DNA of 46,932 bases, taken from assembly GCA_034189135.1 (NCBI GenBank), contig JAXHVO010000028.1, positions 1-46,932 of the forward strand. Reading direction: 5' to 3'. Positions 1 to 46,932 of the stretch are shown here, piece by piece. Position 1 is the first letter of the stretch. Every line of letters begins with the position of its first letter. The notes beneath the pieces were generated by a model. It saw only the letters and a list, made by a program, of their open reading frames with translations. It did no database searches and was not told the origin of the DNA. The stretch is from Thermodesulfobacteriota bacterium (GTDB lineage Bacteria; Desulfobacterota; Desulfobacteria; Desulfobacterales; JAUWMJ01). A program made the position numbers and the translations under genes.

Positions 1-2
1 TA

Positions 3-98
3 AAAGTCATCGAATTGACAAAGAACAATGAAACTGAATTACTTTATCGTAACATTTGTACTACTCTAAACGAAAATGAATTTAAAAAAGCAGCATAA
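3..98 (+). CDS. C-terminal fragment of an unidentified protein, cut by the window edge
   Basis: The frame is open from the window edge to a TAA at 96-98. It gives about 31 residues ending in LNENEFKKAA, a hydrophilic Lys/Glu-rich tail. No family can be assigned from so little sequence. It lies just outside the non-coding flank of the IS110-family element and may be the end of another transposase, but that is a guess. Just after it, at 101-112, is the 12-mer TTTCGCTCAATT, which recurs inverted at 5062-5073. Confidence 0.35.
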   Translation, partial: KVIELTKNNETELLYRNICTTLNENEFKKAA

Positions 99-239
99 GT
101 TTTCGCTCAATTGGGGTATAATACTTATGTCAAGCAAAAAGCAGAAACTTATAACCTCTTAATATCATATTAAATATAAATTCAATCCAAATTCTTAACG
201 TACCTCACCTGTAGTATTTAAGGATAATATTTCGGTGTC

Positions 240-410
240 TCTCTCTTTTTTGCGAACTCTCTATCTGATCGTTACGTTTATCCGACATGCCGCAAGGCGT
301 AGGCTGTCAATCATTCCTTATCCAGATTAAAGGTTCAAAGAGAGGCCCTGATTGTCCCTCCCGAGGTCATTCGCCTCAACGCCCATTAACGGGCTCTCTC
401 ACCGAAAATT
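240..410 (-). ncRNA. Candidate guide (bridge) RNA region of the IS110-family element
   Basis: This lies downstream of the transposase stop and is read on the minus strand. It is unusually structured. GAGAG plus GCCC at 340-348 pair with GGGC (391-394) and CTCTC (396-400), leaving one bulged T. Inside are two local hairpins: GCCC(381-384)/GGGC(391-394) with a 6-nt loop, and GAGG(363-366)/CCTC(374-377). IS110-family elements are known to encode a bridge RNA in one non-coding end, and in the IS1111 group it lies 3' of the transposase. The short flank 5' of this gene and long flank 3' of it fit that layout. The ends of the RNA and its guide loops were not determined. Confidence 0.35.
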
Positions 411-430
411 GAATATGTTTATAATATCAC

Positions 431-1714
431 CTAATCAGTAACCAAGAAGTCAGCATTAAATGGCTCTTCCTTCTTCATTAATGTCCAGGCTATGACAAGC
501 ATTTTAGTTGCTATTTTTACTCTCATTTTGGTCTTAATGCCTCGCTCCCGTTCCCGGCCTTTTAATACCCGGTTAAATAGACGTCTGAACTGATGATTAT
601 GATAGGTGCCAACCATGGATGCCTGATATAAACCATATCTTAACTCCGAATCCCCCTTTTTTGATATCACCGCAACCGCACTGCTGCTTGTTTTACCGCT
701 GCGACTGGCATTAAGATCATACCCGGCTAAACGAATCACCTGTTTATAGCTGTTAAATCGGAAAGGATTACCGATCACGGCGATGACAAGGGCCGCAATA
801 AACGGTCCAAAACCGGGGATGGTCTGCAGTATTGTATATGATTTGTGTTTCCTGGCAACTGTTTCTATCTTTTGCATGGTAGCTTTGATTCTTTCTCTTA
901 TCCGCTTTAAGCGATCCGCAAGCATCTTTGCTTCAAATTCCACGGAAATATCAACCGGCATCCCGATAGAATCTGCAGCTGCATCATATATTTTCCTTAA
1001 ACGATCCAATTGCCTTTTTCCTCGATCCGTTGTGGTCACTCGTTTCACAAAATCCATAAAATCCATTTTAGAAATCTTTTTCGGATCAATGCACCATTTG
1101 ACTATGGCCAGGTTTTCTTTAATACTTTTTCCCCAGTATCGATCCATTTCAGGAAAATATCTTACCAGTAAGCCGTTCCTGATCCTCATCTTTAAGCGGT
1201 GCTCTTCTTTCTTTAAGCGCTTTCTTAAAGAAAGCAGGTTACGCAATTCGATGATGGATTCTTCCGGGTTTTCATAAAACAAACATTTCCCCTGTGAAAT
1301 CAAATCTGCAATATTTGCACTGTCTTTATCATCGTTTTTGTCCCACCGGCCATCCAATAGCTCCCGGTTGTCCTTTACAGCTTTCCCCGACACGAGTACC
1401 GGAAAATGCTCATTATTAATCAACCACGCAGCTAAAGGTTTATGATAATTGCCTGTGGGCTCCATCCCGAATACGGTTTTAGTAAGGCTGTATTGAATCT
1501 GAAGTTCTTTGACCTGATCGATCAGTTTTTTAAAGCCATCAATGTTATTATTAAAGATTAATCGTTTTAAAAGTGTTTTTCCTCTGGCTGTTCCAAAGAA
1601 TGCGTGGTGATTATCTTTTCCAATATCGATCCCGATAATAAGATGTTTTTTAGATGCACGGATTTCTGACTTCAATTGACAGAATTTTTTGTACCTGATA
1701 ACATCACTTTTCAT
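431..1714 (-). CDS. IS110-family transposase (DEDD N-terminal domain, Transposase_20 C-terminal domain)
   Basis: This 427-residue recombinase moves the element. The N-terminal RuvC-like DEDD fold shows GIDIGKD with Asp30, GMEPTGNYH with Glu85, and an acidic cluster WDKNDDKDSANIAD holding the last two acidic residues near Asp128 and Asp131. A coiled, basic middle part (about 150-290) follows. The C-terminal Transposase_20 part has TIPGFGPFIAALVIAVIG and a Ser-rich stretch RSGKTSSS, where the family's catalytic serine lies. The length is typical to slightly long. The start ATG has a perfect AGGAGG six bases upstream, and that AGGAGG lies in an inverted repeat. No frameshift is seen, so the element may be active. 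Confidence 0.95.
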   Translation of the reverse strand: MKSDVIRYKKFCQLKSEIRASKKHLIIGIDIGKDNHHAFFGTARGKTLLKRLIFNNNIDGFKKLIDQVKELQIQYSLTKTVFGMEPTGNYHKPLAAWLINNEHFPVLVSGKAVKDNRELLDGRWDKNDDKDSANIADLISQGKCLFYENPEESIIELRNLLSLRKRLKKEEHRLKMRIRNGLLVRYFPEMDRYWGKSIKENLAIVKWCIDPKKISKMDFMDFVKRVTTTDRGKRQLDRLRKIYDAAADSIGMPVDISVEFEAKMLADRLKRIRERIKATMQKIETVARKHKSYTILQTIPGFGPFIAALVIAVIGNPFRFNSYKQVIRLAGYDLNASRSGKTSSSAVAVISKKGDSELRYGLYQASMVGTYHNHQFRRLFNRVLKGRERERGIKTKMRVKIATKMLVIAWTLMKKEEPFNADFLVTD

Positions 1715-1785
1715 AATAACCTCCTTTTGGTGTTTAATGTTTAATAATTTGCAGATTATTATATTTATGCTATCAGGAGGTTATT
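1715..1785 (-). promoter_or_regulatory. Hairpin that would sequester the transposase ribosome binding site
   Basis: AATAACCTCCT at 1715-1725 and AGGAGGTTATT at 1775-1785 are perfect 11-bp inverted copies. In a minus-strand transcript that starts upstream of 1785, the whole AGGAGG would be paired. The 49-nt loop contains a second stem, TAATAAT (1742-1748) with ATTATTA (1755-1761). Sequestering the ribosome site on read-through transcripts is a known way insertion sequences limit transposase (for example IS10 and IS50). That it works here is inferred. Confidence 0.6.
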
Positions 1786-1860
1786 TTATTGCAAGGCGAT
1801 AATAAAAAAATATTTCACTACTATAGGGAAGTATTTTTTACTTCTTCTTTAATATATAAC

Positions 1861-2050
1861 GCTCATCAGTTTATAAGTTGGCAGGAGCCTTGGAAAGTAT
1901 CCCAAGGATGGGCGTGATAAACTAAAGTACTATTTACAATACGGTAAGAATCAAATGCTGAGATACCTATGGGTGTTATAAAAATTAAAAAGAAATATTT
2001 ATTAGATATATACCCCTCTATCATGGGAAAATTTTTCGTCTATTAACACC
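1861..2050 (+). repeat. Interspersed leader repeat, copy A
   Basis: This is a roughly 190-bp repeat shared with copies B, C and D. Its conserved core runs from TTTATAAGTTG through TGGAAAG, AAGGATGG, TGAGATACCTATGGGT and ATTAAAAAGAAATAT to TATTAACAC. The core includes an ATG that begins a short frame, MGVIKIKKKYL. It ends about 50 bp before the alpha/beta hydrolase start. Confidence 0.85.
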
Positions 2051-2099
2051 ATAAGTGGCTCAAGTTTTTGACCGATTTTTAATGACTGGTTGAAGAAAA

Positions 2100-3140
2100 A
2101 TGAAACTCTTTCTGAAAATACTAAAAATTGTGGGCGTCTTTATTGTAGCTGTTATAGTAATTGTGAGCACAGCATTATACTTTTCTGGTCCGCAATTGCC
2201 CGACAGTATTGATGAGACAATTGACGGTGTTCTGCAATCCGATTTACCTGAGTTTCTAAAAGGTAACACGGGATACGTCTACCCAGAAAACAAAGCAGTC
2301 TGGTATGAATCGATTGGTCAAAACAGCTCGAACAAGGGAGTTGTTTTGCTTTTCATGGGAATCGCGAACGATGCCTTTGGTTGGCCTCAGGGGTTTATTG
2401 ATTTACTGGTCGAGTCTGGATACCAAGTCATCCGATATGACTACAGGGGAACTGGAATGTCCGATTGGATTTCAGACTGGGAACAATCCCCTTATTCCCT
2501 AAAAGATTTAGCGTCAGATGCAAAACTCATCCTCGACACACTGAAAATAAAGAAAGCGCATTTGGTCGGTGTTTCTATGGGAGGAATGGCAGCTCAAGAG
2601 TTTGCCATCAACTTTCCACAACGTATACTGACATTGACGTCCATCATGTCTTCGGGAAATATCGTAGATAAGGATATCAAAGGGATATCAAAGGAAATAA
2701 TATTTGACTTGATAAAAACCGGGCTCAAATATGGAATATTCCCGACAGAAAGAAATACAATCAAAATGCATATAGCTGCCAGGATAATACTTCGGGGTGA
2801 AGCTGATTACAGCATTGATATCAAAGGGACAGCCGAGCAGGTACTATACAATTTAAGAAAAAGAAATGGGTATAACCCTCATGTTTCCGGTCAACATGAG
2901 GAAGCCGTTCGCCGATCAGGTTCCCGTTATAAGCAGCTAAAGAAATTGGGAATCCCGTCTTTGGTCATTCATGGACAAAATGATCCCTTTGTCCCTATTG
3001 AGCACAGTAAGAAATTGGCTTCAGTTCTCTCAAATACCAAAACGAAATGGTTTGCAAACATGGGACACGATATTCCACCCAGTTTGTATGACTCGTTAAT
3101 AGCTGAGCTAATAAAAAATTTTGAAAGAAATCCCAATTAA
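2100..3140 (+). CDS. Alpha/beta-hydrolase, membrane-anchored or exported
   Basis: This 346-residue serine hydrolase begins with a basic start and a hydrophobic segment at residues 7-29, read as a signal anchor. The hydrolase core follows: an oxyanion/strand region YDYRGTGMSDW, the nucleophile elbow GVSMGG (Ser159), the acid in IHGQNDPF (Asp295) and the catalytic His in MGHDIP (His323). All three triad residues are in family order. The substrate cannot be told from the sequence; such proteins are esterases, lipases or C-C hydrolases. It stands alone behind repeat copy A, and its own ribosome binding site is weak (GAAG). Presence in a row of similarly led single genes suggests recent acquisition. 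Confidence 0.9.
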   Translation: MKLFLKILKIVGVFIVAVIVIVSTALYFSGPQLPDSIDETIDGVLQSDLPEFLKGNTGYVYPENKAVWYESIGQNSSNKGVVLLFMGIANDAFGWPQGFIDLLVESGYQVIRYDYRGTGMSDWISDWEQSPYSLKDLASDAKLILDTLKIKKAHLVGVSMGGMAAQEFAINFPQRILTLTSIMSSGNIVDKDIKGISKEIIFDLIKTGLKYGIFPTERNTIKMHIAARIILRGEADYSIDIKGTAEQVLYNLRKRNGYNPHVSGQHEEAVRRSGSRYKQLKKLGIPSLVIHGQNDPFVPIEHSKKLASVLSNTKTKWFANMGHDIPPSLYDSLIAELIKNFERNPN

Positions 3141-3184
3141 TTTAGAAAACAAGGCCGTTTAACAGGCTAAAAGAAATGGAAATG

Positions 3185-3206
3185 GGGTCAAGTCTGCTAT
3201 TGACCC
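3185..3206. repeat. Small REP-like hairpin
   Basis: GGGTCAA (3185-3191) and TTGACCC (3200-3206) form a perfect 7-bp stem with an 8-nt loop, preceded by AAT. The motif AATGGGGTCAAGTC resembles short dispersed intergenic repeats common in Desulfobacterota genomes. That comparison is from memory, not a search. Confidence 0.5.
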
Positions 3207-3225
3207 ATGAGAGTTTCAGACACGC

Positions 3226-3411
3226 GCTTTATGAGTTGGCGTGTACCTGGAAAGCGACTAAGGATGGACATGATTGCCCCAAAGAACTATTTTCAGTGTG
3301 GTTAGAATAAAACGCTGAGGTATTTGTGGATCTTATAAGAATTAAAAAGAAATATTTTCCAGACAAATAGTCTTATACTATGGCAAATAATCCCATCTAT
3401 TAACAATGTTG
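3226..3411 (+). repeat. Interspersed leader repeat, copy B (most diverged)
   Basis: It shares the core of copies A, C and D: TATGAGTTGGC, TGGAAAGCGA, AAGGATGGA, TTTTCAGTGTGGTTAGAAT, AATTAAAAAGAAATATTTT and TATTAACAATGTT. Where the other copies have CTATGG, this one has TTGTGG, so the short frame would use GTG and stops early at TAG. It ends 55 bp before the next gene. Confidence 0.8.
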
Positions 3412-3466
3412 TGCCGATAAAAGAAAGAATTTTCTCACCAGGCAAAATGAAAAAAGGGCTATCGAC

Positions 3467-3970
3467 ATGTATGAAGAACAAGAACAAATGAAACAGTTAG
3501 AGACAGGTTGGAGAGTAGTTCTTTTGATTTGGGGGGCAATATTGGCCTCTTTAGGCATATATTTTGTCGTTTGCATGATTATAGAAAAGGAGATGCAAAT
3601 TAACATCGACCCTAAATTGCCGTTAGAAACGATCAAATATACACTCTTTGGTGTGTCAATCATTACACTTTTTGTGGTGTATTATCTGCGCAAGTTTTTA
3701 TTGAGGACTACCAGCTCAACTATCATTTCAAGTCAAACATCATTGCCCCAACATCCGGCAGTAGGTAAATATTTAGTATCCGTTATAATAACATCGGCGC
3801 TTTTGGAAAGTATCGGAATCTATGGGGTGGTACTATTTTTTCTGGCCAAGGATACTTCGTCACTTTATCAATTGTTGATTATTTCCGCAGGAGCAATGAT
3901 TTATTTCCGCCCTCGTAAAGATGAGTTGTTGAACATGGCGGCCCAAATGGAAGCTCAAAGGAAAAAATAA
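3467..3970 (+). CDS. Small four-helix membrane protein of unknown function
   Basis: This 167-residue protein is not assigned to a family. A short hydrophilic N-terminus is followed by four hydrophobic segments at about residues 15-40, 58-75, 102-127 and 131-147, and a charged tail (RPRKDELLNMAAQ). The third segment reads ALLESIGIYGVVLFFL. It places a glutamate inside the membrane in a context like the ion-binding helix of F/V-type rotor c-subunits, but the remaining sequence lacks glycine-rich c-subunit helices, so this may be chance. The ATG follows AAAAGGG by about ten bases. It stands alone behind repeat copy B. Confidence 0.7.
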   Translation: MYEEQEQMKQLETGWRVVLLIWGAILASLGIYFVVCMIIEKEMQINIDPKLPLETIKYTLFGVSIITLFVVYYLRKFLLRTTSSTIISSQTSLPQHPAVGKYLVSVIITSALLESIGIYGVVLFFLAKDTSSLYQLLIISAGAMIYFRPRKDELLNMAAQMEAQRKK

Positions 3971-4007
3971 ACAGGGATGATTGGCACATAGGTTGGGGGT
4001 TGGGGAT

Positions 4008-4196
4008 ATGAGTTTATAAGTTGACAGGGAACTTGGAAAGCGATCAAGGATGGATGTGATTGGCCCAAAACCTATTTTCAGTGTGGTTAGAACCAAATGT
4101 TGAGATACCTATGGGTTTTATAAAAATTAAAAAGAAATATTTTTCAAATATATACTCCTATATCATGTAAAATTTTCCGATTATTAACACTGTTAG
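4008..4196 (+). repeat. Interspersed leader repeat, copy C
   Basis: This copy is closest to D. It contains GTTTATAAGTTGACAGGGA, TTTTCAGTGTGGTTAGAA, TTGAGATACCTATGGGT, ATTAAAAAGAAATATTTTTC and TATTAACACTGTTAG. The short frame reads MGFIKIKKKYF and stops soon after. The 3' end runs into GTTAGATGC (4192-4200), which matches the conserved end of integron attC sites (GTTRRRY). Confidence 0.85.
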
Positions 4197-4228
4197 ATGC
4201 TCTGCATTCTTCAACAAGGACAACCAAG

Positions 4229-4639
4229 ATGATCACGGGTATTAATCATATCACGTTTGCGGTTCGAAATATTGATGAGTCGTTTAAATTCTATGCTGAT
4301 GTGTTAGGCTTCAAACCTATCCAGAAGTGTACAACTAGTGTCTATTTGCTGGCCGGGAATACTTGGATTGCTCTAGTAAAGGACCAGAATTCACGCTATG
4401 AACATTTACATGAGTCCACACATATTGCTTTCACCGTTGATCATCAAGACTTTGAGCCAATGAGGGAGCGTATTCTCAAGTCTGGTGCTAAGAAATGGCA
4501 AGAGAATTCGACTGAAGGCGACTCGTTCTACTTCGTTGACCCGAATGGGCATAAACTCGAAATTCACGTCTCAGATTTGGAGGCACGAATCAAAAGTGGA
4601 AAGAAAGAATGGGGAGATGATGTTCGATGGTTTGTTTAG
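4229..4639 (+). CDS. FosA-like VOC-family metalloenzyme (glyoxalase/fosfomycin-resistance fold)
   Basis: This 136-residue protein is the usual length for FosA-type enzymes, which add glutathione to the epoxide of fosfomycin using a metal. The metal ligands of the family are all present: His7 in GINHITFAV, His65 in THIAF and Glu111 in GHKLEIHV. Thr9, a Trp in the second strand (Trp46), the SEG-like loop NSTEGDSFYF and an Arg after HVSDL also follow FosA. The equivalent of the FosA active-site lysine near position 90 is uncertain here (KKWQEN), so the substrate could differ. It lies between a GTTAGATGC end and an attC-like hairpin, the layout of an integron gene cassette. Confidence 0.85.
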   Translation: MITGINHITFAVRNIDESFKFYADVLGFKPIQKCTTSVYLLAGNTWIALVKDQNSRYEHLHESTHIAFTVDHQDFEPMRERILKSGAKKWQENSTEGDSFYFVDPNGHKLEIHVSDLEARIKSGKKEWGDDVRWFV

Positions 4640-4676
4640 TTCAGTGTCTATGGAATGGGGTTACATTGAGGTCCAC

Positions 4677-4732
4677 ACCTAACATGCAAATTCAACCGCA
4701 AGAGTTGTGCGGATGATTAGCGCCATTAGGGA
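4677..4732. other. Possible degraded attC-like recombination site
   Basis: ACCTAAC (4677-4683) fits the RYYYAAC end of attC sites, and CCTAA pairs with TTAGG at 4726-4730. Between them, CCGCA (4696-4700) and TGCGG (4708-4712) form an inner hairpin, and ATTCAAC is like an L'' box. The right end reads ATTAGGG instead of GTTAGGY, so if this is an attC site it is decayed. Confidence 0.3.
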
Positions 4733-4777
4733 CATTAACTATATAAATTCACCTGCCAGCCAATCCAAAGTAATTTC

Positions 4778-4972
4778 CTACTTGTCAAACATGCTTTTGT
4801 CTTTCTTTTTCTTCCAGGCTTTGAAGGCGAATTCAATCATGTGTTCGATGACATAAGTCTGGTTTTCACCGATCTCTTCCGCCACCTGATCGATTTTTTC
4901 CGCCATTTCACGCCGCATGCGGTAGTTACGGGACACGCGCTCCATGACATCTTTCGGTGCAATAAACGACAT
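4778..4972 (-). CDS. Small ribbon-helix-helix-like protein
   Basis: This 64-residue basic protein reads MSFIAPKDVMERVSRNYRMR, then EMAEKIDQVAEEIGENQTYVIEHMIEFAF and a lysine-rich tail. The pattern of a short strand followed by two helices (residues 20-36 and 40-55) suits a CopG/Arc-type DNA-binding protein, as in antitoxins. No toxin gene is next to it. The start is well supported: GGGAGG stands seven bases before the ATG. It is the only minus-strand gene in this accessory stretch besides the transposase. Confidence 0.65.
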   Translation of the reverse strand: MSFIAPKDVMERVSRNYRMRREMAEKIDQVAEEIGENQTYVIEHMIEFAFKAWKKKKDKSMFDK

Positions 4973-5368
4973 TGGTATCCTCCCTATCGCCCGTTCTTCC
5001 CAAACTCAAAAACAGTAAGTCTGGAACAGTTAATGACCAGAACTCGATTTTATATAACCCTAATTGAGCGAAAGTTGAGGGTGCCCCAGATTCCCCCGAT
5101 AACGGGATCTTCGTTTCACTACGAAAGGCGTCAAAGGGCGAAGCCGTAGTCATTTACTGTCCGTCTGAGGCGGAGCAACGAAGAAGATGGGGTATCATCG
5201 GCTTTCCCGCAGGGTAAACAAAATCGAGTGGTTTTTTGATAATTTATATTTCACTGATGCAAGAGTTGTAAACAACCCGCATGTCGCTTAAAAAAAGCTA
5301 TAAATGAGGCTCTTTATATAAGTTCTCAATTTTGTTTACGCTCATTTAGGGTGTAATATTTTATAGAC
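4973..5368. other. Gene-free stretch with no clear function
   Basis: No convincing gene is present; the frames here lack ribosome sites and family features. AATTGAGCGAAA at 5062-5073 is the inverse of 101-112 and may be an old insertion-sequence end. A CCGTCTGAGGCGGA imperfect hairpin lies at about 5161-5174. Confidence 0.4.
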
Positions 5369-5416
5369 TATGCACAATTATGTGTCAAATAAAATGCATA
5401 TGCACAATTTTGTATC
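5369..5416 (+). repeat. Two direct repeats of an 18-bp motif
   Basis: TATGCACAATTATGTGTC (5369-5386) and TATGCACAATTTTGTATC (5399-5416) match at 16 of 18 positions, with starts 30 bp apart (about three helix turns). This spacing would suit paired binding sites, but no adjacent promoter or gene supports a role. Confidence 0.5.
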
Positions 5417-5486
5417 CTGCGCTAACCGGGTTGCGGGGTTGCAGGACGTCCTTAGAATGATAAGTTTCCTATGCCAATTGCTATTA

Positions 5487-5664
5487 TCGGCAAAAAGTTA
5501 ATATCACCCTTGATTCAGGGAAAAGCTTTGTCGGATTCGTAAAGAAAGTGGGAAACCACTTATTGCATCTGGAAAAATTAGCTGGTAAAGATTATTTTGA
5601 TGCCCTGATCCGCATGGAAAATATTGGTGCCATCGACACCAGATTCAGGGACGTCCAATGCTGA
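5487..5664 (+). pseudogene. Truncated copy of the secreted Sm-like protein gene at 6843
   Basis: From TCGGCAAAAAG to the TGA at 5662-5664, the DNA is a close copy of the last two thirds of the gene at 6843-7193. It encodes the same TLDSGKSFVGFVKKVGNH, ALIRMENI and DTRFRDV stretches. One base is missing just after GGCAAAAAG, which breaks the frame, and the signal peptide and start are absent. The likeness also runs a little past the stop (GCATGTTTTCTG), so a genomic segment was duplicated. Confidence 0.85.
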
Positions 5665-5788
5665 TTTGCATGTTTTCTGTTAGTGTGATTTTGTCTTGGG
5701 CTCTCTCTACTCGCAGTCCACCCAATACGCTAACCAAGGGTCGAACTATGACTGGCTCAAGCTATTGGCTTTCGCCAGGGGTTGGGGA

Positions 5789-5976
5789 CATCAGTTTTAA
5801 GCTGACAGAGTTCTTGCCAAGCGGCCCAGGATGGCCGTGGTAGGCTAAAGAACCATTTTTAGTGTGGTTAGAATCAAATGTTGAGATATCTATGGGTCTC
5901 ATAAAAATCAAAAAGAAATATTTTTCAAATATATACTCCTTTATCACGGAGAATTTTTCCATCTGTTAACACTGTC
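5789..5976 (+). repeat. Interspersed leader repeat, copy D
   Basis: The core is the same as in A-C: AGTTTTAAGCTGACAG, AGTGTGGTTAGAATCAAATG, TTGAGATATCTATGGGT, ATCAAAAAGAAATATTTTTC and GTTAACACTGTC. The short frame reads MGLIKIKKKYF and runs to a TAA near 5969. It ends 15 bp before the next gene. Confidence 0.85.
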
Positions 5977-5991
5977 ATGTACTAGGAAAAT

Positions 5992-6336
5992 ATGGAGAAA
6001 GGACCAAAAGAATACTGGGAACTACGAATCAAGCTGGCTTGTATGTTTATATACTATCCAGTGATTTGGATCACCCATTTGTATTCTTTCTTTTCACCAT
6101 TTGTTCGGAGACACCTGCTAAGCTATGAACTGGATGGAAACAAAAAATCTACATTCCTAATAGACCTAATTTCTGTAACAAGCATCACTGTCCTAATAGG
6201 TCTTATATGGCATGTTGAATTATTGAGTGATCCAGCGAAATACAAATATATATTAGGTTTGTATATTTGCATGATCGTATTCGGTTACATGTCCCTGGTG
6301 TTCATGCGTGACCTTAAGATGCAAAGTTGCACGTAA
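5992..6336 (+). CDS. Small membrane protein of unknown function
   Basis: This 114-residue protein has three hydrophobic segments, at about residues 13-35, 58-76 and 84-102, and a short basic C-terminus. No family was recognised. The ATG follows AGGA by about eight bases. It is the last gene directly led by the 190-bp repeat. A perfect 8-bp hairpin follows the stop within five bases. Confidence 0.6.
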   Translation: MEKGPKEYWELRIKLACMFIYYPVIWITHLYSFFSPFVRRHLLSYELDGNKKSTFLIDLISVTSITVLIGLIWHVELLSDPAKYKYILGLYICMIVFGYMSLVFMRDLKMQSCT

Positions 6337-6340
6337 TCTA

Positions 6341-6380
6341 TCACTTGGGTGGGACCGACTTTTCGTTACACTCCAAGTGA
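6341..6380 (+). terminator. Hairpin after the membrane-protein gene
   Basis: TCACTTGG (6341-6348) and CCAAGTGA (6373-6380) form a perfect 8-bp stem that can be extended by a G-T and a T-A pair. No T run follows, so it is a weak intrinsic terminator or a structural/recombination site. Confidence 0.35.
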
Positions 6381-6416
6381 GTTCCACAGTTCAGGCGTTG
6401 ATATTGGAAATAGATC

Positions 6417-6788
6417 ATGACCGTACTGATAATCATATTTGGTGCTCTGACTCTGTTGGCCGGAATAGTAATTGTAATAAATCCGGAGGTTATTTTCGGC
6501 TTTCTACGAAGTAATTTGAACAAGCTGGCAGTCCATATTCTGGCTGTTGCAGTAAGACTGGTGATCGGTTCTTTACTGATATACCAATCCAACGTAGCTA
6601 AATTTCCGTTTGTCATTGAAATGATTGGTTGGGTTTCTATTGTTGCCGCTATAATTATAGCTGTCATGGGACGCCTCAATTTCAAGCGCTTAATATTATG
6701 GGCGTTGTCTTTATCAAAGCCTTTTGGTCGTGTTGGCGGTATCATAGCCGTGGCATTTGGCGCATTTTTAATTTATGCTTTCGTTTAG
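6417..6788 (+). CDS. Small four-helix membrane protein of unknown function
   Basis: The 123-residue protein is almost entirely hydrophobic, with segments at about residues 2-23, 37-57, 66-85 and 103-122 linked by short basic loops (LRSNLNK, RLNFKR, SKPFGR). The regular spacing suggests two helical hairpins. No family was recognised and no catalytic residues are visible. No strong ribosome site precedes the ATG. A well-supported secreted-protein gene starts 54 bp downstream. Confidence 0.6.
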   Translation: MTVLIIIFGALTLLAGIVIVINPEVIFGFLRSNLNKLAVHILAVAVRLVIGSLLIYQSNVAKFPFVIEMIGWVSIVAAIIIAVMGRLNFKRLILWALSLSKPFGRVGGIIAVAFGAFLIYAFV

Positions 6789-6842
6789 TACCAATAGACG
6801 GTTGTAAAAATCTTTAAATTAATAAAAAATTGGAGGTTTATT

Positions 6843-7193
6843 ATGATGAACAGATCAAAGATGGTTGGTTTTGTAGGATTGGCTTTGGCCATTGTATTTT
6901 GTGTAACCATATTTATGCTGCCGTCGGAGGCGGAGGCAAAGTCAAAAGTCGTTGCCATTAAAGGAGTAAGCTATAATGTCGATTCCTCTCTGGCGGACAA
7001 CTTAAAATCGCTTGTCGGCAAAAAGGTCTGGGTCACCCTTGATTCAGGGCAAACCTTTGTCGGATTGGTGAAAAAAGTGGGAAACCACTTAATGCATCTG
7101 GAAAAATTGGCTGGTAAGGAATATTTTGATGCCCTGATTCGCCTGGAAAATATTAGCGCCATCGATACCAGATTCAGGGACTTCAAACGTTGA
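6843..7193 (+). CDS. Exported small protein with an Sm-like beta domain
   Basis: The first 32 residues are a signal peptide ending in SEAEA, so the protein is exported. The mature part (about 84 residues) has a run of short strands: VWVTLDSGQTFVGLVKKV, HLMHLEKL, FDALIRLENISAIDTR. This spacing looks like the Sm/LSm or SH3-like barrel (V-L-G-x-G, then I-x-I-R near the end). This is a pattern match only; RNA binding outside the cytoplasm is not expected. GGAGG lies six bases before the ATG. A truncated copy lies 1.3 kb upstream, so the gene was duplicated locally. Confidence 0.75.
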   Translation: MMNRSKMVGFVGLALAIVFCVTIFMLPSEAEAKSKVVAIKGVSYNVDSSLADNLKSLVGKKVWVTLDSGQTFVGLVKKVGNHLMHLEKLAGKEYFDALIRLENISAIDTRFRDFKR

Positions 7194-7262
7194 TCGGCAT
7201 GTTTTCTGCAGTTAAGAATAATTGTTCAATTTAAAAAACAACAAAGAGAGAATCGATACAAG

Positions 7263-8186
7263 ATGAATCATAATTTTTTTTCATCGAGTTTTTTGGATCG
7301 TGTTTCATTGAAACGGGGAGATAATAATTGGATTAACGCTCAACTTAACAATGAATCCACCCGAATTATTCCTGTATGGAATTTAAAAAATTTATGTCGG
7401 CCTGACCCCGATCAGGGGCCGATTTTCCTCACACCAGGCGACCTTCAAGATTGTTCCCATGCCCTCGAATCGTCGATACTCTTAGGCGTTAGTGATAAAA
7501 AAGCATATTTTACCATCGATATAGATTCTGCGGAGTATGCATCTACTTTAGGTGAGCAAAAAAAGGGTGAGTTCTTAGATTTAAGGAAAATCGTTCCCTT
7601 GTTAAATTATCAGGATGCCGCCTTGTTGACTCTGGCTCGATTTATGATTAACTGGAGTTCAAATAATCGCTTTTGCGGAAAATGCGGGAACCCAACAACC
7701 AGTGCCGAAGCAGGAAATGTACGTATTTGCCAAAATAGTGAATGCGGACAGAGTCACTTTCCCAGTATGGATCCGGCCATCATCGTTATGGTTGCATCGG
7801 ATGGGCGTTGTTTACTCGGGCGGCAGCAGCCCTGGCCAAAAGATATGTATTCTACCATCGCCGGATTTGTTGAGCCTGGAGAGAGCATTGAAGATGCGGT
7901 CATTCGTGAAGTTGAGGAAGAAACAGGAGTCAAGGTTGAGGAAGTGGAATATCAATCTTCCCAACCATGGCTTTTCCCAAGTTCATTGATGCTGGGGTTT
8001 ACCGCCAGGGCAATGAGCAATGAAATTAGGGTGGCTAAAAATGAGCTTGAAGATGCACGCTGGTTTTCCAGACAGGAGATCACAGATAATCTAAGCAACG
8101 GATTAATGAGGCTTCCCTCAAAGGTATCGATTTCTTATCATTTGATTAAGGCGTGGTATGATAAGGGGGATTTTAATTTACCTTAG
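7263..8186 (+). CDS. nudC: NADH pyrophosphatase (NudC-type Nudix hydrolase)
   Basis: The enzyme splits NAD(H) to NMN(H) and AMP; in other bacteria NudC also removes NAD caps from RNA. This 307-residue protein has the full layout: an N-terminal domain, a zinc ribbon with Cys138, Cys141, Cys156 and Cys161, then the Nudix domain with the box GFVEPGESIEDAVIREVEEE starting at residue 201 and completed by TGV. The NADH-pyrophosphatase signature SQPWLFPSS follows the box. The next gene, a methyltransferase, starts eight bases after the stop, so the two are probably co-transcribed. Confidence 0.95.
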   Translation: MNHNFFSSSFLDRVSLKRGDNNWINAQLNNESTRIIPVWNLKNLCRPDPDQGPIFLTPGDLQDCSHALESSILLGVSDKKAYFTIDIDSAEYASTLGEQKKGEFLDLRKIVPLLNYQDAALLTLARFMINWSSNNRFCGKCGNPTTSAEAGNVRICQNSECGQSHFPSMDPAIIVMVASDGRCLLGRQQPWPKDMYSTIAGFVEPGESIEDAVIREVEEETGVKVEEVEYQSSQPWLFPSSLMLGFTARAMSNEIRVAKNELEDARWFSRQEITDNLSNGLMRLPSKVSISYHLIKAWYDKGDFNLP

Positions 8187-8194
8187 GCTTTTAT

Positions 8195-8989
8195 ATGGAA
8201 ATATTGGACATACTTGAGGAAAAGGAAGATCGGGCAATCATCAACTGCTTAATGGCAGCGGTTGATAAACCCAATATCCGTTCAATTTGTGACTATGGAT
8301 GTGGAGATGGTCGTGTGTTAAAAAAAATTAAAAAAAGGCTTCCTTCCGGAATAAGGTATACAGGAATTGATTTTTGGTCAAATGAATATAGCAACCACAC
8401 TATTCCGGAAGATGAAGAATCAATAAATTTCATCGATAACGGAAGCCCTGAGATAGATGAATTTTTAGAAAACAATCATTATGACCTTGTTTTTTCATCG
8501 TTTGCCCTGCATCATTTCAGATTGCCGGTTAAAGAACTTAAGCGTATGGAACGTCTGGTTGCTCCGGAAGGAGTACTTGTTTTAATAGATATGTTTCGGG
8601 ATTATACGGATATAGAGAAAATTGCGGATAATGTAAATTTTTTTAACAGCAAGATGATGATGATGGCCTTAAGAGGTGATTATCACCGTATTCCCTATAC
8701 CAGGGAGGAAACCTGTGACCTGCTGCTTGCGCTGGACATGGAAATCACCGACCAGAAAGTCGTTGCTGTAGACATTACTGAAAAAGAGCTGGCTGAATTT
8801 AAAAGGCTCGCTCCTGAGTGGTATAAGAAAAAAGCAGAAAAAGAATATCAAGATGATGTATCCAAAAACAGGCATCCGGCTTTCCTGGATGCATTTAGGA
8901 AGGTCCAACAGTTCACCATGGATTTGATTGACAGATACGGTACAACACCGGATAGTCTGTTGGTCACCACGGCAAAAAAGACGGGCTAA
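8195..8989 (+). CDS. Class I SAM-dependent methyltransferase
   Basis: This 264-residue protein shows the SAM-binding motif I as ICDYGCGDGRV (about residues 29-39), an acidic strand end TGIDFW and motif IV-like YDLVFSSFALHHF. These mark the class I (Rossmann) fold. The C-terminal half is helical and charged, and gives no hint of the substrate. It starts eight bases after nudC with only a weak ribosome site (TTAGG), which suggests translational coupling. No link between methylation and NAD breakdown is implied by the sequence itself. Confidence 0.85.
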   Translation: MEILDILEEKEDRAIINCLMAAVDKPNIRSICDYGCGDGRVLKKIKKRLPSGIRYTGIDFWSNEYSNHTIPEDEESINFIDNGSPEIDEFLENNHYDLVFSSFALHHFRLPVKELKRMERLVAPEGVLVLIDMFRDYTDIEKIADNVNFFNSKMMMMALRGDYHRIPYTREETCDLLLALDMEITDQKVVAVDITEKELAEFKRLAPEWYKKKAEKEYQDDVSKNRHPAFLDAFRKVQQFTMDLIDRYGTTPDSLLVTTAKKTG

Positions 8990-9121
8990 CTGATCGGATG
9001 CCCATCCTTTAATCTAATTCGGTTCAACCGGTATCTGCCAGATAGATTCGTTTAGACATGCAGTTCGGTAGCCAGATAGTACTGAGCCGCTACGATAATT
9101 GCGGGGAGAGGAAAAAATCTT

Positions 9122-9550
9122 ATGGCAAAAAAAATAGTTGAAAAATATGGTAGCCGGGTCAAGTACTCTGAAAAAGAATTGCAAACATTTCGCCAGGGTG
9201 GTCACAGGATTAGGCATGTTGAGAGACTGTCTAAAGCAGCGCCTCTATATTCAATAGAAGCCGAAGTGATCAAGTCGCGTTATTGTAATTCCGGTCACAT
9301 CGAAGGACAGAAATTCATTATGGATATTGACGGGAATTTTATAACCAAGCTTTGTCCGAAAAGGATGTGTGTTTACCTTGTTTCACAATTAACCATTCCG
9401 GTTGCTTTGATAAATGAAAGGTTGAGCGAAGGGCTGCCACCCAACGATTTCCATTTCATGAGGTACGTCCGGTGTCCCGATGCGGGAGTGGAGTGCCTGG
9501 GGTACGGTGAAGTCACTCTCAAGGTGCAGGTTGTTCCAAGGGCTAAATAA
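9122..9550 (+). CDS. TIGR04076-like small protein
   Basis: This 142-residue protein has a basic N-terminal region and then a compact domain: IEAEVIKSRYCNSGHIEGQ, FIMDIDGNFITKLCPKRMC and RCPDAGVECLGYGEVTLKVQV. The order of cysteines around CNSGH, LCPKRMC and CPDAG resembles the TIGR04076 family of uncharacterised proteins. The cysteines could bind metal or be redox-active. GGGGAGAGG stands upstream of the ATG. The next gene is a membrane iron-sulfur protein, but the two are not proven to work together. Confidence 0.6.
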   Translation: MAKKIVEKYGSRVKYSEKELQTFRQGGHRIRHVERLSKAAPLYSIEAEVIKSRYCNSGHIEGQKFIMDIDGNFITKLCPKRMCVYLVSQLTIPVALINERLSEGLPPNDFHFMRYVRCPDAGVECLGYGEVTLKVQVVPRAK

Positions 9551-9615
9551 AAGTAGCTTACACAGGGTTGGAAACTACTATAGCATCAAATGGGATCACT
9601 TCAATAGGAAAGAGA

Positions 9616-10347
9616 ATGAAAACCAGACAAAAGATTAGAAAAGGAATGATTTTAACCTCGTTTTTTTTATTTCCGGCTATTTTCTACTATCTGTCACCGG
9701 TGCTCATTATTCAATCCACCATGAAAGGTATTATAAATGGTAGCTTTATTATGTTCGTGCTGATGTTTGTAATCGCTCTGGTTCTTGGCAGGGCATACTG
9801 TGGATGGGTTTGTCCTGGTGCAGGGTGCCAGGAGGCAATCTTACTAGCCAGAGACAAAAAAGTAACCAAGGGCGATTATATTAAATGGATCATTTGGATT
9901 CCGTGGATCAGTGCTATTGTGATATTGGCAATCAGACGTGGCGGTTATGAAAAGATAGATTTTTTTTACCGGACTAAATACGGCTTTTCCATAGGAGATG
10001 TAAACGCTCTTATCGCGTATCTTTGCGTCCTTTTCTTTCTGATAGTGATACCTGCTTTTATTTTTGGGAGAAGATCATTCTGCCACCATTTGTGCTGGAT
10101 GGCCCCATTTATGATATTGGGAAGAAAAATTAGAAATCGTTTTAAGTGGGCTTCACTACAACTAAAAACAGACTCCGAGGCATGCAACCATTGTCATACC
10201 TGTACCCAAAACTGTCCAATGAGCCTTCCCGTTGAAAGGATGGTAAAGACCAATAAAATGGAAAATACTGAATGCATTCTTTGTGGTACTTGCATTGACG
10301 GTTGCGAGTTCAATGTAATAAGATTTTCCTTCTATAATGGAGCATAG
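9616..10347 (+). CDS. Membrane 4Fe-4S protein (NapH/NosR-like electron carrier)
   Basis: With the ATG at 9616 (AGGAA five bases upstream) the protein has 243 residues; a TTG at 9568 would add 16. Four hydrophobic segments are seen. In the loop after the second is CGWVCPGAGC (Cys62, Cys66, Cys71), the hallmark of the NapH/CcoG/NosR group. FCHHLCWMAPF follows. Near the C-terminus are two ferredoxin-type cluster motifs: Cys190, 193, 196, 200 and Cys220, 223, 226, 230. The protein should pass electrons across or along the membrane. No partner oxidoreductase gene is adjacent. Confidence 0.9.
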   Translation: MKTRQKIRKGMILTSFFLFPAIFYYLSPVLIIQSTMKGIINGSFIMFVLMFVIALVLGRAYCGWVCPGAGCQEAILLARDKKVTKGDYIKWIIWIPWISAIVILAIRRGGYEKIDFFYRTKYGFSIGDVNALIAYLCVLFFLIVIPAFIFGRRSFCHHLCWMAPFMILGRKIRNRFKWASLQLKTDSEACNHCHTCTQNCPMSLPVERMVKTNKMENTECILCGTCIDGCEFNVIRFSFYNGA

Positions 10348-10404
10348 CGCAAAGGGAGACGTCAAAAAACTGCGGCACTTTATACCAGACGCGGTGAAGA
10401 ATAA

Positions 10405-10695
10405 ATGAAGCCAATTAAAAAAGTAATTATAAAAGATGAAAAATACGAAGATGGTTATTCCGAACTATTTGCCAGAATTTCTCAAAAAGGTGATCTTGTG
10501 ATTGATGGATGCGATGCAGGAGAATTAGCCAAAGAGATGTTTGGTGATTGGGATTATGAATATTGGCTGACCATACCGGAAAAGTTCAAAGAAACAATTA
10601 TGCTTAACCTAATAAAAGACCGATTTTCTTCGGTACATGAAATAAAAAAATGGTTGGATCAACTTGGCATACCATCAGAGTTTTCGTCCTATTAA
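10405..10695 (+). CDS. Conserved-looking small protein of unknown function
   Basis: This 96-residue acidic protein is probably cytoplasmic. It has an N-terminal strand region (KKVIIKDEKYEDGYSELFAR), a middle part DLVIDGCDAGELAKEMFGDWDYEYWLTI and a helical C-terminus (EIKKWLDQLGIP). No family was recognised, although aromatic-rich YEYW motifs occur in small regulatory or immunity-type proteins. It lies 57 bp after the iron-sulfur protein in the same direction and could share its transcript. Confidence 0.6.
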   Translation: MKPIKKVIIKDEKYEDGYSELFARISQKGDLVIDGCDAGELAKEMFGDWDYEYWLTIPEKFKETIMLNLIKDRFSSVHEIKKWLDQLGIPSEFSSY

Positions 10696-10755
10696 CCTTA
10701 AATAAACCAGGTATCCAACCATTTACCGGGTATGCATGCTCAAAAGGAGAGCTTT

Positions 10756-11724
10756 ATGGAAAATCGTGTAAAAAAGGTAAAAGTGGCTGTTGTGCAAGCT
10801 GCGCCGGTTCTGTTTGATAAAGCCTTGTCGGTAGAAAAAGCCTGTGGTCTGATTAAAGAAGCCGGTGCCAAAGGAAGCCAAGTGGTTCTTTTGCCCGAGG
10901 CATTTATCCCCGCTTACCCAAGGGGATTTAGCTTTGGCATGGTGGTAGGCAGCAGAAGTGATGAAGGACGTTGTTTGTGGAAAAGATATTGGGATAATGC
11001 CATTGAGATTTCCAGCTGGGAAGTGGAGGCCCTGGGAAAGGCCTCTAAGGAAGCGGGCGTGTATCTATGCATCGGAGTTATAGAGCGAGATGGGGACTAC
11101 AGTGGTGGAACCGTTTACTGCACATTGCTTTATTTTGACCTTGACGGTCATTTAATGGGCAAACACAGAAAGTTAAAGCCTACCGGTTCAGAACGTTTAA
11201 TCTGGGGCGAGGGTGATGGGAGCACCATGCCCGTTTTTTCAACTGAGGTGGGAAATATGGGAGGTCTGATTTGCTGGGAAAACTACATGCCCCTTGCCCG
11301 TATGGCTATGTATGGAAAAGGCGTTGAAATTTATTTCGCGCCAACCGCAGACTCCCGTGAAACATGGCAGGCAACGATGCAGCACATCGCTTGTGAGGGA
11401 CGCTGTTTCGTGCTCGGTTGCAATCAATTTGTCACCAAAGAGATGTATCCGTCTGATTTAGAGACATTTGAAGAGCTGATTGATCAACCGGATGTCATGT
11501 GTCGGGGAGGAAGTGTGATTGTGTCACCATTTGGGGAAGTGATGGCAGGTCCGCTGTATGATAAAGAGGGCATTCTGTATGCAGATTTGGACCTGTCTGA
11601 AATAGCCAAAGCCAAAGTTGATTTTGATGTGGTGGGTCACTACGCCAGGCCGGATGTTTTCCAGTTTCAGGTAAACAGCACACCGCAACTACCGGTAACT
11701 TATGAGACCGGGGAGGATTCATAA
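10756..11724 (+). CDS. Nitrilase (carbon-nitrogen hydrolase superfamily)
   Basis: The enzyme class turns organic nitriles into acids and ammonia. The catalytic triad is complete: Glu48 in LLPEAFIPAYPRG, Lys139 in KHRKLKPTGSERLIWGEG and Cys173 in GGLICWENYMPLAR. The Pro-Arg-Gly after PAYP and the ERLIWGEG loop are typical of true nitrilases rather than amidases. AAGGAG six bases before the ATG at 10756 decides the start (322 residues); an upstream ATG at 10732 has no such site. The gene appears to stand alone between genes of unrelated function. Confidence 0.93.
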   Translation: MENRVKKVKVAVVQAAPVLFDKALSVEKACGLIKEAGAKGSQVVLLPEAFIPAYPRGFSFGMVVGSRSDEGRCLWKRYWDNAIEISSWEVEALGKASKEAGVYLCIGVIERDGDYSGGTVYCTLLYFDLDGHLMGKHRKLKPTGSERLIWGEGDGSTMPVFSTEVGNMGGLICWENYMPLARMAMYGKGVEIYFAPTADSRETWQATMQHIACEGRCFVLGCNQFVTKEMYPSDLETFEELIDQPDVMCRGGSVIVSPFGEVMAGPLYDKEGILYADLDLSEIAKAKVDFDVVGHYARPDVFQFQVNSTPQLPVTYETGEDS

Positions 11725-11976
11725 CAATGCCACTTAAAAACGCTTCCCCTGAAGTCGGGCACATATCGTTTATAAGCTCATGGGGGTACTTCAACTACAA
11801 GAATGGAGGGCAACGACCCTTGTACGGTAAAAATAAGCTGCTGTTTTTTTCAGCATCGCCCGACTCAAACTATGGTTCTGAGACTATTATTTGAGTATTG
11901 AGAGATGTATTTTTTGATACAGCTGAATAGATACTGTAAACCGGCTCTGTGAATATCCAGTAGAGGAGATCCTGGA

Positions 11977-13332
11977 ATGCGACCTATGACACTATGTATG
12001 AACCTGTTCATCTGTTTTGTTTTTTCGATATTTTTTGCCATCTATTCCGTGCTTCCGGCTGCAGCCGCGGGCAAATATACGTTAGCCGTTATCCCGTTCG
12101 AAAACATTACCAGGAAGCCTGATCTAGACTGGCTGTCCATGGGCATTTCCGAAACCATCAATAATGATTTAATGGCGGTTGAGGGGCTTGTTCTGATTGA
12201 ACGTTTACAGCTGAGAAAAATTTTAGAGGAACAGCAACTGCATCTTACCGGAATAATTGATGAAAAAACTGTGGTGAAGATCGGAAAGCTGATGGGGGCC
12301 AACATCCTTGTGGTGGGCGGATTCCAGAAAATGAACGACCAGATCCGTCTCACCGCACGTTTTGTTGATGTTGAGACCGGGGGCATTTTGCAGACAGCCA
12401 AGGTTACCGGAAAAATGGATGAGATATTCGAGCTGCAGGACAGGATTGTGGCGAAACTGGCAAAGAACCTGAACATTGAATTAAAGAAGCAGGAGATTGC
12501 AAAGATAGGCACGGCTCCCACAAAATCTTTGAAGGCTTACCAGCACTTTGGCCAGGGCGCTCTCCTGCAGGCGAGAAAGAACTATCAGGGAGCCGCCAAG
12601 GAACTTGCCAGGGCGACCGAAATCGACCCGGATTTTTCGGCGGCCATCGACATGCTTAAGGAGGTCTTCTGGTCCCTGGACAAGGGGAACTATTGGACCT
12701 ATGAAACCAAAACCAGGATCACAGATGACACCACCATGGAAATGATTTCAGAAATGACGAGACGATCCGGGGGACTGGAATCTTTCAACGGACGGAATGT
12801 ATTCTCCTACATGAAAAAAGGAGAGACAAAGGTGATGGTGACAGGCAAGGCAATGACGGTGCCTATAGAGCAGACGCTGTATTACTTCAAGGGCGAGGAT
12901 GGAATATACTGGGCCGGTCAAAAGGTGCTAAGCTCCGGTACCGGAACGATTTATACATGCAGCCCACCGCCGCTCAGCTTTCCCTTCAAGTTTTCCAAAG
13001 GAAGGTCCTGGAAAGATGTATTTATCAATAAAGTTGACCAAAACGGCAAACCCCTCGCTGCTTCACAGGCTACCCTGAGCAGCAAAATCATCGGCGTGGA
13101 GGAGGTAGAGGTGTCTGCGGGAAAATTCAAGGCTTTTGTTGTTGAAGTGACGTTTGCTTCCAAGGCAAAACCCGGTTACAAGTACGGCACCGATTCCCAT
13201 ACGGAATACACTTGCTGGTTCGCCCCGGGAGTGGGAATCGTCAAAACCGTGTCCCGGACGGAAATGGTTATTTTAAACAAGAAAACAGTTACCCTGATCG
13301 AGGAGACGCTCAAAAAATACCATATCGAATGA
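11977..13332 (+). CDS. Exported CsgG-like protein with TPR-like region
   Basis: This 451-residue protein starts with a signal peptide (about residues 1-31, ending in PAAAA). Residues 35-165 resemble the CsgG/FlgO/TolB-like fold: LAVIPFENITRKPDLDWLSMGISETINNDL, LIERLQLRKILEEQQL and GANILVVGGFQKMNDQIRLTARFVDVETG. A short helical part (about 178-230) looks like one or two TPR units (AYQHFGQGALLQARKNYQGA). The C-terminal 220 residues are beta-rich and not recognised. The protein is likely periplasmic or outer-membrane associated. GAGGAGAT before the ATG supports the start. Confidence 0.8.
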   Translation: MRPMTLCMNLFICFVFSIFFAIYSVLPAAAAGKYTLAVIPFENITRKPDLDWLSMGISETINNDLMAVEGLVLIERLQLRKILEEQQLHLTGIIDEKTVVKIGKLMGANILVVGGFQKMNDQIRLTARFVDVETGGILQTAKVTGKMDEIFELQDRIVAKLAKNLNIELKKQEIAKIGTAPTKSLKAYQHFGQGALLQARKNYQGAAKELARATEIDPDFSAAIDMLKEVFWSLDKGNYWTYETKTRITDDTTMEMISEMTRRSGGLESFNGRNVFSYMKKGETKVMVTGKAMTVPIEQTLYYFKGEDGIYWAGQKVLSSGTGTIYTCSPPPLSFPFKFSKGRSWKDVFINKVDQNGKPLAASQATLSSKIIGVEEVEVSAGKFKAFVVEVTFASKAKPGYKYGTDSHTEYTCWFAPGVGIVKTVSRTEMVILNKKTVTLIEETLKKYHIE

Positions 13333-13410
13333 TTCCACGGCTGACCGATATTTTCAGAGGCTCACGCTCGTGAGTATGGCGGCTCTGGGAAACCGGACTC
13401 AGGCAGGTAC

Positions 13411-13426
13411 ACAAGCATCTGCTTGT
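13411..13426. terminator. Small hairpins after the CsgG-like gene
   Basis: ACAAGC (13411-13416) and GCTTGT (13421-13426) make a perfect 6-bp stem with a 4-nt loop. About 50 bp before it, CTCACG and CGTGAG form another short stem. No T run follows either one. Confidence 0.3.
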
Positions 13427-13487
13427 AGGAATACGTAAAAAAAGCTGTATGTCCCACCACAGAACATAAAAGCAGGATTTTTGGATC

Positions 13488-14033
13488 ATGACGGACCAAG
13501 ATAGAGTAAAATGGGACTCAAAATATCTAAAGGACATGGGGAGATCTGCCCCTTCCTTGATTGTAAAGACGTTTTTAGGTCTTGCACCCGGTGGGAATGC
13601 GTTGGATATTGCCTGCGGGAACGGAAGAAACAGTCTCTATATGGCGGAACACGGGTTTAGAGTGGATGCGGTGGATATATCAACCGTTGCCACCAATCAT
13701 TTGGCAGGTAAAGATCCGAATATCAATGTCATCTGTCAGGATACAGATACCTGGAAAATTCCACCCAATCGCTATGAGCTTGTGGTCAACGTGCGGTTTT
13801 TAGATAGACGTCTGTTTCCCATGATTAAAGATGGACTCAGAACAGGTGGTGTTCTGATTTTTGAATCTTTTATTGGTGGAAAAAAGAAGCAATATTGTCT
13901 GAAACAAAATGAGTTGCTTCATGCCTTTCAGTCGTTGCGCATCGTATATTACGAGGAAAAAGAATCAGACCATTCGGATAAGTTTGATCAAACCGCCTCC
14001 CTGGTTGCGGTTAAAACCGGTTCAACCCTTTAG
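13488..14033 (+). CDS. Class I SAM-dependent methyltransferase, TehB-like
   Basis: This 181-residue protein has motif I as ALDIACGNGRNSLYMAEHGF, an acidic strand end VDAVDIS, and motif IV-like YELVVNVRFLDRRLF. The NGRNSLYMAEHG stretch is typical of the TehB/Methyltransf_12-like group, some members of which methylate tellurite, selenite or small thiols. Substrate specificity cannot be read here. The final part IFESFIGGKKKQYCLKQNELLHAFQ is also typical of the group. The ATG overlaps no other gene, and its ribosome site is weak. Confidence 0.85.
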   Translation: MTDQDRVKWDSKYLKDMGRSAPSLIVKTFLGLAPGGNALDIACGNGRNSLYMAEHGFRVDAVDISTVATNHLAGKDPNINVICQDTDTWKIPPNRYELVVNVRFLDRRLFPMIKDGLRTGGVLIFESFIGGKKKQYCLKQNELLHAFQSLRIVYYEEKESDHSDKFDQTASLVAVKTGSTL

Positions 14034-14120
14034 CGAAGTTAAGGTAAAGGCAATACGAACACAACCAAACCTGTTTTCCATCTAAGGAATCCGGGTAGTA
14101 ATACCAAGGAATCAAAACCC

Positions 14121-14837
14121 ATGTCGGAAACACGCGTAACCAACCAGATTTTTGATAAGTTCCCCAGCTTTCGCCGCGGCATCGTGGTCGCATGCCAGAT
14201 GAACAATCGGGAATCAGCCACAAAACTGGAGTCTCTTTTGTATGAGGCTCTCGCCAACGCAGCCGCCAATCCCATCGATTTAACCACAGATCAAAGAACG
14301 GCTGTCTGGATGGAAACCTATCGGGAGTTGGGGGTCAATCCGAAAAAGTTCCCACCGGCGCATCTTGCACTGCTGAAGCGGGTCCAGAAACCCGGCGCTT
14401 CCATTCCTTTCATCAACAAGGCGGTGGCGATCATGAACGACAACTCGATCCGGGGGGCCTTACCGGTCGGTGGGGATGATATACTTCGGGCAGGGGAAAC
14501 CTTCGAACTTCGCTTTGCCGAAGGGAGTGAAAAGTTCACTCCCCTCAATGCTCCGGAGAAAACCGAACAGCCCAATTCCGGGGAGATTATTTACGTGGTT
14601 GTGGAAAACCGAGAGGTCATGTGCCGGCGATGGAACTGGCGGAACGGTTATCAGACGCGGATCACCGAAGAAACACAAGCCATGGTGATGAACATCGACG
14701 GACTCGGAAAGGACAGTGAGAAACGGGCCATATCCGTTCGCGATCGCGTGGCCCGAATGCTTGAACAGTATTGTAACGCGGAGGTCGAGACCGCTCTGCT
14801 GACACCATCCGAGCCGTATTTTCGATTTCATCTATAG
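14121..14837 (+). CDS. B3/B4 (tRNA-editing-like) domain protein
   Basis: This 238-residue protein matches the free-standing B3/B4 domain found in the beta subunit of phenylalanyl-tRNA synthetase, where it edits mischarged tRNA. The telling stretches are VWMETYRELGVNPKKFPPA, ALLKRV, NKAVAIMNDNSIRGALPVGGDD, and EIIYVVVENREVMCRRWNWRNG with the ITEETQAMVMNIDGLG that follows. Stand-alone copies are common in bacteria, and their targets are mostly unknown. The gene has its own spacing of about 90 bp on both sides. Confidence 0.85.
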   Translation: MSETRVTNQIFDKFPSFRRGIVVACQMNNRESATKLESLLYEALANAAANPIDLTTDQRTAVWMETYRELGVNPKKFPPAHLALLKRVQKPGASIPFINKAVAIMNDNSIRGALPVGGDDILRAGETFELRFAEGSEKFTPLNAPEKTEQPNSGEIIYVVVENREVMCRRWNWRNGYQTRITEETQAMVMNIDGLGKDSEKRAISVRDRVARMLEQYCNAEVETALLTPSEPYFRFHL

Positions 14838-14928
14838 GCCGATTTTCCGCAGAAATCAAATAGGTGAGTTTGTTACCGTCTAAGCAATAATAGCGATAGG
14901 CCATCATCAATTTAAAGGGAATACAATT

Positions 14929-15426
14929 ATGGAAAATATTTTAATTAATCAATCGGTAGCCATACTGTGCGATGGAAACAATATTGAACGGAGTATCCAT
15001 GGGCTTTCTAAAACAAAAAACGCCATGATCAATTTTGATCGGTTGATCCCGAAATTGCTAAATGACAGGGGATTAAACCGGTTGCTTTATTTTAGGGAAG
15101 GTAAGTCCATATCTTCCAAATTCGCGGATCGATTGCATGAAAACTATTACGGCTCTGTTATTCCGTGTCATAAATCTGCCGATATTCCACTTTCTATCAA
15201 AGCCACGCAGCTCGCTTCCAAGGTGGACACCATTATCATTATGTCAGGGGATTCGGATTATGTGGATTTGGTGATACACCTGAAAGGGGAAGGGGTGAGA
15301 GTGGAAATTGCTGCAGTAAAAAGGACAGCTGCCAAGATATTAATCGATGAAGCAGATTATTTTCATGAAATCACCAAAGAAGACTGGTTTGTATATAAAT
15401 CACCACGAAAGGCAAGGGCGAAATGA
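14929..15426 (+). CDS. NYN/LabA-type PIN-like ribonuclease domain protein
   Basis: This 165-residue protein has the NYN (PIN-like nuclease) pattern: VAILCDGNNIE at the first strand with the first metal-binding Asp, then KSADIPLSIKATQLASKVDTIIIMSGDSDYVDLV with the second and third acidic sites, and GVRVEIAAV. Such proteins (LabA/DUF88) are thought to cleave RNA. The family includes LabA of cyanobacteria, but a clock role is not implied here. AAGGGA lies before the ATG. A lysine/arginine-rich tail (SPRKARAK) may help RNA binding. Confidence 0.85.
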   Translation: MENILINQSVAILCDGNNIERSIHGLSKTKNAMINFDRLIPKLLNDRGLNRLLYFREGKSISSKFADRLHENYYGSVIPCHKSADIPLSIKATQLASKVDTIIIMSGDSDYVDLVIHLKGEGVRVEIAAVKRTAAKILIDEADYFHEITKEDWFVYKSPRKARAK

Positions 15427-15442
15427 AGACAAGAAGCTCATA

Positions 15443-15544
15443 ATGCCTTCCATCCCACTGCACTATCAGGATTGTATCGTTTGGGAAATAGTTGGTTGTG
15501 TCGTATTTTTTGCTAAACGGTTTTTTAACCTAGAAAAAAAGTGA
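15443..15544 (+). pseudogene. Possible remnant of a tiny membrane-peptide gene
   Basis: A 33-residue frame begins 14 bp after the NYN gene. Its C-terminal half, IVGCVVFFAKRFF, resembles the tail of the 31-residue peptide at 20822-20917 (LVGFIVFFAVLINFAVRFF), and the DNA shares TCGTATTTTTTGCT and CGGTTTTTTAA. The N-terminal half is unrelated and there is no good ribosome site, so it looks like a decayed or recombined copy. Confidence 0.35.
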
Positions 15545-15567
15545 AAGTGGGTTTTGCCTTTTCATGA

Positions 15568-16254
15568 TCAGACAAGAATCTGCATACCCATATAATAAAT
15601 AAGCGGGATAAATACAGCTGGCAGCATATTGCCCACTTTAATTTTATGCCCTCCCAGCATGTTTATGCCGAGACCCACAATTAAAAGCCCACCCACAGAT
15701 GACATTTGGGATATGACTTCAGGGACCAGAAAAGGTTTTACATATGCAGCCGCGAGAGTGATGGTTCCCTGATATAAAAGCACTGAAACTGAAGAGAACA
15801 GAACCCCAATTCCCATGGTGGATGAAAATATTACCGCTGCAATGCCATCCAGAGTTGATTTTGCAAAAAGGGTGCTATGATTGCCGGTCAGACCACTTTC
15901 TAAAGAACCTACAATCGCCATTGCGCCCACACAGTAGAGCAAAGATGTGGTCACAAATCCTTCTGCAAAGCCTCCTTCTTTTTTGGAGAATTTTTCTTCC
16001 AGCCATTCCCCTACATTTTCCAGTCTGAGTTCAATTTTACCCAGTTCTCCCACAAGGCTGCCAAGGGCAAGAGAGATAAGTATCAGAATAAAATCATCAC
16101 ATTTAAAAGCGCTTTTCAAACCGATGAGGATCACACCCAGACTGATGGCCTGTATGATGGTTTGGTTATATTTTTCAGATATTTTGCCGCGGAAAACAAG
16201 TCCAACAAGGCTTCCTGCAATAATTGCTGCCACATTTGCTAAAGTACCTAACAC
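15568..16254 (-). CDS. DUF554 family membrane protein
   Basis: This 228-residue inner-membrane protein is typical of DUF554 (YqgA/YdfK group). It opens LGTLANVAAIIAGSLVGLVF, has GVILIGLKSAF and LALGSLVGELGKIE, and later FAKSTLDGIAAVIFSSTMGIGVLFSS and GGLLIVGLGINMLG. Seven or so hydrophobic segments are visible. It may be a transporter, but the substrate is not known. The start is a GTG with AAGGAG six bases upstream (minus strand), which is convincing. It is convergent with the NYN gene. Confidence 0.92.
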   Translation of the reverse strand: MLGTLANVAAIIAGSLVGLVFRGKISEKYNQTIIQAISLGVILIGLKSAFKCDDFILILISLALGSLVGELGKIELRLENVGEWLEEKFSKKEGGFAEGFVTTSLLYCVGAMAIVGSLESGLTGNHSTLFAKSTLDGIAAVIFSSTMGIGVLFSSVSVLLYQGTITLAAAYVKPFLVPEVISQMSSVGGLLIVGLGINMLGGHKIKVGNMLPAVFIPLIYYMGMQILV

Positions 16255-16335
16255 GGGAGACTCCTTTTTTTTGGTTTTGATGGATACATATAGATCATCA
16301 TATTAGCAAGATTTTTTTATGGATTGTAATATTAT

Positions 16336-16678
16336 AACTCAAGTTTCGCACCCCTTATCAATGGTGGAGCCGGGATTGTTAAAGCGCCGATTGGTGTTAA
16401 GGGTGTGAATCGAGACAGTTATATTATTTTCTTCCAGGGGATATGAATTGAATCGGTTGCAGGGTGTCCGGATATTTGGAATAAAGTCTATCCGTTGCTA
16501 AACCATATAAAAGGGATGGTCTATTCCAAATATCCGGACACTGCGAAAAAGGTAGAACAGATGACCCACATATCCCCTTACAGAAAAAAATATAACCGTT
16601 TCGATTCACATCTGATTTTATATGTTACCTGTCGTCAGGGCATTGCTTTCCGCCAAACTGGGGTGCGAAACTTGAGTT
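16336..16678. mobile_element. 343-bp foldback (MITE-like) element
   Basis: The ends are perfect 19-bp inverted copies: AACTCAAGTTTCGCACCCC (16336-16354) and its complement at 16660-16678. Further pairs lie inside: GTGAATCGA-type arms with GGGGATATG (about 16406-16446 and 16569-16610, a few mismatches), and a perfect 20-bp pair beginning GTGTCCGGATATTTGG at about 16468 and ending CCGGACAC at about 16542. Segments between the paired arms do not match. No transposase is encoded and no target duplication was seen. It probably moved with an insertion sequence that has similar ends. Confidence 0.75.
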
Positions 16679-16946
16679 TTAATTTTTTGCAGAAAAAGGT
16701 GGATTTAATATGGCAGAGCTTGAGGGATATTTGTTTATAAGTTGATCGTGCACATAAACTGTGGTATCTGGCAGAACAGTAACTGATAAACCGAGAGCCC
16801 CGTTCCGAAAGCGCTTCGGGTCTCTGAGGAAAACCACATTAGTATTGTCATGGTAAATCACCATGAACTTCCTGGGCTTCAGATTTTCAAAGACAGAGAA
16901 TAATATCACCCAACCAGACCATTGGAGACAGGTTTAGGAGATAATA
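16679..16946. other. Gene-poor stretch before the DUF3795 gene
   Basis: It begins just outside the foldback element. GTTTATAAGTTGA at about 16733 recalls the start of the 190-bp repeat, but the match stops there. CCGAA/TTCGG forms a short hairpin at about 16806-16820. A 76-codon minus-strand frame (16679-16909) would need a GTG start and has no recognised feature. Confidence 0.35.
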
Positions 16947-17306
16947 ATGCTTGCTTATTGTGGATTGAAATGTCTTGAATGTCCTGTATTTCGTGCAACA
17001 AAAACCAACGATGAAAAACTCAGAATTGAGACTGCCAAAAATTGGAGTGAATATTTCGAAAAGGGAGTTAAGCCAGAGGAACTTTACTGTGATGGATGCC
17101 AAACTTTAAACAGACGAATATTTAGTTGGTGTAAAAAATGTCCTGTAAGGCTCTGTGCCGGGAGACGTCGAATACAAAATTGTGGCTTTTGTGATGCCTA
17201 TCCTTGCAAGGATATTATGGAAATTCATAAGATTAACCCTCAAGCAAAACAGGAGATAGAAAATATTTTTAAGGAAGAGAAAAGAACAGGTGGCTTAAAA
17301 CACTGA
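16947..17306 (+). CDS. DUF3795 cysteine-rich protein
   Basis: This 119-residue protein starts MLAYCGLKCLECPVFRAT, the DUF3795 hallmark. It continues with YCDGCQ, WCKKCPVRLC and NCGFCDAYPCKDI, giving at least ten cysteines in pairs. They likely bind zinc or an iron-sulfur cluster. Function is unknown in the family, which is frequent in anaerobes. AGGAGAT precedes the ATG by six bases, so the start is secure. Confidence 0.88.
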   Translation: MLAYCGLKCLECPVFRATKTNDEKLRIETAKNWSEYFEKGVKPEELYCDGCQTLNRRIFSWCKKCPVRLCAGRRRIQNCGFCDAYPCKDIMEIHKINPQAKQEIENIFKEEKRTGGLKH

Positions 17307-17387
17307 TCAGGGTTTGCCTTATTTACTAATAAAGAGAAGACATATGATCTGAAAGGATAAAAAGCGAATACAAAGGAGAAGATACTC

Positions 17388-17729
17388 ATGGAAAGCCAAA
17401 TGGAAGTGAATGAAGAAAGACTAAAATATCTTGAAAAAATAAATCAAGAACTACCGGACTTGATGATTCACGAATCTGCCAAATGGGATGAGGTGTATAA
17501 GGACGGGGCGCTCAGTACTAAGGTCAAACGGCTAATGGCGTTAGGAATAGCACTCAGGGCACGATGCGTTCATTGTATTGTCGCCCAAACCATGAGGGCC
17601 TTAGACGTTGGAGCCACTAAGGAAGAGATATTGGAAACGATTTCCGTTAATATGGCAATGAGCGGCACTACCGGAATAGCTGAATCTCTGAGGGTTTTGA
17701 AGTTACTGGATGAATTAGGAAAGCTCTAA
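17388..17729 (+). CDS. AhpD-like / carboxymuconolactone decarboxylase-family protein
   Basis: This 113-residue all-helical protein has the family core KRLMALGIALRARCVHCIVAQTMRALDVGATKEEILETI. The CVHC pair with nearby His is the redox-active CxxC seen in AhpD-type alkyl hydroperoxidases and related thiol-disulfide proteins. AAAGGAGA stands before the ATG. The protein probably handles peroxides or other thiol chemistry. The gene lies 80 bp after DUF3795 in the same direction. In some relatives the first Cys is replaced by selenocysteine, but here both codons are normal Cys. Confidence 0.88.
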   Translation: MESQMEVNEERLKYLEKINQELPDLMIHESAKWDEVYKDGALSTKVKRLMALGIALRARCVHCIVAQTMRALDVGATKEEILETISVNMAMSGTTGIAESLRVLKLLDELGKL

Positions 17730-17942
17730 TTAAGCCGGTGACTTGGATAAAGGGTAAAAGGCAAAAAAGAATCGCTGCACCTGTCAGGTCAGATATCAGC
17801 TATGGTCAAACCGCTTTGACAGAAAGCTGCAATTTGAAAATTTGTTCATTTAATAAAGCCAGTGGTTGACCTGGTTGTCCCTGACTTCAGCGGTAGCTTT
17901 CTACAATGAATAGTTGCCGATTGGTAATTTGCCAAATTGTAA

Positions 17943-19400
17943 GTGGATGATTGCATCATGGCTTCAAAAACCGTTTTCACCCGGAAACTGCATACTCCTC
18001 ACCAGAGCGAAAGCTTTACCAAATATTTGCCTCTCAATCGTGAACAGGTCAGGGAAATAAGAAGTGCGGTAAAAGAAATCTTTGATGCATTTGGCGGGAA
18101 AGACCTTATCAAGTCAAGCGGGAATGTGTATATCAAGCCCAATGGGATTGATGCCAAGCCATACTGTTATACACGACCGGAATTGATAAGGGCGGTGATC
18201 GAGTACTGGTATGACGCAGGGGCCGGGAAGGTATATCTCCTGGAAAATTCAACCCAGGCCAATTATACCCGCATTGTATTTAAAAGCAACGGATACAAAA
18301 AAGTCTGCACCGATACCGCTGCCATTCCCATTTATCTGGATGAGGAGCAGACCATCACCTATCCATTCACCGGTAAAAAATCAATGGCTGACGGCGATGC
18401 AGATGGATATGACCTGACCACTTTTGAAATGCCGGTAACGGTGGTTAAAAAATTAATCGAAAAAAGTGATGAAAACCTCTATATCAACCTACCCAAACTA
18501 AAAACCCATTCTATGACAGGGGTGACCCTGGGAATAAAAAACCAGTGGGGTTTTCCCGCCCACCAAAGCAGAGGGCTCGACCATAACTACCATCTGCATG
18601 GTAAATTGATTGACATGCTTTCTTATATCAAACCGGATGTGACGCTCATCGAAGGTGTTGAGGGGAGTATTTATGGCCATTATCCGGCTCTTAATCTGGC
18701 TGATGAATGTATCAAACCGTTTGGCTTACTTATCGGCAGTAAAAATGTGGTTGCCGCAGATCTGGTTGGAGCTAAACTATTCGGTCTTGAGAAGGAGGAC
18801 GTTCCGCACTTGCAGATGGCCATCGATCGAGGGTTTGGTGGAGATATCCGCACCCTTCAGGATATCGATATGGCAGGCGACATCACCCACCTTGATTCGG
18901 TCGATTTGATTGGTGATATGCCCGAAGCAGGATCATACCCGACAGATCTATTTGATTCCTTTCCGGGTGATGTGACTATTATTCAGGGAAAGGAGCTGGC
19001 CTGCAAGGAGGGGTGTGTGAACAATCCATTAACATTATTACAGGTGCTGTACAACGATTATAATGGCAGGGGCGGCTGGACGCTTTTGATGGGTAAGGGA
19101 TTCGATAAAGAGGAAATTCTTAAGCTGGAAGGGAAGGTACTCATTGCGGGACACTGTGCGATTGAAGAGGTGTCTTCGATTTTGATTAAAAAATTAACAA
19201 GAAAGAATGTCTATCTCAGTGGAGAGTGCAATGACCTTTGTTCCACAGCAGAGGCAATGTTTCACCTGATGAAGGTGAACCCGATAGATCTTATTCCCCT
19301 GAGTTCTATAGCGGCATTGGTTGCCTTAATAACGGCCAAATTAAAAGGATCTCACTCAAGGGTTCCCAGTCCTTGGTCGCATATACTGAAAGGGGTATAG
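17943..19400 (+). CDS. DUF362 domain protein
   Basis: The protein has 485 residues from a GTG at 17943, or 480 from the ATG at 17958; neither has a clear ribosome site. The DUF362 core is clear: VYIKPNGIDAKPYCYTRPEL, AVIEYWYDAGAGKVYLLENS, then LYINLPKLKTHSMTGVTLGIKNQWG and PDVTLIEGVEGSIYGHYP. The C-terminal third is separate and contains several cysteines (LACKEGCVNN, CNDLCSTAEA) but no ferredoxin motif. Its function is unknown. Related proteins sit next to reductases and corrinoid enzymes in anaerobes. Confidence 0.85.
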   Translation: MDDCIMASKTVFTRKLHTPHQSESFTKYLPLNREQVREIRSAVKEIFDAFGGKDLIKSSGNVYIKPNGIDAKPYCYTRPELIRAVIEYWYDAGAGKVYLLENSTQANYTRIVFKSNGYKKVCTDTAAIPIYLDEEQTITYPFTGKKSMADGDADGYDLTTFEMPVTVVKKLIEKSDENLYINLPKLKTHSMTGVTLGIKNQWGFPAHQSRGLDHNYHLHGKLIDMLSYIKPDVTLIEGVEGSIYGHYPALNLADECIKPFGLLIGSKNVVAADLVGAKLFGLEKEDVPHLQMAIDRGFGGDIRTLQDIDMAGDITHLDSVDLIGDMPEAGSYPTDLFDSFPGDVTIIQGKELACKEGCVNNPLTLLQVLYNDYNGRGGWTLLMGKGFDKEEILKLEGKVLIAGHCAIEEVSSILIKKLTRKNVYLSGECNDLCSTAEAMFHLMKVNPIDLIPLSSIAALVALITAKLKGSHSRVPSPWSHILKGV

Positions 19401-19446
19401 ACAACTGGTGAAGAGCAATAAACGTATTGCCGATCTTGATGGGAGT

Positions 19447-19463
19447 TGCCGTGATTAACGGCA
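19447..19463. repeat. Short perfect hairpin after the DUF362 gene
   Basis: TGCCGT (19447-19452) and ACGGCA (19458-19463) form a 6-bp stem with the 5-nt loop GATTA. No T run follows, so it is not a clear terminator. Confidence 0.3.
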
Positions 19464-19561
19464 TGAATTGATTCGGTTTGATATTGGGCATCATTGTTGA
19501 CAGAAGAAATTCGATGATTAATCTGACTTAAGCAGCCCCCCGAAAAAAGAAAGGGCGCAAA

Positions 19562-20746
19562 ATGATAACCAAACAGGAGTATCTCGAAAGAGTCAAAAGA
19601 TTACAAAACCGGGTAAAGGGGAAAGACCTGGGCGCCTTTTTGGTGACCGCTCAAGACAGCATATACTATCTTACAGGGGTGACCTACGTTCCTTTGGAGC
19701 GCCCATTTTTTATGATCGTGTATCCTGATGATGACTCAATATTGCTGTCCCCGGCCTTGGATCAGGAACATTTGAGAACAGCAACAGATGTAGAAACTGT
19801 CCGCCGGTATTGGGATTACCCTTCCCCTTCAGGCCAAGGATGGCCGGAAAGGCTGCATGATCTTCTCGCCGGAGTCAACCGACTTGGGGTGGAGCCCAGC
19901 CTTCCCCAGGAAATTGCCATGCAGCTTGGTCCTTACAACCCGGTGGTGTACCCCTTGGTTGAAACCATGCGATTGGTGAAATCTCCGGATGAAGTGAAGA
20001 TGCTCCGCCAGGCTGCTCATTTTGCCAAAAAAGGAATGGAAGCCATCATCAAGGCATCATATAAAGGTGTTTCTGAAATCGAGATTTTTTCTCTGGGGCG
20101 ATCGGTCCAGATGGCGATCATTAAAACCACCGAATTTGATCCGTTGAATACCAGCGTGCTCACTGCCGCCTGGCCGGCCAGGTTGGGACTGCAGCCCCAC
20201 GGGGTTCCGCTGATTGGCGATCGCCTGCATGAAGGCCCTCATATTGCCTTAAGTTTTATGCGCGTGAATGGATACGGGGCTGAATGTGAAAGAACTTATT
20301 TTGTGGCTCGGCCCACCAATGAAATGAAGAAAATGTTTAAAACCATGCAGGAAGCCAGGCAGCGTGGTTTCCAGCTGATAAAACCCGGTGTATCTTGTGC
20401 CGAAATTGATCGGGCGGCCAATGGGTTTCTGCGTCAGGAAGGTCTGGGTGATTATTTGCTGCACCGCACCGGCCATGGATTTGGACTGGGAAATCATGAA
20501 GGGCCATGGGTGGCAGAAGGCAGCGAGGATATTTTAACGGAAAATATGCTCATCAGCATGGAACCCGGCATTTATGTACCGGATTTGGGCGCTTTTCGCC
20601 ATTCAGATACTTTGCTGGTTACTGAAGACGGATATGAAAATTTAACTCCTTATCCTGATGATTTAGATTCATTGACAATACGAAAATCAAAGCTCTTTAA
20701 CCGGCTTCGTGGATCTCTGGTTCGGCGAGCAGTGGGTGTCACCTAG
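19562..20746 (+). CDS. M24-family (creatinase/Xaa-Pro peptidase-like) protein with altered metal sites
   Basis: This 394-residue protein has the two-part M24B layout: an N-terminal creatinase domain (about 1-135: LGAFLVTAQDSIYYLTGV) and a pita-bread C-terminal domain. HRTGHGFGLGNHEGPW and SMEPGIYV keep the family His and Glu. The two usual Asp ligands are replaced (LSFMRVNGYGAECERTYF has Ser and Glu there), and the last Glu is Ser in FRHSDTLLV. Loss of metal ligands is known for creatinase, which is metal-independent. This is thus more likely a creatinase-type amidinohydrolase or related enzyme than a peptidase. Confidence 0.85.
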   Translation: MITKQEYLERVKRLQNRVKGKDLGAFLVTAQDSIYYLTGVTYVPLERPFFMIVYPDDDSILLSPALDQEHLRTATDVETVRRYWDYPSPSGQGWPERLHDLLAGVNRLGVEPSLPQEIAMQLGPYNPVVYPLVETMRLVKSPDEVKMLRQAAHFAKKGMEAIIKASYKGVSEIEIFSLGRSVQMAIIKTTEFDPLNTSVLTAAWPARLGLQPHGVPLIGDRLHEGPHIALSFMRVNGYGAECERTYFVARPTNEMKKMFKTMQEARQRGFQLIKPGVSCAEIDRAANGFLRQEGLGDYLLHRTGHGFGLGNHEGPWVAEGSEDILTENMLISMEPGIYVPDLGAFRHSDTLLVTEDGYENLTPYPDDLDSLTIRKSKLFNRLRGSLVRRAVGVT

Positions 20747-20797
20747 TCCGTGTGAAAAAACGCATGCCCAGTTGGCATGAAAATTTATGATAACTAC

Positions 20798-20836
20798 TAT
20801 AGAATCAATATTGAGATACCTATGGGTCTGATAAAA
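20798..20836 (+). repeat. Half copy of the 190-bp leader repeat
   Basis: TAGAATCAATATTGAGATACC followed by TATGGGTCTGATAAAAAT matches the middle of leader copies A, C and D, including the conserved ATG. Upstream and downstream parts are not conserved. Here the ATG starts a complete 31-residue frame. Confidence 0.7.
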
Positions 20837-20917
20837 ATATTAATCTATCTTGCAATTCTGGTCGGTTTTATCGTATTTTTTGCTGTGTTAATAAATTTTG
20901 CGGTACGGTTTTTTTAA
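20822..20917 (+). CDS. Predicted 31-residue single-helix membrane peptide
   Basis: The frame starts at the ATG inside the half-repeat with MGLIKI, like the MGxIKI of the other copies, and continues into one long hydrophobic helix ending in FAVRFF before TAA. It is too short for standard gene finding. Remnants of its tail occur at 15500-15540 and 24893-24916, which argues that this is a repeated small gene. The ribosome site is poor (TTGAGATACC), and expression is unproven. Confidence 0.4.
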   Translation: MGLIKILIYLAILVGFIVFFAVLINFAVRFF

Positions 20918-20983
20918 ATAAAGAAAAATGCGGAACAGCTTGAAGGATTAGCAGATCAGAAGCAGGAAACAGGAGATATTGAA

Positions 20984-21871
20984 ATGAAGAATAAAAAAAT
21001 TGGTTGGATTGGCACCGGGATTATGGGCAAACCCATGGCCATGCATTTGTTAAATGCCGGGTATACGGTCAATGTGAACAACCGCACCAAAACCAAGGCA
21101 CAAGAGTTAATCGACCAGGGCGCTACGTGGTATGATACCCCTGCGGAATTGACGAAAAATTCCGATATGGTGGTGACCATAATAGGATACCCTAAAGATG
21201 TGGAACAGGTTTATTTCGGAGCGGGTGGTATTTTCCAGGGAATGAAACCAAATACCATCTTGATTGATATGACCACCACCAAACCCAGTTTGGCAGTAAA
21301 CATATATGAACAGGCAACAAGGGCAGGGGCTGATTTTATTGATGCGCCTGTGTCCGGAGGCGAAATCGGAGCCATAAACGGGACCTTGTCAATTATGATC
21401 GGCGGAGACAAAAAAACAGTCGATATGATCATGCCTGTTTTTGAGACGTTTGGTAAAAACATGGTTTATCAAGGTGCAGCAGGTTCGGGACAGCATACCA
21501 AAATGTGTAATCAGATTACCATTGCCGGGACGATGATCGGGATTTGTGAAAGCTTGATTTATGGATATAAAGCAGGGTTGGACTTAACCACCATGTTAGG
21601 TTCTATAAGTAAGGGTGCTGCCGGATGCTGGGGCCTGGATGTTTTAGCGCCTAAAATTGTAGCGAGCGATTACGCTCCCGGTTTTATGGTGGATCATTTT
21701 GTTAAAGACTTAGGTATTGCGCTTGAAGAAGCGGAAGCGATGGATTTATCGCTTCCCGGACTGGCTCTGGTCAGACAACTTTACCTTTCGCTAAAGGCTC
21801 AAGGCAAAGGCACATATGGTACCCAGGCGCTGTATCTGGTTTTGGAAAGACTTTCATCTATAGATAAATAG
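20984..21871 (+). CDS. 3-hydroxyisobutyrate dehydrogenase-like NAD(P) oxidoreductase
   Basis: This 295-residue beta-hydroxyacid dehydrogenase has the dinucleotide fold start KIGWIGTGIMGKPMAMHL and the substrate motif DAPVSGGEIGA. The catalytic Lys is in GSGQHTKMCNQ. The second basic residue after the first strand (NNRTKTKA) suggests NADP rather than NAD. The family reduces or oxidises 3-hydroxy acids such as 3-hydroxyisobutyrate and tartronate semialdehyde; which one cannot be told. AGGAGAT precedes the ATG. Confidence 0.92.
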   Translation: MKNKKIGWIGTGIMGKPMAMHLLNAGYTVNVNNRTKTKAQELIDQGATWYDTPAELTKNSDMVVTIIGYPKDVEQVYFGAGGIFQGMKPNTILIDMTTTKPSLAVNIYEQATRAGADFIDAPVSGGEIGAINGTLSIMIGGDKKTVDMIMPVFETFGKNMVYQGAAGSGQHTKMCNQITIAGTMIGICESLIYGYKAGLDLTTMLGSISKGAAGCWGLDVLAPKIVASDYAPGFMVDHFVKDLGIALEEAEAMDLSLPGLALVRQLYLSLKAQGKGTYGTQALYLVLERLSSIDK

Positions 21872-21978
21872 CTTGCTGGATGTGATCATGTCAGGATCAC
21901 CCCGCAACTAGTTGGAACAAAACAAAAAGATCGTACGGCTGATTGGCAACACTGGTGAACAGCAGCACAGGAGGCAGG

Positions 21979-22794
21979 ATGATCGATTTTCTTCAGCAGT
22001 ACAGCCCCGTCACCCAAGCGCTTATGGCCACGCTCTTTACCTGGGGCGTGACTGCGGCCGGAGCGGCGCTTGTTTTTTTCGTAAAAACGATAAGACCCAA
22101 AATCATGGATTCCATGCTCGGTTTCGCTGCCGGTGTTATGATTGCGGCAAGTTTCTGGTCATTGCTCGCACCGGGCATAGAAATGGCCCAACAGATGGGT
22201 CAAATTCCCTGGTTGTCCGCCGTTATCGGATTCATGGGCGGTGGGATATTCATGAGACTGACGGATCGATTGCTGCCACATCTTCATTTGGGTCTGGATA
22301 TAGAGCACAGTGAGGGGATAAAGACCTCCTGGCAGCGAAGCACGCTGCTGGTTCTGGCGATCACACTACATAATATCCCCGAGGGTCTTGCAGTCGGCGT
22401 TGCTTTTGGAGCTGTATCCGCCCATCTTTCTTCTGCCACCATAGGCGGCGCTCTTGCGCTGGCAATCGGAATCGGCCTGCAGAATTTTCCGGAAGGAGCT
22501 GCGGTATCGTTACCGTTAAGGAGAGAAGGAATGGGCCGGACGAAGAGCTTTGTGATGGGGCAGGCATCCGGTGTGGTTGAACCCATCGCCGGGGTGCTCG
22601 GTGCCGCATTTGTAATGTATATGCAGCATATTTTGCCCTATGCACTTTGCTTTGCCGCCGGGGCAATGATTTTTGTGGTAGTGGAAGAGTTGATCCCGGA
22701 ATCTCAGCGGAAAGAGGCAAACATTGATATGGTAACCATGGCGACCATGACGGGTTTTGCGGTGATGATGATTCTGGATGTGGCGCTGGGCTGA
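21979..22794 (+). CDS. ZIP-family metal transporter
   Basis: This 271-residue inner-membrane protein has eight hydrophobic segments. The ion-binding helices carry the family signatures HNIPEGLAVGVAFG and QNFPEGAAVSLPL, and LPHLHLG provides a His-rich loop before them. These features fit the ZupT/GufA group that imports zinc, iron or other divalent metals. AGGAGG four bases before the ATG at 21979 fixes the start; an upstream TTG at 21943 is less likely. It follows the dehydrogenase by about 110 bp. Confidence 0.93.
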   Translation: MIDFLQQYSPVTQALMATLFTWGVTAAGAALVFFVKTIRPKIMDSMLGFAAGVMIAASFWSLLAPGIEMAQQMGQIPWLSAVIGFMGGGIFMRLTDRLLPHLHLGLDIEHSEGIKTSWQRSTLLVLAITLHNIPEGLAVGVAFGAVSAHLSSATIGGALALAIGIGLQNFPEGAAVSLPLRREGMGRTKSFVMGQASGVVEPIAGVLGAAFVMYMQHILPYALCFAAGAMIFVVVEELIPESQRKEANIDMVTMATMTGFAVMMILDVALG

Positions 22795-22909
22795 TGGATG
22801 TGAGGCTGAAGAACTGTTGAAATGAGAGGAAATAGATCGCCAATTGCTCAAACGTTGGTTTGACTCCTTACTTTTTAGATAACGGTAAACATTTTATGAT
22901 AGGAAGATT

Positions 22910-23359
22910 ATGCGTGAAGAGATTTCCAGTCAGCGAAAAGCCTTTCTGGCCAATGACTACAGTCGGGGATTCATCGAATACTGTCAGTTCAGGGCGGAAA
23001 CCATAAAGAGAGGTTATTTTCAGTCCAGAGTCAGGATTAAAGAGCATCACCGGCAGCAGGACGGTTTTATTCATGCAGGTGTGATGGCCACAATGGCCGA
23101 TCACACGGCCGGGTACTCTGCATTTACCCTGGTGGAAGATAATTTTCAAATCCTGACGATTGAGTTTAAAATAAACTTTCTAAGACCGGCCTTTGGAGAC
23201 GCCCTGGTCTGTCGTTCCAGGGTAATAAGAGAGGGGCGCCAGATCAAAATAGCGGAATCAGAGGTATTTGATATCAGGGGTGAAGAGGAGACGCTGGCCG
23301 CCAAAGCGATGGTCACCCTCATGGCGGTGAACCAAGATAAGCTTGTCCAAAAGAGATGA
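22910..23359 (+). CDS. PaaI-family (hotdog) thioesterase
   Basis: This 149-residue protein has the hotdog core QQDGFIHAGVMATMADHTAGYSA with the Asp/His/Gly pattern of PaaI-type acyl-CoA thioesterases, then ILTIEFKINFLRPAFGDALVCRSRVIREGRQI and a closing strand. Such enzymes release CoA from phenylacetyl-CoA or medium-chain acyl-CoA. The substrate here is unknown. It may clean up dead-end CoA esters in the same organism that runs the beta-oxidation pair at 39006. Confidence 0.9.
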   Translation: MREEISSQRKAFLANDYSRGFIEYCQFRAETIKRGYFQSRVRIKEHHRQQDGFIHAGVMATMADHTAGYSAFTLVEDNFQILTIEFKINFLRPAFGDALVCRSRVIREGRQIKIAESEVFDIRGEEETLAAKAMVTLMAVNQDKLVQKR

Positions 23360-23458
23360 CAAAATCTATCCTGCAACCATTTTGCAACGGTTCCGATCCA
23401 TGTTGGGATTGTCAAGGCAGACCGATAACCAAAAACGGTTCATCAATGGAGAATTAAT

Positions 23459-24334
23459 ATGCGTTTAGCCACCATCGGGTATGAGGGGGAAGAGCATCTC
23501 GCCATTTGCCAACAATCTGGATTCTTTCGCATCAAAGATGTGAATAAAGTGTTTCAAAGTCAATGGCCGGATTCCATGGAAGTACTGATTAAAACAGAGC
23601 AACTCCTTAAATTAAACGACTGGTATGGGCAGGAGGGCAGGCGCGAAACAGCTAAAATGCAACATCTTTTTATAGACGACAAAGAATGCTCCTATGAGCC
23701 TCTTTACCGGCACCCTTCCAAAATATGGGGCATCGGGCTGAACTACAGCGCGCATGCAAAAGACCTTTCCGAAAAGCCCCCCACCTCTGCTCCGGCCAGC
23801 TTCATGAAACCCGATACCACCATTATCGGATACGGAAATGAGATAAACATACCACGGCTTTCTAAAAGAACAACGGCCGAAGCCGAACTGGGCATCATTA
23901 TCGGCAAACACTGCAAAGATGTTCCCCGGAACCAATGGCATGAGGTAATCGCCGGATTCACCACCATCCTGGACATGACGGCAGAGGATATTCTGGTACA
24001 GAATCCAAGATTTTTAACCATGAGTAAAAGTTTTGACACCTTTTTCTCGTTGGGCCCGCAGCTGTTGACACCGGATGAGGTCGACGATGTTTCCGGTCTG
24101 AAAGTATCCACGGTGATTAACCAAACGGTGCATGCTGAAAATACGGTGGACCACATGACGTTTACGCCCGACGTGCTCGTGTCCTATCATTCCAGGGTGA
24201 TGACGCTTTTGCCGGGGGATATCATATCCACAGGCACGCCGGGAGCCGTTCATATCCGCCATGGGGATATCGTCCAATGCCGGATTTCAGGCTTTGAAAC
24301 TCTGGAAAATCCGGTGATCGATTTAAAACAATAA
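23459..24334 (+). CDS. Fumarylacetoacetate hydrolase (FAH)-family enzyme
   Basis: This 291-residue protein has an N-terminal cap region and the FAH domain from about residue 85: IWGIGLNYSAHAKDL, FMKPDTTIIGYGNEI, AEAELGIIIGKHCKDV, AGFTTILDMTAEDI and LPGDIISTGTPGAV. The metal site residues (the acidic pair in EAELG and the Asp in DMTAED) are present. FAH-family enzymes hydrolyse, decarboxylate or isomerise C-C bonds of beta-dicarbonyl compounds in aromatic or sugar-acid breakdown. Exact substrate unknown. Confidence 0.9.
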   Translation: MRLATIGYEGEEHLAICQQSGFFRIKDVNKVFQSQWPDSMEVLIKTEQLLKLNDWYGQEGRRETAKMQHLFIDDKECSYEPLYRHPSKIWGIGLNYSAHAKDLSEKPPTSAPASFMKPDTTIIGYGNEINIPRLSKRTTAEAELGIIIGKHCKDVPRNQWHEVIAGFTTILDMTAEDILVQNPRFLTMSKSFDTFFSLGPQLLTPDEVDDVSGLKVSTVINQTVHAENTVDHMTFTPDVLVSYHSRVMTLLPGDIISTGTPGAVHIRHGDIVQCRISGFETLENPVIDLKQ

Positions 24335-24410
24335 AAGAAGGGAAAATGGGGTCCGGAATTTTGGAAAAGTAAATTATTAATGGATGACCGATCAAAGGGG
24401 AGAGACATAA

Positions 24411-24872
24411 ATGGCCGTGGTCGAGGCGATCTGTATCAGCCACAAAAAGGGAACAGCCAAGAGACCGGTTGAAAAAGCTGTCTTTCAAGCGGATTTCGGC
24501 ATCAACGGTGATGCCCACGCCGGGAAATGGCACCGGCAGGTATCTCTATTGGCCGGCGAAAGCATCGATACTGTTAAACTTCAGCTGCCCACCTTAAACG
24601 ACGGTGCTTTTGCGGAAAACATAGCTACCCGGGGGCTGGACCTGTCTTCCGTCGCGGTTGGCGATGTTCTGCAGATCGGCTCCGGGGTCATTCTCCAGAT
24701 CACCCAAATCGGCAAAAAATGCCATAATGATGGCTGTGCCATCAAAAAGGCCACCGGTGACTGCATCATGCCCAAAGAGGGGTTGTTTGCCAGGGTAATT
24801 CAGGGAGGAGAAGTCCGGACCGGTGACCGGATCGGTATCAAAAAACAGGCGTCAGGATCGGATATCCGTTAA
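24411..24872 (+). CDS. MOSC domain protein
   Basis: This 153-residue stand-alone MOSC domain keeps the family signs: VEAICISHKKGTAKRPVEKAVFQADFGINGDAHAGKWHRQVSLL at the start, then FAENIATRGLDL, GDVLQIGSGVILQITQIGKKCHN and the reactive Cys region DCIMPKEGLFARVIQGG. MOSC proteins handle sulfur carried by molybdenum cofactor enzymes. In anaerobes, lone MOSC proteins occur near Moco synthesis or dehydrogenase genes. AAGGGGAGAG lies about seven bases before the ATG. A DsrE-type selenoprotein gene follows by about 100 bp. Confidence 0.9.
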   Translation: MAVVEAICISHKKGTAKRPVEKAVFQADFGINGDAHAGKWHRQVSLLAGESIDTVKLQLPTLNDGAFAENIATRGLDLSSVAVGDVLQIGSGVILQITQIGKKCHNDGCAIKKATGDCIMPKEGLFARVIQGGEVRTGDRIGIKKQASGSDIR

Positions 24873-24892
24873 TGGGTTGAACTGTTTTAATC

Positions 24893-24916
24893 AATATTGC
24901 GGTACGGTTCTTTTAA
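24893..24916 (+). repeat. Tail remnant of the 31-residue peptide gene
   Basis: ATTGCGGTACGGTT then CTTTTAA closely matches the last 24 bases of the frame at 20822-20917, including the stop, and is followed by a similar AGAGAAAAA stretch. The start of that gene is missing here. Confidence 0.5.
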
Positions 24917-24974
24917 TAGAGAAAAAAAGAAATGTTGCTCTTAATAAATCATTTATCAAAAGAGGGGGCTTGTG

Positions 24975-25286
24975 ATGAATGTGCTATTCATTATTTCTAC
25001 AGACGATGCAGAAACAGCTTATAATGCGATGAGATTGGCCAATGTAGCCGTCGAAAAAGGAGATGACACAAGTGTGTTTATGCTTGGGAGGGGAGTTCTT
25101 TTTGAACAGGGCAGCACTGAACAGTTCAATGTAATGGAGCAGATAAACCAATTTGAAGGTGATTTTTACGTCTGAGGGGTGTGCATGAAATCCCACGGTC
25201 TGGAGGGATCAAGCACTTGCCCCATTGGCTGGATGGATGATCTCTATGAACTGTCTATGGAAGCGGATAAGGTTTTCACATTTTGA
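24975..25286 (+). CDS. DsrE-family protein with in-frame TGA, probable selenoprotein
   Basis: Read through the TGA at 25173-25175, the gene encodes 103 residues: MNVLFIISTDDAETAYNAMR at the start, FEGDFYV-U-GVC in the middle and a family-like C-terminus with GLEGSSTCPIGWMDDLYEL and MEADKVFTF before a TGA stop at 25284. Read normally it ends at residue 66 and loses a third of the domain. DsrE relatives have Cys at the TGA position, so the motif would be UxxC (Sec67, Cys70). A SECIS-type hairpin follows at once. DsrE-like selenoproteins are a described family in delta-proteobacteria. AGAGGGGG stands six bases before the ATG; a GTG lies at 24972. Confidence 0.88.
25176..25223 (+). promoter_or_regulatory. 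Bacterial SECIS-type hairpin after the in-frame TGA
   Basis: Just after the TGA, GGGG-T-GTGC (25176-25184) pairs with GCAC-TT-G-CCCC (25213-25223). Inside, ATCCC (25190-25194) pairs with GGGAT (25205-25209). One more C-G pair leaves the apical loop GGTCTG (25197-25202), starting 22 nt after the TGA. Bacterial SECIS loops begin with G residues, and Escherichia coli fdhF also carries GGTCTG at a similar distance. Only the fold was checked by eye. Confidence 0.8.
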
Positions 25287-25431
25287 AATAGGCGGTATTT
25301 GGCATAAAAAGGCTTCCGTGCGGATGGCTAAAAGCCGGCGCTGTAATGGAATGCTTTTATATAACCCCAAAAAGACAATATCGATTTATGGTAGTATATT
25401 TTGATGATAAACATCCAAAGGTAAGACCCGT

Positions 25432-27108
25432 ATGACAAAGCTAAGAGACCAGCTGATCCGAATTCAAAAAAAGAATTATCGCCGAAACGTCAATTTGGTT
25501 CGTGAAAGTTCAGGGTATAACCCTGGAATTAAAATTTATGAAAAAGAGTATCTCCGCCATTTAAAATCGTATGAGGAGGTTTCCCATAAAACAGAACTGA
25601 TTCAAAAGGTGATGGCGGCGGATTTGGTCTATCATGGCGACTATCACACGCTAAAACAATCTCAACATTCCGTACTTCGTATACTCAGAGAAATTAAGGA
25701 CAAAAGGGATATTATTCTATGCCTGGAAATGTTTCACGGACGGGACCAAAAATATATCGATCGGTTTATGGCCGGTGAATTATCGGAAAAGATGTTTCTG
25801 GAAAGAATCGATTATGCCAGAAAATGGCCCTTTCACTGGGATAACTGGCGTCCCATTATTTCCTTTTGCCAGGACAATCAAATCCCCATTTTGGGTATTA
25901 ATACCGAAATGGATGATGCCAAGGGGATTAAAAGATTAAGGAAACGCGATCAATATTCAGCCCGGATTATCGCCAAAGCCTTGATTAAGAATCCCGGCAA
26001 ATTGATTTACGTGGTGGATGGTGATTATCATATTTCCCCCGATCATCTTCCCCAAAATGTGGAAAACTTGCTAAAACTGCTGGACGAGTCTGCAAAAACC
26101 ATTTTTATTTTCCAGAACGCGGACAACCTTTACTGGAAGCTATGCAGCAAAAACCTGGAAGAATCGGATGTTCTCAAAATCAATGACAACAAATACTGTG
26201 TGATGAATACCATGCCGGCCAATAAGATCCAGTCCTATTTAAACTGGCTTGAGTATTCCAAAGACGCCTATTTCCCAGTGCACCAGGATTGGGAGGATGA
26301 TGCTTTTGAGGACAGAGGCCAAATGGTGCATGAAATGGTGTCCACCCTCGCTAAAATCCTTAAACTGGATTTCCCTGAGGATGCCCTGGAGAAATTGACC
26401 ATTTATTATCCGAACAATCTGGATTTTATGGAGTTTGTTCATGGCACTCCCCAGTTCAAGGGCCAGCTTAGACTCATCCGAAGTAAGATAAAAAAAGAAG
26501 AGGGATTTTTACTGGAATATGAGGTTTCAGGTGAAGCTGCGTATGTTATCTACCTGGCAAACTCTAACATTAACATGGCTGCCGAGGAAGCCGCTCATTT
26601 TTTAAATATCGTGCTCAGGGGACCTTTGAAAAAACCGGTCAGCGCTCTTGATCGCTTTTACCGGAGTGCAATCACCGAATGTCTGGGATTTTTCGGCAGC
26701 AAGTTTATCAATGAAAAAAGAAAGTCGCATTCAGAGAATTCCATCAGAATGTTGTTAGGTCAGGCAAAGCGTGGTGAACTTAAACATACCGACCAGGATA
26801 TCCTGCAGGTGGCCCGGTACATTTTACAGCATTTTTATCTTCAGAGAAAAACGTCTTCTTCTGCGGAATTCATCAATAAATTTTTTCTCCAGTATAACAG
26901 TCAGTCTGCGGTTAATCGAATGCTCAGCACCCAGCTGGGTTATATCCTGGGTAACAAGCTCTACTATGCGCTGAAAAGGGGAAAATTTTCCTTGAAAAGA
27001 ATCCAGGGATATTTTTGCAACCCCTTTGATCAGCCGCTGGAAGCCTTTAACAGCTATCTTGAAATAAGCAATCGGGTTAAAAAGGTAAAACATGTGAGTC
27101 GATTATAA
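25432..27108 (+). CDS. ChaN-like (DUF399) protein with long C-terminal extension
   Basis: This 558-residue protein has a ChaN-like domain at about residues 60-220: LVYHGDYHTLKQSQHSVLRIL, IILCLEMFHGRDQKYIDRFM, HWDNWRPIISFCQDNQIPILGIN and LIYVVDGDYHIS. ChaN proteins bind haem at a Tyr/His site and are often lipoproteins. This one has no signal peptide or lipobox and is over 250 residues longer than classic members. The extra part (about 320-558) is helical and mostly charged and was not recognised. The Cys-free, cytoplasmic look makes haem transport unlikely; the HGDYH and VDGDYH motifs may form a different active site. Confidence 0.75.
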   Translation: MTKLRDQLIRIQKKNYRRNVNLVRESSGYNPGIKIYEKEYLRHLKSYEEVSHKTELIQKVMAADLVYHGDYHTLKQSQHSVLRILREIKDKRDIILCLEMFHGRDQKYIDRFMAGELSEKMFLERIDYARKWPFHWDNWRPIISFCQDNQIPILGINTEMDDAKGIKRLRKRDQYSARIIAKALIKNPGKLIYVVDGDYHISPDHLPQNVENLLKLLDESAKTIFIFQNADNLYWKLCSKNLEESDVLKINDNKYCVMNTMPANKIQSYLNWLEYSKDAYFPVHQDWEDDAFEDRGQMVHEMVSTLAKILKLDFPEDALEKLTIYYPNNLDFMEFVHGTPQFKGQLRLIRSKIKKEEGFLLEYEVSGEAAYVIYLANSNINMAAEEAAHFLNIVLRGPLKKPVSALDRFYRSAITECLGFFGSKFINEKRKSHSENSIRMLLGQAKRGELKHTDQDILQVARYILQHFYLQRKTSSSAEFINKFFLQYNSQSAVNRMLSTQLGYILGNKLYYALKRGKFSLKRIQGYFCNPFDQPLEAFNSYLEISNRVKKVKHVSRL

Positions 27109-27144
27109 GAGAAAGATCATTTCTAAAAGAGGTGGTGGGATCAT

Positions 27145-27360
27145 AAGGATTCAAGGGTTCAAGGAGTCAGGGGCTCGAGTGAAAATCACCGAAAACAAAT
27201 ACATATAGAAAAATTCATGGCTCTTGTAACCATATTTTTATATAGATATACTTTGAAAATATTAGGAGTAAGGGCAGAGAAAACGTAAGTGTTTATGCCA
27301 TCTGTATCAAACCATTTTCATTCACTTGAACCCTTGACCCCTTGGATCCTCGAATCCTTT
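27145..27360. repeat. 216-bp imperfect inverted repeat (foldback)
   Basis: The left arm starts AAGGATTCAAGGGTTCAAGG (27145) and runs to about 27186. Its complement, with some mismatches, ends CGAATCCTTT at 27360. The middle has no coding potential. Tracts built from GGATTCAAGGGTTCAAG are typical dispersed repeats in related genomes (from general knowledge). It fills most of the 343-bp gap between the ChaN-like and aspartate kinase genes. Confidence 0.6.
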
Positions 27361-27451
27361 ACATCAGCTAATTTGGAAGAGAACCGAAAAGAATAGAAAT
27401 AACAAAGAAAAAGAGTTGGTTTACTAACGGGAAAATGGAAAATTATCATAA

Positions 27452-28669
27452 ATGACCTGTATCGTACAGAAATACGGCGGCAGCAGTGTTGCCGATGTGG
27501 ATAAACTGCGTAAAATCGCCGGTCTGATCGCCGAAGTGAAACGTCAACAAATCGATGTCGCCGTGGTGGTTTCGGCCATGGGGAAAACCACCGACAATCT
27601 TTTGTCCATGGCTCGCAACCTTTCCCCTAGGCCCCCAAGACGTGAAATGGATATGCTCCTTTCCACCGGAGAGCGAATAACCATGTCACTGCTATGTATG
27701 GCTCTGCATGAGCTAGGTATTGATGCAGTTTCACTGACAGGTTCCCAGGCTGGAATTATCACCAACGATCGGCACAACGACGCACAGGTGATCGAAGTCC
27801 GCCCTTTCCGTGTACAAGATGAAATGGCCAAAGGAAAACTGGTGATCATCGGCGGATTCCAGGGGGTGAGCTATAAGCGGGATATTACCACCCTGGGTCG
27901 CGGTGGGTCGGATACCACCGCGGTCGCTCTGGCGGCAGCGTTGGATGCCGAGCGCTGCGAAATTTACTCGGATGTGGATGGTGTGTATTCGGCCGATCCG
28001 TCAGTGGTGGCCGACGCCCGCCATTTGCCGGAGGTTTCTTACCCGGAGATGCAGGAGATGAGCACAGCCGGTGCCAAGGTCCTCAACGCCCGTGCTGTAC
28101 AATTCGCTAAGGAAAAAAATATTGCCATCTATGCGCGCAGTTCCTTCCAACCCGGCAAAGAGACCATCATCCGCAGGCTTTCACCCGGTGCGATCATCGG
28201 GGTACAGGCGGTGGTCAGCGAAAAGCGCGTTGAGCGCATTCGGCTAAGCGGAAGTCATGTTCTGCATCGTTTTAGCCGGGTGTTGTCCTATCTGGAATCC
28301 GAGCAGGTGCCGGTAAAAGAGGTGAATGTCACCCGGATCGCCGATGACGGGGATCAATCAAAAGCTTCCTTTGTTGTGTCTGCCGGTCATATTTACGGAT
28401 GGGAACAAATTAAGGACGTTATGAAAGGAAAAGCCGGTTTCGATATGATCATCGATGGCGATCTGGCAACGGTGTCCCTGATTGGCGAAGGGCTGAATCG
28501 CAACAACCGGACATTGCTGGAAACCATCGACCTTTTGAAGAGTCATGATATCTCCGTGTCCGGGGTGACCACCACTTCATTCAGGATTTCGCTGCTGGTA
28601 CCCCGAAACCAAATAGATGAAAGTGTTCAACTTTGCCATGCCCGCTGGGTGTTAAACGGCCTTGGGTAG
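27452..28669 (+). CDS. lysC: Aspartate kinase
   Basis: This 405-residue enzyme phosphorylates aspartate, the first step to lysine, threonine and methionine. The start [16 protein letters not shown] is the family signature. [62 protein letters not shown] and [12 protein letters not shown] follow in order. The C-terminal third holds two ACT domains (about 265-405) with [14 protein letters not shown] and [16 protein letters not shown], the usual site of feedback control by amino acids. The gene is alone, convergent with the efflux operon. The start has only a weak ribosome site. Confidence 0.95.
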
Positions 28670-28673
28670 GTAT

Positions 28674-28695
28674 CGGGCAGACAAACAAATGCCCG
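28674..28695 (+). terminator. Hairpin after aspartate kinase
   Basis: CGGGCA (28674-28679) and TGCCCG (28690-28695) form a 6-bp stem with a 10-nt loop just after the stop. A short TATTTT lies further on. It is a weak terminator candidate placed between two convergent genes. Confidence 0.4.
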
Positions 28696-28719
28696 GAGAC
28701 CACCTATTTTAAAACCGCC

Positions 28720-29820
28720 TCAATTCACTTTTTTTTTTACTTTATTCCAGACTTTTATTTTGTCGTTTTTTGATAGTCCGTTAACGATTTCAATATGAAT
28801 ACCATCTGAAAGCCCGACCTCAATATATCTTTTGGTAAATTCCTGGGGTTGGCTTTCGACTTCCACGTATAGCCGGTCTCCTTCAAATTGCAACAGGCTT
28901 TCATTGATGGCCAGCACACTGTCTTTTTTTTCCAGTACAATGTCGGCATTGGCGCTGTAGCCGGCTCTGATAAAATGAGACTGTTTCAGCTTCATCTTGG
29001 CTCGTATTTCAAACTGTATGGCCCCTTCCTCTGCCACCCCTTTGGGTGAAATATATTCTAAAACAGCGTCAAATTTTTCCTTTTCCACAGCACCGACCGA
29101 AAGGATTAAATCCATACCTGCTTTTATTTTTCCCACTTCGGATTCATCCACTTTGCCTTGAAAAATCATTTCCATCATATCGGCAATCACCGCGATGGTG
29201 GTCCCGGCGTTAAAGTTGTTGGTTTCAATCACAGACTTGCCTTCTTTAACCGGAATATCCAGAATCATTCCGTCGATGGTTGATCGGATCAGTGTATTGG
29301 TTTCTTCACCGGGTTTTTTGGTCACTCCGGCTTTAATTAACTGCAAATTGTTGTCAGCTGCATCCATTTCTTCTCTGGCACTGTTGTATGCCATTTCATA
29401 TTCCTGATATTTAGCGGCGGATATTATTTTCTTTTCATGTAATTTCTTTTGCCGCTCGAGCTCCCTGTTGGCATCATCGAGATTGATTCGGGCCAGATTT
29501 AATCTGGCCTCGGCATTATTTAGGCTGATCATATTTGGAATCACCCTAATTCTGGCAATCAGGTCATCTTTTTTCACTTTATCGCCGGGCTCTACAAAGA
29601 TTTCTTCAAGAATGCCCGATATTTGAGGCTTTATTTCAATTTCTTTTCTGGGGACAATAGATCCTGTGGCCACCGTTTTTTTGACAATATTAGTTATAAA
29701 AGGGCTTCGAGTTTCAAAAACGACCGGTTTTTTACGGGATTTATGATACAAAAATAAAAGGGTGCCCAAAAAGACAACTAAGACTAAAATCAGGCTCAGG
29801 ATTTTAAGAAATACTTTCAT
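28720..29820 (-). CDS. Membrane-fusion (HlyD/MacA-like) subunit of an efflux system
   Basis: This 366-residue protein is the periplasmic adaptor of a tripartite pump. It starts with one membrane anchor (about 4-23: FLKILSLILVLVVFLGTLLFL), then a barrel strand IKPQISGILEEIFVEPGDKVKKDDLIARI (lipoyl-like half), a coiled-coil hairpin with many Asn/Glu/Lys (about 95-160), and the return half with IDGMILDIPVKEGKSV. The C-terminal domain includes QFEGDRLYVEV. It starts two bases after the permease gene ends, so it is in the same operon and is translated last. Confidence 0.93.
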   Translation of the reverse strand: MKVFLKILSLILVLVVFLGTLLFLYHKSRKKPVVFETRSPFITNIVKKTVATGSIVPRKEIEIKPQISGILEEIFVEPGDKVKKDDLIARIRVIPNMISLNNAEARLNLARINLDDANRELERQKKLHEKKIISAAKYQEYEMAYNSAREEMDAADNNLQLIKAGVTKKPGEETNTLIRSTIDGMILDIPVKEGKSVIETNNFNAGTTIAVIADMMEMIFQGKVDESEVGKIKAGMDLILSVGAVEKEKFDAVLEYISPKGVAEEGAIQFEIRAKMKLKQSHFIRAGYSANADIVLEKKDSVLAINESLLQFEGDRLYVEVESQPQEFTKRYIEVGLSDGIHIEIVNGLSKNDKIKVWNKVKKKVN

Positions 29821-29822
29821 TG

Positions 29823-31088
29823 TTATGCGTTCCTTATGGCATAGACCGGTTTGATGCTTACCGCCCGGTGAGCGGGAATCATACCGGCTAAAATTCCGGA
29901 AATAATAAGTACGATTAATGCAATGACGGCAATCTGGAAATCAACTTCCGGGTTTTGGAACATATCAGTGGAACGTCCAAACATTTTCAACCCCTTTGAA
30001 ACCGTTTCCAGCATCCCCACGCCGGCCACCAGGCCGAAGTATCCGGCAAAAGCGGTTAATAAAACAGATTCCAGGATGATGTTACTTATAATTTTCCAGG
30101 GTGTGGCACCCACCGCCCTCCTGATACCGATTTCCCTGGTTCTTTCCTTAACGATGACAAGCATGATATTACTGACCCCGATAATGCCAGCAATCAAAGT
30201 CATTGTTCCCACAAACCAAACCAGTATTCTAATCCTACGAAATAAACCCACAAACTTGAGGAATTCTTTTTCGGTATTCCAGTGTCCGAAGGCCAGGGTA
30301 TCATTCGGAGCCACATGATGGCGAGCCGCAAGAAGAGCAATGGCTTTTTTTTCTACCTTAGAAACCGGAACATCCTTCACCGATGTCAAGGAAAACCAGC
30401 TGACACGGTTTCCGAAATTAAATGCCTGCTGAAAGGTGGTAAAAGGGATAAAAATTGCCTGGTTTTCTTCTTCTTCCTCATCCCCCACCGCCTTGCTGTT
30501 AAATACACCGACCACTTTAAAATGAACTCCCTGTATCTTTATATATTTTTCGATCGGTTTTTCTCCGGGACCAAATAATATTTTATACACCCGGTTTCCG
30601 ATGACGGCCACTTTACGTTTTTCTTTAAGGTCCAGGTGATTCATAAATCGGCCGTCAGTGATATCCATCAGTTTGATGAAATAAATTTCAGGGAAATCGC
30701 CATAAATACTAAAAGCCCCGTTCTTTTCTCCTCTATTTACATTGTTGATTCCCCGATGGCCACCCAGTTTATTCCTGGGAGCAATGTATTTAATTTCAGG
30801 TATATTATCTTTTAACGCTTTAATATCGTCATTGTTAAATCTAAACCGTCTTCCTTGGGGAAATCCTTTATAAGAAATGGTGGTTTGTCGTGGCCAGATA
30901 AATACGCTGTTGGTGGCTATTTTTTTAAAATCTTTGATGGCACCGTTTTGCAGACCGTTTCCGCTACCCAGCATAATAATCAGCATAAACACGCCCCAAA
31001 AAACTCCAAATGCAGTTAAGACTGCACGCAATTTGTTTTTTTTTAAAGCGCTGAATATTTCCTGCCAATTGTCTTTATCGAAAATCAT
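29823..31088 (-). CDS. MacB-like ABC transporter permease (second)
   Basis: This 421-residue protein has one N-terminal membrane helix (FWGVFMLIIMLGSGNG, about 25-45), a large periplasmic MacB_PCD domain, and three C-terminal helices of the FtsX type (about 290-310, 340-365, 385-405). ERTREIGIRRAVGATPWKII is the FtsX signature, and the last residues VSIKPVYAIRNA follow the family. It is a paralogue of the next upstream gene and lies 19 bp after it. Together they would form a heterodimer, as opposed to the single fused MacB. Confidence 0.92.
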   Translation of the reverse strand: MIFDKDNWQEIFSALKKNKLRAVLTAFGVFWGVFMLIIMLGSGNGLQNGAIKDFKKIATNSVFIWPRQTTISYKGFPQGRRFRFNNDDIKALKDNIPEIKYIAPRNKLGGHRGINNVNRGEKNGAFSIYGDFPEIYFIKLMDITDGRFMNHLDLKEKRKVAVIGNRVYKILFGPGEKPIEKYIKIQGVHFKVVGVFNSKAVGDEEEEENQAIFIPFTTFQQAFNFGNRVSWFSLTSVKDVPVSKVEKKAIALLAARHHVAPNDTLAFGHWNTEKEFLKFVGLFRRIRILVWFVGTMTLIAGIIGVSNIMLVIVKERTREIGIRRAVGATPWKIISNIILESVLLTAFAGYFGLVAGVGMLETVSKGLKMFGRSTDMFQNPEVDFQIAVIALIVLIISGILAGMIPAHRAVSIKPVYAIRNA

Positions 31089-31107
31089 ATTTAAAAACCA
31101 ACAGTTT

Positions 31108-32337
31108 CTATTCCTCCAGCAGAGCCTCCACTGGTTTTATATTGGCCGCTTTTCGAGCAGGGATCAATCCTGCCAACGATCCTGCGATGACCAGCAGTAT
31201 GATAGCCCCTATGGCTGCTTGAAAATTGACTTCCGGGTTCTGGAAGAATTCGGTTTTTGGCAAATATTTTGCGGCCAGTTCAATGGCAGCCACTCCGGTG
31301 ACCAGACCGATGTAACCGGAGATCGACGTGATCATAATGGCTTCGGTTAAAACTAAGGTGACAATAGACAAAGGAGTGGCTCCTAAAGCCTTTCGAATGC
31401 CGATTTCTTTGGTTCTTTCTTTGACTGCGATAAGCATGATGTTACCGACCCCCACAATGCCGGCAACAATGGTTCCGATTCCGATAATCCATATGAAAAT
31501 CCTGATCCCCTTGAACAAGGTTATAAATTTTTGATAGAATTTTACATTATTCCAGATATTGACTGCTTTTTCATCATCTACGGAAAAGTTGTGACGTACA
31601 GCCAGTTGTTTACGCACCATGTTTTCTATGTCCAGGCTTTCTTTTACCGAAGCATCACCTAAAGTAAATGCAAACATATGAATCCGGTTTGAACCGTTGA
31701 AAACCCTCTGTGCAGTTGAAATGGGAAGGTATATCAGACTCACCACGCGTTCTTCTTCATCGGAAAAAACACCCACCACTTTAAAGGGGATTGAATTGAT
31801 ATTGATGTATTTGTCCAGAGAAGATTCCTTTTTAAATAGCAATCTTTCCACTTCGGTTCCGATGATCGCCACTTTGCGAAATTGATCAATATCAATCTGA
31901 TTGATGTGTCTTCCCTTGACCATGATGGTATTTTCCAGATATTGATGCGCAGGATGGCACGAAATAATGTTAAACGCACCGGTTTCATTCCGGTAGGTAA
32001 TCTTATTATTCCCCCACCGGTAAAATCTGGCGGTAATATGTTCAATTCCTTTTAGAATTTTTTTTGCATCTTCATAATCGGCATTGGTAAACCTTATACT
32101 TCTACCGGGTTGGAGACCTTTATGGGGAATGCTTGTCTGTCCTTTGCGGACCCAGACACTATTGGTGGCATCTTTGAAAAGGTTTTTGACACCCTTTTCC
32201 AGTCCTGTCCCTGATCCCAGTAATATGATGAGCATAAAAATTCCCCAGGATACGGCAAAACCGGTGAGGAAAGTCCTCAACCTGTTTTTTTTAATGGTAC
32301 TGAAAATTTCCTGGAATTTATCAAGGTCAATGATCAT
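31108..32337 (-). CDS. MacB-like ABC transporter permease (first)
   Basis: This 409-residue protein has the same plan as its neighbour: an N-terminal helix (FAVSWGIFMLIILLGSGTG), a periplasmic domain of about 230 residues, and C-terminal FtsX helices with VKERTKEIGIRKALGATPLSIV and a final ANIKPVEALLEE. The two permeases share many short stretches (FQEIFSTIKKNRLRTFLTG against WQEIFSALKKNKLRAVLTA), so they arose by tandem duplication. It begins 21 bp after the ATPase gene. Confidence 0.92.
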   Translation of the reverse strand: MIIDLDKFQEIFSTIKKNRLRTFLTGFAVSWGIFMLIILLGSGTGLEKGVKNLFKDATNSVWVRKGQTSIPHKGLQPGRSIRFTNADYEDAKKILKGIEHITARFYRWGNNKITYRNETGAFNIISCHPAHQYLENTIMVKGRHINQIDIDQFRKVAIIGTEVERLLFKKESSLDKYININSIPFKVVGVFSDEEERVVSLIYLPISTAQRVFNGSNRIHMFAFTLGDASVKESLDIENMVRKQLAVRHNFSVDDEKAVNIWNNVKFYQKFITLFKGIRIFIWIIGIGTIVAGIVGVGNIMLIAVKERTKEIGIRKALGATPLSIVTLVLTEAIMITSISGYIGLVTGVAAIELAAKYLPKTEFFQNPEVNFQAAIGAIILLVIAGSLAGLIPARKAANIKPVEALLEE

Positions 32338-32358
32338 TTTTGTTCAGCAATCCGGTGT

Positions 32359-33027
32359 TTATTGGTGATTTTGAATACGGCCATCTTTTAAACGAATCAC
32401 CCTGTCCGTTCGGTCGGCGATATCATGCTCATGGGTGACAATCACTATGGTGATGCCTGTTCGGTTGATGGTTTTAAAAAGATCAATTAACCCATAAGAT
32501 GTTTCGGTATCCAACGCCCCGGTCGGTTCATCGGCTAAAATAACTTTTGGATTGGTTACAATCGCCCGTGCCACAGCCACCCGTTGCTGCTGCCCCCCGG
32601 ACAGTTCCCCCGGCAGATGTTCTGCCCACTGGTAAATGCCCATTTTGTCCAGGTATTCCAGAGCGATCTTGTTTCTTTTTTTTCGGTTCATTCCCTGATA
32701 ATAAAGGGGAAGAGCCACATTTTCCATGGCGTTTTTAAAGGGGATGAGATTAAAAGATTGAAACACAAAGCCTAAAATTTCATTTCGAAAATGAGCAGCT
32801 CTGGTTTCACTCATATTGCTTATCAGGGTATTATTTAAACGATATTCTCCGGAGTCATAAGAATCGAGTATTCCGATTATATTGAGCAAGGTTGATTTTC
32901 CTGAGCCTGACGAGCCCATAACGGAAACCAATTCTCCCTTTTCAATATGAAGATCAATTCCCTTCAATACGTGGAGGCGATTGGTGCCGGTGATATAGGA
33001 CTTGTGTAGATGGCTCAATTTTATCAT
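32359..33027 (-). CDS. ABC transporter ATPase (MacB/LolD-like)
   Basis: This 222-residue ATPase drives the exporter encoded downstream. It has Walker [10 protein letters not shown], a Q-loop in [10 protein letters not shown], signature [15 protein letters not shown], Walker [14 protein letters not shown] and the switch His in [10 protein letters not shown]. The compact size and LNIIGILD match the MacB/LolD class. It is the first gene of a four-gene minus-strand operon (ATPase, two permeases, membrane-fusion protein), typical of efflux of antibiotics, peptides or lipids. No outer-membrane factor is included. Confidence 0.95.
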
Positions 33028-33357
33028 GGTTAAGTTATGTTACACTGGCACTCAGTCTGATCACGGCAAGACCTGATTAGTAACTAACACCTTTAATTTA
33101 ATCAGAAATAAACTTCAGCCTTATTTTGCATATGTAACGAATATGACTTATTTGGGGTAAAAAATCAACAGTTAGCAATTTATGTGTCAATCGTATTGGG
33201 TAACACAGATAAATCATTGGTTATAATCAAAGAAAAAGAGATGGTTGACAAGACAACCGGTAGCCGATATTTTATTTTACAGTGCGACCCATTTATTTGA
33301 TTCTTCGTCGGTTTGTTATGATCGGTCGAAAACAAGAAAAAGGAAGGAGCAATCAAC
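33028..33357. other. Divergent promoter region between the efflux operon and the PocR-domain gene
   Basis: No gene. AT-rich. TATAAT at 33222-33227 could be a -10 box for the plus strand, but no clear -35 lies at the right distance. AGGAGC-type bases (GGAAGGAGC) precede the PocR start. The promoter of the minus-strand operon was not located. Confidence 0.35.
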
Positions 33358-33867
33358 ATGACACTGATGGACCTGTTAAGTGAAGAGGAATGGAATGACT
33401 TTGTAAAAGACCTCCACCAAAAATTCGGTATATGCTGTTCGGTTTCGGATACGGAGGGTGCCCATGTGAGTCATTATGAAAACTGGTGCAACCGGATTTG
33501 CCCGGTCATTAAACAGAAACCCGAGTCAATCGCGGCCATCTGCGCCGTGGCGGCGCAGAATTTTACTTCGGAGACACAAAAGACAAAAAAACCGATGGTC
33601 GGGGAGTGCGACATCGCCCTGAAAAAGGTGGCTGTGCCGATTTTCGTGGGCGATACCTTTCTTGGTACGGCCGGTGGATGCGGCCTTCTCCCCGAGAACG
33701 GGGAAGTGGAGGAATTCATGATTCAGAAGGTTACCGAACTGGATGAAAAAAAGATTTCCGAGCTGACCACAGGCATCGAGATAATGACCGAAACCCGGGC
33801 ACAAGAGTTTGCGGACTACATTACTGCACGTATTGCAGAAATTGTAAGCAAGTATGAATCGAAATAA
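33358..33867 (+). CDS. Stand-alone PocR-domain sensor protein
   Basis: This 169-residue protein matches the PocR ligand-binding domain from end to end: LMDLLSEEEWNDFVKDLHQKF, ICCSVSDTEGAHVSHYENWCNRICPVIK, AAICAVAAQNFTSE and VPIFVGDTFLGTAGGCGLLP. In PocR the domain senses a small molecule and is fused to a DNA-binding part. Here no other domain is attached, so it would have to act on a partner protein. Seven cysteines (CC, C, C, C, C, C) suggest metal or redox sensing. AAGGAGC precedes the ATG. Another small gene follows 42 bp on. Confidence 0.85.
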   Translation: MTLMDLLSEEEWNDFVKDLHQKFGICCSVSDTEGAHVSHYENWCNRICPVIKQKPESIAAICAVAAQNFTSETQKTKKPMVGECDIALKKVAVPIFVGDTFLGTAGGCGLLPENGEVEEFMIQKVTELDEKKISELTTGIEIMTETRAQEFADYITARIAEIVSKYESK

Positions 33868-33909
33868 ACCATGATGCTTTGTATAGGTTACTAATAGGAG
33901 GCAGGAGTT

Positions 33910-34311
33910 ATGCAGGAGATGGAAAATCTGATTGAATCCTGGCAGGATACCAACGGGATGAAAAACGTATTCATCAGGCTCAAAGACTTTCTGGGGACTC
34001 AACAGGAAGCCAACCTTTCATTCAATGCCCGACCGGGGGTCAGTTACTCACTTCGTGCGGTACATCCGGACCAGAAAGATCGATCCTTGTATGTGATGGC
34101 AGATGTGGTGGACGATGACCCGGATGACCGGTGGTTGTCGGTGTGTTTTTTTGGAGACATGATTACAGACCCCGAAGAAAAAGGGGACTTGATTCCCGGC
34201 GGTTTGCTGGGTGAGGATGGCTACTGCTTCGACATAACCGAACCAGACGACAAGCTGACAGCGTATGTGGAAGCCAGGATCGAGGAGGCGTATCACAGCG
34301 CAGGAGGATAG
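33910..34311 (+). CDS. Small acidic protein of unknown function
   Basis: This 133-residue, strongly acidic protein (many Asp and Glu) has an N-terminal helix (MENLIESWQDTNGMKNVFIRLKDFL), a central strand-rich part (GVSYSLRAVHPDQKDRSLYVMADVVDDDPDDRWLSVCFFGD) and a C-terminal helix. No family was recognised, although the pattern recalls proteins encoded near stand-alone PocR genes. AGGAGG lies six to seven bases before the ATG and makes the start certain. It likely shares a transcript with the PocR gene. Confidence 0.7.
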   Translation: MQEMENLIESWQDTNGMKNVFIRLKDFLGTQQEANLSFNARPGVSYSLRAVHPDQKDRSLYVMADVVDDDPDDRWLSVCFFGDMITDPEEKGDLIPGGLLGEDGYCFDITEPDDKLTAYVEARIEEAYHSAGG

Positions 34312-34847
34312 AGTCGATTCTGACGAATTGAAATTGTTTCTTACCCCAGGCCATTCAAGTTGCGACCATTCAAAATGGTCTCAACGCAATTCAGACCGGG
34401 GAGTATTATGAACTTACCGGTAATTGGACGATTTCCTCAAAGTGTGGCTTTAATAAAAAAAAGGGCATTATATTGACATCAACCATTAAGACAGACCAAC
34501 GCCAGAGAAAGGATTATGCGATGTATCACCGAAAAATAGGGCATTAACGGCAAACAGTATAATTGCAGGTTTCATTTCTCCCATTCATTTTTACTCCCGC
34601 AAAAGGCAACCAACCCTCCGTTCATTTTCGACTAAAACGAACGCATACGGGGGAGGCTGATGTAAAATGGTAATTTTTTAGAGTCTTTACCTATCTGCCT
34701 GCCCTGTTAAACCTTTTTATATCTAACCGGATATTGCTGTACCAAATATAAAATATGCAGTTGACAATATTTTCAGCTTAACTGTTGCTTTTTATTGAAA
34801 ATAGGAGTAAAGTTCATCTGTTTTTCATAAATCCAGGGTATCTCTGA
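34312..34847. other. Gene-free stretch with one hairpin
   Basis: No gene is evident. CGTTC-TTTT (34619-34628, with an A between) pairs with AAAA-GAACG (34634-34643, with a C between), a 9-bp stem with one mismatch. The rest is AT-rich, including the tract before the next gene. A promoter for the PilZ gene pair is expected near 34740-34800 but no clear boxes were fixed. Confidence 0.35.
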
Positions 34848-35126
34848 GTGAAATATGGAAAGATGAAAATTTTCAATAAAAAAAAGCAGTTTGTCGCTGA
34901 TGATGAAAATTTTATCACTCTGGTACAGGTGCTGCAAGAAGATGATAAAATTCGAAGTAAAGTCGAGCCGATTCTTTCCATGAATCCATTTAACAGAAAA
35001 TCCGCTTTAAATACATGGCTGGAACAACTCAAATTGCAACAGGCACCGGAAAAATTTATGGCTTTGCTTTCCTGCCTGCTTGATGATGATATTGCAAAGA
35101 GACTTCTTCAGGTACTCAAGGAGTGA
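34848..35126 (+). CDS. Small helical protein coupled to the PilZ protein
   Basis: It has 92 residues from a GTG at 34848, or 87 from the ATG at 34863; the better ribosome site is unclear. The protein is basic at the start (KYGKMKIFNKKKQF) and otherwise helical: NFITLVQVLQEDDKIRSKVEPILSM, then LNTWLEQLKLQQAPEKFMALLSCLLDDDIAKRLLQVLKE. No family was recognised. The stop lies four bases before the start of the cNMP/PilZ gene, whose AAGGAG overlaps this gene's end, so the two are translated together. It is probably a partner of that protein. Confidence 0.6.
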   Translation: MKYGKMKIFNKKKQFVADDENFITLVQVLQEDDKIRSKVEPILSMNPFNRKSALNTWLEQLKLQQAPEKFMALLSCLLDDDIAKRLLQVLKE

Positions 35127-35129
35127 TTT

Positions 35130-36254
35130 TTGGACGAGAAGATTAACGGGCAAAAGAGTATTGCCGGGCACATTATCGACGGTTCAATCACCATTGATTC
35201 CGTGTCTGATTTTGAAAGCATGCTCGGTCTTTTTCCTGACAATCCGGCTCTTTTTAATGCTTTTGGCGATTTGCTGGTTAAAAAAAAGTCCTATAAAGCG
35301 GCTGCCAGAGCATATGGAAGAGCGGCCGGTCTTTTTTTTGATTCCGGCATGATGTTCCCTGCCATACTATCTAAAGTTCTCCAGTGGCGCATAATCAAGC
35401 CCACCCTTCATGAAGTTCGTCCTTTTTTTGCCAATCTTCAAAGGACCCACTTTAGCCCTTCGTTATTAAAAAATTTTTTTAAAAGCCTGTCATTTCCAGA
35501 GATGGTTTCCATCACAAACCGTTTAATAAAAGTTCGCCTGCCTTCCGGTGACGTTTTTAAAAAGATAGGGGATGTTGAAAATTATCTTTATTTTATTGCA
35601 TCCGGCACCCTGAAAGAAACGACCTACCAGCCATTAAGCAGGGATGAAAAAAAACACAGAAAATCAATTGTTTACCTGTCGGCAAACGATATTGTGGGTG
35701 ATATTTATCCTTTTGAAGAGGAAAAATTGTCTCAATCCTACACGGAGGCGGTTACCTCCGTGGAGATGGGGAAAATATCAAAAAAGGGTCTAATCACGGT
35801 TTGCACCAGATATCCCAATGTGGCGCATTCCATAATTAAACTGTTTAAAGACCGCAAGGCAAGCAGGAAAAAATCCTCCCGGTCGGCCAGAAAGTCCAGC
35901 CGTCATTCTTTGCCTTTAAAAATGAAGTTAAAAATCCGGCCCAAAGAAGCGGGTTATCCCCCGTTTATTCTTGACGGTTTTTCCCGGGACATCTCGGTGG
36001 GGGGAGTTTGTGTCGTTTTGGATGCCAAACATAAGAATGTTGTACCTATAGCAAAGAACATTCAAGACGCAGGGGTAACCATTTACATACCCGGCGGAGG
36101 GTTTACCCTCAACGTTTCAGGTACGGTTGTATGGAGCAGGGGAGTGATCAGCAAAGGTAAGAAAACTCTGGCCCTGGGAATTAAATTTAAAGGGATGACT
36201 CCGAAAGTTAGCGGTTTGCTGGTGGTTTTTGCCGATATGCTGTATAAGATTTAA
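35130..36254 (+). CDS. Protein with TPR-like, cyclic-nucleotide-binding and PilZ domains
   Basis: This 374-residue protein starts at a TTG with AAGGAG six bases upstream. Residues about 20-110 are helical and TPR-like (LFNAFGDLLVKKKSYKAAARAYGRA). Residues about 130-250 are a cNMP-binding domain: RLPSGDVFKKIGDVENYLYFIASGTLKE and IVYLSANDIVGDIYPFEEEKL. A basic Ser/Arg/Lys-rich linker follows. Residues about 270-374 are a PilZ domain with LDGFSRDISVGGVCVVLD and FTLNVSGTVVWSRG. PilZ domains bind cyclic di-GMP, but the classic RxxxR is not clearly present here. It may join two nucleotide signals. Confidence 0.82.
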   Translation: MDEKINGQKSIAGHIIDGSITIDSVSDFESMLGLFPDNPALFNAFGDLLVKKKSYKAAARAYGRAAGLFFDSGMMFPAILSKVLQWRIIKPTLHEVRPFFANLQRTHFSPSLLKNFFKSLSFPEMVSITNRLIKVRLPSGDVFKKIGDVENYLYFIASGTLKETTYQPLSRDEKKHRKSIVYLSANDIVGDIYPFEEEKLSQSYTEAVTSVEMGKISKKGLITVCTRYPNVAHSIIKLFKDRKASRKKSSRSARKSSRHSLPLKMKLKIRPKEAGYPPFILDGFSRDISVGGVCVVLDAKHKNVVPIAKNIQDAGVTIYIPGGGFTLNVSGTVVWSRGVISKGKKTLALGIKFKGMTPKVSGLLVVFADMLYKI

Positions 36255-36553
36255 TAATTTTCATAGTCAAACTTGGCTTCAAGTTCCTGCTTTTTCCCTT
36301 CGGTCAGTTTGCCGATATCCACCAGCAGATCTCCGATACCGGCTTCACGGAGTAGATCAATTTTCATAATGTCTTCAGACCGTTTGGTGGTGACATTAAA
36401 AAAAGTATATTCAAGGGTAAGGTATGATTTTTTCAGCAGGTCAAAATCTATGCTATTATTTATTGAGTAAAAAATGATATGATAGCTTGAAACAAAGTAG
36501 CCCAGGACAAGAAAAAGGCCGATGAAAATGTAGCTTTTTATTCTCTTTAGCAA
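36251..36553 (-). CDS. Small membrane-anchored protein of unknown function
   Basis: This 100-residue protein has one hydrophobic N-terminal helix (about 8-27: YIFIGLFLVLGYFVSSYHII) and a soluble part with IDLLREAGIGDLLVDIGKLTEGKKQELEAKF, a helical repeat-like tail. The start is a TTG with AAGGGA upstream on the minus strand. Its last four bases overlap the end of the PilZ-protein gene, so the two are convergent. No family was recognised. Confidence 0.55.
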   Translation of the reverse strand: MLKRIKSYIFIGLFLVLGYFVSSYHIIFYSINNSIDFDLLKKSYLTLEYTFFNVTTKRSEDIMKIDLLREAGIGDLLVDIGKLTEGKKQELEAKFDYENY

Positions 36554-36981
36554 TGTTTATTCCCTTACTGTTAAGCTAAGATTTCCAAACGTTCCCTTTT
36601 GGCTCCCGTCAGTGGCGGGAAACGATTGAAAACCGTCTCTAAGGTTTGGGGTGTCATTCCGATCAGGCGGGAGTATAACCGGACCATTTGGTAAAAGAAA
36701 AATATTTTCTTATTATGAAACTAATTTTATATAAGCCGGTCATTTTTCTGCTATAGTTGTTGGGTTAAATGCCGATATAATCCTATAGATAAGCATTTTA
36801 TTTTTATTTTAGCAATTTTCATGGTTATAGTCAACAGCAATGCGTCTGATCGTTGAAAACCCGTATTGCGGGAGGCAAAACGATTGGCTTCGGCATATGA
36901 CAGGCAAAGTCCATATGAACAAGGGCCGATGAAAAGCCATAATGTTTTACATAGATAAATATATGTGATATTGAGGTGTTA
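36554..36981. other. Gene-free stretch before the HD-GYP gene
   Basis: No gene is seen. TCCCG (36604-36608) and CGGGA (36616-36620) form a perfect hairpin near the minus-strand gene start. The middle is AT-rich with no clear promoter boxes. Confidence 0.35.
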
Positions 36982-38391
36982 ATGGATTCGTTAAAAGCAA
37001 AAATTGCTTTTAAACTTAGCAGCAGTTCACCTTGGTGGTCGGAGAACTTCGATATGAAAAACCTGATTAAAAACCGTGTAAGTGTGGCAGATTCCATGAT
37101 TGTGGTGGGAATTTTGCTCGCTGCAGTATACTGGGCCATTGAAGCTGTTTTAAATCTTTTTACCACACGTAAAGTTGACATTTTTTATCAGCTGTTTCCC
37201 ACCCAGGTAGATGAGATCTGGCCGCGGATAGTCGTATTATGCCTGTTTGTGATTTTTGGCTCCCACGTTCGTTTTACCATAAATGAACGAAAAAAAGCCG
37301 AACAAGCGTTGACGGTCAGTGAAAAAAAGTACCGCAACATTTTAGAGAGCATTGAAGAGGGTTATTTTGAGGTTGATCTAAAGGGTAATTTTACTTTTTT
37401 TAACGATTCAGTTAGCAGGATACTGGGTTATTCAAGAGAAGAATTAATGGGCATGAACAACCGGGCATTTACGTCCCCTGATGCGGCAAAGGAAATGTTT
37501 CAGGTCTTTAACAAGGTGTATCATTCAGGAAATACCGCCAATATTGCAGAGTATGAAGTCATCAACAAAGACGGCAGCATAAAGTATGTTGAGTTTTCCG
37601 TTTCCCGCATGCAAGTCAAGGAAAGCCTCCCGACAGGTTTCAGAGGGGTCGCCCGCGATGTGACCGAGCAATTAAAAGCGGAAAAAGAAAGAAGGAAACT
37701 GCAAAAAGAACTGCTTAGCGCAAGGGCTGCAACCATTCTGGGCCTCGCAAAGCTGGCGGAATACAGGGATAAAGGAACAGGCGCACATCTTGAAAGAATA
37801 AGGGAATATGCAAAGATAATTGCTTTGGAAATGGCCGGACTGCGGCCCTATAAAGGCTATATTACCGAAAAATACATCGGGGATATCTATCAGTCGTCCA
37901 TTCTTCACGATATAGGAAAAGTCGGCATACAGGATTCGGTGCTGTTGAAACCCGGTAAGCTCAGTGCCGAAGAGTTCGAAATAATAAAGAAACATACGGT
38001 GCTGGGTGGCGATGCGTTGGCCGAAATTGAATCTCAGACCGAAGGCCGCTCGTTTCTTATTCTGGGCAAGGAGATTGCCTATCACCATCATGAGAAATGG
38101 GATGGAACCGGATACCCAAAAGGCCTTAAGGGTCAGGATATTCCTCTTTCAGCCAGAATAGTTGCCATTGCTGATGTTTATGATGCCCTGACCACCAAAC
38201 GATTTTACAAAGAGGCTTTTACCCATAAAAAATCGAGGGAAATTATTATCAGCCTGAAAGGGAGTCATTTTGATCCGGATATAGTGGATGCTTTCCTGGC
38301 CAATGAAAAAATATTCAGCAGGATATGTACGGAAAGGCGAACGGAAGAGATGGCCCTTCCGGAACAGCCGGAAGAGATGTCCGTGCATTAG
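36982..38391 (+). CDS. Membrane PAS-HD-GYP cyclic-di-GMP phosphodiesterase
   Basis: This 469-residue protein starts at the ATG at 36982 (GAGG five bases upstream); an overlapping GTG at 36976 is less likely. It has two membrane helices (about 36-53 and 73-91), a PAS domain (about 110-215: YRNILESIEEGYFEVDLKGNF) and an HD-GYP domain (about 255-440). The latter keeps HDIGKVGI (His309, Asp310), HHHEKWDGTGYPKGL and ADVYDALTTKRFY. HD-GYP proteins break down cyclic di-GMP. It lies near the PilZ protein, which would bind that messenger. Confidence 0.95.
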   Translation: MDSLKAKIAFKLSSSSPWWSENFDMKNLIKNRVSVADSMIVVGILLAAVYWAIEAVLNLFTTRKVDIFYQLFPTQVDEIWPRIVVLCLFVIFGSHVRFTINERKKAEQALTVSEKKYRNILESIEEGYFEVDLKGNFTFFNDSVSRILGYSREELMGMNNRAFTSPDAAKEMFQVFNKVYHSGNTANIAEYEVINKDGSIKYVEFSVSRMQVKESLPTGFRGVARDVTEQLKAEKERRKLQKELLSARAATILGLAKLAEYRDKGTGAHLERIREYAKIIALEMAGLRPYKGYITEKYIGDIYQSSILHDIGKVGIQDSVLLKPGKLSAEEFEIIKKHTVLGGDALAEIESQTEGRSFLILGKEIAYHHHEKWDGTGYPKGLKGQDIPLSARIVAIADVYDALTTKRFYKEAFTHKKSREIIISLKGSHFDPDIVDAFLANEKIFSRICTERRTEEMALPEQPEEMSVH

Positions 38392-38737
38392 CGCCCATTA
38401 GAAAACGCTTCTTAAAGAGTAAAGAAATACCCCTCTCGGAACAACCTGAACAGATTTTGCTGCAATAGACATTTGACAGCATCATAACGACCATTTGTGG
38501 TTCATTTCAGTCGGCAGGTGGCTTTTATATCGCAAGCTTGCGCCATACAAAGTATTTTCCCTATTTCCCCACTTTTTTCAACTAATAAATGAATCTTTAT
38601 TCAGCGGTTTCTATATATCCCTTCAATAGTTTTAAATAATATTTTTATGAGGTCGATGCAATATATAATTTTATAACTTATAGATTTTTAAATCAAAATT
38701 AAATATTCAAATTATTGTTTCCCGTCAAGGAATTTAC

Positions 38738-38765
38738 TTGACAGGCAAATAACCTTTCTGATAAA
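38738..38765 (+). promoter_or_regulatory. Predicted promoter of the fatty-acid oxidation operon
   Basis: TTGACA at 38738-38743 is a perfect -35 box. GATAAA at 38760-38765 is a fair -10 box at a 16-nt distance. The operator palindrome starts inside the -10 box, so a bound repressor would block RNA polymerase. Confidence 0.55.
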
Positions 38766-38784
38766 TGAATGAATATTCATTCAT
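38765..38784. promoter_or_regulatory. FadR-like operator palindrome
   Basis: ATGAATGAATATTCATTCAT is a perfect 20-bp palindrome. Its inner 18 bases match the Bacillus subtilis FadR (YsiA) consensus TGAATGAATANTCATTCA exactly. That TetR-type repressor controls beta-oxidation genes and is released by long-chain acyl-CoA. The genes downstream here are of the same kind. A weaker imperfect dyad, TGAATCTTTATTCA, lies at about 38588-38601. The repressor gene is not in the window. Confidence 0.75.
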
Positions 38785-38789
38785 ATAAC

Positions 38790-38975
38790 GAGCCAGTTTC
38801 AAAACCTTTCAGCCCGAAGTCTGCGCTTATCTGTCCAAGGTCAAGGAGGGTGATCCGCCTGAGGCGGATTAACCACAGGAATACATGTAGTATTTCGCGG
38901 ATTAAAATGTTAGCCTGACACAGAGATTGGGCAGATAAGCGTAGACTTCGAAATGGGACGTTTTGAAACTGGCTC
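38790..38975. repeat. 186-bp foldback in the leader of the fad operon
   Basis: The left arm (38790-38836, from GAGCCAGTTTCAAAAC to CGCTTATCTGTCC) and the right arm (about 38929-38975) are inverted copies with a handful of mismatches. The first 16 bases are perfect. Inside, ATCCGCC (38853-38859) and GGCGGAT (38863-38869) form a tight hairpin. It lies between the promoter and the start of the FadN-like gene, so it would be in the leader RNA. Confidence 0.65.
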
Positions 38976-39005
38976 TATCGTTAATAATTTATCCAGGAGG
39001 CTATT

Positions 39006-41411
39006 ATGAATAGAAAAATCAGATCGGCCGCGGTTATCGGTTCAGGAGTGATGGGGGGAGGAATAGCTGCCCTCTTGGCCGGAGCCGGCGTTAAGACTTT
39101 ATTACTGGACATCGTTCCCTTTGATTTGAAAGATGATGAGAAGAATGACCCTGCCGCACGCAACCGGATCGCAAAAGCCGGACTTGACACGGTTCTTATG
39201 TCTATGCCGTCTCTTCTTATGCAGAAAAAGGATGTCGATCTCATTTCCATCGGCAACCTTGAAGATGATTTTGCTAAACTGGCGGATTGTGACTGGATTG
39301 TGGAAGTGGTGGTTGAGAACCTGAAGATCAAAAAAGACCTTTTCCAACGGATCGAAACGGTAAGAAAAAAAGGTACCATTGTCTCTTCCAACACATCCGG
39401 GATTCCTTTGAAGGCGATGTCGGAAGGCTTGAGCTCTGAGTTCCGTCAGCATTTTCTGGGCACTCATTTTTTTAACCCTGTTAGGTATATGAAGCTGCTT
39501 GAGATTATTGCAGGAGAGGAAACACTGCCTGAAATCGTTGAATTCATGGCCGATTACGGGGAAAGGATTCTTGGTAAGGGGATTGTGTGGGCCAAGGATA
39601 CCCCGAACTTTGTGGGAAACAGAATCGGTGTTCAGGGGATTACAAAGGCAATGCAGCTTATGCTTGAGGATGGGCTCACCATCCCGGAAGTGGATGCGCT
39701 GTTCGGACCGGCCATGGGAAGGCCGAAAACAGCCATGTTTAAAACTACCGACCTGGTCGGTCTCGATACCATGGGGCATGTGGCGAAAAATACCTATGAT
39801 CTGGTGAAAGATGACGAGGCCAGGGAAAGCTTTGTTATACCGGAATTCGTGGATAAAATGATTGAAACAAACCTGCTGGGTAAAAAAACACAAAGCGGGT
39901 TTTATAAAACGGATCTGACGCCTGAATGGAAAAAAATTCGTAAAGTGATAAATCCTGCCACCCTTGAATATGCGGAATATGAACCGCCTGATTTTCCCTG
40001 CCTTGCCGAGGCAAAAAAGGCGGCTACACTTCCCGACAAAATAAAGGCCATTTTGTACGGTGAGGATAAGGGAGCAAAATTTGCTTGGAAAGCGGTTGCC
40101 AACAATCTGATCTATGCCGCCAATAGGATACCCGAAATTTCAGATACCATTGTTGATATCGACAATGCCATGAAGTGGGGATTCAACTTTGAAATGGGGC
40201 CTTTTGAGGCCTGGGATGTCATCGGTGTGAAAGAATCTGTGGAAAGGATGAAAAAAGAAGGTTTAACAGTACCGCAACTGGTTACCGGGATGCTTGAATC
40301 CGGTGGCACATCTTTTTACAAGTCTGAAAACGGCAAGGTTTTCTTTTATGATTTTAAGTCAAATGACTACCGGGAACAGGTGGTAAGTAAAAACATTATT
40401 TCTCTTAAAGCGCTCAGGGGTGCGGACAAGGTGGTCCGGACATGCAATTCGGCCTCTCTGATCGATATCGGAGACGGGGTTTTCTGCTGTGAATTCCACA
40501 CCAAGATGAACGCGTTAAATGGTGAGATTATTGATTTTATAGGAGACGTACAAGACTATATTGACGAAAACGGCGTCGGCTTGGTTATCGGAAACCAGGC
40601 CGGTGGGATGCCGGGCGCTTTTTCAGCGGGTGCCGATCTGGCGTTTGTTCGGAATCTGGCAAAAGAGAAAAAATATGCTGAAATTGAGTCATTTTTACAA
40701 AAAGGCCAGTCAGGCATTCAAAAGGGAAGGTATGCCCCATTTCCGGTTGTGGCCGCACCATACGGGATGACCCTTGGGGGCGGATGTGAAACGTGCCTCG
40801 GCGCCGACAGGATTGTCGCGCATGCCGAGCTGTATATGGGTCTTGTGGAAATAGGTGTGGGTCTTCTTCCGGCGGGTGGCGGTTGCCTGAACCTGTGGAA
40901 AAAATTTATCAGTACCATACCGGAGGCAGTCACCGATGTCGATCTGGCAAAATTCTTTGTTCCGGCATTTATGGCCATCGCCATGGCCAAGGTTTCCATG
41001 TCTGCTGCGGAGGCAAGAGCCAACGGATTCTTAGGGCCGACGGACAGAATCGTATTTAACCGGGATTACCTGATCGGCGAGGCCAAAAAGGAAGTCTTAA
41101 AGATGGTTGATGAAGGTTATGCACCACCGGTCAAGAGAAAAATCAGGGTTTTTGGCGAATCGGCTCATGGAATGATTAATGCTGAGATCCTTAACATGGT
41201 GAGTGCAAAATTTGTCAGTGAATATGATGCATTTCTGGCCAAACGGATTGCCTATGTTTTAAGTGGCGGAGAGGTTCGGGCCAACAGCGAAGTGGACGAA
41301 GATGTTATCCTTAAGCTTGAAAGGGAGGCATTCATCGATTTTATTAAAGAAGAAAAAACGATTGCCAGAATTGATCATATATTAGAGACCGGTAAGCCGC
41401 TTAGAAACTAA
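39006..41411 (+). CDS. FadN-like 3-hydroxyacyl-CoA dehydrogenase / enoyl-CoA hydratase
   Basis: This 801-residue fusion handles two steps of beta-oxidation: hydration of enoyl-CoA and NAD-linked oxidation of the 3-hydroxyacyl-CoA. The dehydrogenase comes first (AAVIGSGVMGGGIAALLAGAGV, then FFNPVRYMKLLEIIAG and WAKDTPNFVGNRIG). The hydratase-like part is at the C-terminus (about 490-800: GVGLVIGNQAGGMPGAFSAGADLAF, GGGCETCLGADRIVAHAELYMGLVEIGVGLLPAGGG). This order and length match FadN (Bacillus), not the reverse order of Escherichia coli FadB. CAGGAGG lies about six bases before the ATG. It is the first gene of an operon with a thiolase. Confidence 0.95.
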   Translation: MNRKIRSAAVIGSGVMGGGIAALLAGAGVKTLLLDIVPFDLKDDEKNDPAARNRIAKAGLDTVLMSMPSLLMQKKDVDLISIGNLEDDFAKLADCDWIVEVVVENLKIKKDLFQRIETVRKKGTIVSSNTSGIPLKAMSEGLSSEFRQHFLGTHFFNPVRYMKLLEIIAGEETLPEIVEFMADYGERILGKGIVWAKDTPNFVGNRIGVQGITKAMQLMLEDGLTIPEVDALFGPAMGRPKTAMFKTTDLVGLDTMGHVAKNTYDLVKDDEARESFVIPEFVDKMIETNLLGKKTQSGFYKTDLTPEWKKIRKVINPATLEYAEYEPPDFPCLAEAKKAATLPDKIKAILYGEDKGAKFAWKAVANNLIYAANRIPEISDTIVDIDNAMKWGFNFEMGPFEAWDVIGVKESVERMKKEGLTVPQLVTGMLESGGTSFYKSENGKVFFYDFKSNDYREQVVSKNIISLKALRGADKVVRTCNSASLIDIGDGVFCCEFHTKMNALNGEIIDFIGDVQDYIDENGVGLVIGNQAGGMPGAFSAGADLAFVRNLAKEKKYAEIESFLQKGQSGIQKGRYAPFPVVAAPYGMTLGGGCETCLGADRIVAHAELYMGLVEIGVGLLPAGGGCLNLWKKFISTIPEAVTDVDLAKFFVPAFMAIAMAKVSMSAAEARANGFLGPTDRIVFNRDYLIGEAKKEVLKMVDEGYAPPVKRKIRVFGESAHGMINAEILNMVSAKFVSEYDAFLAKRIAYVLSGGEVRANSEVDEDVILKLEREAFIDFIKEEKTIARIDHILETGKPLRN

Positions 41412-41423
41412 GGAGGAAATGTC

Positions 41424-42608
41424 ATGAAAGATGCATATATAGTAACATCAGTCAGAACCCCCGGGTGCAGAAGAAACAAGGGCGCATTTAAAGATACCAG
41501 ACCGGAAGATCTTCTGTCTTTTATTTTATCTGCCGCTGTTGAAAAAACGGAAAACCTGGAAAAAAAAGATGTGGACGATGTCATGATCGGTTGTTCTTTT
41601 CCTGAAGCCGAGCAAGGTTTGAATATCGGAAGAATGGCAAGTCAGATTGCAGGTTTTCCCATTGAAGTTTCCGGTGCGACGGTAAACAGGTTCTGTTCGT
41701 CCGGGCTGGAAGCGATTTCTTTGTCATGTTTGCGGGTGATGGCAGGATGGTCTGATGTCACCATTGGTGGTGGAATAGAATCCATGACCTACGTTCCCAT
41801 GGGGGGGTATCTTCCGAGGCCTCATCCTGAAATCACCAAGAAGTATGCCGACCTTTATTCTTCAATGGGAATTACGGCAGAGAATGTGGCTAATCGGTAT
41901 AACATATCCAGGGAAGACCAGGATGAATTTGCCTATCATTCCCAGATGAAAGCATCCAAAGCCAAGGCGGAAAAGCTTTTTACCGAGATCGTACCGACTC
42001 CTGCAGCACGGTTCGTTCAGCAGGAGGATGGCACATACCGAAAAGAGACATTCCTGCAGGATTTTGATGACGGTATCCGGGAGTCAACCACAAAGGAGGG
42101 ACTGGCGAATTTACGGGCGGTTTTTGCCGCCAACGGTTCCGTTACCGCAGGCAATTCCTCCCAGACTACAGATGGAGCTGCGGCAACCGTGATTATGTCC
42201 GAAGAGAAGGTAAAGGAACTGGGAGTAAAACCCATTGCAAAGTTGAAATATTATACCACCATCGGCTGTGAGCCTGATGAGATGGGTGTGGGACCCAGGT
42301 ATGCCATTCCCAAACTGATGAACATGGCAGGAATGGAATTCAAGGACATCGGGTTGTTTGAAATAAATGAAGCCTTTGCTTCCCAGGCGCTGTACTGTAT
42401 CAGAGAGCTTGGCTTAGACAATGATATGGACAAGATCAATATCCACGGCGGGGCGATTGCTCTGGGTCACCCCTTGGGATGCACAGGTGCAAAACTGTGT
42501 GCCACGCTTCTTGCCAACATGAAGGCAAAAGGGGTTAAATACGGTGTCGAATCCATGTGCATCGGCGGAGGAATGGGTGCGGCAGCACTTTTTGAACTTT
42601 GTGATTAA
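41424..42608 (+). CDS. fadA: Acetyl-CoA acyltransferase (FadA-type thiolase)
   Basis: This 394-residue thiolase cuts 3-ketoacyl-CoA with CoA, the last step of beta-oxidation. The active-site Cys91 is in VNRFCSSGLEAI, His349 in HGGAIALGHPLGCTGAKL and Cys379 in SMCIGGGMGAAA. FEINEAFASQALYC is typical too. AGGAGG lies six bases before the ATG, and the gene starts 12 bp after the FadN-like gene ends, so both are on one transcript. The pair mirrors the fadNA genes of Firmicutes; an acyl-CoA dehydrogenase is not in the window. Confidence 0.96.
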   Translation: MKDAYIVTSVRTPGCRRNKGAFKDTRPEDLLSFILSAAVEKTENLEKKDVDDVMIGCSFPEAEQGLNIGRMASQIAGFPIEVSGATVNRFCSSGLEAISLSCLRVMAGWSDVTIGGGIESMTYVPMGGYLPRPHPEITKKYADLYSSMGITAENVANRYNISREDQDEFAYHSQMKASKAKAEKLFTEIVPTPAARFVQQEDGTYRKETFLQDFDDGIRESTTKEGLANLRAVFAANGSVTAGNSSQTTDGAAATVIMSEEKVKELGVKPIAKLKYYTTIGCEPDEMGVGPRYAIPKLMNMAGMEFKDIGLFEINEAFASQALYCIRELGLDNDMDKINIHGGAIALGHPLGCTGAKLCATLLANMKAKGVKYGVESMCIGGGMGAAALFELCD

Positions 42609-42689
42609 CATCATTCATCACTGAATACGCAGAGATCACAGAGAATATTTTGTTTTATTAATTAAAGGTAGGGGGCGATCTCTGCTAAT

Positions 42690-42926
42690 TTCGTCCGGGG
42701 AATAGCCCATCGCCCGCTGTGATCATTAACAATATTATTTGAGAGTTGACATACGGCAGCTATCTCGCTGAGATCAAATTTGAACCAGCCCCGGCAGACA
42801 GGATCCCACGGCGGCAATGATCGTCTCTGTCTGTATGGATTTAACGCAGAGGATAGGGGGCGGCTGCAAGATTTTAAACGAATTTGTTAATGATCACAGC
42901 GGGCGATGGGCTATTCCCCGGACGAA
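42690..42926. mobile_element. 237-bp element with perfect 43-bp terminal inverted repeats
   Basis: The 43-bp arm at 42690-42732 (from TTCGTCCGGGGAATAGCCC to GATCATTAACAA) is copied exactly, inverted, at 42884-42926. The 151-bp centre has no open frame of note. Both flanks are close to GCGATCTCTGC / CGAATCGCTG-like sequence. A perfect match over 43 bp means the element inserted or was copied recently. It is non-autonomous, and no transposase with such ends is in the window. Confidence 0.75.
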
Positions 42927-43080
42927 TCGCTGACAATCATTAAAACGCAGACGGTTCACCAAAAAGTCTTTTAGGAGAAACTCTCCGATCCCTTAATTCG
43001 TTATCTCTGTGAGTTCAGTGTCCTTTGTGGTAAAGGCGTTTTTCCCTAACGGTCTTCAGCCTTAAACCTATCCACCTGAG

Positions 43081-43953
43081 TTATAGTTCAAACTTATTAA
43101 ACTGTCCGGTTTCAAGGTCCACATGGACCATGGTCTTTCTTAAAAGATTTCCTCGTTTCAGAATGATTTTAAGCACTTCCATTGCCTGGAGTGTGGCCAT
43201 AAAAGCTGGTGTCACCGCCGGCACACCAAGTATTGCTTCAGGGCTTTTTCGATTATTCTTCTCAGCCTGATCATCTCCATACAATGACTTCAAACCCGGA
43301 TCGTCCGGGAAGATGGTCATCACCTGTCCTTCAAAGCCTGCCACAGCGCCGTGTACCATTGGAATTTTCAGCCTTTTGGCCGACTCTTCCACAACGAACC
43401 TGTCTGAAATATTATCGAGTGCATCCACCACCACATCGACGCCGTCCAGTATTTGATCGACATTGGAAGTGTCGATGTTCACCATAAGGGGGGAAACAAT
43501 CACACCGGGATTAATATATCCTATAATACGGGCGGCTGTTTCGGACTTGGAAAGTTCTATGGATTCCGTGCTGGATAATGCCTGGCGATTTAAGTTTGTT
43601 TCATCAAAAACATCCCCATCGCTGATGACCAGATGACCGATTCCAAGTCTTGACAGGGATAAAATCAACTGTCCCCCAAGGCCGCCGGCTCCAATTACGG
43701 CCACCTTCGATTTTGCCAGAATGATTTGTTCCTTGAGAGTAATTGCCTCCCTGTTGCGAAGATAACGATAAGGATATATCCTCAGGTTCATGGCTTCCAG
43801 ATAAATGTCATGAATGCTGCAACGACATTTATCCGCCAGTTTTAACGCTTGATTGTCTTCCATGACCTGGGCCAGCCGTCCTGCCGGGTCGGTAACTTCT
43901 ATAGAATACTCTTGAATGAGTTCGGCCAGTCTGGTTTTATTATTTGTATTCAT
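43081..43953 (-). CDS. ThiF/MoeB-like E1 adenylyltransferase
   Basis: This 290-residue protein has an N-terminal part with several Cys (ADKCRCSIHD) and then the ThiF fold: KVAVIGAGGLGGQLILSLSRLG (ATP loop), ISDGDVFDETNLNRQ with the adenylation Arg, VVVDALDNISDRFVVEESAKRL and PMVHGAVAGFEGQVMTIFP. Such enzymes adenylate the C-terminal Gly of a small sulfur carrier. No sulfur carrier gene, no CxxC zinc knuckle and no clear catalytic Cys are seen near the end, so it may only adenylate. The start ATG has a weak site. Confidence 0.85.
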   Translation of the reverse strand: MNTNNKTRLAELIQEYSIEVTDPAGRLAQVMEDNQALKLADKCRCSIHDIYLEAMNLRIYPYRYLRNREAITLKEQIILAKSKVAVIGAGGLGGQLILSLSRLGIGHLVISDGDVFDETNLNRQALSSTESIELSKSETAARIIGYINPGVIVSPLMVNIDTSNVDQILDGVDVVVDALDNISDRFVVEESAKRLKIPMVHGAVAGFEGQVMTIFPDDPGLKSLYGDDQAEKNNRKSPEAILGVPAVTPAFMATLQAMEVLKIILKRGNLLRKTMVHVDLETGQFNKFEL

Positions 43954-44534
43954 TTTTATTCAGTTTTAGAACTATATTTTTCGGGCGTGGATTCTCTATT
44001 TTTTACGAAACCGCTTGAATTACTTATGGTACATTTAGGCTTAAACCGTCAAGAGTATTTTTTGATAAACGACTATCAAAAAACGATTTTAAGCAGATTT
44101 TGAAGTTTGCTGGCTTTCGACTATTGGATTGAAAACAACCCTGGAAAACAGGAGGTGATAAAAAAATAGCAACCAATATTTTTGGGTGATTTTCCCAGTA
44201 AACCTGATATGATTGTTTTAATATTTTCATTGTATTATGGTTTGGCTCATTTCCCGGTTGGTTGCGGGTAATTAAGGCAAAATGAATGAGTGATCTTCCA
44301 TTGAACGGGTGTGAGACGAAAAGGTACCAGAGGGCAAGAGTTGGGGTGATGCGTTAGGTAACAGTCGCACAACAATGTTGTTGAATGACAAAGGACTGCA
44401 TATTTCGAAAGGAATATTTTCCCTAGTTTAACTTCGTGCGCGAATATATCAAAGTATTCTCCGGATTTTTGCTTTAATAACAAGGAAAGATTTTACATTT
44501 TTTACAAAATATTTAATGAATCGGAGGGTTAAGA
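43954..44534. other. Gene-free stretch between ThiF-like and ABC-2 genes
   Basis: No gene is seen. TTTTTTGATA (44058-44067) and TATCAAAAAA (44074-44083) make a perfect 10-bp stem with a 6-nt loop; its A/T runs could terminate RNA in either direction. The rest is without notable structure. GGAGGG before the ABC ATPase start lies at the far end. Confidence 0.4.
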
Positions 44535-45419
44535 ATGACCACCATTCTTGAGATCAAAAAATTAAAAAAGAATTACGGTGAACTGACCGCGGTCAATGAG
44601 GTTAGTTTTACCATCAGGCGGGGGATCTGTTTTGGACTGCTCGGACCCAATGGGGCAGGAAAAACAACCGCCCTGGAAGTGATCGAAGGAATCCTTCCCC
44701 CCACATCCGGTGAGATTTTGTACAAAGATAAACCGCGTTTTCGCTCTTTTAAAGAAGAGGTGGGAATCCAGTTCCAGCAGACCTCATTGCTCGCCTATCT
44801 GACGGTTCATGAGACGCTGAAGACCTTTGGTACTCTTTATTCCCGGAAAGACAACCTTGATAAAATTATAGAGATGTGCCACCTGCAGGATATTCTGGAC
44901 CAGAAGAATGATAAAGTGTCCGGCGGCCAGAAGCAGCGGCTGTTGATTGCCATCGCTTTAGTCAATAACCCGGAGTTGATATTTCTGGATGAACCGTCCA
45001 CCGGGCTGGATCCCCAGGCCAGGCATAACCTGTGGGAAATCGTGAAAACCATCAAGACCCAGGGAAAAACAGTGGTACTGACCACACACTATATGGAGGA
45101 GGCTGAATACCTGTGTGATGAAATCGCAATTCTGGACCACGGAGAAATCATTGCCCATGGCAGTCCCCAGGAATTGATAAAAACCTATTGTAAATCCTCA
45201 TCTGTTTTACTCCCGATGAAGGATATTGAATCCAGGATTTCCGATTTGCCATATGCCTATCAAATCGTAGATGGTCTGGTTGAAATTCAGGTGGATGATA
45301 TCAAGGAATGTTTTAATACAATGATGAAAAAAAACATCCCCTTTAAAAATGTCAGGGTGTATACTCCCAATCTTGAAGATGTATTTCTGACTTTGACGGG
45401 TCGTAAGTTAAGAGAGTAA
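44535..45419 (+). CDS. ABC-2 transporter ATPase
   Basis: This 294-residue ATPase has Walker A GPNGAGKTT (about 36-44), Q-loop GIQFQQTSL, signature VSGGQKQRLL, Walker B LIFLDEPSTGLDP and the switch His in LTTHYMEEAEYL. The C-terminal tail (about 220-294) with LVEIQVDDIKECFNTM and NLEDVFLTLTGRKLRE is typical of drug- or polysaccharide-export DrrA/CcmA-like ATPases. GGAGGG lies about six bases before the ATG. Its permease follows after 168 bp that hold a foldback repeat. Confidence 0.95.
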   Translation: MTTILEIKKLKKNYGELTAVNEVSFTIRRGICFGLLGPNGAGKTTALEVIEGILPPTSGEILYKDKPRFRSFKEEVGIQFQQTSLLAYLTVHETLKTFGTLYSRKDNLDKIIEMCHLQDILDQKNDKVSGGQKQRLLIAIALVNNPELIFLDEPSTGLDPQARHNLWEIVKTIKTQGKTVVLTTHYMEEAEYLCDEIAILDHGEIIAHGSPQELIKTYCKSSSVLLPMKDIESRISDLPYAYQIVDGLVEIQVDDIKECFNTMMKKNIPFKNVRVYTPNLEDVFLTLTGRKLRE

Positions 45420-45422
45420 TAT

Positions 45423-45565
45423 AAATTTGATGGCGTCGCAAAAAGGTATTTTTCACCACTGAGCTCACTGAGAACACAGAGAATATTATTTTTTGTTAAT
45501 TAATTATCTCTATGCCCTCCGTGTTCTCAGTGGTAAGTATGATTTCTTACAAAGCCATCAATTTT
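45423..45565. repeat. 143-bp foldback between the two ABC-2 genes
   Basis: CACTGAGAACACAGAG (45466-45481) pairs with CTCCGTGTTCTCAGTG (45517-45532), 15 of 16 matching. Outer arms TTGATGGC (45427-45434) and GCCATCAA (45554-45561) add to it. The sequence resembles the dispersed CACTGAGAACACAGAG repeats of many delta-proteobacteria. A similar tract, CGCAGAGATCACAGAGAATATT, lies at about 42629. It interrupts the operon but would still be transcribed. Confidence 0.6.
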
Positions 45566-45587
45566 GTATTCTTGCAGGTAATAGAAT

Positions 45588-46637
45588 ATGAATGTCACAC
45601 GTATTTTAGCGATTTTAAAAGCGAGCAATTACGAATTTTTTCGGGATAAAGGCTTACTGGGATGGAACCTGCTTTTTCCGTTTTTGATCGTGGTTGGGTT
45701 TGGCCTGATCTTTGGAGGGGGAAATCGGCCAGATTATAAGGTCGGTGTTTTTCCCTATACAGCAGAAAATGTCATCCAAGCGGAATTAAACCTGCCGGAA
45801 GAATTTAAAAATGAAGCATCCATTGAATTTATCGCATTTCCAAATTTTGAAATTGGATTGGATAAGCTAAATCACCATAAAATCGATATGCTGGTAAATC
45901 TGAAATCCGAGGAATTCCAATACTGGGTGAGCAGTTCCTCTCCCAAAGGGTATATTGTTGAAAAATTGTATTATTCCAGCCTCATTCCGCAAAATATGAA
46001 ACAACTGGGTAAAAAGCAGGTGATTCAGGGAAAAGAAATTCGTTATATTGATTTTTTGTTTCCCGGAATTCTGGCCATGAATATGATGTTCAGTGCCCTT
46101 TTCGGAGTGGGGTATATTATCGTGCGTTATCGGAAAAACGGGGTTTTAAAACGCTTAAAGGCCACGCCGCTAACCGCCCTGGAATATCTCACCGCTCAAA
46201 CTATTTCCCGTTTGATTATACTGACATTTATGGTTGTTATCATCTGGATCGGATGCGACCTGATATTTTCATTTAATGTGGAGGGGTCTTATTTTGATTT
46301 GGTCATTGTTTTTTTGACCGGAGGCTTTTCGCTGATTTCCCTGGGAGTGATTGTCGCCTCCCGTGGCACCAATGAAGAGTTGACATCAGGGATTCTTAAC
46401 TTTCTGACCTGGCCCATGATGTTTTTATCTGAAGTCTGGTTTTCCATTGAAGGTGCGCCGCAGTGGTTAAAAATGTTTGCCAATATTTTCCCCCTGACCC
46501 ACCTGCTGCGTGCCGCACGCAAAATTATGAATGACGGCCAAAGGCTTTTTGATGTGATCCCGGAGATATCCATCCTGTTGATAATGACTGCGGTATTTTT
46601 AGCCATTGGTGCATCACTGTTTTCATGGAGAAAGTAG
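45588..46637 (+). CDS. ABC-2 transporter permease
   Basis: This 349-residue protein has one N-terminal membrane helix (about 25-43: WNLLFPFLIVVGFGLIFGG), a soluble loop of about 120 residues, and five C-terminal helices from about residue 165. FLFPGILAMNMMFSALFGVGYIIVRYRKNGVLKRLKATPLTALEYL is the core of the ABC2_membrane family, as are the final helices (ISILLIMTAVFLAIGASLFSWRK). It works with the ATPase encoded upstream to export an unknown substrate. AGGTAATAGAAT precedes the ATG. Confidence 0.94.
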   Translation: MNVTRILAILKASNYEFFRDKGLLGWNLLFPFLIVVGFGLIFGGGNRPDYKVGVFPYTAENVIQAELNLPEEFKNEASIEFIAFPNFEIGLDKLNHHKIDMLVNLKSEEFQYWVSSSSPKGYIVEKLYYSSLIPQNMKQLGKKQVIQGKEIRYIDFLFPGILAMNMMFSALFGVGYIIVRYRKNGVLKRLKATPLTALEYLTAQTISRLIILTFMVVIIWIGCDLIFSFNVEGSYFDLVIVFLTGGFSLISLGVIVASRGTNEELTSGILNFLTWPMMFLSEVWFSIEGAPQWLKMFANIFPLTHLLRAARKIMNDGQRLFDVIPEISILLIMTAVFLAIGASLFSWRK

Positions 46638-46932
46638 GAAAAAATAAGCTTAAGAACATTTTTATACTGTTTCTTATGTGGTTCAAGATAACCGCATTTG
46701 GAAATAGTGCTACCTTAAACCCCTCCTCTTAAACTGATTTTATTTTTCCAAATGCGGTTACCCCGTCATGTCTTTTATCTTTGATTGACAATATGGACAA
46801 AAGCTGTTTAGTTAGTGTCGATCCATAAATAGACAAATTTACTACTGAACGACAGGTCAAAATAAGATGCCGGTTCAGAATAGTACAAAGTCGGGATCGA
46901 ATTCGTTCCGAAAATGAGCATATGCTCAAAAT
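46638..46932. other. Gene-free end of the window with two palindromes
   Basis: TAACCGCATTTGGAAA (46689-46704) and its exact complement (46745-46760) form a 16-bp inverted repeat with a 40-nt loop; a weak terminator role after the permease is possible. TGAGCATATGCTCA (46915-46928) is a perfect 14-bp palindrome at the edge and looks like an operator of a gene that lies outside the window. The minus-strand frame here has no support. Confidence 0.45.

Follow-up and report, generated by a model that had tools for sequence, protein, structure and literature searches.

Proteins of the DsrE family move sulfane sulfur, and DsrE-like selenoproteins carrying a UxxC motif, in which U is selenocysteine (Sec), have been on record since 2005, when UxxC was given as their redox motif (PMC1088965). 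Published inventories list two of them in the Sargasso set (PMC1088965), one in a genome survey of 2006 (PMC1794560) and, in the GOS table of 2008, 2 Sec and 0 Cys sequences under DsrE 1 together with 19 Sec and 15 Cys sequences under DsrE 2 (PMC2398784). They also appear in reviews of 2022 (PMC9312934) and 2026 (PMC13188914), the latter of which calls the functions of this selenoprotein group largely uncharacterized, and, among the matches listed, the titles and opening lines of the abstracts showed no study on the function of a DsrE selenoprotein. Among the cysteine-containing members, DsrE of Allochromatium binds sulfur at Cys78 in vitro and requires this residue in vivo (PMC3397948), and a CGXC motif has been noted in YedF (PMC5322559). 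The initial annotation of the locus described here, made from the DNA letters, had named DsrE-like selenoproteins as already described, in agreement with PMC1088965, PMC1794560, PMC2398784 and PMC13188914.

The gene under study lies in a window of 46,932 nucleotides, by which we mean the whole stretch of DNA that was analysed, and its source is a draft genome of 4.6 Mb in 140 contigs that is 95.5% complete. As judged from sequence comparison, this gene very probably encodes a free-standing DsrE-family selenoprotein with Sec at residue 67. Translation bears out the reading first proposed for the frame, which ends at residue 66 if the in-frame TGA is taken as a stop and otherwise continues for 36 more codons; GTG at 24972, three bases upstream of the ATG, is an alternative possible start. 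The part downstream of the TGA holds GLEGS, CPIGWMDDLYEL and EADKVFTF, which the initial annotation had likened to the normal C-terminus of the family, and the read-through protein does match Pfam PF02635 over residues 1-103 (E 6.4e-10, 39.7 bits, cut-off 22.7). The same Pfam family is matched at E 0.01 by 28/28 rows of our protein alignment A1, which comprises 28 of 77 rows. In a mechanical listing of genes the frame stops at the TGA, just as it had been expected that annotation would call the gene truncated. The coordinates of the features are collected in Table 1.

Table 1. Features of the dsrE-like gene and of the second UGA-reading set in the source genome.
Feature	Coordinates	Strand	Remarks
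dsrE-like gene, predicted selenoprotein	24975..25286	+	103 residues, predicted Sec at 67; start ATG 24975; final stop TGA 25284-25286
In-frame TGA, codon 67, first position of UxxC	25173..25175	+	predicted to be read as Sec; conserved in relatives
Cys70, second residue of UxxC (UGVC)	25182..25184	+	from alignment A1
Cys82, third conserved cysteine of close subfamily	25218..25220	+	28/28 rows of alignment A1
SECIS-type hairpin, full predicted stem, directly after UGA	25176..25223	+	by folding; lower part pairs poorly in relatives
SECIS apical hairpin, predicted	25191..25208	+	25191-25196 with 25203-25208, one A-A mismatch; loop GGTCTG 25197-25202
Second UGA-reading set of source genome	contig C62, 115833-115922 and 115979-117874 (L002, L090)		tRNA just upstream of second selB

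The window was also scanned for frames in which a UGA goes together with a Cys/Ser/Thr motif, which gave 20 places, 25173 included. The one place followed further, 7191, was rejected as a UGA-read frame, being two separate genes, one for a short protein with no Pfam match and one for a NUDIX protein.

The codon at the site is strongly conserved. When 84,980 species genomes were scanned, 81 relatives came up, of which 80 loci were kept; 76 of these cover the site, the remaining four (L085-L088) being left out as not covering it in usable form. TGA stands at the site in 75/76 of the covering relatives, which are 55-92% identical, and TGG in a single one (L062). Because the scan query carried Cys at the site and the search patterns excluded the site altogether, Cys forms were not selected against. 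The closest relatives of the gene come from genomes assembled from metagenomes under the titles Deltaproteobacteria, Desulfosarcina and Desulfobacteraceae, from which we take the host to belong to this group. One relative (L029) is in a named strain, Desulfoferrobacter suflitae DRH4. Searches of phage records and viral contigs for relatives of the gene found none.

In a sample of 148 genomes from the phylum, which overlaps the 76-locus set, a profile search found 29 places in 26 genomes, with an in-frame TGA in 28/29 (27 confirmed at the site by translation, and L141 by DNA alone) and a Cys codon in one. The latter is a natural Cys form within the phylum (L133, 51% identity), and outside the phylum Cys forms were found as haloarchaeal plasmid proteins with CGTC at about 36-41% identity. 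Together, the TGA relatives and the Cys forms provide the pairing of Sec with Cys by which a selenoprotein family is defined. The proposal that the TGA sits where relatives have Cys stands insofar as relatives carry either TGA, the predicted Sec codon, or Cys, while the TGG of L062 is an exception to it. On codon counts, the putative Sec form is commoner than the Cys form in this phylum, the opposite of the usual Cys majority. A tree of 40 rows was poorly resolved, also with respect to the ancestral or derived state of the Cys form L133. In the phylum sample, L136 carries a TAG besides its in-frame TGA, and in three remote UGA relatives (L138, L142 and L143) the motif reads UGKL, with the UGA kept but Leu standing where UxxC has its Cys. 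A profile-profile comparison of alignment A1 with alignment A2 was circular, the window protein being in both, and its result was set aside.

Directly behind the TGA lies a candidate SECIS element. The hairpin with the loop GGTCTG, which had been proposed from the letters, is the predicted minimum-energy fold of 25173-25225 (-22.9 kcal/mol, z -2.81), and 21 bases separate the TGA from its loop; this loop may resemble that of the fdhF SECIS, as the initial annotation suggested. The predicted fold has the features of a bacterial SECIS, that is, a hairpin directly after the UGA and a guanosine in a small apical loop. Its z score varies with the stretch folded, from -2.11 for 25170-25230 to -0.07 for 25160-25220 and -0.23 for 25173-25215, and the last two stretches give folds other than the hairpin.

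Comparison among relatives points to constraint on the apical part. Mean relative codon entropy over codons 72-79, which were picked after the alignment columns had been inspected, was 0.19 against 0.86 in 70 other codons (rank-sum P 3e-6; 71/77 rows, L077-L082 being left out for indels). Among rows with the common residue, the dominant codons are TCC for Ser73 (64/65), CAC for His74 (69/71), GGT for Gly75 (69/71), GAG for Glu77 (51/51) and GGA for Gly78 (65/68). Constraint on the protein does not account for this codon bias. At the position immediately preceding the UGA (25170-25172), Val is encoded by GTC in 62/71 rows, the other Val codons of the gene being mixed.

Pairing was analysed in 71/77 rows (leaving out L014, L017, L018, L022, L033 and the TGG row L062). 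The apical helix has 12 cells that are changed on both sides with pairing kept, compared with 1.4 in shuffles (0/500 as high) and 0 to 5 for slid partners; one of its six pairs, 23-32, fails in 47/70 rows. Support is weaker for the full stem of 17 pairs: 87.9% of its cells pair, against 37-49% in slid versions, but two of its pairs do not form in 30 and 39 of 70 rows, respectively, its count of doubly changed pairs is reached by 66/500 shuffles, and the version slid by -1 has more doubly changed cells (30 vs 22). Run on the 71-row alignment, RNAalifold missed the hairpin and gave only a different 3-pair helix (-1.36 kcal/mol), and Rfam had no match in the window. Eleven remote UGA relatives each have a predicted stem-loop at about the same distance behind the UGA, according to single-sequence folds made without shuffle control. 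Taken together, the codon and pairing comparisons support a SECIS-type apical hairpin under constraint, with weaker support for the full stem.

The machinery for Sec insertion, which the initial annotation had said should be looked for elsewhere in the genome, was found there: SelA (604 bits), SelB (375 bits), SelD (379 bits) and a tRNA-Sec (75 bits, anticodon TCA, discriminator G73). The SelD gene itself has an in-frame TGA, and it belongs to a cluster at C62:132474-137536 (L115 4475-9537) that also holds a YedF-like SirA-DsrE gene and ABC transporter genes that look phosphate-type by eye. In the phylum sample, the genomes with a match to the DsrE profile, hereafter the carriers, number 26 (25 with UGA and one with Cys). 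All 26/26 have selA, compared with 136/148 of the phylum sample (Fisher P 0.09); given this base rate, the presence of selA in every carrier is nearly expected and carries no weight. At the limits used, SelB was found in 24/26 carriers (not in G009 and G033) and tRNA-Sec in 24/26 (not in G106 and G118).

The selenoprotein reading draws on a conserved UGA, an apical hairpin that is itself conserved and shows paired changes, the complete Sec machinery of the genome, and Cys at the site in distant relatives. We infer from these sequence features that Sec is actually inserted at residue 67. SelB with Sec-tRNA(Sec) would read UGA 25173-25175 as selenocysteine when the adjoining hairpin is bound, and translation would stop at residue 66 when the hairpin is not bound.

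With regard to function, the predicted structure of the read-through protein, computed with a 28-row alignment, reached a pLDDT of 90.9 in the best of five models (44 to 82 in the others), and this model has the DsrE fold. The solved structures closest to it are 3mc3 (Z 15.2) and E. coli YchN (1jx7, Z 14.3), followed by DsrE/DsrF-like chains and by a chain each of DsrEFH and TusBCD (Z 12.4). The best ten by Z comprise six with titles of DsrE/DsrF-like, YchN, dsrE, DsrEFH or TusBCD, three proteins whose function is unknown, and a designed cage. A search of the PDB sequences with the family profile found none at E 1, so that the link of the UGA to Cys78 of DsrE runs through a Cys paralogue of the source genome (L102, contig C87), which has CAAC and 25% identity to the window protein. 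The window UGA aligns with the first Cys of this CAAC, and the CAAC in turn aligns with YchN (1jx7) residues 78-81, its first Cys corresponding to residue 78 of DsrE (2hy5); the matches of the paralogue to YchN and DsrE are weak (E 0.001 and 0.05), and the residue numbers were counted from the alignments. The source genome also has a second DsrE-family gene with an in-frame TGA in a UxxC motif (C81:69624-69962, L103 1498-1848, minus strand), 32% identical to the first, with a weak hairpin predicted behind its TGA (-8.7 kcal/mol); the CxxC of the Cys paralogue sits at the UxxC place of this gene as well.

Since the UGA aligns, via the paralogue, with DsrE Cys78, we propose that Sec67 would take up sulfane sulfur, that is, persulfide or polysulfide sulfur, and that Cys70 may help to release the sulfur as sulfide or to hand it on. 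The protein would then be a sulfurtransferase or sulfane-sulfur reductase acting via Sec67 and Cys70, and not a member of a DsrEFH complex, a function to which we give an even chance. A possible but rather doubtful alternative, which concerns the function and leaves the selenoprotein itself untouched, is that the protein is a thiol-disulfide oxidoreductase working through a Sec67-Cys70 selenosulfide instead of carrying sulfur. It agrees with the description of UxxC as a redox motif in DsrE-like selenoproteins (PMC1088965) and with the invariance of Cys70 in 28/28 close rows of alignment A1, but the best structural matches are DsrE-like and not thioredoxin-like, and the three remote relatives with UGKL keep the UGA without the second Cys, which argues that Sec is the core residue.

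The neighbourhood gives no clue to the function. The gene lies between a MOSC gene and a ChaN-like gene, a position that the initial annotation had singled out as deserving attention; this placement is not common to the relatives, since a MOSC relative occurs near dsrE in one other locus and a ChaN-like relative in none, many relative loci being on short contigs so that these neighbour counts are lower bounds. The 64 same-strand neighbours within 200 bases have matches to 101 Pfam families, the commonest of which are TrmO_N (5) and QueH (4). Operon logic, with MOSC and ChaN as a clue to function, was consequently rejected for a gene without fixed neighbours. DsrE-type partners were found neither among the 25 commonest of the 101 neighbour families of the relatives nor beside the window gene.

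A different explanation of the codon itself is that the UGA is read as Cys by a second set, consisting of a selC*-type tRNA-Cys with UCA and a second SelB, either always or at selenium shortage. According to section 6 of PMC7609411, after Mukai 2017, Desulfobacterales have a selC* tRNA-Cys (A1:U72, UCA) with selB* and a second CysRS downstream. The source genome resembles this arrangement: on contig C62, a second tRNA with anticodon TCA, A1:U72, discriminator U73 and an 8-bp acceptor stem (read from the letters) lies upstream of a second selB (304 bits), with the same tRNA features and the same selB placement as in that description (PMC7609411). Cys as the natural residue in distant relatives would also suit such a reading, as would the presence of two tRNA-Sec-like genes in 10/26 carriers. 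Several observations speak against it, however. A single tRNA-Sec-like gene was found in 14/26 carriers (none in 2), 12 of which have exactly one SelB, and a second SelB was found in only 3/26 carriers (the source genome G000, G101 and G132). In the genomes that harbour 35 of the 76 loci, a set that includes the genome of the TGG row L062 and overlaps the carriers in at least L020 (G132), one such gene was found in 24, more in 6 and none in 5; all these tRNA counts are lower bounds, part of the candidates having been scored. Six second tRNAs were inspected, and a UCA anticodon loop was seen in one (L170), GCA in four, while one was unreadable. The GCA-loop genes are L171, L172, L173 and L175, the second tRNAs of G101, G055, G017 and G120, and a GCA anticodon loop has also been described for the selC* tRNA-Cys of other groups (PMC7609411). 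Furthermore, a CysRS without its anticodon-binding domain, which belongs to the set as described, was sought in the source genome (95.5% complete) and not found, and the gene behind the second selB is no CysRS. Two CysRS score over the cut-off in this genome, the second being fused to cysteine synthase with its anticodon-binding domain kept; this fusion of 761 residues lies at C27:31413-32777 (L107 1486-3771), and the normal CysRS on C129.

Because carriers with a single tRNA keep the UGA, the codon persists where, within these searches, no Cys-type UGA reader was found, and we consider Cys reading improbable. A dual use of the UGA, with Sec inserted via the canonical SelB at plentiful selenium and Cys via SelB*/selC* otherwise, seems just as improbable; if true, it would leave the cell with a functional Cys version of an enzyme whose subfamily has hardly any Cys genes in the phylum sample. 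The source genome lends itself well to testing what is decoded by a second UGA-reading set of the Cys type. Finally, that the TGA is a sequencing error or a mark of gene decay, with a 66-residue stub as product, would accord with the end of the mechanically listed frame at the TGA, with the further internal stop in two relatives (L058 and L062) and with the TGG of L062, but can be practically dismissed, the TGA being common to 75/76 relatives and the part behind it being conserved, with its synonymous sites constrained.

Returning to Sec at residue 67 as the preferred reading, the locus can be set beside the known systems. With YchN (1jx7) and the DsrE/DsrF-like proteins 3mc3, 2qs7 and 3pnx, the model shares a whole-length fold match (Z 13.0 to 15.2), and the CxxC of YchN corresponds to the window UxxC via the Cys paralogue, with Cys in YchN where Sec is predicted here. 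DsrE of DsrEFH and TusD of TusBCD belong to the same family and have, again via the paralogue, their active residue at the same position (Cys78), whereas the window gene stands beside MOSC and ChaN-like genes without genes for complex partners; NCBIfam TusD models gave no match to the window protein at E 0.01. YedF, of the SirA-DsrE type, has a DsrE domain with CGxC where the window protein has UGVC, but the latter, with its 103 residues, lacks a SirA domain; the NCBIfam YedF model TIGR03527 gave it E 0.0099 and 15.7 bits, below the cut-off of 110, and a separate YedF-like gene is present in the source genome close to selD (L115 4475-5134).

The closest likeness is to the DsrE-like UxxC selenoproteins, with which the window gene has in common the Pfam DsrE domain, the UxxC motif and a predicted bacterial SECIS after the UGA. 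Plain stop-codon annotation ends such genes at the UGA, and the published counts of DsrE-like selenoproteins are small compared with the 75 UGA relatives from one scan here. That Sec outnumbers Cys in the subfamily is notable, although DsrE 1 of the 2008 table was already Sec without Cys (PMC2398784), and the window gene is a further member of the DsrE-like selenoproteins known since 2005.
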